Positions 1-46,886 of a DNA stretch of 46,886 bases are shown piece by piece. The DNA comes from an uncultured Verrucomicrobiota bacterium (GTDB taxonomy: Bacteria > Verrucomicrobiota > Verrucomicrobiia > Verrucomicrobiales > Akkermansiaceae). How positions within the stretch are numbered: position 1 is the first letter of the stretch; each line of letters opens with the position of its first letter. A program made the translations under genes and the position numbers. The notes below the pieces were generated by a model. It was given only the letters and a program-made list of their open reading frames with translations. It ran no database searches and had not been told where the DNA came from. The stretch spans positions 1 to 46,886 of the forward strand of contig CAJXYV010000004.1 of assembly GCA_913063525.1 (NCBI GenBank). The letters are read 5' to 3'.

Positions 1-293
1 CCAAGGATCGGCGCGTGGTATCCAAGGATCGGCGCGTGGTATCCAAGGATCGGCGCGTGGTATCCAAGGATCGGCGCGTGGTATCCAAGGATCGGCGCGT
101 GGTATCCAAGGATCGGCGCGTGGTATCCAAGGATCGGCGCGTGGTATCCAAGGATCGGCGCGTGGTATCCAAGGATCGGCGTGTGGTATCCAAGGATCGG
201 CGCGTGGTATCCAAGGATCAGCGCGTGGTTTCCAAGGATCAGCGCGTGGTTTCCAAGGATCAGCGTGAGGTTTCCAAGGATCGGCGCGTTCGG
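1..293. repeat. 21-bp tandem repeat array (array 1), about 14 copies, cut by the window edge
   Basis: The unit is 21 bp and reads ccaaggatcggcgcgtggta plus t. The first eight copies (1-168) are identical; later copies vary at a few positions (gcgtgtgg at 169-189, ggatcagcg in 211-273), and the last unit decays at about 290. Because 21 is a multiple of three, whole frames stay open, and one reads as a seven-residue VSKDRRV repeat with no start or domain context. I treat it as a minisatellite, not a gene. Perfect copies on one side and degenerate copies on the other suggest growth by slippage or unequal exchange. It probably continues before position 1. Confidence 0.9.
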
Positions 294-411
294 ATCAGGG
301 AGTGAACTGGATGTCTTAAGGGTTCGGCGCAGGGCTTAATCCCCGAATGAACGGCGTTCATCAGCGGCCCATCCAGCCGTCGTCGGCTCAACGTTTTGCG
401 CCTGAAGCGCC

Positions 412-524
412 GACCGGAGGTGGCGAGGCGGGTGAAGGCGCTTGGGGAAAAATCGGTAAAGCTGAAATGAATCGCTCTGCCAGATGATGGAGTTTTTCAT
501 GGGATTTCATGGATCAGAGTTGAT
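412..524. repeat. 113-bp dispersed element, copy A
   Basis: This segment matches 45894-46006 without gaps, with 94 of 113 identical bases by my hand alignment (83%). Both copies lie next to a 21-bp array: here the array is upstream, at the other copy it is downstream. On the plus strand both read as a short protein tail ending WG.I.KAEMNRS.R and a stop, but similarity continues past the stop through agatgatgga and ttttttcatg. That favours a DNA-level element, or the 3' end of a lost mobile gene with its trailer. The stretch from 306 to 411 shows no gene or structure I can support. Confidence 0.7.
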
Positions 525-581
525 CGTGTGAAGCTTGGATGATTTGGAAGGTTGGCGGCAAACTTGGCCGGCCAAGCTCGA

Positions 582-1961
582 TTATTGCTGATCCACCCTG
601 ATCCGCATGAATCGCTTTGAACGACTTTCGATCGGCAGGCTGTCTTGAATTGTCAGCACGGTGCGATCCGCTTGATCCACCGTGGAAACCACGCGGGCGT
701 GAGCAAATCCGTCCGACGATTTCCAGACTTCCGTCCAAGTGCCCGATAAAGTGTCATTCGCTTCGACCGTGTAAGTCAAATCTTGGGCAAATTTCCGCAC
801 GGGAAACGTCAGCGTCTGGTAACGGTAGGGTGAGCTGCCGTTGGTCCCGCGGAAGATCGTCTGATCCGCGCGATCCGCAGCGGAGGGATTTCCAAGGAAC
901 GCGTATTCTTGGAGATTGTTCCAGGCATCGCTCTCCGGATTCTGCGTCATGCCACTTTGCGCGCCCGCAAAGGTGTTGCGCGATGCCCAAGTGGTGAACG
1001 TAAGGTTGACTGTCAGCGAAAAGCTGTCGTCCACGGTGTTGCCGACGCTGTCGGTGGCACGGACGGTGACGACCACTGTACCCGTTTGACCGGCCACGGG
1101 GGAAAGTTCCAGAACGCCATTCGACTGAATGGATGCCGTCGCGACGGCCGGGTTATCGTTGGCGACGACTGTGTAAGTCAGCGTTGAGCTCTCCCCCGCT
1201 TCCCCGGCAGGAAGAGTCTCCAGCGTCACGCTTGGGAAAAGGATCAAGTAGTTTGCTTGATAAAGAGGCAGTTCGCTAAAAGCACCGCCCAAAATTGCAC
1301 TGTAATTGTAAGTGGGAAAAATGGAGGGATCGCCAAAAAGCTGAGCATTACCAAAGGTCGAACGCGTCATCCGCCCAAACACGGTGAACCCCCCGTTCTG
1401 AGGATCGAGAATGTCGGAATTTTCACCTAGGCTCACGAACCACTGACTGGTGGCGCTGTCAGGATTGCCGCCGACCTTGGCCATCGAAATCGTGCCCAAA
1501 GTGTTGGAAATGCCGAATTCATTGACGATTGGCGCATCGGTGGGGACGGATTCAATGTTACCATTGATGTCGGTGCGAAATCCCCCACCTTGGATGACAA
1601 AATCCGAAACGCTGCGGTGAATGAACGAGTTGGCGTAGTCGCCATCGGTCACGTACTTGAGAAAGTTTTGCCGCGCGATGGGCGTCCGATTGCTGAATAT
1701 GGCCATGTCCATAACGATCGGAGTGCTGCCGGAATTGAATTGAGACGTGAAACGAACGACCTGATCGTCGATCGCCTCGGTGCCGAAAGCCGAAGCCAGA
1801 TCGACCGTCAGCGGTATGCCAGCGACCGCGCTGCGATCAGCGATAGGGTGATTGAGGACCGGGAGCCTTTTCGTGCCGGCGGCGGCCACCGCCATCGAAC
1901 CGCAAAAGCAAGCGACCCAACGACCCCAGAAACCCAACGGAGTGACTTTAATGTCAGACAT
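582..1961 (-). CDS. Secreted cyclophilin-type peptidyl-prolyl cis-trans isomerase with Ig-like and C-terminal domains
   Basis: This 459-residue protein has a hydrophobic leader (about residues 10-28) and should act outside the cytoplasm, catalysing cis-trans isomerisation of prolyl bonds during folding. Residues 75-205 carry a cyclophilin domain: RQNFLKYV, then FIHRSVSDFVIQGGGF, NEFGISNTLGTISMAK and GGFTVFGRM. A putative Ig-like fold follows (about 255-335, ending in DDSFSLTVN). The last 120 residues hold a domain starting TWASRNTFAG with NLQEYAFLGNP, common at the C-termini of large verrucomicrobial exported proteins. The Ig-like and tail domains suggest a surface or periplasmic role rather than general folding. 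It is divergent from recF with about 130 bp between. Family assignment is firm; localisation is inferred. Confidence 0.85.
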   Translation of the reverse strand: MSDIKVTPLGFWGRWVACFCGSMAVAAAGTKRLPVLNHPIADRSAVAGIPLTVDLASAFGTEAIDDQVVRFTSQFNSGSTPIVMDMAIFSNRTPIARQNFLKYVTDGDYANSFIHRSVSDFVIQGGGFRTDINGNIESVPTDAPIVNEFGISNTLGTISMAKVGGNPDSATSQWFVSLGENSDILDPQNGGFTVFGRMTRSTFGNAQLFGDPSIFPTYNYSAILGGAFSELPLYQANYLILFPSVTLETLPAGEAGESSTLTYTVVANDNPAVATASIQSNGVLELSPVAGQTGTVVVTVRATDSVGNTVDDSFSLTVNLTFTTWASRNTFAGAQSGMTQNPESDAWNNLQEYAFLGNPSAADRADQTIFRGTNGSSPYRYQTLTFPVRKFAQDLTYTVEANDTLSGTWTEVWKSSDGFAHARVVSTVDQADRTVLTIQDSLPIESRSKRFMRIRVDQQ

Positions 1962-2091
1962 GATGAAAAAATTTATCGTTCACGCGGAACCGTGTCAACC
2001 GCCGCGAAAGTGAGATGATTTCACCTTCCAATCTTACGCGACGGTCACTCATCGCTTTCCAAGGGCCAGAATTTACCGTTATCTGTGTGGC

Positions 2092-3153
2092 GTGCTTCGT
2101 TCGCTGCGTTTGATGGATTTCCGCTGTTTTGGCGCGCTGGACCTTGAGGTTCCGGCGGCGGGCGCGATTTTGACGGGCGACAACGCGCAGGGAAAAACCT
2201 CAATTTTGGAAGCTTTGTGCGTGTTGGTGCGGCTGCACTCGCCGCGGAGCCACCGGATGACGACGCTGGGGCGGATGGGCAGCAAGGGCTTTGGCATCGC
2301 CGGAGACCCGTGGGGCTGCGAACGGCAAGTCCGCTATTCGCGCGAGGGACTGGTGCTGAAGGCAGACGAGGAAGCCCGCGCCAGCCAGACTCGCTACCTT
2401 GAGGATGGCGGATTGGTGGTGTGGATGGGCAACGAGGACTTGGAACTGGTGCGCGGCCCGGGCGAGGGACGCCGCCGCTACCTGGATTTTCTGGGTTCCC
2501 AGATCGACGACGGCTACCGCCGCGCTTGGTCGCGCTACCGCCGGGCCTTGCGGGCGAAGAATCTACTGCTCAAAGAGGGCCGCCCACGCGATGCCGAAAT
2601 TTCATCCTACGAAGAAATCCTGATCGAACACGGCAGCACGCTGATGAGCGCCCGCGCCAGGATGATCGAAGAGCTCGCGCCATTTGCCGCGGCCGCCCAA
2701 CGGGACGTAAGCGGCAAGGACGAAGCGCTGACGCTGCGCTACCTGCCGGCGAGCGGCCCGGACTTGCGCGAGTCCCTGCTGCAGGCGCGGGAACGCGAAA
2801 CCCGCCTGCGCCAAGCGGTGGTCGGCCCCCACCGCGACGAGCTCGACCTCCGCATCCACGGCATGCCGGCGGCGGATTTTGCCAGCGAAGGGCAGCAGCG
2901 GACCCTAGCCGTGGCCTTGAAGTTAGCCCAAGGCAAACTGCTAGAGCAACGGGGCGGCAAGCTGCCGATCTATCTGATGGACGACATTTTCGGCGAGCTC
3001 GATCCGGGCCGCCGCAATGCGCTGATGAACCACCTGCCGCTCCATGCCCAGCGGTGGATCACGACCACCCACCTCGACTGGCTGCGCGAGACACCGCAGT
3101 TGGGCGACCTGGCCAGATTCCGGCTCGACGCTGGCGTCTGCCGCCCCTGCTGA
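2092..3153 (+). CDS. recF: DNA replication and repair protein RecF
   Basis: RecF is an SMC-like ATPase that loads RecA at gapped DNA with RecO and RecR. The 353 residues match the family length. Visible are the Walker A motif GDNAQGKTS (29-37), GEGRRRYLDFL (124-134), GPHRDEL (245-251), the ABC signature SEGQQRTLAVAL (265-276) and Walker B LMDDIFGELD (295-304). The start used is GTG at 2092, giving the usual opening in which LRLMDFRCF forms the first strand; no strong ribosome site is visible. The dnaA-dnaN-gyrB context often seen around recF is absent. coaD follows 99 bp downstream, with a hairpin between. Confidence 0.95.
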   Translation: MLRSLRLMDFRCFGALDLEVPAAGAILTGDNAQGKTSILEALCVLVRLHSPRSHRMTTLGRMGSKGFGIAGDPWGCERQVRYSREGLVLKADEEARASQTRYLEDGGLVVWMGNEDLELVRGPGEGRRRYLDFLGSQIDDGYRRAWSRYRRALRAKNLLLKEGRPRDAEISSYEEILIEHGSTLMSARARMIEELAPFAAAAQRDVSGKDEALTLRYLPASGPDLRESLLQARERETRLRQAVVGPHRDELDLRIHGMPAADFASEGQQRTLAVALKLAQGKLLEQRGGKLPIYLMDDIFGELDPGRRNALMNHLPLHAQRWITTTHLDWLRETPQLGDLARFRLDAGVCRPC

Positions 3154-3170
3154 CAGGTTTTATTTCTGGG

Positions 3171-3192
3171 ATCCGCCGGGCGGCTGGCGGAT
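3171..3192 (+). terminator. Candidate hairpin terminator after recF
   Basis: A perfect 7-bp stem, atccgcc at 3171-3177 with ggcggat at 3186-3192, encloses an 8-nt loop and is followed by ttat. It starts 18 nt after the recF stop codon. The stem is GC-rich, but the T-tract is short, so termination strength is uncertain. Confidence 0.4.
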
Positions 3193-3252
3193 TTATCACT
3201 CGGCGCGATATTTGCGGTTCCGATCTAGCGGATTTTCAGCTACCTTGCCGGC

Positions 3253-3747
3253 ATGCGCACAGCGGTTTACGCCGGTTCCTTCGATCCACCGACCAATGGC
3301 CACCTTTGGATGATCCAACGCGGACTGGAAATGTTCGATCGCTTGATCGTGGCCATCGGCAGCAATCCTTCGAAAAGTTATTCGTTTAGCGTGGAAGACC
3401 GCTTGGCATTGCTCGACGCATCGATCGAAAGCAACGAGCGCCTGGAAATCACGCACTTCAACAACCGCTATCTGGTGGATTACGCGAAACGGATGGATGC
3501 CAAGTACGTACTGCGCGGCATTCGGTCATCGGGCGATTACGAATACGAGCGGGTGATGCGCCACATCAACGCCGACATGGCGCCGGAGATCACCACGGTT
3601 TTTCTGATGCCGCCGCGCGACATCGCCGAGCTTTCGTCGAGCATGATCAAAAGCCTGACCGGCCCGACCGGCTGGGAGGAAACCGTGCGGCGCTATGTGC
3701 CGGAGCCGGTTTTCAAAGCACTGGCCGCGCGCGGCGGCTCGCTCTGA
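3253..3747 (+). CDS. coaD: Pantetheine-phosphate adenylyltransferase
   Basis: CoaD transfers AMP from ATP to 4'-phosphopantetheine to make dephospho-CoA, the penultimate step of coenzyme A synthesis in the cytoplasm. The 164-residue protein has the nucleotidyltransferase motif [10 protein letters not shown] (8-17), the substrate loop [12 protein letters not shown] (88-99), and the second motif [10 protein letters not shown] (126-135) that corresponds to ISSS-K in the family. Length and motif order are standard. The ATG at 3253 gives the canonical opening [12 protein letters not shown]. It follows recF by 99 bp on the same strand. Confidence 0.95.
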
Positions 3748-3832
3748 GCGGAGGAAAGCTTGGATCACGGCGAACATCACCAAGGCCTTGGCGTGACTGG
3801 TAGATTGCAGGTCTTTTCGGAGCTTTCGCGGC

Positions 3833-4912
3833 TCAATTCGCGAGATCTTCGTTGTAGTAGATTTTGATGAACTTCATCTTCTTCTCCTCGTCGAAGCCGT
3901 GTTCGAGGACGGGGTCGGGTTTGGCGGCCAGGGCGGGCTTGAGCCGGATCTCTGCCCCGGTGTCGAGTTTCATGACCGACGGGATCTTCTTCTTGGCCTT
4001 GCTGACGTCCTTTTTGGAGATCTCGAAGGAATCATCGAGCCGGTGGCCCTGCTCGGCCTCGACCTGCGAGCGGTGCTCGGCGAACTTGGCCTTGGCCTCC
4101 GGGGTCTTGAGCACTTGCTCCTCGAACTCCTGGAGGCTGAATTTCTCTTTCTCTTCGAAGTAGGTGATGGCGTCGCGGGCGGCGGTCGAGCTGTCCCACG
4201 GCGGGGTGTCGTCGTCGGCCTTGGGCTTGTCCTTTTTCTCCTTCTCCATGAAGGCGACGGCCATGTTGGCGTACTTATTGGTCAGGAAGGGGCTGTCGGT
4301 GATCGGCACCACGCCAAGGAAATCGCGTACCCAGAAGCGCGAGTCGGAGCCCGTGCGGTCGAAGGTGAGCACGTAATAACCCTTTTGGGAAAGGTGGTTG
4401 AGAATGAGGCAGCCTTTGTCGATTTTTTCGGGGTTGATCCCCTGCTCGGTGTGCAGCTCGAGGTCGCCGTCGCGGGTGGAGATGCTCAGGAAGGGCACCA
4501 CACTCTCGGACTTGAGGATGCAGAGGCCCTGGGTCAGCTGGCCGTCGATGTCGATATCCTGGATCAGGCTGATGCAGAGGTCGCCGGACTTGATGTTGGG
4601 GTGGTTCGACTTGGAGTAGAGGCGCTTGGCGATGTCGCAGCCTTTTTCCAAGAGCCCGTCGTCGGAAGCGAAGATGGCGGCGGCGCAGGCGTTCATTTCG
4701 TGCTGATCGAGCGACGAATGATGGCTGAAGCGGTGCGCGGTGAGGTTCTTGAACGGCTTGAGGAAGATGGCGGACAGCGCCTCCTGGTCGTTTTCCTCGA
4801 TTTTAAAAACCTCTTTTGAAGTTTGCAGCGGCTCATCGCGCTGAGGGTGGCCGACTTTGGCCAGCACGAGGCCGGTGGCAGTGGCGGAGGTGAAACGGAT
4901 TTTAGCGGACAT
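3833..4912 (-). CDS. Nucleoid-associated protein, NdpA/YejK family
   Basis: The 359-residue soluble protein resembles the 37-kDa nucleoid-associated family (YejK/NdpA). Family features include an N-terminal all-helical part with many acidic residues, SGDLCISLIQDIDIDGQ in the middle, GLCILKSES, and a later stretch FLTNKYANMAVAFMEKEK. Members in other bacteria associate with the nucleoid, but their biochemical role is poorly defined. The C-terminal 120 residues are highly charged (KEKKDKPKADDD and a Lys-rich KKDVSKAKKKIPS), consistent with DNA or protein binding. It stands alone, convergent with coaD and upstream of no obvious partner. Assignment rests on the overall pattern, not on catalytic residues. 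Confidence 0.75.
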   Translation of the reverse strand: MSAKIRFTSATATGLVLAKVGHPQRDEPLQTSKEVFKIEENDQEALSAIFLKPFKNLTAHRFSHHSSLDQHEMNACAAAIFASDDGLLEKGCDIAKRLYSKSNHPNIKSGDLCISLIQDIDIDGQLTQGLCILKSESVVPFLSISTRDGDLELHTEQGINPEKIDKGCLILNHLSQKGYYVLTFDRTGSDSRFWVRDFLGVVPITDSPFLTNKYANMAVAFMEKEKKDKPKADDDTPPWDSSTAARDAITYFEEKEKFSLQEFEEQVLKTPEAKAKFAEHRSQVEAEQGHRLDDSFEISKKDVSKAKKKIPSVMKLDTGAEIRLKPALAAKPDPVLEHGFDEEKKMKFIKIYYNEDLAN

Positions 4913-5186
4913 GGGGGCAGGAACCTAGAACCGCCGAGCCCTTTGCACACTCCAAAAATCCACTTGGGACCAAATTCCACGGAGAATCCACCAAGCCCTG
5001 GCAAAAAGACTCGAGATCGAGACTCCGAGATGGACACCGGGTCCCGCCGAACACGCCACCGACGCGAATGGGCAACTCATTATCAGGGGCAAGCCAATGC
5101 GGACACGGGCAGGATCAAAAAACCGCCGCCGCATTCCTCATGGATTACGGCGACGGTCAAACATCCATTCAATCCAAACAAAACGA

Positions 5187-8100
5187 TTACCTGCGGCGGC
5201 GGAGCAAGGCCAGCAATCCAAGACCGCCTAGCACTGCGGAGGTGGGCTCGGGAACCACGGTGACGATCCCCGTACTGGAGTTGAAGGTGGCGGAGCTGTC
5301 GCCGGTCAAGCCGCTGACATTGACCGCCGTGAAGTTGCCCGTGTAGCTACCGAAGTCGAAGATTTTCACGCTGGTCTCGTGGGTAAAGGTTTCGTCGGCT
5401 TTAAAGAACAGGTTGAGGATACCGCCGAAGTTCACCGTCTGGGCCAAGCCGCCTTGCGCGAGGTCGAAAGACCCGGCACCAAAGCCCCCCGAGGTGAACT
5501 CGAAGTTCGAAACCGAGCCGAGCCCCAGGGTGAGATTGTTGTTGAAGGCGATGGTACCGGGCGACGCACCGATGGCGAGGGTGCCATTGATCGAGAGATC
5601 GCCAGTCACCGAACCGCTGCCCGTCAGAGACTGAGTGCTGCCCAGGGCATAATTGGTCACCGCCGAGACGTTGAAATTGCCGCCAGAGAGCGAAACCTCG
5701 GAACTATTGGCAATCGAGCCATTGGCACCGATGGCGAGGGTGCCGGCACTGACCGTCGTTTTGCCAGTGTAAGTGCTGATACCGTTGATTGTCAAAGTTC
5801 CAGCACCCGATTTATGCAAGGTACCTCCCGCACTGAGAAGACCGCTGGCAAATGCGACATTGCGGCCATTGGTGTCGATTTTATAGGCTTGGCCAGCGGC
5901 GGTGCTGAAGCGACTGGAGTAGTCGCTGGCATTGCTGCTGGAATATTGCAGGGTGCCGCCACCGAAGCCGATGCTGCCCGTGCTACCCAGAGCCGCGCTG
6001 CTGCCCAAGGCCAAGACCCCGTCGTTAAGCTGAGTGCCGCCTGAATAAGTATTCACACCCGAAAGCGTCACGGTTCCCGCAGTCGTTTTGGTGAATGCGC
6101 CGCTGCCTGCCAGGATGGCAGTGATCGAACCGCTTTGTGCGCCATAGGAAGTGCCCGTCAGCACCCCAGACGTGCCGTTGATATTGCCGCTGACAAGCGT
6201 CACCGCCCCCACCGTATCGCTGAAGGCTTTCAGATCGAGAGTGCCGCCGGAAACTTGGACTGCCCCGGTCAAAAGTACACTATTGGCACCATAGGCCAGC
6301 GTCCCCTCCTGCACGTCGGTCAAGCCCGTGTGTTGGTTCGCACCCGAGAGGGTGAGGGTTCCCAAGCCGACTTTATTCAGGGCGCCGCTGCCCGCCGCGC
6401 TCGCTCCGCTGAGCGTCAGATTGGCGAGTGCTGTTGCCACATCCAGAGTGCTGGTGGTGCTGGAGGTCAGCGTGTAAGCGCGGTCCGAGCTGGCAGTCGC
6501 CCCCGTGTAGCGCAGCGTGCCGCCGCCAAAGACGAGGTTGGAGGCCACATTGGTCGACTGACCGATGCCGCTGGCAACGCCGCCGTTCAGAAGTGAAGCG
6601 ACACTGAGGATTCCCGAGTTGATATTGGTCGCTCCCGTGTAGGTGTTCAATCCACTGAGAACGACCGTTCCTGCGGTGGTCTTGGTCAGGGCCACCGAGG
6701 TGCCCGCCAAGACCGCACTGATCGATCCGCTCTGCACGGCGTAAGAAGTGCCGGTGAGAATGCCGCTCGTGCTATTGATGTTGCCGCCTGACAAGGTCAC
6801 CGCACCGACGCTGTCGTTGAAGGCCTTGAGATCAAGAGTTCCACCCGAGACCGTCAATCCGCCTGTGCTCAGGGCATTGGCGATGCCATACTCGAGGGTT
6901 CCCGCAGCGACCGTTGTCAGCCCGGTGTGGGTGTTTGCAACATTCAAAGTGAGTTTGCCCGCGCCATCCTTGGTGAGCGTCTGGGCGGTCGTCACTGGGG
7001 CAAATGCGTCAGACAAGACGATATTTCCCGCACCACCGAAGGTGAGACCGAAGTTGCCCGTGATGCTTCCAGCGGAGTTGATGGTCAAAATGTCGGCATC
7101 CGAATTGATCCGGCTGGCACTGGCCAAGGTGATGACCCCGGCATAACTATTATTGCCCGCGATGTTGCGTAGAGATCCGCCACCCAAGACCCCAGTCCCG
7201 TTGAGGGTCAAGGCTTCGGCTCCGATGGTCAACGCGCCCGCCGCACCGTCCAGCTCCAGCGCCGCCCCATCGGCCACCGACACGCCACCGGCGATCGTAC
7301 CCAGCGCGGTGCTGTTTTGAGCCCTGAGTACTCCCCCACTGACGGTGGTGGCTGCTTCGTAGAGGTTGGCGCTTGTCAGAGTCAGTGTGCCGCTTCCCGA
7401 CTTGGTCACGCTGGCAGTACTTGCCCCTCCCGCGTCGTTGAGAACGCCGCCGACCGTCGTATTGCCGTTGCCGCCAAAGACAATTAGCTTATTTCCGCTG
7501 CCAGCCGGGGTAACAGCACCCAGGGTAAGGAGATCACCGGAGTCCACATTGAAAGTCGTCGTCACGGCGGCACCATTCACGGCGACGGCCCCGAATGTGA
7601 TACCCGCGGAACCACTGCCAACGTTCGTCCCTGAGGCGATCGACAGCGTCTGGCCAGTCAAGGTAAGCGTGCCCAACGTGTGCGTCACACCGGCTCCGCC
7701 GACAGACAAAACATCCGAATTGATGGTTGAGTCAGCAGTGAGAGTGGTATTCCGGGCGAAGTTGAGACCCGTGTCATTGGCCAGCTCCAAAATACCGCCG
7801 GCCAAAGTCAACGAGGCCGCACCAGCGCCCAAGGCATTGGCGCTGGTCGTCGCGCGCAGCGTGCCTGCGGTAACAGTGGCCAGACCCGTGTAGGTGTTGG
7901 CACCGCTAAGAGTCGCGATCCCTGCGGTCGTCTTGTTCAAGGCACCCGCACCGCCAAGAATGGCGCTGACTGATCCGCTTTGCAGGGCGTAAGAAGTCCC
8001 CGTAAGGACACCGTTGCTGCCCGTGATCGAACCACTCGCCAGCGTCACTGCACCGACCGTATCCGAGAAGGTCTTGAGGTCCAAAATGCCTCCCGATACT

Positions 8101-10379
8101 TGGACTGCACCGCTGGAGAGTGCGTTGTTCGCACCATAAGCCAGCGTGCCGGCCTGCACATCGGTAAGACCCGTGTGAAGATTCGCGCCGGTGAGAGTCA
8201 GTTGGCCCGCGCCGATCTTATTGAGGCCACCGGTGGTGTTGGTGCTTGCCCCGCCGAGGGTCAGGTTCGTTCCAGCGTTGCTGACATCCACGCTGCTGGC
8301 AGTCGAGGCGGTGAGGGTAAAGTTACGATCTGTGCTCGCGGTGCTGCCGGTGTATTGAAGGGTGCCGCCGCCGAGAACCAAGTTGGCTGCTGCATTCGTC
8401 GATTGACCGAGGTTGCCGGCCACGCCGCCGTTGCCAATCGTTGCCACACTCAACACGCCCGCAGATAGAGTTGTAATGCCGCTATAAGTATTGGCTGCGG
8501 AAAGAGTGGCTGTGCCCGCTCCCGTTTTCGTCAAGTTGACGGCACCGGCAAGGATCGCGCTCACGGAGCCTGAGTCAGTCAAAGCATACGAGGTGCCGGT
8601 GAGAGTGCCGACGCCGGAGATCGTCCCGCTGGAAAGGGTCACGGCTCCGACCGCATCAGACTGCGCCACGTCCAAGGTGCCGCCATTCACCGTGACCGCA
8701 CTGGCAGCCAGGCTGCCACCGTTGCGGGCGAGCGACAAGGTGCCGGCGGTGACTGTGGTGGCTCCGGTGTAAAGGTTGTTTCCTGTCAGCGTCAGAGTAC
8801 CCGCGCCGATCTTGGTTAGACCACCAGTGGATGCGGTGGAGGCACCGCCAAGTGTCAGGTTGGTTCCTGCGTTGGTGATTTCCACGCTGCTATTCGAGGC
8901 ACCTGTGAACGTGAAATTGCGGTCGGTCGCCACGGTGGCACCGGTGTATTGGAGTGTGCCGCCGCCAAGAACCAGATTGGCTGCGGCATTGGTGGATTGG
9001 CCGAGGCCGCTGGCCGTACCACCATTGGCCAAGGACGAAACGCTCAACACACCTGCAGAAATGGTGGTGATTCCCGTGTAGGTGTTTGCATTGGAGAGCG
9101 TGACGGTTCCAGCAGTGGTCTTCGTGAGGGCACCTGCGCCCGCGAGCACGGCAGCGACCGAACCGCTCTGAACGGCATAGGAACTGCCCGTAAGCGCACC
9201 GGACGATCCATTGATAGTGCCGCTGGTCATCGTCACCGCCCCCACCGTGTCACTGTAAGTTCCGAGGTCGAGCGTGCCGCCAGAAACTTGGACCGCACCA
9301 CTTGCGATGGCATTGCTCACCCCATAAGCGAGTGTGCCCGCCTGCACATCGGTGAGGCCGGTGTAGGTGTTTAATCCGGAGAGAGTCCAGGTATTGCTGC
9401 CGGCTTTGGTGAGCGAGGTGACGTTGGCGACACTGTTATCCACAATCTTTCCGCCGATTTCTCCCGCGCCGGATCCCGTAAGAGTCAAAGTCTTGTCACC
9501 TGCACCCGTCGCGGTGAAATCGCTGGTGAGTTTCAAAAGGCCGGCTCCCGAAGCGTCGAGCGTGGCACCGAAGGTCGCGCCGGAAAGGTCGATGATCCGG
9601 TTGGTAGCTTCACCTCCGCCCGTATAGCGGAACGTGCCGGTGCTGGTCGAGGTGCCAATCTTCAGAGTGGTACCGGTGCCGAGATTGCTAGTGGTGGACC
9701 CCTGATTTCCGATATTGGAAACCTGAAGGACGCCGCCACTGATGCTGGTGCCGCCCGTGTAGCTGTTGCTTCCCGAGAGGGTGAGAAGGCCCGAGTTGGC
9801 GACAATCGCTAGACTTGAGCTACCGCCGTTGCTGATTGCTCCCGTGACCGTCGTCGTCCCCAATCCATCCAGCGTTAGGGTCTTTGCCCCTGCGGTGCCG
9901 CCCGTCCCACCTTGGATCGATCCCGCAAAGGTGAGGCTTTTAGTACTACTGTTGCTGAAGTTGTAGGTGCTCGAGATTGCCGTGCCCAACGTTACATTCG
10001 CATTGATGAGTTGGTTTTGGACAACCAATGAAGTCAAAGAAATTATTCCCGCATCACCGATGGTCAGCGTTTGGGAGCCCGCCGCCCCGGCGCCGATCGT
10101 ATAGGCTGCCGCGCTCGCCGTATCAAAAGTAATCGACTTGATCGTAGCCCCGGACACTCCGAGATCGATCGTGGTGTTGCCATTGCCGGCACCACTGAAA
10201 ATAGCCGCATCTGTGGCGACAGGAAGCGTGCTCCAGTTGCCACTTGTCGCCCAAGCTGAACTGCTTGATCCAGACCAAGTGCGGTTCGCAGCGTGAGAGG
10301 ATTGAGAGGAAAGCCCTGCGAGCGAGAGCGCGATGGCCGTGAGTTGAAGGCTGTGGAGGGAGCGATATTTCGGTTTCAT
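5187..10379 (-). CDS. Giant autotransporter-associated beta-strand repeat protein with PEP-CTERM anchor
   Basis: A surface or secreted repeat protein of about 1,730 residues. I place the start at ATG 10379, where MKPKYRSLHSLQLT opens a signal peptide ending near SSHA; an in-frame ATG at 10421 would add 14 unlikely residues. The body is built of beta-helix-type repeats such as LTKTTAGTVTLSGANTYTG and GVLSVSSLANGG, and several long blocks of about 200 residues recur nearly unchanged (for example GAVQVSGGTLDL followed by TVGAVTL). The C-terminus has VPEPTSAVLGGLGLLALLRRRR-like order: VPEP, a hydrophobic helix, then four arginines. That is a PEP-CTERM sorting signal, not an outer-membrane beta-barrel. 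A role in the cell surface or exopolysaccharide matrix is inferred; the ligand is unknown. Confidence 0.85.
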   Translation of the reverse strand: MKPKYRSLHSLQLTAIALSLAGLSSQSSHAANRTWSGSSSSAWATSGNWSTLPVATDAAIFSGAGNGNTTIDLGVSGATIKSITFDTASAAAYTIGAGAAGSQTLTIGDAGIISLTSLVVQNQLINANVTLGTAISSTYNFSNSSTKSLTFAGSIQGGTGGTAGAKTLTLDGLGTTTVTGAISNGGSSSLAIVANSGLLTLSGSNSYTGGTSISGGVLQVSNIGNQGSTTSNLGTGTTLKIGTSTSTGTFRYTGGGEATNRIIDLSGATFGATLDASGAGLLKLTSDFTATGAGDKTLTLTGSGAGEIGGKIVDNSVANVTSLTKAGSNTWTLSGLNTYTGLTDVQAGTLAYGVSNAIASGAVQVSGGTLDLGTYSDTVGAVTMTSGTINGSSGALTGSSYAVQSGSVAAVLAGAGALTKTTAGTVTLSNANTYTGITTISAGVLSVSSLANGGTASGLGQSTNAAANLVLGGGTLQYTGATVATDRNFTFTGASNSSVEITNAGTNLTLGGASTASTGGLTKIGAGTLTLTGNNLYTGATTVTAGTLSLARNGGSLAASAVTVNGGTLDVAQSDAVGAVTLSSGTISGVGTLTGTSYALTDSGSVSAILAGAVNLTKTGAGTATLSAANTYSGITTLSAGVLSVATIGNGGVAGNLGQSTNAAANLVLGGGTLQYTGSTASTDRNFTLTASTASSVDVSNAGTNLTLGGASTNTTGGLNKIGAGQLTLTGANLHTGLTDVQAGTLAYGANNALSSGAVQVSGGILDLKTFSDTVGAVTLASGSITGSNGVLTGTSYALQSGSVSAILGGAGALNKTTAGIATLSGANTYTGLATVTAGTLRATTSANALGAGAASLTLAGGILELANDTGLNFARNTTLTADSTINSDVLSVGGAGVTHTLGTLTLTGQTLSIASGTNVGSGSAGITFGAVAVNGAAVTTTFNVDSGDLLTLGAVTPAGSGNKLIVFGGNGNTTVGGVLNDAGGASTASVTKSGSGTLTLTSANLYEAATTVSGGVLRAQNSTALGTIAGGVSVADGAALELDGAAGALTIGAEALTLNGTGVLGGGSLRNIAGNNSYAGVITLASASRINSDADILTINSAGSITGNFGLTFGGAGNIVLSDAFAPVTTAQTLTKDGAGKLTLNVANTHTGLTTVAAGTLEYGIANALSTGGLTVSGGTLDLKAFNDSVGAVTLSGGNINSTSGILTGTSYAVQSGSISAVLAGTSVALTKTTAGTVVLSGLNTYTGATNINSGILSVASLLNGGVASGIGQSTNVASNLVFGGGTLRYTGATASSDRAYTLTSSTTSTLDVATALANLTLSGASAAGSGALNKVGLGTLTLSGANQHTGLTDVQEGTLAYGANSVLLTGAVQVSGGTLDLKAFSDTVGAVTLVSGNINGTSGVLTGTSYGAQSGSITAILAGSGAFTKTTAGTVTLSGVNTYSGGTQLNDGVLALGSSAALGSTGSIGFGGGTLQYSSSNASDYSSRFSTAAGQAYKIDTNGRNVAFASGLLSAGGTLHKSGAGTLTINGISTYTGKTTVSAGTLAIGANGSIANSSEVSLSGGNFNVSAVTNYALGSTQSLTGSGSVTGDLSINGTLAIGASPGTIAFNNNLTLGLGSVSNFEFTSGGFGAGSFDLAQGGLAQTVNFGGILNLFFKADETFTHETSVKIFDFGSYTGNFTAVNVSGLTGDSSATFNSSTGIVTVVPEPTSAVLGGLGLLALLRRRR

Positions 10380-10662
10380 GCGGGGGGATTTGGGGGGAGG
10401 GAGAGGAATGACATCATCCATCAGATGAATGCCATCATTGAATCTTCACCAAGGGATGGACCGGTCACCGAGGGGGAGATCGGTCGATCCAAGAGTGAAG
10501 CTAGCAGCTAGCGGTCATGGGGTGACTGGCAAGCATCGGGGGGATAATTTGTAAGAACAGTCAGGTACCTATCAGTGATTCAAAAATCCGTCAAATAATT
10601 TCCATCAGTTTTTTCAAAAAAACACGAATGGCCCTCGCCAGGAGGATTCGGCGAGTGCGCCA

Positions 10663-12711
10663 TCAATCGACGTCGGTCCGAAACGGCGACGCGGGAAGAC
10701 CTTCGAGATTGAAGAGATTCACGTCGGGCACGTTGGCCCAGCCGTAGCGCACCGCCTTGGGCAAGGGCACCTCAGGGCTGGAAACAACGACAGTCTTGCC
10801 GCGAATCTCAGCGGCTGCGGGGACAAACTTCCCATCCTCGCCGGCGAGAGTGAAGCCTTTCAGCGGACCGTCGTGGACCGCCAGACCTTTGCCGACATGG
10901 CTGAAGCGGATGCTTATCTCCCCCGGCGCCATCGTCATCGACTGATAGAGTGGGCCGGAGTATTCGATTTTTTCGCCATAGCCAATGGCGCGCGCAGCCA
11001 GCGCCAGACGCTTGCCGACCGGTTCCTTGTTGGTCGGGTGGATGTCGTTGGCATCGCCGACATCGGCAGTCACGACCATCGCGGTATGCGGGGATTTGGC
11101 CAACGAGAGGAGCTGAGCTTCGCGGATCTCAGGGGGCATGGCCTTGTAGGGAGCCACTTGCACAAACAGAAACGGCAGCTTCGGGAGATTCCATTTTTTT
11201 CGCCAGTCGGCGATCATTGCTGGGAAACGGTCGCGATATTCGCGCGCGTTGTCTTTGTTGCTCTCGCCCTGATACCAAATCACGCCCTTGATCGGGAATG
11301 GGTAAAGTGGAGCGATCATCCCTTGATAAAGTCCCGTCGGAGAGTTTTGGTTTTTCACATTGGCGCCCTCAAGACCAAGCGAAGTCGACGCCTCCGGGCT
11401 GAGCCACGCCTCGACCTCCGTGCCGCCCCACGACGAGTGGATGATGCCGATGGGCACGTCTATCTTCGGCTGCAAATCCCGTGCAAAATAAAATCCAACC
11501 GCGCTGAATTTCGGAGCCGTTTCTGGCGAACAAGCCACCCAGCTGCCCTGCACATCATCAGGCGCGGAATTGCTGAAAAGGCGCGGCACCTTGTACTCGT
11601 GAATCAGCGGCAACGCAGCGGCGGCAGCGGCTTGGCGCCAGCCGATGATTTCTTTCTGGCGAGGACGGGGGCCGAGCTGGCGCTCCATATTGGACTGACC
11701 GCTGGCCAGCCAAACGTCGCCGACGAGCACGTCGTGAAGGGTGGTGGTGGTCGTGCCGCTGATTTTCATCGTCCTCGGTTCGCCATTTGCCTTCAGCGGC
11801 TTGAGGCGAAGCGTCCATTTTCCGCCAGCGGCCGTCGTCGTCACCTTTTGCCCGGCGAACTGGACGCTCACCTTAGTGCCGGTCGGAGCGGTTCCCCAGA
11901 CGGGTAATTCCACACCGCGCTGCAGCACCGCACCGTCGCGGAAAAGGCTGTTGGCGCGGGTGATCTGTTCCGGGTCCAGTCCGGTGAGCACACGATAGGC
12001 AGCCGCAGCCATAAGGCCCGCGCCTTCGGTATTTGGATGCACACGGTCGGGCAGAAGTTTAAATCGCCCCTCCAGCGCGGCATGCATGTCGATGACGCCG
12101 GTGCCCAGCTCGGCCGCGAGACGATCGATGATGGGGATTTGCTGCTGAATGACGATTTCATTGATGCCGAAATTGCCAGGGGCAGGAACGGGCACCGGGC
12201 GGCAAACATAGACGCGCGGCGACGATTTGAGCGCTTGGAAGGTCGCGACCAAATCGCGGTAATCCTTCTCGAATTCATCCTGATGCGCCCAATTCTGTGG
12301 CTTGGTATCGTTGGTGCCGAGCATGATTACCACCACGTCGGGCTCAAACTCCTGGGCTTTCTGAAATGCCGCTTCTTTCCAATAAGGCAAATCGCCTTGG
12401 CGCAGAAGCGTCCGGCCGCTGACACCGAAGTTTCCCACCTGCCACGCATCGCCCAAGAGCTCTTGCAGCTGGCTGGGATAGGATCGCCCGAGGGCCGCGC
12501 CAGACCCTTCGGTGATGCTATCGCCCACGCAGGAAACCCGCAAGGGGCGCTGGCCTGCTGGCGGTTGGATCGGCGACATCGGGTCTAACGCCAAAAGTGG
12601 CGAGACCAGACCAAACAGGAAACCGAGGATCAGATGGGCTTTCACGAGCACGAGGCTGACCCAGCCGATGCCAGCGAGTCGATCCCAAATCGTTTGGGGT
12701 TGATTTACCAA
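10663..12711 (-). CDS. Two-domain esterase: SGNH/GDSL hydrolase fused to sialate O-acetylesterase
   Basis: A 682-residue exported enzyme with a hydrophobic N-terminal segment (about residues 17-42). The first domain is an SGNH hydrolase: GDSITEG (63-69) with the nucleophile Ser, GTND (132-135), and DRVH (222-225) with Asp and His. The second is a sialate O-acetylesterase: ASGQSNM (336-342), HSSWGGTEVEAWLS (425-438), VIWYQGESN (477-485) and DIHP (556-559). Together they should remove acetyl or other ester groups from glycans before glycosidases act. It lies between the giant surface protein and a divergent protease gene; the GH2 enzyme further on may act on the same glycans. The domain pair is known in polysaccharide-degrading bacteria; the substrate cannot be read from sequence. 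Confidence 0.88.
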   Translation of the reverse strand: MVNQPQTIWDRLAGIGWVSLVLVKAHLILGFLFGLVSPLLALDPMSPIQPPAGQRPLRVSCVGDSITEGSGAALGRSYPSQLQELLGDAWQVGNFGVSGRTLLRQGDLPYWKEAAFQKAQEFEPDVVVIMLGTNDTKPQNWAHQDEFEKDYRDLVATFQALKSSPRVYVCRPVPVPAPGNFGINEIVIQQQIPIIDRLAAELGTGVIDMHAALEGRFKLLPDRVHPNTEGAGLMAAAAYRVLTGLDPEQITRANSLFRDGAVLQRGVELPVWGTAPTGTKVSVQFAGQKVTTTAAGGKWTLRLKPLKANGEPRTMKISGTTTTTLHDVLVGDVWLASGQSNMERQLGPRPRQKEIIGWRQAAAAAALPLIHEYKVPRLFSNSAPDDVQGSWVACSPETAPKFSAVGFYFARDLQPKIDVPIGIIHSSWGGTEVEAWLSPEASTSLGLEGANVKNQNSPTGLYQGMIAPLYPFPIKGVIWYQGESNKDNAREYRDRFPAMIADWRKKWNLPKLPFLFVQVAPYKAMPPEIREAQLLSLAKSPHTAMVVTADVGDANDIHPTNKEPVGKRLALAARAIGYGEKIEYSGPLYQSMTMAPGEISIRFSHVGKGLAVHDGPLKGFTLAGEDGKFVPAAAEIRGKTVVVSSPEVPLPKAVRYGWANVPDVNLFNLEGLPASPFRTDVD

Positions 12712-12947
12712 AGCGGGATTTCCAAGCGGTCAAATGACCTCGGCGTGACGGTACGACGACGCGGGTCAATCCCCCATCGATTGCGCTGGCAGCCAGCCAG
12801 CGGCGACAAATCAGCGGGAATTCAGACAGCTCATGGGATCGGTGTCGTTATGATTGAGCTGGAACTTGGCCCTGCTCTGTCAGACATTGGTTCGTCCGCT
12901 GAGCATTTCGGCATCATTCCATTTCCCTCCATCCTTAATTCGACTTT

Positions 12948-15131
12948 ATGAAATCTCCTTGGTTCAAAAGCATCATCCCAGTGGTATCGCTCAGCGCGGT
13001 GCTTCTTGGCTCCGTGGCTGCGTTCGGCTTCCGGGATGCGCCCCCCCTGAGTGCCGAAGAAACTGACGCGGCCGTCACAGCGATCACTTCAAAAATTCTC
13101 GAGAGCTCGCAGATCGCCCATCAGCCACTCGACGACGTCCTAGCGGGCAAGTTTCTCGACCGCTACCTCGATACGCTCGACGGCGCGCACATGATTTTTC
13201 TCAGCAGCGATCTCGACGAGTTTGCACAGTCGCGTCCAACACTGGCCGAGGCGACGCGCACCCGTGGGGACTCGAGCCTCGCCCACGCCATTTTTAAACG
13301 TTTCCTGGAGCGTCTCGACCAGCGCGTGGCCTACGTAGCTGACTTGTTGAAAAACGAAAAGTTTGATTTCAAAGCGGAGGAAGTCTTTGCCTACGACCGC
13401 AAAAACGCGCCGCGTCCGGGCGACCTCAAGGCGGCACAGGAGCTCTGGCGCCAACAACTGCGCTACGAATACCTCCAGGAAAAACTCGCTGGTAAAAAAG
13501 AACCGGAGATCGTCAAAACCCTCGGCCGCCGCTCTGCGAGAACGGCCGAGACGATGCGCAAATCCAATGGTAAGGCCGTCTTGGAATTCTACCTCGAGGC
13601 GCTTGCTCAAGTTTACGATCCGCACTCCGACTACATGGGTGCCGAGCAGCTCAAGAGCTTCCAAATCGGCATGAACCTGTCGCTCATCGGCATTGGCGCG
13701 ACGCTTCAATCGCAAGACGGCTACTGCAAAATCATGGAACTGGTGCCCGGTGGCCCGGCGGCCCGCAGTGGCATGCTGAAAAACGGTGACCGCATCGTCG
13801 GCGTGGCCCAGAAACAGGGGGATGATTTCACCGATCTCGTCGACCTTCCCCTCTCCCAAGCGGTCGACCTGATCCGAGGTAAAAAAGGCAGCTCGGTCTT
13901 CCTCAACATCATTCCTGCCAATTCCACCGATGACAGTGCCCGCAAGACGGTCACCATCGTGCGCGAGGAGATCAAACTGGAAGACCAGCAGGCCAAGGCC
14001 CAAATCATCGACTTGCCATCGGGCGATCAGACCCAGCGCGTGGGGGTCATCGATCTAACCGCATTTTACGCGGGAGAAGGCAACGAGAAAAGCGGCCCCA
14101 CCTCCGCCACCGACGATGTTTCCAAGATCATCGAAAAGCTGAAAAAGGAAAAAGTCACCGGCATCATCCTCGACCTGCGCCGCAACGGTGGCGGCTCGCT
14201 GCAGGAGGCGATCAGCCTCGCCGGTCTCTTCATTCCATCCGGCCCGATGGTGCAGACGCGCGATCTGGAAGGTCACTTGGAAATCGGCAGGGATTATGAT
14301 TCGGAGGTTGCCTACGATGGTCCGCTGGTCGTCTTGACCAGCCGCTTCAGCGCCTCTGCTTCAGAAATCGTCGCGGGCGCCTTGCAAGACTACGGCCGTG
14401 CCCTGGTCGTCGGCGATACCTCGACATTTGGCAAAGGCACGGTGCAAACCATCGTCCCCCTGTCGCGGGTGATGCAGGATCAAGGGCTGGTTCCTAGCTC
14501 AGACCCCGGGGCATTGAAAGTGACCATCAGCAAATTCTACCGCCCCAGCGGGAAGTCAACCCAGCTCGAAGGCGTCAAGGCCGACATCGTTCTGCCGTCG
14601 TTGACTGATCTGCCCGAAATCGGCGAGTCCGACCTAGGCAACCCGCTGCCATGGGACACCATCGCCTCCACGAAATTCACCGAATCCAACGTCGTTAAAT
14701 CGTCGCTAGAAACCCTGCGCACCCGCTCCAGCCAGCGCATCGCCAAAAACCCGGACTTCGACGAACTCAAAACCGACATCGAGCGCCTGCGTAAAACCCG
14801 CGAGGAAAAGTCCGTCTCTCTCAACGAGGAGCGCCGCCAAAAAGAAAAGGCCGATCTCGCGGCTCGCGTCAAAGCTTCCAAAGAGGCGCGACAAGCGCGT
14901 GGCATCAAGCCACCGCCCGCCTACGAGGTGACGCTCAAGAATGTTTCGCGTCCCGGTCTCGGCGAACGCGTCGTGCAGAAGCCGCCGATTGCAGAAGCGG
15001 AGGATGGAGCTGAAACCCCGACCGAAACCAGCGCCGCGCCCGCTGACGACATCGTGCTACACGAGGCCCAAAATATCCTCGTCGACTACGCGGCCCTGCT
15101 CAACGGCAAGCCTCCGCTTGGGATGGATTGA
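12948..15131 (+). CDS. prc: Tail-specific (C-terminal processing) protease
   Basis: A 727-residue periplasmic serine protease of family S41. After an N-terminal signal anchor (about residues 8-26) comes a helical N-terminal domain, then a PDZ domain near 240-340 (GIGATLQSQDGYC, LVPGGPAARSG, KNGDRIVGV). The catalytic core follows with ILDLRRNGGGSLQEA (407-421), SRFSASASEIVAGALQDYG (465-483) holding the Ser, and TFGKGTVQ (493-500) with Lys496 as general base. The C-terminal 170 residues hold a charged helical part (RKTREEKSVSLNEERRQ) like the DUF3340 tail of Prc. Prc trims or degrades envelope proteins by their C-termini. The long size, unlike short CtpA, fits the Prc/Tsp subgroup. Confidence 0.93.
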   Translation: MKSPWFKSIIPVVSLSAVLLGSVAAFGFRDAPPLSAEETDAAVTAITSKILESSQIAHQPLDDVLAGKFLDRYLDTLDGAHMIFLSSDLDEFAQSRPTLAEATRTRGDSSLAHAIFKRFLERLDQRVAYVADLLKNEKFDFKAEEVFAYDRKNAPRPGDLKAAQELWRQQLRYEYLQEKLAGKKEPEIVKTLGRRSARTAETMRKSNGKAVLEFYLEALAQVYDPHSDYMGAEQLKSFQIGMNLSLIGIGATLQSQDGYCKIMELVPGGPAARSGMLKNGDRIVGVAQKQGDDFTDLVDLPLSQAVDLIRGKKGSSVFLNIIPANSTDDSARKTVTIVREEIKLEDQQAKAQIIDLPSGDQTQRVGVIDLTAFYAGEGNEKSGPTSATDDVSKIIEKLKKEKVTGIILDLRRNGGGSLQEAISLAGLFIPSGPMVQTRDLEGHLEIGRDYDSEVAYDGPLVVLTSRFSASASEIVAGALQDYGRALVVGDTSTFGKGTVQTIVPLSRVMQDQGLVPSSDPGALKVTISKFYRPSGKSTQLEGVKADIVLPSLTDLPEIGESDLGNPLPWDTIASTKFTESNVVKSSLETLRTRSSQRIAKNPDFDELKTDIERLRKTREEKSVSLNEERRQKEKADLAARVKASKEARQARGIKPPPAYEVTLKNVSRPGLGERVVQKPPIAEAEDGAETPTETSAAPADDIVLHEAQNILVDYAALLNGKPPLGMD

Positions 15132-15320
15132 TTCAAGTAAGATTGGATCGCCCGCGCGGAGTGTGCCGCAATTCGATGAAAGGATTTTGTCGCGCCCCCG
15201 TAAAATAGAACGTGCCCGCGTCACTGCATCGAATTCTGCCTCGCCAATCCCGACCTTGCTAATAAACTCGCCGGCACCGCCTATCTAACAAGCATCCGCT
15301 GCACAGTCCTTCCAGGCTTC

Positions 15321-17960
15321 ATGAAAAATTCGCCACTTCTCCGCCACCCGATCTTGTCGCTTGTCTTGCCGCTCTTCGCGTCGGCAGGCGTCTGGGCCAA
15401 AGCCGCCGATGCCCCGCCGCGCGAACGCATCCTCTTCACGGAAAGCTGGCGTTTCCAAAAGGGCGATTCACCCAGCGCCGGCAACAGCCTCAAATACGAC
15501 ACGCTCAAGCCATGGCTGTTGCCCACGGCCAACGCCTTCATCCCCGCGGTCGCCCGTCCTGCGGGCGAGGCTCCCGGTGAAAAATTGGAATTCACCCAGC
15601 CGTCCTTCAACGATTCGGGCTGGCGCTCGCTGACTCTCCCGCACGACTGGGGCATCGAAGGCGCGTTCGACATCGACCTCCCCAGCGAGACCGGCAAATT
15701 GCCGTGGTCCGGCGTCGCTTGGTACCGCAAGACCTTCGATCTTCCCACCAGCGACCGCGGTCGCCAAATCGATCTCGAGATCGACGGCGCGATGTCGTAC
15801 TCGACCGTCTGGTGCAACGGCAAACTGGTCGGCGGCTGGCCCTACGGATACGCCTCCTATCGTCTGGATCTCACTCCTTATCTGAATCCAGGTGCGCCGA
15901 ACACCCTCGCCATTCGTCTGGACAATCCTGACGAGTCCTCGCGCTGGTATCCCGGCAGCGGTATCTATCGCAATGTCTGGCTCAGCAAAACAGCAGCCAT
16001 CCGCGTCGAACCTGCATCGACCTTTGTCACGACTCCCGAAGTGACGGCACAATCCGCCAGCATCGAAGTCCAGACCCTGATCGGCAATCACTCGAACGGC
16101 AGTGCCCAAGTCAAATTCGCCACCCAGATTTTCAAACTCACGGCCGATGGCAAACTCGAAGGCCGTGCGCTGGCCAGTTCCAATGCCACCCCGCTTACCC
16201 TCGCCGCCGGAGCCAGCCAAGCGGCGCCAAGTAAACTCACCCTCGCCAAGCCCCAACTCTGGGATCCCGAGCATCCAGCGCGCTACGTGGCCGTCACCCA
16301 GGTCCAGCAGGATGGCAAAGTCATCGACCGCTACGAGACCCCCTTCGGCATCCGCAGCATCAAGTTTACCGACGACGACGGCTTCCACCTCAATGGCAAG
16401 CGGGTCCAACTCAACGGCGTCTGCCTCCACCACGACCAAGGCTCGTTGGGTGCCGCTTTCAACGTCCGCGCTGCGGAACGCCAGCTGCAGATGCTCAAGG
16501 AAATGGGCTGCAATGCCATCCGCATCACTCACAACCCGCAGGCTCCTGAATTCCTTGACCTCTGCGACCGCCTCGGCCTGCTCGCCATCTCCGAATTCAC
16601 CGACACTTGGGCCTACGCCAAGAAGCCAAACGGTTATGCTAAACTTTTCAACGATTGGTCGGAGGCTGACTTGCGGTCCTTGATCCGCCGCGACCGCAAC
16701 CACCCGTCGATCATCCTGTGGAGCACTGGCAACGAGATCGGCGAACAAGGCGATCCGAAAAAGCATCCAATCTCGGTCAAACTGACCGCCATCGCCCACC
16801 AGGAAGATCCGACCCGCCCCACCACCGCTGGCTGCGATCGCCCTAAAGCTGGCTACAATGGCTTCCAGAAAACCGTCGACGTCTTCGGCTTCAACTACAA
16901 GCCACACGAATACACAAAATTCCGCGCCGCCAATCCGCAGCAGCCGCTGTATGGCAGCGAAACCGCGTCGACCATTAGCTCGCGCGGCGAGTACTTGTTC
17001 CCAGTGAATGATCGAAAAGATGGCGGAAAAATCGGCCAGCAAATGAGCTCCTACGATCTCTACGCTCCCGGCTGGGCTACCACGCCGGACACCGAGTTCA
17101 AGGGCCAAGAGGAAAACCCATTTGTGATCGGTGAGTTCGTATGGACCGGTTTCGACTACTTGGGCGAACCCACTCCGTTCAACGATGATCTCACCGTTCT
17201 AACCAACTACCATACCCCAGAAGAGAAAGCCAAAGCCGAGGAAGAGCTCAAGGCACTGGGCAAACTCAAGGTCTTGTCCCGCAGTTCTTACTTCGGTATC
17301 ATCGACCTCGCTGGGTTTAAGAAAGATCGATTCTATATCTACCAAGCTCACTGGCGTCCCGAGCTGCCGATGGCCCACATCCTACCCCACTGGAATTGGC
17401 AGGAGCGCGTTGGCGAAGTCACCCCGGTGCATGTTTACACCTCCGGCGATGAGGCCGAACTCTTCCTCAATGGCCTGTCGCTCGGCCGCAAGAAAAAGCA
17501 GAAGCTCGAATACCGCCTGCGCTGGGACGACGTGAAATACGCCCCCGGCGAACTCAAAGTCGTCGCTTACAAAAACGGCAAAGCCTGGGCGACTTCATCT
17601 GTCAAAACCACTGGCGAAGCGGCGAAACTCCTGCTGCAACCCGACCGCGCCAGCATCGTCAGCGATGGCCGCGACCTGTCGTTCCTCACCGCCACCGTCG
17701 CCGACAAAGACGGCCTGATGGTCCCCCGCTCCGCCGCGCAACTGAAGTTCGAAATCACCGGCCCCGGCGAGATTGTCTCCACTGACAATGGCGATGCGAC
17801 TGATCACACCTCGTTTCAATCCCCCGAGCGAAAAGCGTTTAACGGCCTCGCCCTCGCCATCGTCCGTTGCAAGCCCGGTGCCAGCGATCCCATCACTGTA
17901 AGCGTCACCTCCGAGGGCCTAGCTCCCGCCGAGATCACGCTCAACGCAGCGCGACGCTGA
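15321..17960 (+). CDS. Glycoside hydrolase family 2 enzyme, beta-galactosidase-like, secreted
   Basis: An 879-residue exported GH2 enzyme with a signal peptide (residues 1-29). Domains in order are a sugar-binding jelly roll (about 38-225, with SLTLPHDWGIEG, WYRKTFDLP and SSRWYPGSGIYRNVWL), an Ig-like domain (228-345), the TIM barrel (about 350-690), a DUF4982-like domain (near 705-770, VHVYTSGDEAELFLNG) and a last beta domain. The acid/base is Glu472 in STGNEIGEQG and the likely nucleophile is Glu547 in YGSETAS; GEFVWTGFDYLGEP follows. The set fits exo-acting beta-galactosidases and relatives. GH2 also contains beta-glucuronidases and beta-mannosidases, so the sugar is not certain. It lies 189 bp after prc and may have its own promoter. 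Confidence 0.9.
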   Translation: MKNSPLLRHPILSLVLPLFASAGVWAKAADAPPRERILFTESWRFQKGDSPSAGNSLKYDTLKPWLLPTANAFIPAVARPAGEAPGEKLEFTQPSFNDSGWRSLTLPHDWGIEGAFDIDLPSETGKLPWSGVAWYRKTFDLPTSDRGRQIDLEIDGAMSYSTVWCNGKLVGGWPYGYASYRLDLTPYLNPGAPNTLAIRLDNPDESSRWYPGSGIYRNVWLSKTAAIRVEPASTFVTTPEVTAQSASIEVQTLIGNHSNGSAQVKFATQIFKLTADGKLEGRALASSNATPLTLAAGASQAAPSKLTLAKPQLWDPEHPARYVAVTQVQQDGKVIDRYETPFGIRSIKFTDDDGFHLNGKRVQLNGVCLHHDQGSLGAAFNVRAAERQLQMLKEMGCNAIRITHNPQAPEFLDLCDRLGLLAISEFTDTWAYAKKPNGYAKLFNDWSEADLRSLIRRDRNHPSIILWSTGNEIGEQGDPKKHPISVKLTAIAHQEDPTRPTTAGCDRPKAGYNGFQKTVDVFGFNYKPHEYTKFRAANPQQPLYGSETASTISSRGEYLFPVNDRKDGGKIGQQMSSYDLYAPGWATTPDTEFKGQEENPFVIGEFVWTGFDYLGEPTPFNDDLTVLTNYHTPEEKAKAEEELKALGKLKVLSRSSYFGIIDLAGFKKDRFYIYQAHWRPELPMAHILPHWNWQERVGEVTPVHVYTSGDEAELFLNGLSLGRKKKQKLEYRLRWDDVKYAPGELKVVAYKNGKAWATSSVKTTGEAAKLLLQPDRASIVSDGRDLSFLTATVADKDGLMVPRSAAQLKFEITGPGEIVSTDNGDATDHTSFQSPERKAFNGLALAIVRCKPGASDPITVSVTSEGLAPAEITLNAARR

Positions 17961-18339
17961 CCATTCCCAATCGGCTGCCCGCGCCGACACAGTGGCGTGG
18001 GGGTGTCTTGTTGGCTGGTGGATTTTGTGCGGCTAGGATTTCGCGGATGAACCTTGTCCCCTGAAAATCGAGGCACGCTTGTTTTTAGCTGAGGCAAGAT
18101 CGCTGAACCGCTGATTCAGGTTGACCGAAGCTTCTCCCTCCTCAGTGCCGCCCCATCTCTTGGAATGAGAGTTCAGCCAAAACGACAGAACTCGGTCGGA
18201 GTTCGGATTCGCCATTTCATCGGCTGTCCCAAGGTAGCCCTTTCCGGGGAACCTTGGGCTGGGGATTGCCCCACCGCTGATGCAAGGGCGAACTCGCAGA
18301 TCGGGGATGAGAAAGGTCGCACTCGCTACAGACGTCTCG
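17961..18339. other. 379-bp intergenic region between convergent genes
   Basis: This region separates the ends of the GH2 gene (+) and the phosphoribosyltransferase/esterase gene (-). I see no ORF with coding character, no tRNA and no strong terminator; the best small stem is gacac with gtgtc near 17985-18005. A minus-strand frame stays open across much of it, but it starts inside the esterase gene in another phase and has no recognisable domain. Confidence 0.5.
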
Positions 18340-20367
18340 TCACAAACCAACCGGGTAGGTTTCGGGGGCCTCATCCACGCTCCAGACCGAAGTCTTTTCC
18401 AGCGGTTCCACAGCTCGGGTTTGGTCGAAATGCAACACCGCGTCGAACTGTTTGGCAAGGCGCGCCTCAAAGTAGTGGCTGCGGCGCTCGGTTTCAGGCA
18501 GATAGACCACCCCGATCGCACGCTCCAAGCGGGCGTCTTTAAGCGCCTCGACGGCGGGGGTGTCTTGAGTCAAGTCGAGCCAGAAGTTCGGAATGCCGAC
18601 TTGATGGAATAGGTGCTCGTAGCTGCCTTCCAGTGCGGGGCGGACGTCCTTCCGCTCGGCGGGCAGGTGCCATCCGCCGGCCGCGGTTACGGTGCCCGCG
18701 TAGGTCGTAAAGCCGATGAGTTTGCACTGCTCGGGGAAAGCCGCGCGGCACAGCTGGCCGATGTTGAGTTCGCCGCGTTGCCCCATTTGCGTGGCACGGG
18801 CATCTCCGAGATGCGAGTTGTGCGCCCACACCACCACTTTGGCGGTTCCTTGTTGGGATTGTTGATGGGCGACGAGTTCCACGAGCGTTTCCGTCATGTG
18901 CTCGTCGCGCAGATTCCAGCACGAGACGTCGGAGCGGAACATCTTGCGGTAGTATTCCTCAGCATTTTTGACGAGGCGTGCGTTCTGTTCGGCAAAGAAA
19001 AACTCATCGGCTGCGGCCGCACCGTTACGGGCTAGATACTCGACCTCCTTGGCGCGCAAGTCGGTCAACTGCTGGATGACTTCCGACCGGCAACCATCGC
19101 CGACGCCAGAACCGACCATTAACCCGTAATTCTGCGGATCCTTGCCGTAGCGGGCCATGCAGCCGTAGAGGGCTCTCGCCTTTGCGGCTTCCTCGGGATC
19201 GCGCTTTTCGAGGTAAGAGATCACCTCGTCCATCGACTTGTGAAGGCTATAGAGGTCCAGACCGTAGAATCCGACCTGGTGTTCTAACGAATAAACGTGG
19301 TCGTTGTGGTCGCGCAGCCAGCCGACAAAGTCGAGCACATCGGCATTGCGCCACATCCAGGCGGGAAAACGATCAAATCCAGCGAGTGCCTCGACGCTGT
19401 CGATATCGTTGGAAGCGCCGCGCACGTAGCGATTGATTCGGTAGGCATCCGGCCAATCCGCTTCCGCAGCCACGACATTGAAGCCCTTTTCCACGATCAG
19501 GCGTTTGGTGATCTCTGCCCGCTGGCGGTAAAACTCATGGGTCCCGTGGGATGCCTCGCCAAGGAGGACAACGCTGGAATCCCCGATCATCTCCAGCAAC
19601 CCGTCGTAGTCCTCGTCCGCACCAGTCAGCGGCTGGGCGAATTCGCGAACCCGGTGAAGTACACTCTTGCCTGTCAGAGGCGGTGCCGCTTTGGCCATCG
19701 CCTTTTCTGGATATGAAACCTCAATCAAGGCGCGGACTTCCTCGTCCGTCGTCTGGGAGAAATCCTGATACCATTTGCCGACGGAGACAAACAACTCCGG
19801 CTCCAGCACGGTCAGCACTTCATCAGCCTCCTCGCGCAGGCGGGCAACGGTTTCAGCGGGAGCAACGGGAACCGCGACAATAATCCGCTTGGCCTGTTGA
19901 TGGCGCAATAACTCAATCGCGGCCGACATCGTCGAGCCAGTGGCGATGCCATCGTCCACCACGATCACTGTCCTGCCGCTGACTGCGGGAACGGGACGTT
20001 TGCCGCGGTAAATCTTCTCGCGCCTCTCGAGCTCTAGCGTCTCCTTTTCGATGATCATGTCGACCTGGGCACGGCTCAGGCGCAACATCGAAATCATGTC
20101 GTCGCTCAGCACCCGGACCCCGCCGCTGGCGATGGCACCCATCGCCACTTCCTCGTGCCCGGGCACCCCGAGTTTGCGAACAATCAGCACGTCAAAGGGC
20201 CGATCCAGGGATTTGGCGATCTCTGCGGCGACGGGCACGCCGCCGCGCGGTAGGGCGAGAATCGTCAAATCCTTCACGCCTGAAAATCTCGTCAGCAACT
20301 CCGCCAACTGGCGTCCGGCGTCCTGGCGATTTGCAAATGTATGAAGCGTAGCATTCATGGCTTTCAA
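18340..20367 (-). CDS. Fusion of a phosphoribosyltransferase domain and an erythromycin esterase domain
   Basis: A 675-residue cytoplasmic fusion. Residues 10-220 form a type I phosphoribosyltransferase fold with ALPRGGVPVA (38-47) and the PRPP loop VVDDGIATGSTM (136-147). Residues 235-675 match the erythromycin esterase family: LLGEASHGTHEFYRQR (268-283), AEADWPDAYRINRYV (300-314) and a later VVWAHNSHLGD. In resistance enzymes this fold opens macrolactone rings through a catalytic His and Glu; here the fusion to a PRTase and the downstream hydrolase suggest a metabolic or detoxifying role rather than drug resistance. Its first four bases overlap the end of the upstream hydrolase gene (20364-20367), so the two are co-translated. 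The substrate is unknown. This fusion is known in other environmental bacteria. Confidence 0.85.
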   Translation of the reverse strand: MKAMNATLHTFANRQDAGRQLAELLTRFSGVKDLTILALPRGGVPVAAEIAKSLDRPFDVLIVRKLGVPGHEEVAMGAIASGGVRVLSDDMISMLRLSRAQVDMIIEKETLELERREKIYRGKRPVPAVSGRTVIVVDDGIATGSTMSAAIELLRHQQAKRIIVAVPVAPAETVARLREEADEVLTVLEPELFVSVGKWYQDFSQTTDEEVRALIEVSYPEKAMAKAAPPLTGKSVLHRVREFAQPLTGADEDYDGLLEMIGDSSVVLLGEASHGTHEFYRQRAEITKRLIVEKGFNVVAAEADWPDAYRINRYVRGASNDIDSVEALAGFDRFPAWMWRNADVLDFVGWLRDHNDHVYSLEHQVGFYGLDLYSLHKSMDEVISYLEKRDPEEAAKARALYGCMARYGKDPQNYGLMVGSGVGDGCRSEVIQQLTDLRAKEVEYLARNGAAAADEFFFAEQNARLVKNAEEYYRKMFRSDVSCWNLRDEHMTETLVELVAHQQSQQGTAKVVVWAHNSHLGDARATQMGQRGELNIGQLCRAAFPEQCKLIGFTTYAGTVTAAGGWHLPAERKDVRPALEGSYEHLFHQVGIPNFWLDLTQDTPAVEALKDARLERAIGVVYLPETERRSHYFEARLAKQFDAVLHFDQTRAVEPLEKTSVWSVDEAPETYPVGL

Positions 20368-21047
20368 TTTCCTTCCTGTTTGGTGTGGGTTAAGTGGCTT
20401 TCAAACCAATTGGCAGCGAGCTCGGCGACTTCTTCCAAGGCCCCCGGTTCCGCGAACAAGTGGGTCGCATCGGCGATCAGCGAGAGATGCTTTTCGCCGC
20501 GCAGAAGTTCGAGCGATTCCTCGTTCCAATCGATGACAGCGTCGTCCAAGGCCCCCACGATTAAAAGCGTAGCAGCCCTGACCTGTTCGATCGCGTCGCC
20601 CGCCAAGTCCGTTCGCCCGCCTCGCGAAACGACGGCTTGCACCTCCGGAATCTTGGCAGCAGCGACGAGTGCCGCAGCGGCCCCCGTGCTTGCGCCGAAG
20701 AAGCCGATCCCCAGGTTCTTCACGCTTTCCTGCTGCTGGGCCCAGCGGGTCACTGCGACCAACCGCTCCGTCAGCATCGGGATATTGAAGCGCAGCTCGC
20801 CGGTGTGGGCTTCGGCGATGGCCTCGCGCGGGGTGAGCAGGTCAAACAGCAGAGTCGCTAGTTTTTTACGGTGCAATTCATTCGCAACTAGACGGTTGCG
20901 CGGGCTCAACCGACTGCTGCCGCTGCCGTGGGCAAAGATGACCAAGCCGGTGGCACCTACGGGGATGGACAGATCGCCGCGGAGCACGGCACCCGGACAT
21001 GGGATTTCGACCTCGTGTTCCTGGAGGGTGGATAAAAACGCATTCAT
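20364..21047 (-). CDS. Alpha/beta hydrolase, dienelactone hydrolase-like
   Basis: A 227-residue cytoplasmic alpha/beta hydrolase without a signal peptide. FAHGSGSSRLSPRN (38-51) is the oxyanion loop, GFFGASTGAAAAL (115-127) is the nucleophile elbow with Ser120, GALDDAV (165-171) supplies the acid and DATHLF (193-198) the catalytic His196. Proteins of this type are often encoded beside a phosphoribosyltransferase, and here the stop overlaps the start of a PRTase/erythromycin-esterase fusion by four bases. The pair probably acts on one ester- or lactone-containing substrate, which is an inference. It is the first gene of this two-gene unit. Confidence 0.82.
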   Translation of the reverse strand: MNAFLSTLQEHEVEIPCPGAVLRGDLSIPVGATGLVIFAHGSGSSRLSPRNRLVANELHRKKLATLLFDLLTPREAIAEAHTGELRFNIPMLTERLVAVTRWAQQQESVKNLGIGFFGASTGAAAALVAAAKIPEVQAVVSRGGRTDLAGDAIEQVRAATLLIVGALDDAVIDWNEESLELLRGEKHLSLIADATHLFAEPGALEEVAELAANWFESHLTHTKQEGN

Positions 21048-21256
21048 GGGGGGAGAATGTTAGCCTCAGCCATCGGCCTGGAAATGCCCAGAAGCCCAGA
21101 TGGATGAAACAAGCGGTGAAACGTACCACGACTCGGCGACTTTCGCAAGTCATCGAAAATCGTTTTTCTCAAAAAAGGTTCAAGCCGACGTGGGGCAGTC
21201 AAATTCCGCCCCCTTTGCGGCTTTTCGCGGATCTGGATTTGTGCCAGTTTCCGGCC

Positions 21257-21637
21257 ATGCGGTTTTACATCTTCTTCAGCGGAGCGACGATTGTGGCGAT
21301 GGGAGTGGCGGCGATGTCGGTGCTGGATCGTTCGCAGGCGATTGGCTTCCTGCAGGGCGCGCTGACCTTGGGCGGCGGCATTTTGATCTGTGGCATGTTC
21401 TCCATCAAAATGAAATGGCACGGTATCATCGGCGCGGGAATTCTAGCGCTGCTGGGTGCGGCGCGCGGCGTGGGGAATGTGCCTGACATGGCAAAGTTCA
21501 TCGTCGGCGAACGCCCGCGCGGCTCGGCCCCCGTGATGGAAATGGGCGTCACGCTGATCTGCCTGCTGCTCCTGGTGAAAATTATTCGGGCGCTTTCACA
21601 GGAGCGGCTGCGTCGGATGCTGGAGTCTCAGGACTAG
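21257..21637 (+). CDS. Small multi-pass membrane protein of unknown function
   Basis: I do not recognise this 126-residue protein. I chose ATG 21257 because it gives [16 protein letters not shown], the start of a first membrane helix; the frame is open further upstream without coding character. Four hydrophobic segments are visible: about residues 4-20, 30-48, 52-65 and 92-110, followed by a basic tail ([16 protein letters not shown]). Its last 56 bases overlap the 3' end of the convergent GH75-like gene. No domain, metal site or lipobox is visible. It could be a gene shared within the phylum, but I have no functional handle. Confidence 0.6.
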
Positions 21638-23039
21638 GAGCGGAGGCTGGAGTTTCGGCGAGGACTGGAGGAGCCACCGGTTTCGCCAGCAAGTCTTGCC
21701 ACGCGTGAAGCTCGTAACCCGCGCCGAGACCGCCGATTTCGCCCAGTAGCTCGCGGCAGCGCTGGCTCCACTTTGCGTAATCGGGTGCGGTGCGCTCGGG
21801 CTCGCGGCTGCCGGGGAAAATCAGATAGCTGACTTTCAGATCCGAAACGGGGCGACTGTAGGAAGAAGCCTTCGCATTGAGCTCGTGCGCCAGACGCAGC
21901 GAGCCTTCACCGACCTTGAAGCTCGGCCCGCCATCGCCGACAATCGCCGGATAGAGCTGGTTGGCGTAGGCGACGACCGCATAATCCCCCGCCTTGGGTG
22001 CAAAAGCATCGCTCGACGCCAAGATATTCACCGGAATGACAATGAACGGATCGTAGTCGGCGATGAGGAAACTGCGGTTCTTCAGGTCGTCGACGCCGCG
22101 CTTGAGGTACTGGATGCGATCCTTCAGCCAAGTCTTGCGAACGGCAGTCGTCGCGCTGGCGTTCAGTTCCTGCTGGGCGGCGGCGATCCTGCGCTCCCAG
22201 CCGACCGTGATCGGGTTGGGCGTGGGGGTCTTTTTGGGCCAAGCGTAGCTGGTGAACGGCTGGTAGTTTGGCGAATCGACGATCTCCGCAGGCATCGTCG
22301 CCAGACGGTCGCCATCCGAGCCGTCGGAAACCACGTCCATGTCCGCTTGCAGGAAAAATACCTTGCGGCCGCTGGCAGATTGGAAATTGAGCATCGTCTG
22401 GCAGTCATAAACGTTGTGTTTGGTCAGTAGTTCGTTGAGGGAGTTTGCATCGCGCCGGACGCGCACGGCCTTGTTTTCGTAGAGTTTGCCGAACCAGTTC
22501 GATACCTCGGCTTTTTCGACCAGCGCGGGCAGGCCCGGCAGCATTTTTGCCAGCTCAGGACTGGAGCTTTCCAGATCCGCCATCGTTTTCGCCGCCGTCG
22601 GAATGCGGACCGAAAGCTGATAGGTTGCGGTGTAACTCGCGTCATCCACCCGTTCGCGCGAGGCGATGCCGCCCATTTCCGTCTTCACCTCAGTCTTAAA
22701 GGGAATGCCCGAGCGCAATTTCCGCACATCAGTGACGGTTCCCAGCTCTGGTGGGCGCACTTCGGCCAGGCGCGCAGACTTCTCGGCCTCTTCCAGGGAT
22801 TTTTTCAACGCCGCGATGTCGCGCTCGTACTTCGCTTCCATTTCCGTGCGGATCTGCGTCTCGGCATGGCGGTAAATGTCGTTGCGTTCCGCCGCAAGAC
22901 TTTTGGGATCAGGCGCTGATGACGACAGCCGTTTCCCCACCACCGCCAGCCCGACCGCCACCACCAGCAAGGGAAGCACCGCCACGCGCCAAGGAAATTT
23001 CCGAGTTCGGCGGTTTCTGGGGGTTCTTTGCACGCTCAT
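21582..23039 (-). CDS. Membrane-anchored protein with a GH75 (chitosanase-like) domain
   Basis: A 485-residue protein with one N-terminal membrane helix (about residues 17-36), a charged coiled-coil stretch (48-95), a middle domain, and a GH75-type region. The latter shows [16 protein letters not shown] (229-244) and YQPFTSYAW, then [10 protein letters not shown] (330-339), AGDYAVVAY (350-358) and [17 protein letters not shown] (364-380), which follow the family pattern of an Asp in a DMDxxxDG context and a VGDxGP...GEGS loop. Fungal GH75 enzymes hydrolyse chitosan; here the anchor and the long N-terminal extension suggest action at the cell envelope, perhaps on amino-sugar polymer. The tail (about 450-485) is Pro/Ala-rich. 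Family assignment is moderate; the activity is inferred. Confidence 0.7.
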
Positions 23040-23157
23040 CCTGCAAGACCTATAGCAGACGCTGGCCGTCCTTCAATCCCCGTCCTACAAACTTTTTTGC
23101 CCGCCGATCCTGACAATTTCACATTCCTGAAAACTCAGCCATGACAAACCCGCCGCC

Positions 23158-24714
<1,557 letters not shown>

Positions 24715-24731
24715 GCCGAAGTGCCAAGTAG

Positions 24732-24821
24732 CTGGAGCGTCTCGCTCCAGACCGTTGAGTGAGGCGTCTCGCCTCCCGCCAGATTCCTTTGGGCGGGAAG
24801 CTCAAACAACCGTCTGGAGCT
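24732..24821. repeat. Cluster of palindromes between dnaX and vapBC
   Basis: Four paired arms lie in 90 bp. ctggagcg/cgctccag forms an 8-bp stem with a tct loop (24732-24750). gaggcg/cgcctc forms a 6-bp stem, also with a tct loop (24761-24775). cccgcc/ggcggg pairs 24775-24780 with 24793-24798. The gctccagac arm near 24745 can also pair with gtctggagc at 24812-24820. The first hairpin and the long-range pairing use the same arm, so they exclude each other. It could be a dnaX terminator without a T-tract, a REP-like element, or a leader that affects vapBC, which starts 108 bp later. Confidence 0.6.
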
Positions 24822-24928
24822 CTGAGGCCCCCGCCACTTGGCGCTGTCCTGCGCTGTGCGGATTGAAGTTTTCCAAGCCATTGGCTTTGACCATTGCCAG
24901 ATTCTCTTTTCCTGCTAAGTTGGAATCA

Positions 24929-25171
24929 ATGAAAACGACCATTGATATTCCCGAGGACTTGCTGGCGGACGCCATGCGCTTCACCGGGGCAAAGACCAAG
25001 CGGGAGGCGGTGGTGCAGGCGATTCAGGCCTTCAACCGCCAGCAACGGGTCAAAGAAGTGGTGGCATGTTTCGGCACACTCAACTTCGCCACCAATGATG
25101 AAATCGAAGCCGGCGATCTAGAGGAGATCGCGCGGCGCGAACAAAAAGCCCTGAGCCACGCTTCATCATGA
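24929..25171 (+). CDS. vapB: VapB-type antitoxin
   Basis: An 80-residue type II antitoxin. The opening MKTTIDIPEDLLADAMRF is a ribbon-helix-helix of the kind found in VapB proteins, followed by TGAKTKREAVVQAIQAFNRQ, which completes the DNA-binding fold. The C-terminal half (from about residue 40), with acidic residues EIEAGDLEEIARRE, should wrap around and inhibit the toxin. ATG 24929 is chosen because it starts the conserved RHH; the frame is open further upstream but lacks coding sense. Its end overlaps the toxin start by four bases (25168-25171), so the pair is co-translated. The dimer is expected to bind its own promoter. Confidence 0.88.
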   Translation: MKTTIDIPEDLLADAMRFTGAKTKREAVVQAIQAFNRQQRVKEVVACFGTLNFATNDEIEAGDLEEIARREQKALSHASS

Positions 25172-25554
25172 AACGTCCGGTGCTGATCGATAGCTCCGCT
25201 TGGGTCGAGGCGGGCCGACCGGGCGGCGATCCAGCAATCACGGCAAGGCTGGAGGGATTGATCCAAGTCGGACTGACGGCGATGACGGAACCGGTGTGGC
25301 TTGAGCTTCATCAAGGCGCGCGGGGCAAGCGGGAGGAAGAACAGTTGGCCCGCTGGCGGGCTCTGTCCGTCTGGCTAAGTTTTGATGCTGCCTGTTGGCA
25401 GCAAGCGGCAAAGAGTGCGCGGACTTGTATGCGCAGCGGGGTCAATGTGCCCTTCGCCGATGTGTTGGTCGATGCCTGCGCCCGCCGCTACGGCGTTGAA
25501 TTGTTAGAGCGCGACCGGCATTTTGCGATGATCGCCCACGCCATCAAGGGCTGA
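25168..25554 (+). CDS. vapC: VapC-type PIN-domain toxin
   Basis: A 128-residue PIN-domain ribonuclease. The acidic metal-binding residues are in place: Asp8 (VLIDSSAW), Glu46 (WLELHQGA), Asp98 and Asp102 (VPFADVLVDACARR) and Asp116 (LERDRHF). VapC toxins cut tRNA or rRNA at single sites when the antitoxin is lost; the target here is unknown. The gene starts inside the last codons of vapB (ATGA overlap). The intact active site suggests a working pair. A 21-bp repeat array begins 130 bp downstream. Confidence 0.9.
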   Translation: MKRPVLIDSSAWVEAGRPGGDPAITARLEGLIQVGLTAMTEPVWLELHQGARGKREEEQLARWRALSVWLSFDAACWQQAAKSARTCMRSGVNVPFADVLVDACARRYGVELLERDRHFAMIAHAIKG

Positions 25555-25922
25555 GCTCGTCGAGAGGACGCTGCCCGAACCGAAGAACAGCCCCAAAACC
25601 CCGCCAAATCGGCGATCCATGGCAGCGCAGGGAGATCAAGTGGCTGGCGCTCGTGGTGGAAGTTGGATTGGGGGTAAACGATGCGCCGCTTGGAGCGCGT
25701 GTGCCTCCGCTTGTGGCTCGTGCGCCTCCGCTTGTGGCTCGTGCGCCTCCGCTTGGGGCGCGTGCGCCTCCGCTTGTGGCGCGTGTGCCTCCGCTTGTGG
25801 CGCATGCGCCTCCGCTTCGCGGTGTGTGTCAGTTTACCCTCCGTGACCTCCCTCTTCATCCGTGCCTCGGAGGTCAATTTGGCAAACCACGCGCCTAAAG
25901 CCCCTCCACCTAGTCTGACCGC
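25555..25922. other. Intergenic region holding array 2
   Basis: The 368 bp between vapC (+) and the first lacI gene (-) hold array 2 at 25684-25830. The flanks (25555-25683 and 25831-25922) show no gene, RNA or terminator I can support, and no copy of the 113-bp element. Confidence 0.5.
25684..25830. repeat. 21-bp tandem repeat array (array 2), about 6-7 copies
   Basis: The unit is cgcttgtggctcgtgcgcct plus c (21 bp). Six clear copies run from 25687 to 25812, with a broken one after, and differ at few positions (gcgtgtgcctc, gcgcatgcgcctc). Its period equals that of the arrays at 1-293 and 46038-46394 but the sequence is different. Frames are open on both strands because the unit is seven codons; one minus-strand frame reads as a basic repeat of the KRRRTSH type. 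I see no start or domain and treat it as a minisatellite. Confidence 0.85.
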
Positions 25923-26951
25923 TCAGCGCGGTGGCAAACTGGTGCCATCGACCCATGCGCCCTTGATCAGGATCTCTTTCAAAATCTTCGGGAGGCCGCG
26001 CTCATGGGTGCGCAACAAAAGTAGAAGCATTCGCGCGGCGGACTCACCGATCGACAAGCCATGCGGATCAATTCCCGCATCTGCGGAACAGTGGGTGACA
26101 CACAGCGCGGCCAAGCCCACATCCTCGGGCACGCGCAACCCAGCCTTGGCCAACATCGCGGGCAGTGCGGGCTGGTCGCAAAAAATCGCATCGGGCTTTT
26201 GGCACCGCAGCCATTTTTCGAATTTCGCTTGATCCTGTGGCGTGAGCACACTGTCGCACAGGAGCGGCTCGACACGCTGGGCCCGCGGCACCCGCGAATT
26301 GGCCAACAGCACGCCCGCCGTCGATGCTTGGTAGAGATGGTTCGTCCCGACAAAGCCGATGCGCTGATAGCCGAGTCGCTGGATTTGTTGGAAGGCGAGA
26401 ATGCCATTGGCCGCCTGATCGGGGGCAGCGGTATGGGAGTTCACCGCCGTCATGCTGCGGCCGATGCGCACCACCGAAAATTCATCCCACGAAAAGGCGG
26501 CCCAGTCCTCGGCGACGAAGTCGCTCTGCGGCGGGATGATGATGCCCTCTACGTTGCGGGCAACCAAGATCGCGTGGAGTCGCCGCAGCGTCAGTTCGGC
26601 ATCGATGACAAATTCTTCGAGCCGATATCCGGCCTTGGCCAAGGTCGCTTCCGCGGCTTGCCAATAACACTGGTACTCGTGGAATTCGCGCAGTTGCCCG
26701 GGCCGTTTCCAAGCATTGATCCACGCGATCGAGGACTGGATGGGGACATCGTTCGAATCCTGTTTATAATGCGCCAGCGCGGTGGCGGCCGAGTTGGGGG
26801 TATAGCCCATCCGTAGCGCCAATTGCTGGATTACCAGCCGGCGGGATTCGGAAATCTGCGGACTGTTTTTCAACGCCAGCGAGACGGTAGTGTGGGAAAC
26901 TCCGAGGGCTTCGGCAATATCGCGCAAGGTAAGCTTTGACGGGGTAGGCAT
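25923..26951 (-). CDS. LacI-family transcriptional regulator (copy 1)
   Basis: A 342-residue repressor-type regulator. I use ATG 26951, giving MPTPSKLTLRDIAEALGVS; an ATG at 26996 would add 15 residues before the DNA-binding domain. The helix-turn-helix is LTLRDIAEALGVSHTTVSLAL and the hinge includes MGYTPNSAATALA. The rest is a periplasmic-binding-protein fold that senses a sugar-like ligand (SSIAWINAW, GIIIPPQSDFVAEDWAAF, GYQRIGFVGTNH, and AWVDGTSLPPR at the end). It is clearly a paralogue of the gene at 28958-29992. The palindrome CTTTACCGTGAAAG at 27019-27032 lies 68 bp upstream and may be its operator. No sugar transporter or hydrolase gene is adjacent, so the target genes are elsewhere. 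Confidence 0.9.
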   Translation of the reverse strand: MPTPSKLTLRDIAEALGVSHTTVSLALKNSPQISESRRLVIQQLALRMGYTPNSAATALAHYKQDSNDVPIQSSIAWINAWKRPGQLREFHEYQCYWQAAEATLAKAGYRLEEFVIDAELTLRRLHAILVARNVEGIIIPPQSDFVAEDWAAFSWDEFSVVRIGRSMTAVNSHTAAPDQAANGILAFQQIQRLGYQRIGFVGTNHLYQASTAGVLLANSRVPRAQRVEPLLCDSVLTPQDQAKFEKWLRCQKPDAIFCDQPALPAMLAKAGLRVPEDVGLAALCVTHCSADAGIDPHGLSIGESAARMLLLLLRTHERGLPKILKEILIKGAWVDGTSLPPR

Positions 26952-26979
26952 GAAATAGGAACAGCGATTCGCTAACAGC

Positions 26980-26994
26980 GTCAGCAACGCTGAC
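26980..26994. promoter_or_regulatory. Palindrome upstream of LacI copy 1
   Basis: gtcagc aac gctgac is a perfect 6-bp inverted repeat with a 3-bp centre, 29 bp upstream of the chosen start. It could be a protein-binding site or a weak RNA hairpin. It has no counterpart before the second lacI gene, so I rank it below the CTTTACC/GGTAAAG site. Confidence 0.35.
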
Positions 26995-27018
26995 AAGCCA
27001 TAGCGACCCTTGAGTTCG

Positions 27019-27032
27019 CTTTACCGTGAAAG
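27019..27032. promoter_or_regulatory. Candidate LacI-type operator, imperfect palindrome
   Basis: ctttaccgtgaaag is a palindrome with two mismatched pairs around a CG centre. It resembles the perfect actttaccggtaaagt at 30069-30084, found at a similar distance before the paralogous regulator gene. A CG-centred palindrome is typical of LacI-family operators. Autoregulation or cross-regulation is inferred. Confidence 0.5.
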
Positions 27033-27179
27033 TTAGAGAACCGTTGCTGCTCCAGCGGATTTCACGCTGAGTTCTCTCGCTACACCCCCCATCGAACTAG
27101 CAAAACCCGACCCTTGGCGCTCCTCCCCCCGCGCCAGGGGTCAATCTCACAAGAAGAGGCTTGGATCACTCCAGTTGAA

Positions 27180-28902
27180 GAGCCTGTCGGAAAACGATTT
27201 TCACTTTCACTGAGCCATATCGCCCCGCGAGAGAAATTTGGTTTTGAGCCGATCACTCGCTTCCAAATTTTTGACTGGGCCTTTCTAGCTGTTTGTTTGA
27301 CGTGGCGTGGGTGCTACATGGAGGTCTTCTGGATGGCAAAAACGGGGTATCCCCCTCTTTCAGGCTGGCTGCGGCGCGGTCCGTTGACGAATAGCTTCAA
27401 GGAGGATATCAATCCCCACGAGATTGGTAACTCGGGTGAAGTTGTAGGCCCAGGCGCTTAGCCCCATTTCCGCTGCCGCGAGATCGATCCCTCGGCAGAG
27501 GAATCCGGTGAATCCGTGGCGGTCTTTGATGGTGGCGAAGGGATGTTCGGAGAGACTGGCACGGGTGCGCATGGCACGGGGAGTGGCGGCGAGTCGCTCG
27601 CGTGAGCGGGCAATGGCTTGATGATGAACGCTGATGAAAAGTTTCCGGAACGGGCTTTTGGTGCATTGCTTGCGGACTGGGCAGTCGCGGCAAGCGGCCG
27701 CATTGTGATAGGTGTGGAAACCGCCCCCAGTTTCGTTGATTTTCGTATCGGCCTTGCGGGTCAGGCTTTTGCCTTGCGGGCAGCGGTAGCTGTCGTTGCT
27801 CGGATCGGGGGTGAACTGGTCGTTGTTATAAAGGCCGTTGGACTCGCTATTGTTTTTCTGCAAGGGGGCGATGGCGATGGTGCCGTGGGCTTCGCACGCG
27901 CTGTGTTGGGGGCCATTGCCATAGCCGGTGTCTGCGAGAACTTTGAGCGGAGCGTCAACGGGCAATTCGAGATCGGCTTTGACTTGTTGGGCGATGGGGT
28001 CGAGCAGGTGATGGTCGGTCGGTTCCTGGGTGACTTCGACGGTGGCGATCAGGTGGTGCTTTGCATCAACAGCGGCTTGAACATTGTAGCCAACCGTGGA
28101 TTTGCCGCGTTTGCGCAGCTGGCGGGAATCGGGGTCGGTGAGATTAACTTGGCCGGTGGGGCTTTCCTCGCAACGAGCTTGGTAGGTGACAAGCAGGGCT
28201 TTGCGTTCTTTGATTTTGGAAAGCTTGCGCTGAAGTTCGGCGGCCTCGCTTGCGCTTGAGCCGTTGTGGGGGCGGGCCTCAGCATCGCGGTGGTCTGCCT
28301 TTTGAAGTTCGTCGAGGTAGCGGGTGATGGCGCGGTCGATTCCTTCGATGAGTTTGGCGAGCTTTGCTTTGGTGAAGCTGCGGGCTGGGCTATTGACGGC
28401 TTTGACGAAAGTGCCGTCGATACCGACCAGTTCTTTGCCAAAAAGCTTCAGTTCGAAACAAACGAGGTTGAATTCTTTCAGGACGCGCTTGAGAGCGGTG
28501 GCATGGTTCTTTCGAAAATCGCTGATCGTGCTATGATCTGGGTGCAGATTGCCCGTCAGCCAGATGGCATGAAGATTCACGATGCAGGCGCTCTCGAGAC
28601 TTCGGCTGGAACGGTTGCGCTTGAGATACCCCCAGAGGTAAAGTTTGAGAAGTGTGCCCGGATGATACGAACTGCGGCCTTCGGAGGAGTCGCTGCGCGT
28701 TTTGAAGCCCAATTCGGCGAGGTCCAAGCAATCGACAAACGCATCAATCGCACGCACCGGACACGCGGGAGAAATGAAATCGTCAACCGCCGGAGGCAGG
28801 AGCATGGATTGGTGCCGATCACTTCCCTCAACGTAGCGTGCCATGGCCAGAACTTAAGATTTCCAAACAAAAATCTCAAGCCTGGTGTTTTCCGACAGTC
28901 TC
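27180..28902 (-). mobile_element. IS1182-like insertion sequence, complete
   Basis: The ends are 16-bp inverted repeats: gagcctgtcggaaaac at 27180-27195 and gttttccgacagtctc at 28887-28902, with 15 of 16 matching. The 1,723-bp element holds one intact transposase gene. The four bases tgaa lie just outside both ends (27176-27179 and 28903-28906) and may be a target duplication, though four bases are weak proof. It sits between the two lacI paralogues without breaking either. The intact gene and nearly perfect ends suggest recent insertion. Confidence 0.85.
27360..28844 (-). CDS. IS1182-family transposase
   Basis: A 494-residue DDE transposase. The opening MARYVEGSDRHQSMLLPPAV and LLKLYLWGYL belong to the DUF772-type N-terminal domain. 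Likely catalytic residues are Asp143 (VGIDGTFVKA), Asp305 (VLADTGYGNG) and Glu433 (SEHPFATIKDRHGF). A Cys-rich region YRCPQGK, CRDCPVRKQC (354-394) is typical of the IS1182 group. The frame is intact and the gene fills most of the IS. It has no accessory gene. Confidence 0.92.
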   Translation of the reverse strand: MARYVEGSDRHQSMLLPPAVDDFISPACPVRAIDAFVDCLDLAELGFKTRSDSSEGRSSYHPGTLLKLYLWGYLKRNRSSRSLESACIVNLHAIWLTGNLHPDHSTISDFRKNHATALKRVLKEFNLVCFELKLFGKELVGIDGTFVKAVNSPARSFTKAKLAKLIEGIDRAITRYLDELQKADHRDAEARPHNGSSASEAAELQRKLSKIKERKALLVTYQARCEESPTGQVNLTDPDSRQLRKRGKSTVGYNVQAAVDAKHHLIATVEVTQEPTDHHLLDPIAQQVKADLELPVDAPLKVLADTGYGNGPQHSACEAHGTIAIAPLQKNNSESNGLYNNDQFTPDPSNDSYRCPQGKSLTRKADTKINETGGGFHTYHNAAACRDCPVRKQCTKSPFRKLFISVHHQAIARSRERLAATPRAMRTRASLSEHPFATIKDRHGFTGFLCRGIDLAAAEMGLSAWAYNFTRVTNLVGIDILLEAIRQRTAPQPA

Positions 28903-28957
28903 TGAAGTCAGGATGCAACAAGTCCGGGATGGCGACTGTGCGGGGGAACGTGTGCCT

Positions 28958-29992
28958 TCAGTCGGCAGGGCTGTTTTTACAGATAGGCATGCTGGGGCCG
29001 TCCACCCACTTACCGCTGAGCAGGGTTTCCTTTGGAACCAGCGGGATGCCGCGATCGTTGGCGCGGATCAGCGCGAGCAGCACGGCGCCCGCCGCCTCGC
29101 CGATCTCGAGGCCATTTTGATCGATGCCGGCACCGGCGGAACCTTCGCTAATGCCCATCGCCGCCAGCGCGACATCCTCAGGGACCCGCACGCCGAGCTT
29201 GGCCAATAGCACAGGCACCATGATTTGATCGCAGAGAATGGCATCGGGTTTTTCGTGGAGCAACCAACTGGCGATGAGCTGGTGGTCGTCGGCTCCCAGT
29301 GGTTTTTCGCAGAGCAGCGGGGTCACCCTGCGGGCTGCGGGTACCTGGGCGTTGACTTGGAGCAGCCCGCCGGTCCCCATGTGGGTGGTTTGGTTGATGC
29401 CGATGAAGCCGATGCGTTGGTAGCCCCGCTGCTGGATTTCGTGAAAGGCGAGGATCGTGTTGGTCGCGTGATCCGGGCCGACCAAATGGGAGGAAACCGC
29501 GGTCATGGAACGCCCGATGCGCACCACCGAAAAATCGTTCCACGGAAAAGCCGCCCAATCATCCGCCACGAAATCCTGCTGGGGTGGGATCACGATGCCC
29601 TGAATGTTGCGAACGTGCAGGATCTTCGCCAGACGTTGCAGCGACACGCTTTCATCGATGATGAACTCTTCGAGCCGATAACCGGAGGGGCGCACACTTT
29701 CTTCGAGCCCGGTCCAGTAGGCGTCGAATTCGCAGAACTTCCGAAGATTCGCCGGCAGCCTCCAGGCATTGAGCCAGGCGATGGAGGAATGGATCGACTT
29801 GGTCTGCGAATCTTGTTTGAAATTCGACAGTGCCGAGGCGGCGGAATTGGGCGAATATCCCATTTTGAGCGCGAGTGCCTGGATTTCCGACCGCAATGCC
29901 GCGGAAATCTGCGGACTATTCTTTAGGGCCAAAGACACGGTCGTGTGAGAAACACCTTGCACCTTGGCAATATCGCGTAGAGTGACTTTCAA
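28958..29992 (-). CDS. LacI-family transcriptional regulator (copy 2)
   Basis: A 344-residue regulator, paralogous to the gene at 25923-26951. ATG 29992 gives MKVTLRDIAKVQGVSHTTVSLAL, a standard LacI helix-turn-helix, followed by MGYSPNSAASALS. The ligand domain shares long matches with copy 1: SSIAWLNAWR, YRLEEFIID, DFVADDWAAF, FSVVRIGRSMTAVSSH and GYQRIGFIG. More than half of the residues look identical across the alignable part, so this is a duplication rather than chance. A perfect palindrome lies at 30069-30084 and a weaker one at 30022-30033. The inserted IS separates the copies. The ligand is unknown, and neighbours give no clue. Confidence 0.9.
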   Translation of the reverse strand: MKVTLRDIAKVQGVSHTTVSLALKNSPQISAALRSEIQALALKMGYSPNSAASALSNFKQDSQTKSIHSSIAWLNAWRLPANLRKFCEFDAYWTGLEESVRPSGYRLEEFIIDESVSLQRLAKILHVRNIQGIVIPPQQDFVADDWAAFPWNDFSVVRIGRSMTAVSSHLVGPDHATNTILAFHEIQQRGYQRIGFIGINQTTHMGTGGLLQVNAQVPAARRVTPLLCEKPLGADDHQLIASWLLHEKPDAILCDQIMVPVLLAKLGVRVPEDVALAAMGISEGSAGAGIDQNGLEIGEAAGAVLLALIRANDRGIPLVPKETLLSGKWVDGPSMPICKNSPAD

Positions 29993-30021
29993 ATCTTACA
30001 AACGTTGGGGATGGACAAGCG

Positions 30022-30033
30022 TTTAACAGTAAA
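30022..30033. promoter_or_regulatory. Second operator-like site before LacI copy 2
   Basis: tttaacagtaaa keeps the outer TTTA/TAAA arms of the perfect palindrome 47 bp away but lacks its ACCGGT centre. It lies 30 bp before the start codon, near where a promoter is expected. It may be an auxiliary operator or chance. Confidence 0.3.
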
Positions 30034-30068
30034 GGCTCCCAACAACGATTAGAAGTTCTCCTCTCTCT

Positions 30069-30084
30069 ACTTTACCGGTAAAGT
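30069..30084. promoter_or_regulatory. Candidate LacI-type operator, perfect 16-bp palindrome
   Basis: actttacc ggtaaagt is a perfect palindrome with a CG centre, as in many LacI-family operators. It lies 77 bp upstream of the LacI copy 2 start and 75 bp beyond the end of thiG, so regulation of the regulator itself is the simplest reading. A related site stands before copy 1. Confidence 0.55.
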
Positions 30085-30158
30085 TTTCATCTGGACCGCC
30101 GCAACCCCCTGCGGAATCCGAAACGAAGCCATCAAGGGGCGCTATTCCCCTTTTCGTT

Positions 30159-30935
30159 TTACCCGAGGAATCCCGTCAGTGGACTGGTGGCGCTGGCGCG
30201 ATCGAGGACTGCGGGCAGGCCGAGTTCGTAGGCTTCGCGGCCCGATTCGACGGCCATCCGGAAGGCGCGGGCCATGCGAACAGGGTCGCTGGCGATGGCG
30301 ATGGCGGTGTTGATGAGAACCGCATCAGCCCCGAGTTCCATGGCTTCGGCGGCGTGACTGGGGGCTCCCAAGCCGGCATCGACCACCACGGGGACGATGG
30401 CTTGATCGATGATGATGCGGATTTGATCGCGAGTGACCATGCCGCGGTTCGAGCCGATGGGGGCGCCGAGTGGCATCACGGTGGCGGTGCCGACTTCTTG
30501 GAGGCGCTTGGCCAGCACGGGATCGGCATTGATGTAGGGCAGGACGGTGAAGCCTTCTTTGACAAGGATTTCAGCGGCCTTGAGCGTCTCGATGGGGTCA
30601 GGAAGGAGGTAGGTGGGATCGGGGTGGATTTCAAGTTTGACCCACTTTGGCAGGCCGGCGGCAGCGGCGAGGCGGGCGAGGCGCACGGCTTCTTCGGCAT
30701 TCATGGCTCCGCTGGTGTTGGGCAGAATGAGGTATTTTTCGGAATCGATGAATTCGAGGATGTTGGCGTAGGGATCGCGTTGACCGCTGAGATCGGCGCG
30801 GCGCAGGGCGACCGTGACAATCTGGGTGCCACTGGCGGCGAGGGCGTCGCGCATCGACTCGTTGGATGGAAACTTGCCGGTGCCGAGGAAGAGGCGGGAG
30901 TCGAAGGCGCGGCCGGCGATGGTGAGAGTGGACAT
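30159..30935 (-). CDS. thiG: Thiazole synthase ThiG
   Basis: ThiG builds the thiazole phosphate ring of thiamine from deoxyxylulose 5-phosphate, a sulfur carried on ThiS, and dehydroglycine. The 258-residue TIM barrel has [11 protein letters not shown] (12-22), TVALRR (41-46), Lys100 in WVKLEIH as the Schiff-base lysine, [50 protein letters not shown] split by the phosphate loop, and LINTAIA. Length and order are standard. No thiS, thiH, thiO or thiE lies next to it; the upstream neighbours are a HAD phosphatase (18 bp) and a glycosyltransferase. It is the last gene of the three-gene unit. Confidence 0.96.
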
Positions 30936-30953
30936 GGGAAAAGATGCTGAATG

Positions 30954-31556
30954 TTAGATTTTGGATTCTAGATATTGGGAGAGCCACGATTCGAAGGTGG
31001 CGTGGTCGTGGAGGTCGTACTGCCAGCAACGGAAACCGAGATCGCGGCCGGTGGCGATGTTTTGTGGCAGGTCGTCGATGTAGATCGTCTCGGCGGGGAT
31101 GAGCCCGTGGCGGTCGATGGCGTGGTGGTAGATTTCGGGCTGGGGCTTGATGAAGCCGGTTTCGTAGGAGAGCACGCCGTCGTGGAAGAGGGCGAACTCG
31201 GGGAAGTTTTTGAAAATCCACGGGCAGTGGATGCCGTTGATGTTGGAGAACAGGATCAGGCGGTGGCCGCCGGCGGCCCACTGGCGCACGCAACGCCACA
31301 TCGGCTCGTTGGGGGTGAATATCTGCTGCCAGGCGTGGCGGAATTCGTCGGGACTGGCGTCGCTGCCTAATACGGCCAAGGCCCAGTCGATGTAGTCATC
31401 GACGGGGATTTTGCCAGTTTCGAACTCGTCCTTGCGTTCGAGCAAGCGGTGGAGGCGCGCGGCGGGGTCTGGCGTATTGGCGGGAAAGAGGCGGGACAAC
31501 GACGATTCGAAGTCGAAGTCGAGAAGCACGCGGCCGATGTCGATGAGGAAGGTCAC
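30954..31556 (-). CDS. HAD-superfamily hydrolase
   Basis: A 200-residue cytoplasmic HAD phosphatase. Motif I is FLIDIGRVLLDFD (3-15) with Asp6 as nucleophile; Gly7 is not the usual second acid in position +2, where the R stands. Motif II is LILFSNING, motif III KPQPEIYHHAI and motif IV YIDDLPQNI. The helical cap lies after motif I (FESSLSRLF onward). It resembles YihX-like sugar phosphatases, but HAD sequences rarely reveal the substrate. It sits 18 bp upstream of thiG and 48 bp downstream of a glycosyltransferase gene. The nucleophile-plus-two position is Gly or Arg, not Asp, which may reduce phosphatase activity. Confidence 0.8.
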   Translation of the reverse strand: MTFLIDIGRVLLDFDFESSLSRLFPANTPDPAARLHRLLERKDEFETGKIPVDDYIDWALAVLGSDASPDEFRHAWQQIFTPNEPMWRCVRQWAAGGHRLILFSNINGIHCPWIFKNFPEFALFHDGVLSYETGFIKPQPEIYHHAIDRHGLIPAETIYIDDLPQNIATGRDLGFRCWQYDLHDHATFESWLSQYLESKI

Positions 31557-31604
31557 GGGTGGGTAAAGGTGAAATGGGGAAGCTGAAAGTGGAAATCGGA
31601 GACT

Positions 31605-32711
31605 TTAGGGAGCGGCGCTTTGTTCGAGGATGAACGCGGCGGCTTGGATGGCACCGGAGTTGCGATCGTGGCGAATGAGGGCGTTTTTCATGGAGCGCCA
31701 GTGGGCGGCTTGGTTGGCGAGCAGTGCTTGGATGCTGCGGGTCAGGGCGGCAGGAGTTTCGGCGAGGTGGCCACCGCCGATGAGTTCGAGCAAGCGGAGA
31801 TTCCCCTCTTCTTGGCCAGGGACGAGGTGGTGGATGAGCATCGGGCAGCGGGCGGCGATGGCTTCGTGGACGGTCGCGCCGCCCGCCTTACCGACGACGA
31901 GATGGTGGCGAGTGAGCAACTGTGGGACCCGCCGCGTCCAGCCGATGAGCCGCACGCGGCCAGGATAGGCACGCTGGATTTCCCGCGCACGCGAATGAAG
32001 GAGCCGCACATTGCGGCCGAGGACGATGGTGAGTTGAACGTCCGGCGAGGCATCCAGCAGCGCGCGGCTGTGGCGGCGAACCAAAGGCAACTTGGCGGTA
32101 GGAAAGTAGAGGACGCGGAAGGGCTCGCAGGCGGCAGCGGATCCCACGGGCTGCATTTCGGCAAACGCCGGGTGCACGGGGAAGCCGGTGGCGACGATTT
32201 TTTCGCCGAGCAAGCCCTTGAGCATCATCGCTTGGCGGGTGGCGGAATCGGTGACGAGCCAGTGCTGGCACTTGGCCCGCAGCCAAGCGGCGTTGATTTC
32301 AATGGAGTCAGTCACCACGATAAAGACGGGGGTCGCCAGGCCATGGAGAATCCGCGCCAGGAAATACGGATAAAGCGGGTAGGTGCTGACGATGGCGGTC
32401 GGCTGGAATTCACGGATCAGATCCGCCAGTGCCGATTCGACCCGCCGCATGGGCCGCGAACGTTGTTTGCTCAAATCGCAGCGGTCGGTGGAGCGGTAGA
32501 TCGCCTCCCAAACGCGCGGGAAGTGGGTCGTCACGTAACGGTAGGCGTTGTTGACGAAGGAAGTAAGGCGCGGGGAGCCCAGCATGCAGGGGTCGCTGAC
32601 CTGAGTGACAGCGCCCACCGCATCGAGCGCGATGGCCAGATTTCTGGCGGCGCTGTTGTGCCCTTCACCGAAGGCGGCGGTAATAATGAGGATGCGCGGT
32701 GGTGCGGGCAT
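31605..32711 (-). CDS. Glycosyltransferase related to MGDG synthase and diacylglycerol glucosyltransferase
   Basis: A 368-residue GT28-type glycosyltransferase. The N-terminal half is the MGDG-synthase domain: ILIITAAFGEGHNSAARNLA (7-26, the glycine loop), LIREFQPTAIVSTYPLYPYF (near 98-117) and PVFIVVTDSIEINAAWL. The C-terminal half shows GFPVHPAFAE, LTIVLGRN, LLTRHHLVVGKAGGATVHEAI (the nucleotide-sugar site) and HHLVPGQEEGN. Such enzymes glycosylate diacylglycerol at the membrane; MurG is the nearest other fold relative but lacks the first domain. It starts a minus-strand unit with a HAD phosphatase and thiG. The lipid acceptor is inferred. Confidence 0.82.
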   Translation of the reverse strand: MPAPPRILIITAAFGEGHNSAARNLAIALDAVGAVTQVSDPCMLGSPRLTSFVNNAYRYVTTHFPRVWEAIYRSTDRCDLSKQRSRPMRRVESALADLIREFQPTAIVSTYPLYPYFLARILHGLATPVFIVVTDSIEINAAWLRAKCQHWLVTDSATRQAMMLKGLLGEKIVATGFPVHPAFAEMQPVGSAAACEPFRVLYFPTAKLPLVRRHSRALLDASPDVQLTIVLGRNVRLLHSRAREIQRAYPGRVRLIGWTRRVPQLLTRHHLVVGKAGGATVHEAIAARCPMLIHHLVPGQEEGNLRLLELIGGGHLAETPAALTRSIQALLANQAAHWRSMKNALIRHDRNSGAIQAAAFILEQSAAP

Positions 32712-32807
32712 GAGTGGTTGCGCCGGAGATTTAGAGTGAGAGTTGCGTTGCGTCGAATGAGTTTTGCAGCTTTTCTTCCGGCGGAGATGGCACGCCAGGG
32801 GAAACCA

Positions 32808-33899
32808 ATGATTCTAAGGCCGGTCGATGAGTCTGCGGAACCGCAGACTCCAGTCGTCCGGCTTGAGAGCGATGATCCGCTGAGGCAGACAAAGCCAATC
32901 CGGCTGGAGATCCCTGCCGAAGAACACCAAACCAGCCTGCGCCTTGATTTGCCGAAGCCGGCGGTAGAGGAATTGCGCAGCTACGAACCGGGAATCGAAG
33001 CGTTAATCGAGACCGAAACGTACGACCCCGACAGTCTTGAGAAAAAATGGGGCGAGAAGCAGATCTTCTCCAAGGATTTCCCCTGGGGCTGGTTTGTGCT
33101 TTTCGGGATTCTGCTCGCGGGTGCCGTTCTATGGTCCTTGCAGCGGGTTGAAAAGGCGGAGGTCAAATCCGAGAACCTTCGAGCCGACACCCAATCCGCA
33201 CTCAAAAAAGAGGCCGATGAGGAAACCCAGGCGAGCAACGACATCGACCGCATTGAGGAAAGCATCCGCAATTTTTTTACGGCAGGGAGCGTGGATGGCA
33301 TGGCCCGCCTAGTCCGCCAGCCTGGGCGCGTTCGCCCCTTGATGGTCGAATACTACGCCATGAGGTCGCTGGTCCCGAATCGGTTGCTCCGAATCAAGCT
33401 GCTGCAACCACTGACGCTCGACAACCGTGCCAACTTCTGGGTGGCCAGCGTTGAGCTATCCAACAGCCGTGCCAGCAACCTCATCATCGAGATCCTCGAT
33501 TCGGGCGAACCGAGGATCGACTGGGAAACCTTTGTCTGCTATCAGCCGATGCCATGGGACAGCTTTGCCCAGGATCGGCCTACGGGCACCTCGTTCGACT
33601 TCAGGGTTTATATCGAGTCGGACAATTTTTTCAGTCACGAGTTCAAAAATGACAGCCAATGGAACTGTTTTCACCTCACCGCGCTGGACAGCGAAGAAGC
33701 GCTTTTTGGCTATGCGCAAATCGGCTCAGCAGTTTCGCAACAAATCATCGAGCTGCTTGGCAACAACGAGGGTAAAAAAACTTCGGTGATTCTGCGGGTG
33801 ATCATTCCAGCTGGCCTTCAGTCAAAGCGAGGGGTCGTGATTGAAAAGCTGATGAGTAGCCGCTGGCTTTATCTTGACCCGCCGGATTCCGGCTCTTGA
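32808..33899 (+). CDS. Unknown single-span membrane protein
   Basis: I do not recognise this protein of about 363 residues. I chose ATG 32808, preceded by aggggaaacca (a Shine-Dalgarno-like agggga five bases before); ATGs at 32757 and 32787 are alternatives. A charged N-terminal part (about 90 residues) is followed by one membrane helix WGWFVLFGILLAGAVLWSL, a charged linker with KKEADEETQASNDIDRIEE, and a globular domain of about 210 residues (IRNFFTAGSVDGMARLV to WLYLDPPDS). It shows no catalytic motif. The topology places the large domain outside or in the periplasm. It precedes a membrane sulfatase-fold enzyme by 33 bp, so the two may be one transcription unit. Confidence 0.65.
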   Translation: MILRPVDESAEPQTPVVRLESDDPLRQTKPIRLEIPAEEHQTSLRLDLPKPAVEELRSYEPGIEALIETETYDPDSLEKKWGEKQIFSKDFPWGWFVLFGILLAGAVLWSLQRVEKAEVKSENLRADTQSALKKEADEETQASNDIDRIEESIRNFFTAGSVDGMARLVRQPGRVRPLMVEYYAMRSLVPNRLLRIKLLQPLTLDNRANFWVASVELSNSRASNLIIEILDSGEPRIDWETFVCYQPMPWDSFAQDRPTGTSFDFRVYIESDNFFSHEFKNDSQWNCFHLTALDSEEALFGYAQIGSAVSQQIIELLGNNEGKKTSVILRVIIPAGLQSKRGVVIEKLMSSRWLYLDPPDSGS

Positions 33900-33932
33900 T
33901 GTTTCCGCGGTATCCCGCAAACCTGCCCACCT

Positions 33933-36101
33933 TTGAACGCTCCTGCTTCCAAATCGCCGTCATTGATCCACGTCCTCTGCGGCAGCTCGGCATTTCTCGC
34001 GCTCCAATATGCCGCCGCGCTGTGGCGGCTGATGAGTTCTGCAGGTGAAATGGAAAACAAGTTCAACGCGCTGGCCCGCGACAAATACATGGGGTTTCTG
34101 GCCCTGCAGAATCTACAAATGGTCATCGCTTATGTGGCGCTAGCGGTCGTTGCGGCGGCTTTGATCCAGCCAATCGTGGCGCTTTGGACGGATCGTTCGA
34201 AAGATCAATCACCTCGCGCGGTCATTCTCCGCAGCCTCGGGATCACGGCGCTGCTGCACGGCTATTTCACGCTCCGCCTTGTCGATACGCGGCCGTATTT
34301 TCTCAGCGAAGCCGAGTTCGGCCAGTGGTATTACCAGATTTTAAAAATCATCCCCGCCGCAGCCAAGCCGGCGAGTCAGTTTGTCCTTTTCACCGCGCTG
34401 CCTGTCGCGGTCTTGGGCTTTGCCTCATTCTGGCAAATTCGGCACCACGGCCGCAGAGGGTGGGCGGTGGCGGCGCTCGCCTTCCCCGTCGTCTGGCTGA
34501 CGGCTGGCCTCCATGTCCCGTCGCAAAAAACGGCCGCCCCAAGCTCCGCCAGCAACAAGCCGATGAACGTCATGATCATCGGCTCCGACTCGCTGCGCGG
34601 GGACCTTCTCGGCTGCGCGGGCTACACGCCCCAACGCACCGATGGCCCGGCCAAGGCCGGCGTCTCGCCGGTGATCGATGCGCTGGCCAAACGCTCCAGC
34701 CGCTTTGAGAACTGCTACACGTCCATCGCCTCGACCATGGAGTCCGGCGTTCAGTTGATGTCGTCCCAGTACCCGCAGAGCCACGGCATCCGCCAAATGT
34801 ACCCCGACCAGAAGACCGTCGAGGCCACCCAAAAGCGCATCGAAACCCTGCCCACGCTGTTGCGCAAGCGCGGCTACGACACCGCCGCCATCGGCGACTG
34901 GTGCGCTGGATACTACGAAGTCCTGCCGCTGGGCATGGAGTACCTGTCGGTCTCGAGTTTTGACAACTTCAAAATCTACATGAGCCAGGCGGTGGTGATG
35001 GCGCACTTTGTGGTGCCGCTTTATTTCGACAACCCAATCGGTTACCGGATCTTCCCCCAGCTGCAGGCCTTCGCCCAGTTTGTCACCCCCGAGGTCGTCA
35101 CCGCGCGCGTCGAAAAACGCCTTAGCAGCGTCGCCAAGGAGCAAAAGCCGTTCTTTTGGCACGTCTTCTATTCCTGCAACCACCTGCCCTACCGCAGCCG
35201 CGAGCCCTACCGCAGCCTATTTGCCGATCCCACCTACCAAGGCCGCAACCGCAACGGCGTGGACTTCGACATCGACTCATTCATCGGCGGCACCGATCTC
35301 GAATCCAAGTGGCAAGCCCTGCCACCCAAGGAGATCAAGCAGATCCGCGCACTCTACGACGGCTGCACTCGCCAGTTCGACGACTGCGTGGAAAAAATCC
35401 TCGCCTCGCTCAAGAGCAACGGTCTTTCCGACAACACCATCGTCATCATCACCTCAGACCACGGCGACGATCACTACGAACCTGGCGTCACCCTCGGCCA
35501 CGGGCTGACCTTCAACGGCGGACTGCAAGCCAACCACCCGCCGATGATCGTTTACGTTCCCGGTGCCACGCCGCAGGTGATCCCGCAAACCGTGCGCCTG
35601 ATCGATGTGATCCCCACCCTCGCCGACCTTCTCGGGCAGGAAAAATCGCCAACCTGGCAGGGGCAGAGTTTCGCCGGCTGGATCCGCCAAACCGAAACCC
35701 CGATCGACCGCCCCTTCTATGGCGAAACCGGCTTCCCTTTCATTCAGTTCAAGGTCAAGGGCGTCGAGCGCCCGAAACTGCCGCCGATGGACGAGCTGAC
35801 CGGCATCGACTCCAGCTACAACTACCAGTTCGTCCTGAAAAAAGAATACTTGGATCGCCTGATCCAGGCCAAACAGCGCTGTTTAAAGACCCGCGATTGG
35901 AAACTGGTCTGCACGCCTACGGCACAAGGGACGCGCCACTACGCTCTTTTTCAAATGAGTCGCGACCCTTACGGAGAATCGGATCTCGCCGCCAGCCGCC
36001 CCGAAGTGCTCGCCCCGATGCAGGCGGCGCTCGAACGCTGGATGGATCAACACCGCGAATCCCCCATCGCCGAGATATTCCCCAACGGCGAGCCGCTGTG
36101 A
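33933..36101 (+). CDS. Membrane enzyme of the alkaline phosphatase/sulfatase superfamily, possibly a lipid-linked head-group transferase
   Basis: A 722-residue protein from a TTG start, with an N-terminal membrane domain (helices near residues 11-33, 60-85, 95-112, 150-167 and 178-193) and a C-terminal catalytic domain. Metal-site motifs are IIGSDSLRGDLLGC (215-228, Asp219), TSDHGDDHYEPG (507-518) and LGHGL (521-525). In sulfatases the nucleophile lies in C/S-x-P-x-R; here the matching place is STMESGVQLMSSQYP (267-281), without Pro or Arg, more like the Thr nucleophile of LtaS or EptA enzymes. I therefore favour a phosphoglycerol or phosphoethanolamine-type transferase over a sulfatase. The substrate is inferred. 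It follows the previous gene by 33 bp. Confidence 0.75.
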   Translation: MNAPASKSPSLIHVLCGSSAFLALQYAAALWRLMSSAGEMENKFNALARDKYMGFLALQNLQMVIAYVALAVVAAALIQPIVALWTDRSKDQSPRAVILRSLGITALLHGYFTLRLVDTRPYFLSEAEFGQWYYQILKIIPAAAKPASQFVLFTALPVAVLGFASFWQIRHHGRRGWAVAALAFPVVWLTAGLHVPSQKTAAPSSASNKPMNVMIIGSDSLRGDLLGCAGYTPQRTDGPAKAGVSPVIDALAKRSSRFENCYTSIASTMESGVQLMSSQYPQSHGIRQMYPDQKTVEATQKRIETLPTLLRKRGYDTAAIGDWCAGYYEVLPLGMEYLSVSSFDNFKIYMSQAVVMAHFVVPLYFDNPIGYRIFPQLQAFAQFVTPEVVTARVEKRLSSVAKEQKPFFWHVFYSCNHLPYRSREPYRSLFADPTYQGRNRNGVDFDIDSFIGGTDLESKWQALPPKEIKQIRALYDGCTRQFDDCVEKILASLKSNGLSDNTIVIITSDHGDDHYEPGVTLGHGLTFNGGLQANHPPMIVYVPGATPQVIPQTVRLIDVIPTLADLLGQEKSPTWQGQSFAGWIRQTETPIDRPFYGETGFPFIQFKVKGVERPKLPPMDELTGIDSSYNYQFVLKKEYLDRLIQAKQRCLKTRDWKLVCTPTAQGTRHYALFQMSRDPYGESDLAASRPEVLAPMQAALERWMDQHRESPIAEIFPNGEPL

Positions 36102-36162
36102 TCGCATTCTTGGATTGCCGCTTGAGTTTTGACCACTCGGCAGACAGCCTTCGCGGGTTGCT

Positions 36163-36903
36163 ATGAAATTCCTCGTCCCAATCGTCGCATTTTCACTCGT
36201 TGCCGGTCTCTCTGCCGCCGAGGCGCCAAAGATATTCGCCGGCCTTTTTGAGCAGAACGTGCCCCTGATGGGTCAGATCGGCGTCATCATGCCGCCGCCC
36301 GAAATCGACAAGTACGTCGCAAAAGTCGAAAGCGCCGCTCGCAAAGATCCGAAGTGGTTCCGCGAATTTTCAAGCCAAGCCAAGCCCGGCGCCCCGCTGC
36401 CCTACGACGAACGGCTCGGCCTGACCAAAACCGAATACGACGAATACCTCGTGCTTTGGAATAAACGCGAGTTTAAGCCGATGGAGGAAGTCAAGTTGCT
36501 GCTGCGCCAGACTGCCGGCGATACGTGGTCGATCACGTCCACCGGCGGTGCCAGTTCCATTTCCACCCTGCGCTACTCCGCCAAAACCGACAGCTTCCGC
36601 TCGCCCAGCGGCGAACTGAAACGCATCGAGGACATCAAGGCGGACACGACCAGCATTCTCGGCGAATGGACCGGGATGGAATGGAAGTTCGAGGAAGAAA
36701 CCGGCCTCGGCAAAACCAAGGAGAACTTCGCCCTCGGCCGCCTCGCCGACAAAAGGTACGGCATCATCGTCTATCGGGCGCAGGAGCTGTCGTCCGAAGG
36801 CACCCGCCTGCTCGATAAAAGCCTGGTCGTGCGTTTCCCACTCGGCAAAGTCGCGCCTGCCAAAGAAACCGCACCAGCCCCCAAGCCGCCCTCGAAGAAG
36901 TAG
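36163..36903 (+). CDS. Secreted protein of unknown function
   Basis: I do not recognise this 246-residue protein. It has a signal peptide (MKFLVPIVAFSLVAGLSAAEA, cut near AAEA). The mature part is mixed: a helical segment (PPEIDKYVAKVESAARKDPKWF, split by loops), then a beta-rich part (TAGDTWSITSTGGASSISTL) with several Lys/Glu-rich turns, and a short Pro/Lys tail (PAPKPPSKK). No Cys pair or catalytic motif is visible. It lies 61 bp after the sulfatase-fold gene and 36 bp before rsmD, in the same direction. Confidence 0.65.
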   Translation: MKFLVPIVAFSLVAGLSAAEAPKIFAGLFEQNVPLMGQIGVIMPPPEIDKYVAKVESAARKDPKWFREFSSQAKPGAPLPYDERLGLTKTEYDEYLVLWNKREFKPMEEVKLLLRQTAGDTWSITSTGGASSISTLRYSAKTDSFRSPSGELKRIEDIKADTTSILGEWTGMEWKFEEETGLGKTKENFALGRLADKRYGIIVYRAQELSSEGTRLLDKSLVVRFPLGKVAPAKETAPAPKPPSKK

Positions 36904-36939
36904 CGTCTGGGCGGTGATCTTGCATCACTCCAAATCTCC

Positions 36940-37491
36940 ATGAGAATCATTGCCGGAAAAGCCGGTCGCATCGCTATCAAGGTTCCTTCGGCCGTCGCTC
37001 GACCCACCACCGACTTTGTCCGCCAAGCGGTTTTCTCCATCCTCGGCGAGCGCGTGGAAAACGCGCGGGTGCTCGATCTCTTCGCCGGCTCCGGTGCCCT
37101 CGGGCTCGAGGCTCTCAGCCGCGGTGCCTCGTTTTGCAGTTTCGTCGATGAAAGCCGGCAGGCGATCAATGTCATCAGCGAGAACCTGAAAAAGGCTAAA
37201 CTCGATGGTGGCCATCCCGTCAAAGCGGAGGTCGTGCCCTTCCTCAAGCGCGATGCCGCCAGCTACGATCTCATCTTCATCGATCCACCCTATTGGAAAT
37301 ACTACGGCGACACCGACCACGTCACCGATCTTCTCAAAAGCGGCCTGCTCCCGCCTCGACTTGCCACGGGCGGATGGTTGATCGTCGAGGTCTCTTCTCA
37401 CCTGAGCTCCCCCGTCTCGGAAGACTTCACACTCGTCGCCCGCCGTGAGTACGGCAACAGCACCATCCTGATTTACGAAGCCCAAAAGTAG
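36940..37491 (+). CDS. rsmD: 16S rRNA (guanine(966)-N(2))-methyltransferase RsmD
   Basis: RsmD methylates N2 of G966 in 16S rRNA during assembly of the small subunit, using S-adenosylmethionine. The 183-residue protein opens MRIIAGKAGR with ARPTTDFVRQAVFSIL (20-35), the SAM loop LFAGSGALGLEALSRGA (47-63), and the catalytic DPPY (115-118) in LIFIDPPYWKYY. Length and motifs are standard. It starts 36 bp after the secreted unknown and precedes the Kdo transferase gene by 63 bp. coaD, often a neighbour of rsmD, lies 33 kb away here. Confidence 0.94.
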   Translation: MRIIAGKAGRIAIKVPSAVARPTTDFVRQAVFSILGERVENARVLDLFAGSGALGLEALSRGASFCSFVDESRQAINVISENLKKAKLDGGHPVKAEVVPFLKRDAASYDLIFIDPPYWKYYGDTDHVTDLLKSGLLPPRLATGGWLIVEVSSHLSSPVSEDFTLVARREYGNSTILIYEAQK

Positions 37492-37554
37492 GCTTGGACT
37501 GCCACGCGCCATCCGCCTTTACGACCCCGAGATCGCCCTCTATTCTCGCCCGCG

Positions 37555-38829
37555 ATGCGATTATTCACCGCCCTGAGCATTTACCGACTGCTGCTGCCGC
37601 TGCTTTTTATCGCAGCGTTTCCCGGCTGGGTGGTGAAAATGCTGCGCCGCGGCGGATTTGGCACCCACCTGGGTGAACGCGCGGCCATTTACTCCATCCC
37701 CGTGGAGGATGAACCCTGCGCTGCGGTGCACGTCCATGCCGTGAGTGTCGGCGAAGTTTTCCTCGCCCTGAAGCTCATTCGTCAGTGGTCAGACAGCGAG
37801 CCGGAACGCCGATTTGTGCTGGCAACCGGCACCGCCACCGGCCATGCCGTGGCCACTGCAGCAAACCTCGCCGGACTGCGCGTGACTTACTCCCCACTCG
37901 ACTTCCCATGGATGGTCCGCCGCTACCTCAACCGCTTTGAGCCTTCGCAAATCGTCCTGATCGAGGCCGAAGTCTGGCCCCACCTCCTACTCGCCAGCCG
38001 CGCGCGGGGCATCCCCGTCCGCCTCGTCAACGCCCGCATGTCGCCGCGATCCGCCCGCCGCTTCACCCGCTTCGCCGCCTGGCTGCGGCCGATCTATCGC
38101 TTGATAGACGCTGTCGCCGTCCAAGACGAGGCCGACACCGCGATCTGGCAAACGCTGGGAATCCCCCGCGATAAAATCCACGACACCGGCAGCCTGAAGT
38201 TCGATCCCGGCAGCGGTGGTGCCCCCGCGCTGCATCCGGAGTTTCAAGCGATGCTCGACGCTTTTGGTCAATATCGCCGCCTCGTTCTGGCGGCCAGCAC
38301 CCACGCCGGTGAGGAGGCATGGATTGCAAGCGCCATCCGCCAAGCCGATCCCGCCGCGCTCGCCATCATCGTCCCGCGCCACGCCGAGCGGCGCGCAGAA
38401 GTGAAAGCCGAGCTCGAAAACGCCGGCTTCGAGGTCGTCCTGCGCTCGAACTTCACCCCGCCGCAGCGACCCGAAGTCGCCTGTCTCGTCATCGACACCA
38501 CCGGCGAACTCCGCGACTGGACCGCCCACGCCGACGCGGTGATCATCGGCAAAAGCTTCCTTTCCCAAGGCGGACAAAATCCCTGCGAAGCGATTCTTGC
38601 AGGCAAACCCGTCATCTGCGGCCCGCACATGGAAAACTTCCAGCCGCTCGCCAGCCGCCTCATCGCTGCTGGCGGATGCCTTTGCGCGGGGAATCACGAA
38701 GAACTCGCGCGCGCTATTCTCACCGCGCTCGACCCGCGGGAATCCCAAGCCCTGGTCGAACACGCCTCGGCCTTACTCGCCCATCACGCCGGAGCCACCC
38801 AGCGGATTCTCGCGATTTTGACCGCTTGA
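37555..38829 (+). CDS. waaA: 3-deoxy-D-manno-octulosonic acid transferase
   Basis: WaaA (KdtA) adds Kdo to lipid A at the inner membrane, so the organism likely makes lipopolysaccharide. The 424-residue GT30 enzyme has an N-terminal membrane segment (about 8-28), GGFGTHLGERA (33-43), HAVSVGEVF (61-69) with the catalytic base Glu67, VLATGTATGHAVA, VLIEAEVWPHLL and VRLVNARMS (near 127-160), and VIIGKSFLSQGGQNPCEAI with GPHMENFQ in the nucleotide-sugar half. Motifs and length match the family. The ATG at 37555 gives the membrane-anchored opening MRLFTALSIYRLLLP. No lipid A genes are next to it. Confidence 0.94.
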   Translation: MRLFTALSIYRLLLPLLFIAAFPGWVVKMLRRGGFGTHLGERAAIYSIPVEDEPCAAVHVHAVSVGEVFLALKLIRQWSDSEPERRFVLATGTATGHAVATAANLAGLRVTYSPLDFPWMVRRYLNRFEPSQIVLIEAEVWPHLLLASRARGIPVRLVNARMSPRSARRFTRFAAWLRPIYRLIDAVAVQDEADTAIWQTLGIPRDKIHDTGSLKFDPGSGGAPALHPEFQAMLDAFGQYRRLVLAASTHAGEEAWIASAIRQADPAALAIIVPRHAERRAEVKAELENAGFEVVLRSNFTPPQRPEVACLVIDTTGELRDWTAHADAVIIGKSFLSQGGQNPCEAILAGKPVICGPHMENFQPLASRLIAAGGCLCAGNHEELARAILTALDPRESQALVEHASALLAHHAGATQRILAILTA

Positions 38830-38894
38830 AACTCACTGACATTTTGATGCAAGCGGAGTTTGTCATTTTCAGATTCCCTTCATAGAGTTCGCGC

Positions 38895-40385
38895 GTGAGC
38901 GATTCTGAAAACGACCCATTGAACAGCCTCTTGTCCAGTTTTGCCCTCGGACCCGCCTGGGCACGTGCCGGCGGTGACAAGGCTGAGCGCAAACCCAAAA
39001 CCTTTGCCGGTGGCGATGATCGTCCACCGCGCCGCGACGACCGCGGTCCCCGAGGTGGTGCAGGATCGCGCGATCGCGAGGGAGGAGAACGCCGCCCTTT
39101 CCAAGACCGTGGCCGCAAGTTTGAAGATCGCCGCAGCGGCCCACCCGTGCAGGAGGATGCTCCGCCAGCCGCTGGCGTGCGCGTCACCATTGCCCCCGAC
39201 CAGCAGGCCGTCCACCTCATCGGCAAGGAAATTCACCAAGTCGCCCGCGTCTATCCCTTGTTCGATGTCGCCAAGATCCTGCTCGCCGAAAAAGCGCGAC
39301 TGCGTGCCGTTTTCGAAGCCCCCGAGCCCCACGCCCCGCTCATCCGCGGCAAGCTCGAAGAATCCGTTTTCCTCACCCGCGAAGAAGCGATCCGCCACCT
39401 TTGGAACTCCGAGCTGCGCAACGACCTGATCGAAGAAGAAACCATCGAGGTCGAACCGCCGACCGGCAACTTCCAAGCCATCGCCCGCTGCGGCATCTCT
39501 GGCGAATGGTTGGGCCCCGTGAATTTCCACTCGTATCAAACGAATCTCCGCCGCCTCCACCGCGAGCGTTTCGCCAAGATGCCCTTCGAACTCTACGCCG
39601 CCAAAGTCCGCACCGAACGCGGCGAAGAAGCGGTCAACGCCTGGCTGGAAACCACCAAAAAGAAAACCCGCTGGCGCATCAAAGGCGAAGAAACTGAAGA
39701 CGCTTGGATCGACGATCGCGCCGAGGCCGAGCGCGCCTTCGGCAGCAAGTGTTTCGACAAAGCCTTCGAAGAAGTCCGCGTGGCCGACGTCTCCGGCGCC
39801 ATCTCCGCCAAGAATCTTTCGCCGTCGCTGCTCACCTCGCTGAAGATCGCCGGCAGCCACGCCCGCAATCACCCCGCCATCCTCATCCCCGCCGTCTGCC
39901 GCGCCGTCGAAATCGAGCACCTGCCCGTCTTCAAGCGCCAAGGCAAACTCCACACCGGCCCCGCCCGCCCGCATCCGTTGCCCGCCAACGCCGTGCTCGC
40001 CGAGCGCCCCGCCGCGATGGTCGCTTGGATTCGCGACAACAAACCCGCCAAACTCGAAGGCCTCTGGAAGTCCGTCCTGCCTGAAGGCAGCACCGCCCCG
40101 CCCGCCGAATACGCCGTCGACCTTTTCTGGTTGCTCAACCAAGGCCACATCCTGCTCTACACCGACGACACCCTCGCCGTGCAAGAAGCCCGCGATGCCG
40201 CCGCTGCCGAACCCAGCACCGAGCCGAAAAAAGCCAAAAAGAAAAAGAAATCCAAAAAGCCAAAAGCGGAAGCCGCGGCCAAGCCTGAAGAAGCAGCTAC
40301 CGAACCAGCTGAAACAACCACCGAACCAGAGGCTGCAGTTTCCGAACCGGCTGCAGTTCCAGAACCAGCGGCAGTTTCCGAATAG
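38895..40385 (+). CDS. Unknown protein with charged disordered ends around a globular core
   Basis: I do not recognise this 496-residue protein. The start is GTG 38895 (SDSENDPLNSLLSSF). Residues 28-90 are rich in Arg, Gly and Asp (RRDDRGPRGGAGSRDREGG), like RNA-binding tails. The core (about 95-420) is globular, with QQAVHLIGKEIHQVARVYPL, AIARCGISGEWLGPVNFHSY and PAEYAVDLFWLLNQGHILLY. The end is Lys-rich (KKAKKKKKSKKPK) and then Ala/Glu/Pro repeats. The tails suggest nucleic-acid or ribosome contact; this is inference from composition only. It is followed by tRNA-Ser with 108 bp between. Confidence 0.65.
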   Translation: MSDSENDPLNSLLSSFALGPAWARAGGDKAERKPKTFAGGDDRPPRRDDRGPRGGAGSRDREGGERRPFQDRGRKFEDRRSGPPVQEDAPPAAGVRVTIAPDQQAVHLIGKEIHQVARVYPLFDVAKILLAEKARLRAVFEAPEPHAPLIRGKLEESVFLTREEAIRHLWNSELRNDLIEEETIEVEPPTGNFQAIARCGISGEWLGPVNFHSYQTNLRRLHRERFAKMPFELYAAKVRTERGEEAVNAWLETTKKKTRWRIKGEETEDAWIDDRAEAERAFGSKCFDKAFEEVRVADVSGAISAKNLSPSLLTSLKIAGSHARNHPAILIPAVCRAVEIEHLPVFKRQGKLHTGPARPHPLPANAVLAERPAAMVAWIRDNKPAKLEGLWKSVLPEGSTAPPAEYAVDLFWLLNQGHILLYTDDTLAVQEARDAAAAEPSTEPKKAKKKKKSKKPKAEAAAKPEEAATEPAETTTEPEAAVSEPAAVPEPAAVSE

Positions 40386-40493
40386 GCCCCATAAGACCTA
40401 TTCCCGAATAATTTTCAATTTCCTCGAGAATTCCACCACCCAAGAGTTGACGTCGCTCTCTGGCTATGGTTCAACCCTCTCGACCTGATTCAC

Positions 40494-40583
40494 GGAACGG
40501 TGGCTGAGTGGTCGAAAGCACTCCCTTGCTAAGGGAACGTAGTGGTAACACTACCGAGGGTTCGAATCCCTCCCGTTCCGCCA
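40494..40583 (+). tRNA. tRNA-Ser (anticodon GCT)
   Basis: A class II tRNA with acceptor arm ggaacgg (40494-40500) paired with ccgttcc (40573-40579), discriminator G at 40580 and an encoded CCA at 40581-40583. The D-arm begins ctgagtgg, the anticodon loop is ttgctaa with GCT at 40528-40530, and the long variable arm is gtagtggtaacactac. The T-arm is gagggttcgaatccctc. It reads AGC and AGU codons. The outermost anticodon-stem pair appears as C-A, a mismatch by my folding. Confidence 0.95.
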
Positions 40584-40641
40584 TCCCGCAGAAACACTTC
40601 CGTAAGTGGCTGCTCACTCGCTCTTCTAAGGAGCAATTTCA

Positions 40642-42624
40642 CTACTTCGCGGCGCGGCCCTTGCCGTTTTGCTCGATCGCGCGGGCGACGACTCCGAAAA
40701 CAAGGATCGCGGCAATCACGATGTAGAACAGCCAGATCGTGCCCTTGCCCGCGGTGAAGCCGTAGTTGTGCAGGCCGACACCGAGGAAATTGACGTGCCA
40801 CCACGAGAAGGTGACCACTGCACCGGTAAAGACCGCCGCAAAGTGTAGCCCCCAATCCCGGATGTAGCCGCCGAGACGGGCATGGAGGATGGCCAGTGTC
40901 CACAGCACGATCAGCAGCGCGCCGTTTTCTTTGGGATCCCAGCCCCAGAAGCGGCCCCAAGAATCGTTCGCCCAGATGCCGCCTAACACCGTGCCGACCA
41001 GCGCGAGAAACAGCGTCAGACAAATCGTGCCGTAAACCGCGCGAGTCAGCGAGCGGCGGATCTCGCGGTCGCCGTTGTCGAGCCGCAGCCCGCGCATGAG
41101 CAGATAGATGAAGGCGAGAAACGCGCTGAGCAAACCGGCGGCATAGCCAAGGGTGATGGTCAGCACGTGAATGGTCAGCCAGTAGTTCGAGTTCAACACC
41201 GCGACGAGCGGATCCATGTTGTCCTTGGCATCGCCGAGTTCAAAGCGGCGAGCGAGAATGATCAGCAAGGTTCCCAGAATCGGCGCGATGCCGAGGGCAA
41301 AGCGACGGCGCGTCATCCACTCGATGACCAGCGAGATCAGAACCACGGTGGCGGCGATGAAAATGATCGTGTCGTACAGATTCCCCACGGGCGGGCGCTG
41401 CATGATGATGCAGCGGTTCACAATGGCATAAACGCAAATCCCCAGACCGGTGGCCGTCGAGGCGAGGGTCAACCACGACAACAAGCGGCCCGCCTTGCCC
41501 TTGCCAAACGTCCACATGGCGAGTGCGGTGACGGTGCCGAGGATGAAACAAACCAGCGCGTTGAGGAACCAGTTCTTCTGATAGTAGTCCGCCTCCATTT
41601 GGATGTGGCGGTACTCGCCGCGGACCTCGGCGCGTTTGGCCAGACTGTCGCGCAGCGAGCTGAGTTGTTGGCGAAACGCCGTCTCGTCATCGACCGAGCG
41701 GGCGAGGATTTCGAGCGCCTTGACGTCGGCGATGCCGAGCTGTGGATCCTTTTTCGGGTCGCTTATCGCGTTGGCGATGGCGTCGCCCGCGCTAAGCCAT
41801 GTTAGAGTTTTCGGGTCGGCGGGCGGCAGGATGAAGAGTCCGAACTTGGCAAAGTTGGCGGCATCAAAAACCTGCTCCAGCATGCTCTGCAAGTGCGGTT
41901 CGATCCCCTTGCCCTGTCCCCGCGACTGGGCGATCTGTTCGCGAATCTGCGGTGCGGTCATCATCACCGCGCTGATCTCGGCGTGTTGGTCGGGAGCACC
42001 GTCCTTGCCCGAGCCTTTCAGCGTCACCCCGAAGCGGGCAAAGCCAAAGTAGCCGAGCAGGCTCTCGTAGTTGCGAAGATTGTAAGCAAGGTCGATGACC
42101 TGAGTCTGCACCGGATCGCGCTTGGCCTTGTCGATCGCCTCGTAAGTCTTGGCGAGTTCGACGAGTTTTTCACGACCCGGCTCGATGTCGTTATAACTGT
42201 AACGATCGCGCTTGCCCCGCGCTTTCACACCGATGGCTTCGAGCACCGCGGAGTTGTCGATGCGGAAGGTCGGCAGCTGGATCGCCAACTGCGGGCGAAA
42301 CAACGAGTCCATCAGCCACGCCGTCGGTTTGATTTTCAGCGTCTGGCCACGGCTGTCCTTGATCTCCATCGAACGCGCGCCGTGCAGGCCCAACATCGAG
42401 AATCCCGCAAACGTCGACAGCGGCTTGATCCGCCCGCCGTTCTGGAGCGGCAGCGTCTCCGCCACCGCTAGGGTTGCCGCAGACCACGGCGTGTAGTCGG
42501 CGACTTGGCGGACCTCGCCCTTCGGCATATTGTCGATGACGAGGTTGTAGAAAACGGAAATCAGCACGGCCATGGCCAGGCCCGCGGCGATCCAGCGGCC
42601 GATCTTGGAAGAGGAGTTAGACAT
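40642..42624 (-). CDS. ccsA: Cytochrome c biogenesis protein CcsA with a large N-terminal extension
   Basis: CcsA moves or presents haem for attachment to apocytochromes c, with ResB, in system II. The C-terminal 290 residues have many membrane helices and the WWD-type haem motif WGRFWGWDPKENGALLIVLW (near 567-586); conserved His residues lie in TIHVLTITLGYAAGLL and in SWWHVNFLGVGLHNYG. The N-terminal 370 residues, after one membrane anchor (11-31), are periplasmic and unusual for short CcsA proteins, though long forms occur in Bacteroidetes and Verrucomicrobia. Its start overlaps the end of resB by eight bases. It is the last gene of the unit. Confidence 0.9.
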   Translation of the reverse strand: MSNSSSKIGRWIAAGLAMAVLISVFYNLVIDNMPKGEVRQVADYTPWSAATLAVAETLPLQNGGRIKPLSTFAGFSMLGLHGARSMEIKDSRGQTLKIKPTAWLMDSLFRPQLAIQLPTFRIDNSAVLEAIGVKARGKRDRYSYNDIEPGREKLVELAKTYEAIDKAKRDPVQTQVIDLAYNLRNYESLLGYFGFARFGVTLKGSGKDGAPDQHAEISAVMMTAPQIREQIAQSRGQGKGIEPHLQSMLEQVFDAANFAKFGLFILPPADPKTLTWLSAGDAIANAISDPKKDPQLGIADVKALEILARSVDDETAFRQQLSSLRDSLAKRAEVRGEYRHIQMEADYYQKNWFLNALVCFILGTVTALAMWTFGKGKAGRLLSWLTLASTATGLGICVYAIVNRCIIMQRPPVGNLYDTIIFIAATVVLISLVIEWMTRRRFALGIAPILGTLLIILARRFELGDAKDNMDPLVAVLNSNYWLTIHVLTITLGYAAGLLSAFLAFIYLLMRGLRLDNGDREIRRSLTRAVYGTICLTLFLALVGTVLGGIWANDSWGRFWGWDPKENGALLIVLWTLAILHARLGGYIRDWGLHFAAVFTGAVVTFSWWHVNFLGVGLHNYGFTAGKGTIWLFYIVIAAILVFGVVARAIEQNGKGRAAK

Positions 42625-43849
42625 GACGTTTTTTGCGTGAGCCAGCGGCGAGGAAAGAACCGAGTTTGATCAGGAAAGTGATGGCCATGCCTGCGGCGAC
42701 GATCCACAGACTGTACTCCGGCCACTTGTCGGCGGGGTTTTTAACGACTTCGAAAACCGAGTACATCTTGTCGCCGGGTGCCGCGCCGGGCGGGCCGTAG
42801 CTGGCCTGATAGAAGGTGAAACCTTCGTAGCGCATCGGCTCGTTCATCTGGATGGTGACCTTCGCTTCGCCGCCATTTTCAACGCGGGTCACCTTGCTGA
42901 CAAACTTCGAAGGCCGCATCGTGCCGGGGTGGAAGGCTGCCGTGAACTGATCGAGCTTCAAGGTGAACGGCATCACCCATAGCCGCTTGTGCATGTCGAC
43001 GATGAACACGCGGTCGCCTTGGCGGTAAGTGAATGGATGGAAACTCGCACCGGCCAGGATGAACGGCGCGGACTTCGTGCCGTCGCGGTTCAGCACGCGG
43101 GCGTAACACGCCGCGGAGAATTTCTCGGCCTCCTCGGCTTTTTCCTCCTTAGGCTTCTCCATCAGAAAGTAGCCATCGGCGACTAACTGCTGGCGGTCGG
43201 GCGCGCGCTCGTTGGCCGAGACCGGCACCGCGTTGTTCAGATAACCCGTTAGCTGGAGATCAAACGGCAGGTCCGGCAGGCGGTAGGTGCGGAGTTTCCC
43301 GCCCTCGAGATCTTCGATCTCCTTGCCGCGGATGACGTGAACGTTTTGCGGCTTGCCCTCTTTGATCTCGGCCACCTCGACCACATATTCAAAGTAGTCC
43401 TCCGCCACATTGCTCGACGCCCCTTGGCCCACCGCCATATTGCCGCGCTCGGAAAAGTGATGGGCCACCCCGCCGCCGATCAGCATCAGAATGATCCCGC
43501 AGTGGGAAATCAGATTCCCGGCATGACCCCAGCCTTTGCGCATCCGGATGACGCCGCCGAGGATGAGGTTGACTAACAGCACCGCGCACACCCAGTAGCC
43601 GCCCGGCAATGGCAACGGCACCACCTTGCCGTTGATCTCAGGCAGCAGGAACGCCGACTTCCACGAGAAGTACTTGGTCAGCGTCTGATAGAGACCGTTG
43701 TCGATCTGCTCCAACGTCGCAAACCAGGTCAGCAGCCCCAGCAATAACAGGGTGACCGTGGCCAGGCCGAAGCCCGACAACACGTCGAAAACCTTGCCGG
43801 ATAGAGACCTTGCCTTCGGCGATGCGGGTGATTTGGGAGAAACTTCCAT
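42617..43849 (-). CDS. resB: Cytochrome c biogenesis protein ResB
   Basis: ResB (Ccs1) partners CcsA in system II cytochrome c maturation. The 410-residue protein has membrane segments near residues 27-47 (GLATVTLLLLGLLTWFATLE), 84-102, 112-128 and a last one near 383-403, with a long periplasmic domain between (about 140-375). The His-rich GHAGNLISHCGIILMLIGGG and VAHHFSE, and the terminal PEYSLWIVAAGMAITFLIK, follow the family. It overlaps ccsA by eight bases and follows a lipoprotein gene by 41 bp. The family is divergent, so confidence rests on topology and context. Confidence 0.85.
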   Translation of the reverse strand: MEVSPKSPASPKARSLSGKVFDVLSGFGLATVTLLLLGLLTWFATLEQIDNGLYQTLTKYFSWKSAFLLPEINGKVVPLPLPGGYWVCAVLLVNLILGGVIRMRKGWGHAGNLISHCGIILMLIGGGVAHHFSERGNMAVGQGASSNVAEDYFEYVVEVAEIKEGKPQNVHVIRGKEIEDLEGGKLRTYRLPDLPFDLQLTGYLNNAVPVSANERAPDRQQLVADGYFLMEKPKEEKAEEAEKFSAACYARVLNRDGTKSAPFILAGASFHPFTYRQGDRVFIVDMHKRLWVMPFTLKLDQFTAAFHPGTMRPSKFVSKVTRVENGGEAKVTIQMNEPMRYEGFTFYQASYGPPGAAPGDKMYSVFEVVKNPADKWPEYSLWIVAAGMAITFLIKLGSFLAAGSRKKRHV

Positions 43850-43890
43850 GATCCAATGAGCAGTTCGAAATACGACAGTCTAACGATAAA

Positions 43891-44478
43891 TCAATCAACC
43901 AAGTGCAGACTCTTGGCGAAACCTTCCAGCACCGGCTTGGCCGCTTCCACCTCGGCCTTGGGGCCGATCATTTTCACGGTCAGAATCTGTCCTTTCACCG
44001 TAGCGACCACCCCGGCCAGACCAAATCCCGGCTTCGGCGGCGCACCCATGCCACCCGCGTAATCGCCCGCCGCCGTGACCCACACACCCGTGGTATCGGC
44101 GATCGGCACCGTGGGCAGTTTCGCCAACGCCGCAGCGTCCAACGGCTCCGCGCCGAACTGGCGCAACCAGCGGTTTGCGTTGTCCAGCACCGTGCCCGAC
44201 GCCAACGAGACCCAAACCTCGCCCATCCCGCTCTCGCCAAAACGGTAGTTCAGCAAGCGAAACTGAGACGGCGGCAGCACCAGCCAGCCTTGCGGCACCT
44301 CGCCCTTCACCGGGCTCGGCTTGGCGTCGCGGAACCGCTCGTCAGAAGTCGCAAAGAGCTTCGGCGCCTCGTCCTTGGTCGTCAGCGCACGGGTCTCCGT
44401 CACGACGACCTCCTTTTTCTCCTCGCAAGCGGAGAACATCACAACGCTGGCGAGCAGACAGGCGACGCGGCTTTTCAT
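43891..44478 (-). CDS. Lipoprotein in the cytochrome c maturation operon, function unknown
   Basis: A 195-residue lipoprotein. I use ATG 44478, because MKSRVACLLASVVMFSAC is a clear lipoprotein signal with a lipobox ending in Cys18; an upstream open frame to 44649 lacks coding sense. The mature part has a beta/alpha pattern (GWLVLPPSQFRLLNYRF, GMGEVWVSLASG, VWVTAAGDYAGGMG, GQILTVKMIGP and KPVLEGFAKSLHLVD). It resembles predicted lipoproteins upstream of resB and ccsA in related bacteria, but I cannot name a function. It lies 41 bp upstream of resB on the same strand, so a role in cytochrome c maturation is possible. Confidence 0.7.
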   Translation of the reverse strand: MKSRVACLLASVVMFSACEEKKEVVVTETRALTTKDEAPKLFATSDERFRDAKPSPVKGEVPQGWLVLPPSQFRLLNYRFGESGMGEVWVSLASGTVLDNANRWLRQFGAEPLDAAALAKLPTVPIADTTGVWVTAAGDYAGGMGAPPKPGFGLAGVVATVKGQILTVKMIGPKAEVEAAKPVLEGFAKSLHLVD

Positions 44479-44681
44479 GCCCACGGCAGTAGCCCCGCCC
44501 CCTGCCCCACGCAAGAGGAAACGGGAAGGCCAAATGAAAGCATCAACCACTTTTCTCTTTCCAACCCCTCCATTTTTCACTTCGATCAAATCGAAAGGCC
44601 GCCGGCCCCATTCGGAACCGACGACCCTTCTTACTGTGCAGTGCAACACTGCGTCATCTGCTGCTGTCGAGGCTTTACAGA

Positions 44682-45056
44682 TTACGCAGCTGTTGCTGGC
44701 ACGGCTGGCTTCGGACTTTTATTCGTCTTTCCGCTCTTCCGATCCTGCAACCTCACGTATCCGAGGTTTGCGTAGAGCGGGCTGTTATCGCCGAATCCTG
44801 CGGTACCCCTTACGGAGTTCACCACCAGTTTCAGCAATTCCAGTGCAGTCAAATCGGCGTCAGCCATTTCGGCTTTTTTCCGCTTCAACTCCAGCTCCAA
44901 CTCCGCGATTTCGCTTCGCAAGTCCAAGGGCACGCTCGTCGCGACCTCAAACTGACTCAACGTCATCCCGGCAAACGATGCTTCAACAGCTCCATCGCGC
45001 CATGCGGTGCGATACAACTCAATCTTGTCCTTTACGGACTTCATGCTAATTGGCAT
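44682..45056 (-). CDS. Small conserved-looking hypothetical protein
   Basis: A 124-residue cytoplasmic protein with a coiled-coil-prone middle (IAELELELKRKKAEMADAD) and the C-terminal string VVNSVRGTAGFG, SPLYANLGYVRL, RKSGKTNK. The tail resembles a family found in planctomycetes and Verrucomicrobia whose members end in a similar GYVRKSERKSGL-like string; I know no function. Start 45056 gives MPISMKSVKDKIELY; ATG 45044 (MKSVKD) is also possible. It stands alone between the ccs operon and the HigA-like gene, both well separated, and faces away from the latter. Confidence 0.6.
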   Translation of the reverse strand: MPISMKSVKDKIELYRTAWRDGAVEASFAGMTLSQFEVATSVPLDLRSEIAELELELKRKKAEMADADLTALELLKLVVNSVRGTAGFGDNSPLYANLGYVRLQDRKSGKTNKSPKPAVPATAA

Positions 45057-45434
45057 AATTCATTGGGGTTCTATTTTGGTTGTTTCACGATAGGGCACTT
45101 GGCCATCGACCTGTGGTTCGCGTTCCTATCCGGTCGCACGTTTTGCACGACAAGGGGAAGCTAACAAAAATCCGGCTAAGCGGTCAAACGGAGTGCTCTA
45201 TAATTATCGGATAATCATCGCACCAACCACCATAACTATCTCATTTACAAAATTATCCAGCATTCAAAAAAATTCAAATTTGGTGAGATTTCTCCCCAAA
45301 AAAGCCTACTCTAACCTCTCGGCTTACAATTCCATGTTCCAGATGATCCGATTTCGGGTGATTCCCCCCGCCAGACGCAGCAACAGGTCGCACACGCCGA
45401 CGTTCAAATCACCGACTCTCACTGATCCACCTTC
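45057..45434. other. AT-rich intergenic region between divergent genes
   Basis: The 378 bp between the small hypothetical (-) and the HigA-like gene (+) is much richer in A and T than its surroundings from about 45180 to 45310. It holds a perfect palindrome attatc g gataat at 45203-45215, a possible binding site. No gene is supported; an 81-codon plus-strand frame at 45193-45438 lacks a domain and matches no HigB pattern. The region may contain the promoters of both neighbours. Confidence 0.5.
45203..45215. promoter_or_regulatory. Perfect 13-bp palindrome in AT-rich DNA
   Basis: attatc g gataat is a perfect inverted repeat with a single central base. It lies 220 bp before the HigA-like gene and 147 bp from the start of the divergent small gene. 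Xre-family antitoxins bind such repeats, but the distance argues against a simple autoregulatory site. Confidence 0.35.
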
Positions 45435-45725
45435 ATGAAGAAAAAACCGCAACTCATCCCGCTGCTCAACTTTTTCGCCGAAACCCTCTGCGAAACGCTA
45501 GAAGAGTCGAACTTGTCCCAAGCGGAGATCGCCCGCCGTTGCGGGATTCCCGCGCACCACCTCACCCAGATGAAACAGGGCAAGCGCCGCTGCACACCCG
45601 AAACCGACCTTCGCCTGAGCGCCTTCTTCGGCATCACCCCCGGCATGTGGATGAATCTCCAACTCGACTATAAATTCATGCGCGCGGACCGGGAAAAGGG
45701 CGACGCCATCCGCAAGGAAGTGTAG
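45435..45725 (+). CDS. HigA-family Xre-type antitoxin, apparently without HigB
   Basis: A 96-residue helix-turn-helix protein. The DNA-binding part is NLSQAEIARRCGIPAHHLTQ (25-45) followed by KQGKRRCTPETDLRLSAFFG, then the HigA mark GITPGMWMNLQLDYKF (residues 65-80). HigA proteins neutralise the HigB RNase and repress their own operon. In most systems higB lies just upstream; here the 378 bp upstream is AT-rich and shows no HigB-like frame, and downstream is repeat DNA. It may be a solitary regulator, a remnant whose toxin was lost, or it may act on a toxin elsewhere. Confidence 0.82.
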   Translation: MKKKPQLIPLLNFFAETLCETLEESNLSQAEIARRCGIPAHHLTQMKQGKRRCTPETDLRLSAFFGITPGMWMNLQLDYKFMRADREKGDAIRKEV

Positions 45726-45893
45726 TCCTGCGAGGCTTGAACTGCTGGTGATGCGCCCAGAGACAACCGGCAAATTCCCCTCGTCGTTCGATGTTCAACA
45801 GGCCCGGGCGCAGGCGCTGCCCGGGCTCCGATGGGCCGGAGGGATACCGGCGCACGCTGCAGCCTTGGTGGAACCGGAAGGTGGTGGAGCGGC

Positions 45894-46006
45894 GGCCGGA
45901 GGTGGCGAGGCTAGTGAAGGACCTTGGGGGATAATCGATAAAGCTGAGATGAATCGCTCTGTTAGATGATGGATTTTTTCATGAATCTCCTTGGATCAGC
46001 GTTGAT
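45894..46006. repeat. 113-bp dispersed element, copy B
   Basis: Copy B of the element at 412-524, gap-free and 83% identical by hand count. It reads as GGGEASEGPWG, then KAEMNRSVR and a stop in the plus frame, but conservation extends beyond the stop. The differences include changes that alter residues, so protein selection is not evident. Here the adjacent 21-bp array lies downstream, 31 bp after the element, whereas at copy A it lies upstream. The end of the element, ggatcagcg, also occurs in units of array 1 (211-273). A plus-strand frame from 45748 runs into the element; I take it as a gene remnant at most. Confidence 0.7.
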
Positions 46007-46037
46007 ATCGCCTCTCATAGAGGGCTTCGGCGGGCGA

Positions 46038-46394
46038 TGGCAGGACTTGTGCGGTCCACCGCAAGGTTCGTGCAGTCGACCGCAAGACTCGTGAAGTCGA
46101 CCGCAAGGTTCGTGAAGTCGACCGCAAGACTCGTGAGCTCGACCGCAAGACTTGTGAGCTCGACCGCAAGACTCGTGAGTTCGACCGCAAGACTCGTGAG
46201 TTCGACCGCAAGGCTTGTGAACTCGACCGCAAGACTCGTGGACCCGACCGCAAGACTCGTGGACCCGACCGCAAGACTCGTGAACCCGACCGCAAGACTT
46301 GTGAACTCGACCGCAGGACTCGTGAACTCCACCGCAAGACTCGTGAACCCGACCGCAAGACTCGTGCGGCCGATGGCAAGGCTTGTGCGGTCGG
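46038..46394. repeat. 21-bp tandem repeat array (array 3), 17 copies
   Basis: The unit is ccgcaagactcgtgaactcg plus a, with 17 copies of exactly 21 bp and no indels. Variable positions cluster at the end of the unit (gagctc, gagttc, gaactc, ggaccc, gaaccc). Copies 1 and 17 are the most diverged (tggcagg and tggcaagg), as array edges often are. One plus frame reads as a repeat DRKTREL, another as STARLVS; both result from the seven-codon unit. The 31 bp before it joins it to element copy B. Confidence 0.92.
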
Positions 46395-46759
46395 GCGCGG
46401 TGTTTCGGACTGGAATCTGCTATGGCCTTGATTTGTAAGAAAAAAAGACCCGCAGGACGGTCACGCACCGCCACAAAGATGAGCCGCGACGGTTGCACCG
46501 CGACCGACATTAGCCAAGGCACTAACCGTGCGAGGCAACACGGGCATACTGAAAGCCTGAAAGTTGTTGAAATCTTAGGGACTGCAGTTTTTTGTTGCGG
46601 GTTCGTCAAACTCAGCGTCTCAATTCAGCCGCTTGAGACGAACCGCTGGGAGTGTTCGTAAAGACCACCCGATTGGGTTATTTACGGGAAATCATAACAC
46701 GTTTATAAAAACGTTTGTAGGCTCCCGCCGAATCCATCGAGTCAAACCCTAAAAAATTC
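46395..46759. other. Intergenic region before the prepilin-like gene, with hairpins
   Basis: No gene is supported in these 365 bp. Two structures stand out. cgtctcaa/ttgagacg pairs 46616-46623 with 46633-46640 around a 9-nt loop, and an overlapping ggttcgtc/gacgaacc (46600-46607 with 46637-46644) could replace it. cgtaaa/tttacg pairs 46657-46662 with 46681-46686 and encloses accc/gggt (46667-46670 with 46675-46678). They lie 74-160 bp before the start of the next gene and may terminate upstream transcription or form a leader. Confidence 0.45.
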
Positions 46760-46886
46760 ATGGCTTCTCGCTCACTTCTCGTGCCGCCTTCTCAGCGTGC
46801 CTATCCTCGAGGATTCGCCTTGATCGTCACCCTTTCGCTGATGATTTTACTGACGGTTATTGCCGTCGGCTTGCTTTCTCTTTCCA
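46760..46886 (+). CDS. Prepilin-like protein, 5' part only (possibly Verru_Chthon cassette protein A)
   Basis: Only the first 42 residues are present; the gene runs off the window. ATG 46760 gives MASRSLLVPPSQRAYPRGF, and the next residues ALIVTLSLMILLTVIAVGLL form a hydrophobic helix. The pattern RGFALIVTLSLMILLTV looks like a prepilin cleavage and methylation site followed by the pilin helix, as in verrucomicrobial Verru_Chthon cassette proteins and PilX-like proteins. Such proteins are usually encoded in groups of four with their own prepilin motifs. The family is a guess from N-terminal pattern alone; which member it is cannot be told. Confidence 0.6.
   Translation, partial: MASRSLLVPPSQRAYPRGFALIVTLSLMILLTVIAVGLLSLS

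Follow-up and report, generated by a model that had tools for sequence, protein, structure and literature searches.

In Mycobacterium tuberculosis, Rv2030c has been described as a protein that combines a phosphoribosyltransferase (PRTase) domain with a member of the erythromycin esterase superfamily; it lies in the gene order Rv2030c-Rv2029c-Rv2028c and was proposed, on annotation alone, to serve erythromycin tolerance (PMC4410610). Its deletion caused no phenotype in growth, hypoxia, NO, peroxide, acid, macrophages or mice (PMC3110807). A review treats Rv2030c as uncharacterised and, within the dormancy (DosR) regulon, lists Rv0571c as a putative phosphoribosyltransferase (PMC5309233). On the esterase side, the roles of residues E47, H50, E78 and H289 are described for EreC (PMC7979712). 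The Bacillus cereus proteins BcR136 and BcR135 act as esterases on p-nitrophenyl butyrate, and macrolide esterase activity is absent from BcR136 (PMC6109786).

We analysed a stretch of 46,886 nucleotides (the window) from an uncultured bacterium of the Akkermansiaceae (Verrucomicrobiota), which carries a fusion of the Rv2030c type: an N-terminal PRTase domain and a C-terminal erythromycin-esterase-like (Ere-like) domain in one protein of about 670–690 aa. We likened it to Rv2030c in architecture and synteny through the published description and through a Mycolicibacterium relative (locus L080), which has the same arrangement and is 52% identical to the window protein, with PfkB and Usp genes next downstream, as in the order Rv2030c-Rv2029c-Rv2028c, and then a LuxR-type response regulator. 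Rv2030c is DosR-controlled and co-transcribed with hspX (Rv2028c-Rv2031c operon), whereas the window copy has a serine hydrolase gene upstream and lacks the hypoxia/stress-operon setting of hspX, pfkB and usp, of which pfkB and usp are present in Mycolicibacterium. This setting characterises the M. tuberculosis gene, not the architecture. The unit in the window is unexceptional: it belongs to a widespread, already known fusion family, which by architecture and synteny covers a strongly induced tuberculosis dormancy gene; the original prediction had missed both this earlier description and the usual stress/dormancy context. The new part is a recurrent three-enzyme module and its triple fusion. 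A limited literature search found no paper that joins erythromycin esterase, phosphoribosyltransferase and dienelactone hydrolase.

Gene layout and start of the fusion gene

The open reading frame list gave two consecutive genes on the minus strand, for a 227-aa hydrolase and then the fusion protein (Table 1). They had been predicted to overlap by four bases. The operon-like pair held up; the overlap requires a TTG start at 20367, and an ATG nine bases downstream leaves a 5-bp gap instead. Akkermansiaceae relatives that carry the fusion have a conserved ATG start (MNAT..., MKT in one), and the in-frame TTG at the hydrolase stop occurs among them only in the window and its closest relative, L083. 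The ATG at 20358–20356 is therefore the likelier start. From the sequence, the likelier layout is the hydrolase stop, a 5-bp gap and the fusion ATG, with AGGAAGGAAA as a better-placed ribosome-binding site. The two genes form one operon-like unit, in which the four-base overlap is probably not real. The window flanks contain GH2, tail-specific protease and dnaX genes, which are not obvious stress genes. A 485-aa protein without a Pfam match is encoded near the unit (window 21582–23039, minus strand). A paralogue search of the same genome returned a weak PRPP-loop match as its sole second match.

Table 1. Positions in the window of the two genes and their domains, motifs and catalytic codons.
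Feature	Position	Strand	Basis
Serine hydrolase gene, 227 aa, first of the unit	20364..21047	-	ORF; PF01738; PDB 2o2g
Codon of catalytic Ser120 (GASTG)	20688..20690	-	alignment; sequence
Codon of presumed catalytic Asp168	20544..20546	-	alignment
Codon of catalytic His196	20460..20462	-	alignment; sequence
PRTase-erythromycin-esterase-like fusion gene	18340..20367	-	ORF; Pfam; 675 aa from TTG, 672 aa from ATG
Likely true ATG start of the fusion	20356..20358	-	conserved ATG in Akkermansiaceae relatives; 5 bp past hydrolase stop
PRTase domain (PF00156, residues 26-188)	19804..20292	-	Pfam; closest solved structure 1wd5/TT1426
PRPP-binding loop VIVVDDGIATGST	19930..19968	-	DDG-ATG residues invariant in 66 fusions
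Flexible inter-domain linker, pLDDT below 50	19678..19704	-	AF2 model
Ere-like domain, residues 235-675 (PF05139 core 291-650)	18343..19665	-	Pfam; Foldseek 2qgm TMt 0.85, EreC 6xcq TMt 0.70
GEASH motif, Glu271 to His274 codons (= EreC E47, H50)	19546..19557	-	invariant in 66 fusions; EreC alignment
Codon of Glu302 (= EreC E78)	19462..19464	-	66-fusion alignment; EreC alignment
Codon of His519 (= EreC H289)	18811..18813	-	66-fusion alignment; EreC alignment

Catalytic sites of the three domains

The joining of a PRPP-loop PRTase to an Ere-type esterase in one protein, as predicted, was borne out by Pfam, which matched PF00156 (Pribosyltran) at 1.2e-19 and PF05139 (Erythro_esteras) at 2.7e-134 (449 bits against a gathering score of 26.4). 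Foldseek with the PRTase domain returned 1wd5 and many other PRTases; the closest solved relative is Thermus TT1426 (PDB 1WD5; 1e-38, TMt 0.80), a stand-alone protein, in contrast to the fused domain of the window. The fold and a PRPP loop VVDDGIATGS with two acidic residues identify a type I phosphoribosyltransferase. An alignment of 66 full-length fusions showed that the DDG-ATG residues of this loop are invariant and that the RGG and the RK-LGVPG loop, typical of catalytic PRTases, are conserved. The loop is intact, and the domain is predicted to catalyse phosphoribosyl transfer.

Some PRTase folds are regulators. The PRTase part could accordingly be a ligand-binding sensor of the PurR or GfcR type, which would gate the hydrolases in response to PRPP or a nucleotide instead of transferring a phosphoribosyl group. 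GfcR was among the weak NCBIfam matches, 5vog, a PRTase-fold protein solved with ppGpp, was a weak structural match, and the two domains are connected by a flexible linker. A PRPP loop by itself would be compatible with a sensor, but the conservation of the catalytic-type loop together with the RGG and RK-LGVPG loop in the 66 fusions, the absence of a DNA-binding domain and the persistence of split PRTase genes beside Ere genes make a sensor rather unlikely. The AlphaFold2 model of the fusion protein had a mean pLDDT of 87 and a pTM of 0.65, with the linker poorly predicted; given this pTM, the relative orientation of the PRTase and Ere-like domains is uncertain.

The Ere-like domain belongs to the erythromycin esterase superfamily by its Pfam score and its conserved Glu/His/Glu/His site, the positions matching EreC E47, H50, E78 and H289 being invariant in the 66 fusions. 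Its nearest solved structures are 2qgm, 3b55 and EreC. The closest fold is that of BcR136/BcR135 (PDB 2QGM, 3B55; TMt 0.81–0.85 by Foldseek), which are about 20% identical to the Ere domain, have no PRTase part and are named for succinoglycan biosynthesis. The macrolide esterases EreC/EreB (PDB 6XCQ) share the family and the four catalytic residues with the window domain, which is only 16% identical to them (TMt 0.70) and falls far under the curated resistance-enzyme cutoffs.

These comparisons bear on whether the protein is a macrolide-resistance esterase fused by happenstance to a PRTase, as the PF05139 match, the conserved catalytic equivalents and the annotation-based erythromycin-tolerance proposal for Rv2030c (PMC4410610) might suggest. 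The NCBIfam scores were 47 for EreB against a cutoff of 750 and 24 for EreD against 800, so that the domain lies outside the EreA–D resistance enzymes as curated; the closest fold, BcR136, lacks macrolide esterase activity (PMC6109786); and the link with the PRTase and the serine hydrolase in stress regions is conserved. A macrolide-resistance esterase of this kind is very improbable; macrolides are an unlikely substrate, and resistance an unlikely role. The original prediction had warned that the drug-resistance label may mislead, and the scores and the BcR136/BcR135 fold agree with that warning; in genomes of this kind, a protein annotated as 'erythromycin esterase family protein' should not be taken for a drug-resistance enzyme.

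The partner gene proved to encode a serine hydrolase, again as predicted. The 227-aa protein has an alpha/beta hydrolase fold (PF01738 DLH, 4.1e-5), and its closest solved relative is the dienelactone hydrolase 2O2G (2.5e-62). It has the nucleophile elbow with Asp and His expected of a dienelactone hydrolase-like protein; the GxSxG Ser120, Asp168 and His196 are retained in 98–100% of 56 aligned hydrolase homologues. The window enzyme has Ser where the classical dienelactone hydrolase has Cys. All tested known catalytic residues are therefore intact in the PRTase, the Ere-like domain and the hydrolase, and the three encoded enzymes are probably active and cytosolic.

Recurrence of the fusion and of the three enzymes

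Scanning genome contigs yielded at least 575 relatives, and the taxonomic description is drawn from the best 80 of them. Among these 80, the phyla with full-length fusions included Verrucomicrobiota, Acidobacteriota, Actinomycetota, Pseudomonadota and Myxococcota, and those with split forms included Gemmatimonadota. Because full-length homologues are found in many phyla and the hydrolase repeatedly adjoins them, the domain arrangement is not a chance one. Within Verrucomicrobiota the distribution is patchy: 31 of 289 genomes had at least one match to either the PRTase or the Ere part at E 1e-20. The window's genus contains both the fused form and a distant split form, which fits horizontal transfer. 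On the Ere tree, the fused/split state changed between three times (the number forced by well-supported branches) and eight times.

The genome survey proposed with the original prediction, for co-occurrence of the three domains and their neighbours, recovered a recurrent triad. Of 90 Ere-domain loci, 46 had a same-strand hydrolase gene no more than 1.5 kb away, on either side of the fusion or as one of three separate genes, and about half of the loci had no adjacent hydrolase. PRTase adjacency (88 of the 90) is biased by the query, whereas hydrolase adjacency is free of that bias. The triad took the form of separate adjacent genes in several orders (overlapping genes in Novosphingobium), of PRTase=Ere and PRTase=hydrolase fusions, and of PRTase=hydrolase=Ere fusions. 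Intact proteins of the last type were found in Rhizobium leguminosarum (865 aa), Rhizobium sp. NLR16a (881 aa), R. lentis (882 aa) and Salipiger (883 aa). In Rhodococcus opacus (L061), a PRTase=hydrolase fusion lies a few genes away from the organism's own PRTase=Ere fusion; it resembles Rv0571c, which we take to be a PRTase plus dienelactone-hydrolase protein without an Ere domain. In Verrucomicrobiota, all nine hydrolase-positive genomes had the PRTase, against 21 of about 290 overall (P 8e-12, without phylogenetic correction). The three domains also co-diverged (rho 0.46–0.66), partly mirroring species phylogeny. The functional tie suggested by the original prediction is thus supported by adjacency in several orders, by the double and triple fusions and by co-occurrence in Verrucomicrobiota. 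The triple fusions narrow the question, as three activities in one protein should share a pathway.

Two individual loci were unusual. In Rhizobium johnstonii, the triple fusion extends over two overlapping frames (L119:2426-5126) and looks frameshifted, with intact copies on other Rhizobium plasmids. In Actinoallomurus, a second, very divergent Ere-type gene directly follows the fusion gene (L032:2239-5800).

Stress-gene neighbours, other fusion partners and candidate functions

The nearest non-triad neighbours were led by Usp, CBS, DUF2267, SPW and DUF5335, and also included YflT and Rv2632c-like genes. The Rhodococcus plasmid copy lies among Usp, Hsp20 and cold-shock genes, and the Komagataeibacter copy beside CBS and baeRF-type genes. 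Genes five or more away in these loci were likewise rich in Hsp20 and Usp; these are therefore stress regions as a whole, and the stress linkage may be regional. The genes might then be mere passengers of stress regions that travel together with no common pathway, and the loci without a hydrolase, about half, would fit this too. Without functional coupling, however, it would be difficult to account for the four intact triple fusions, the several gene orders and the repeated fusion or fission, and we consider passengers highly unlikely.

On balance, and with some reserve, we favour the view that the three enzymes form one module on a shared small-molecule pathway under stress or dormancy, which would couple hydrolysis to PRPP chemistry. 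The two hydrolases would hydrolyse an ester or lactone carried by a ring compound, and the PRTase would attach ribose-5-phosphate, taken from PRPP, to the compound so released, or would catalyse the reverse reaction; the ring compound would thereby be salvaged or made harmless, and the fusion would aid channelling of the intermediate. The originally suggested pairing of a phosphoribosyl substrate with an ester or lactone is plausible as candidate chemistry. The intact PRPP loop, Ere-like Glu/His water-activating site and hydrolase Ser-Asp-His triad speak for such a module, as do the fold matches, the recurrent adjacency and fusion, the co-occurrence and co-divergence of the domains and the stress-gene neighbours; the missing phenotype of the Rv2030c deletion, the loci without an adjacent hydrolase, the regional spread of stress genes, the window flanks and the weakness of the regulator-site evidence speak against it.

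The same Ere subfamily also occurs in other settings. Fusions of it to protein-L-isoaspartate methyltransferase (PCMT) occur on Sinorhizobium meliloti pSymB (L121:7290-9311) and in Azospirillum lipoferum (L122:5293-7308), with PF01135 matches of 2e-59 and 1.1e-61, respectively. In Deinococcus ficus pDFI2 (L124:1416-7353), genes for cyanophycin synthetase, isoaspartyl peptidase and cyanophycinase immediately precede the Ere gene. In Methylocella tundrae (L123:5360-7278), the Ere gene lies 11 bp downstream of a gene whose product combines S30AE (HPF/RaiA) and cold-shock domains.

The PCMT fusions and the D. ficus setting argue against macrolides and hint at repair or turnover in resting cells. 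Here the Ere-like domain would be a general ester, lactone or imide repair hydrolase, and the PRTase, PCMT and serine hydrolase its exchangeable front ends. The Ere genes next to the cyanophycinase and isoaspartyl peptidase genes and to the HPF/RaiA-family gene are consistent with this, and so are the catalytic motifs, all of which are common to the Ere domains in PCMT-fused and other settings. A repair hydrolase leaves the PRTase as the commonest partner unexplained, though, and the species with a verified PCMT fusion number just two; we judge it improbable. We are equally doubtful of a three-enzyme stress-survival module in which the Ere-like hydrolase and exchangeable partners would rid resting cells of a class of damage to esters, lactones or imides, or of a toxic metabolite formed there.

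Two further origins were discarded. PADLOC gave only weak PRPP-loop matches (9.6e-5 and 0.0045), arguing against an anti-phage defence system; the PHROGs matches were likewise weak and partial, and a match to a phage record was not found, arguing against a phage origin.

Upstream of 39 actinobacterial loci, no DosR box with up to four mismatches was found; less strict DosR patterns occurred overall about as often as by chance, with a perfect GGGAC-N4-GTCCC in the Mycolicibacterium locus. One count put FNR/FixK-like boxes at 3 of the 11 proteobacterial loci (0.23 expected) and another at 4–5 (0.8–1.9 expected), which is no more than suggestive. A cyclopropane-fatty-acid-synthase-like gene recurs near the unit, downstream of the fusion in two Akkermansiaceae loci (L006 and L007) and in R. 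leguminosarum (L115:2310-3338).
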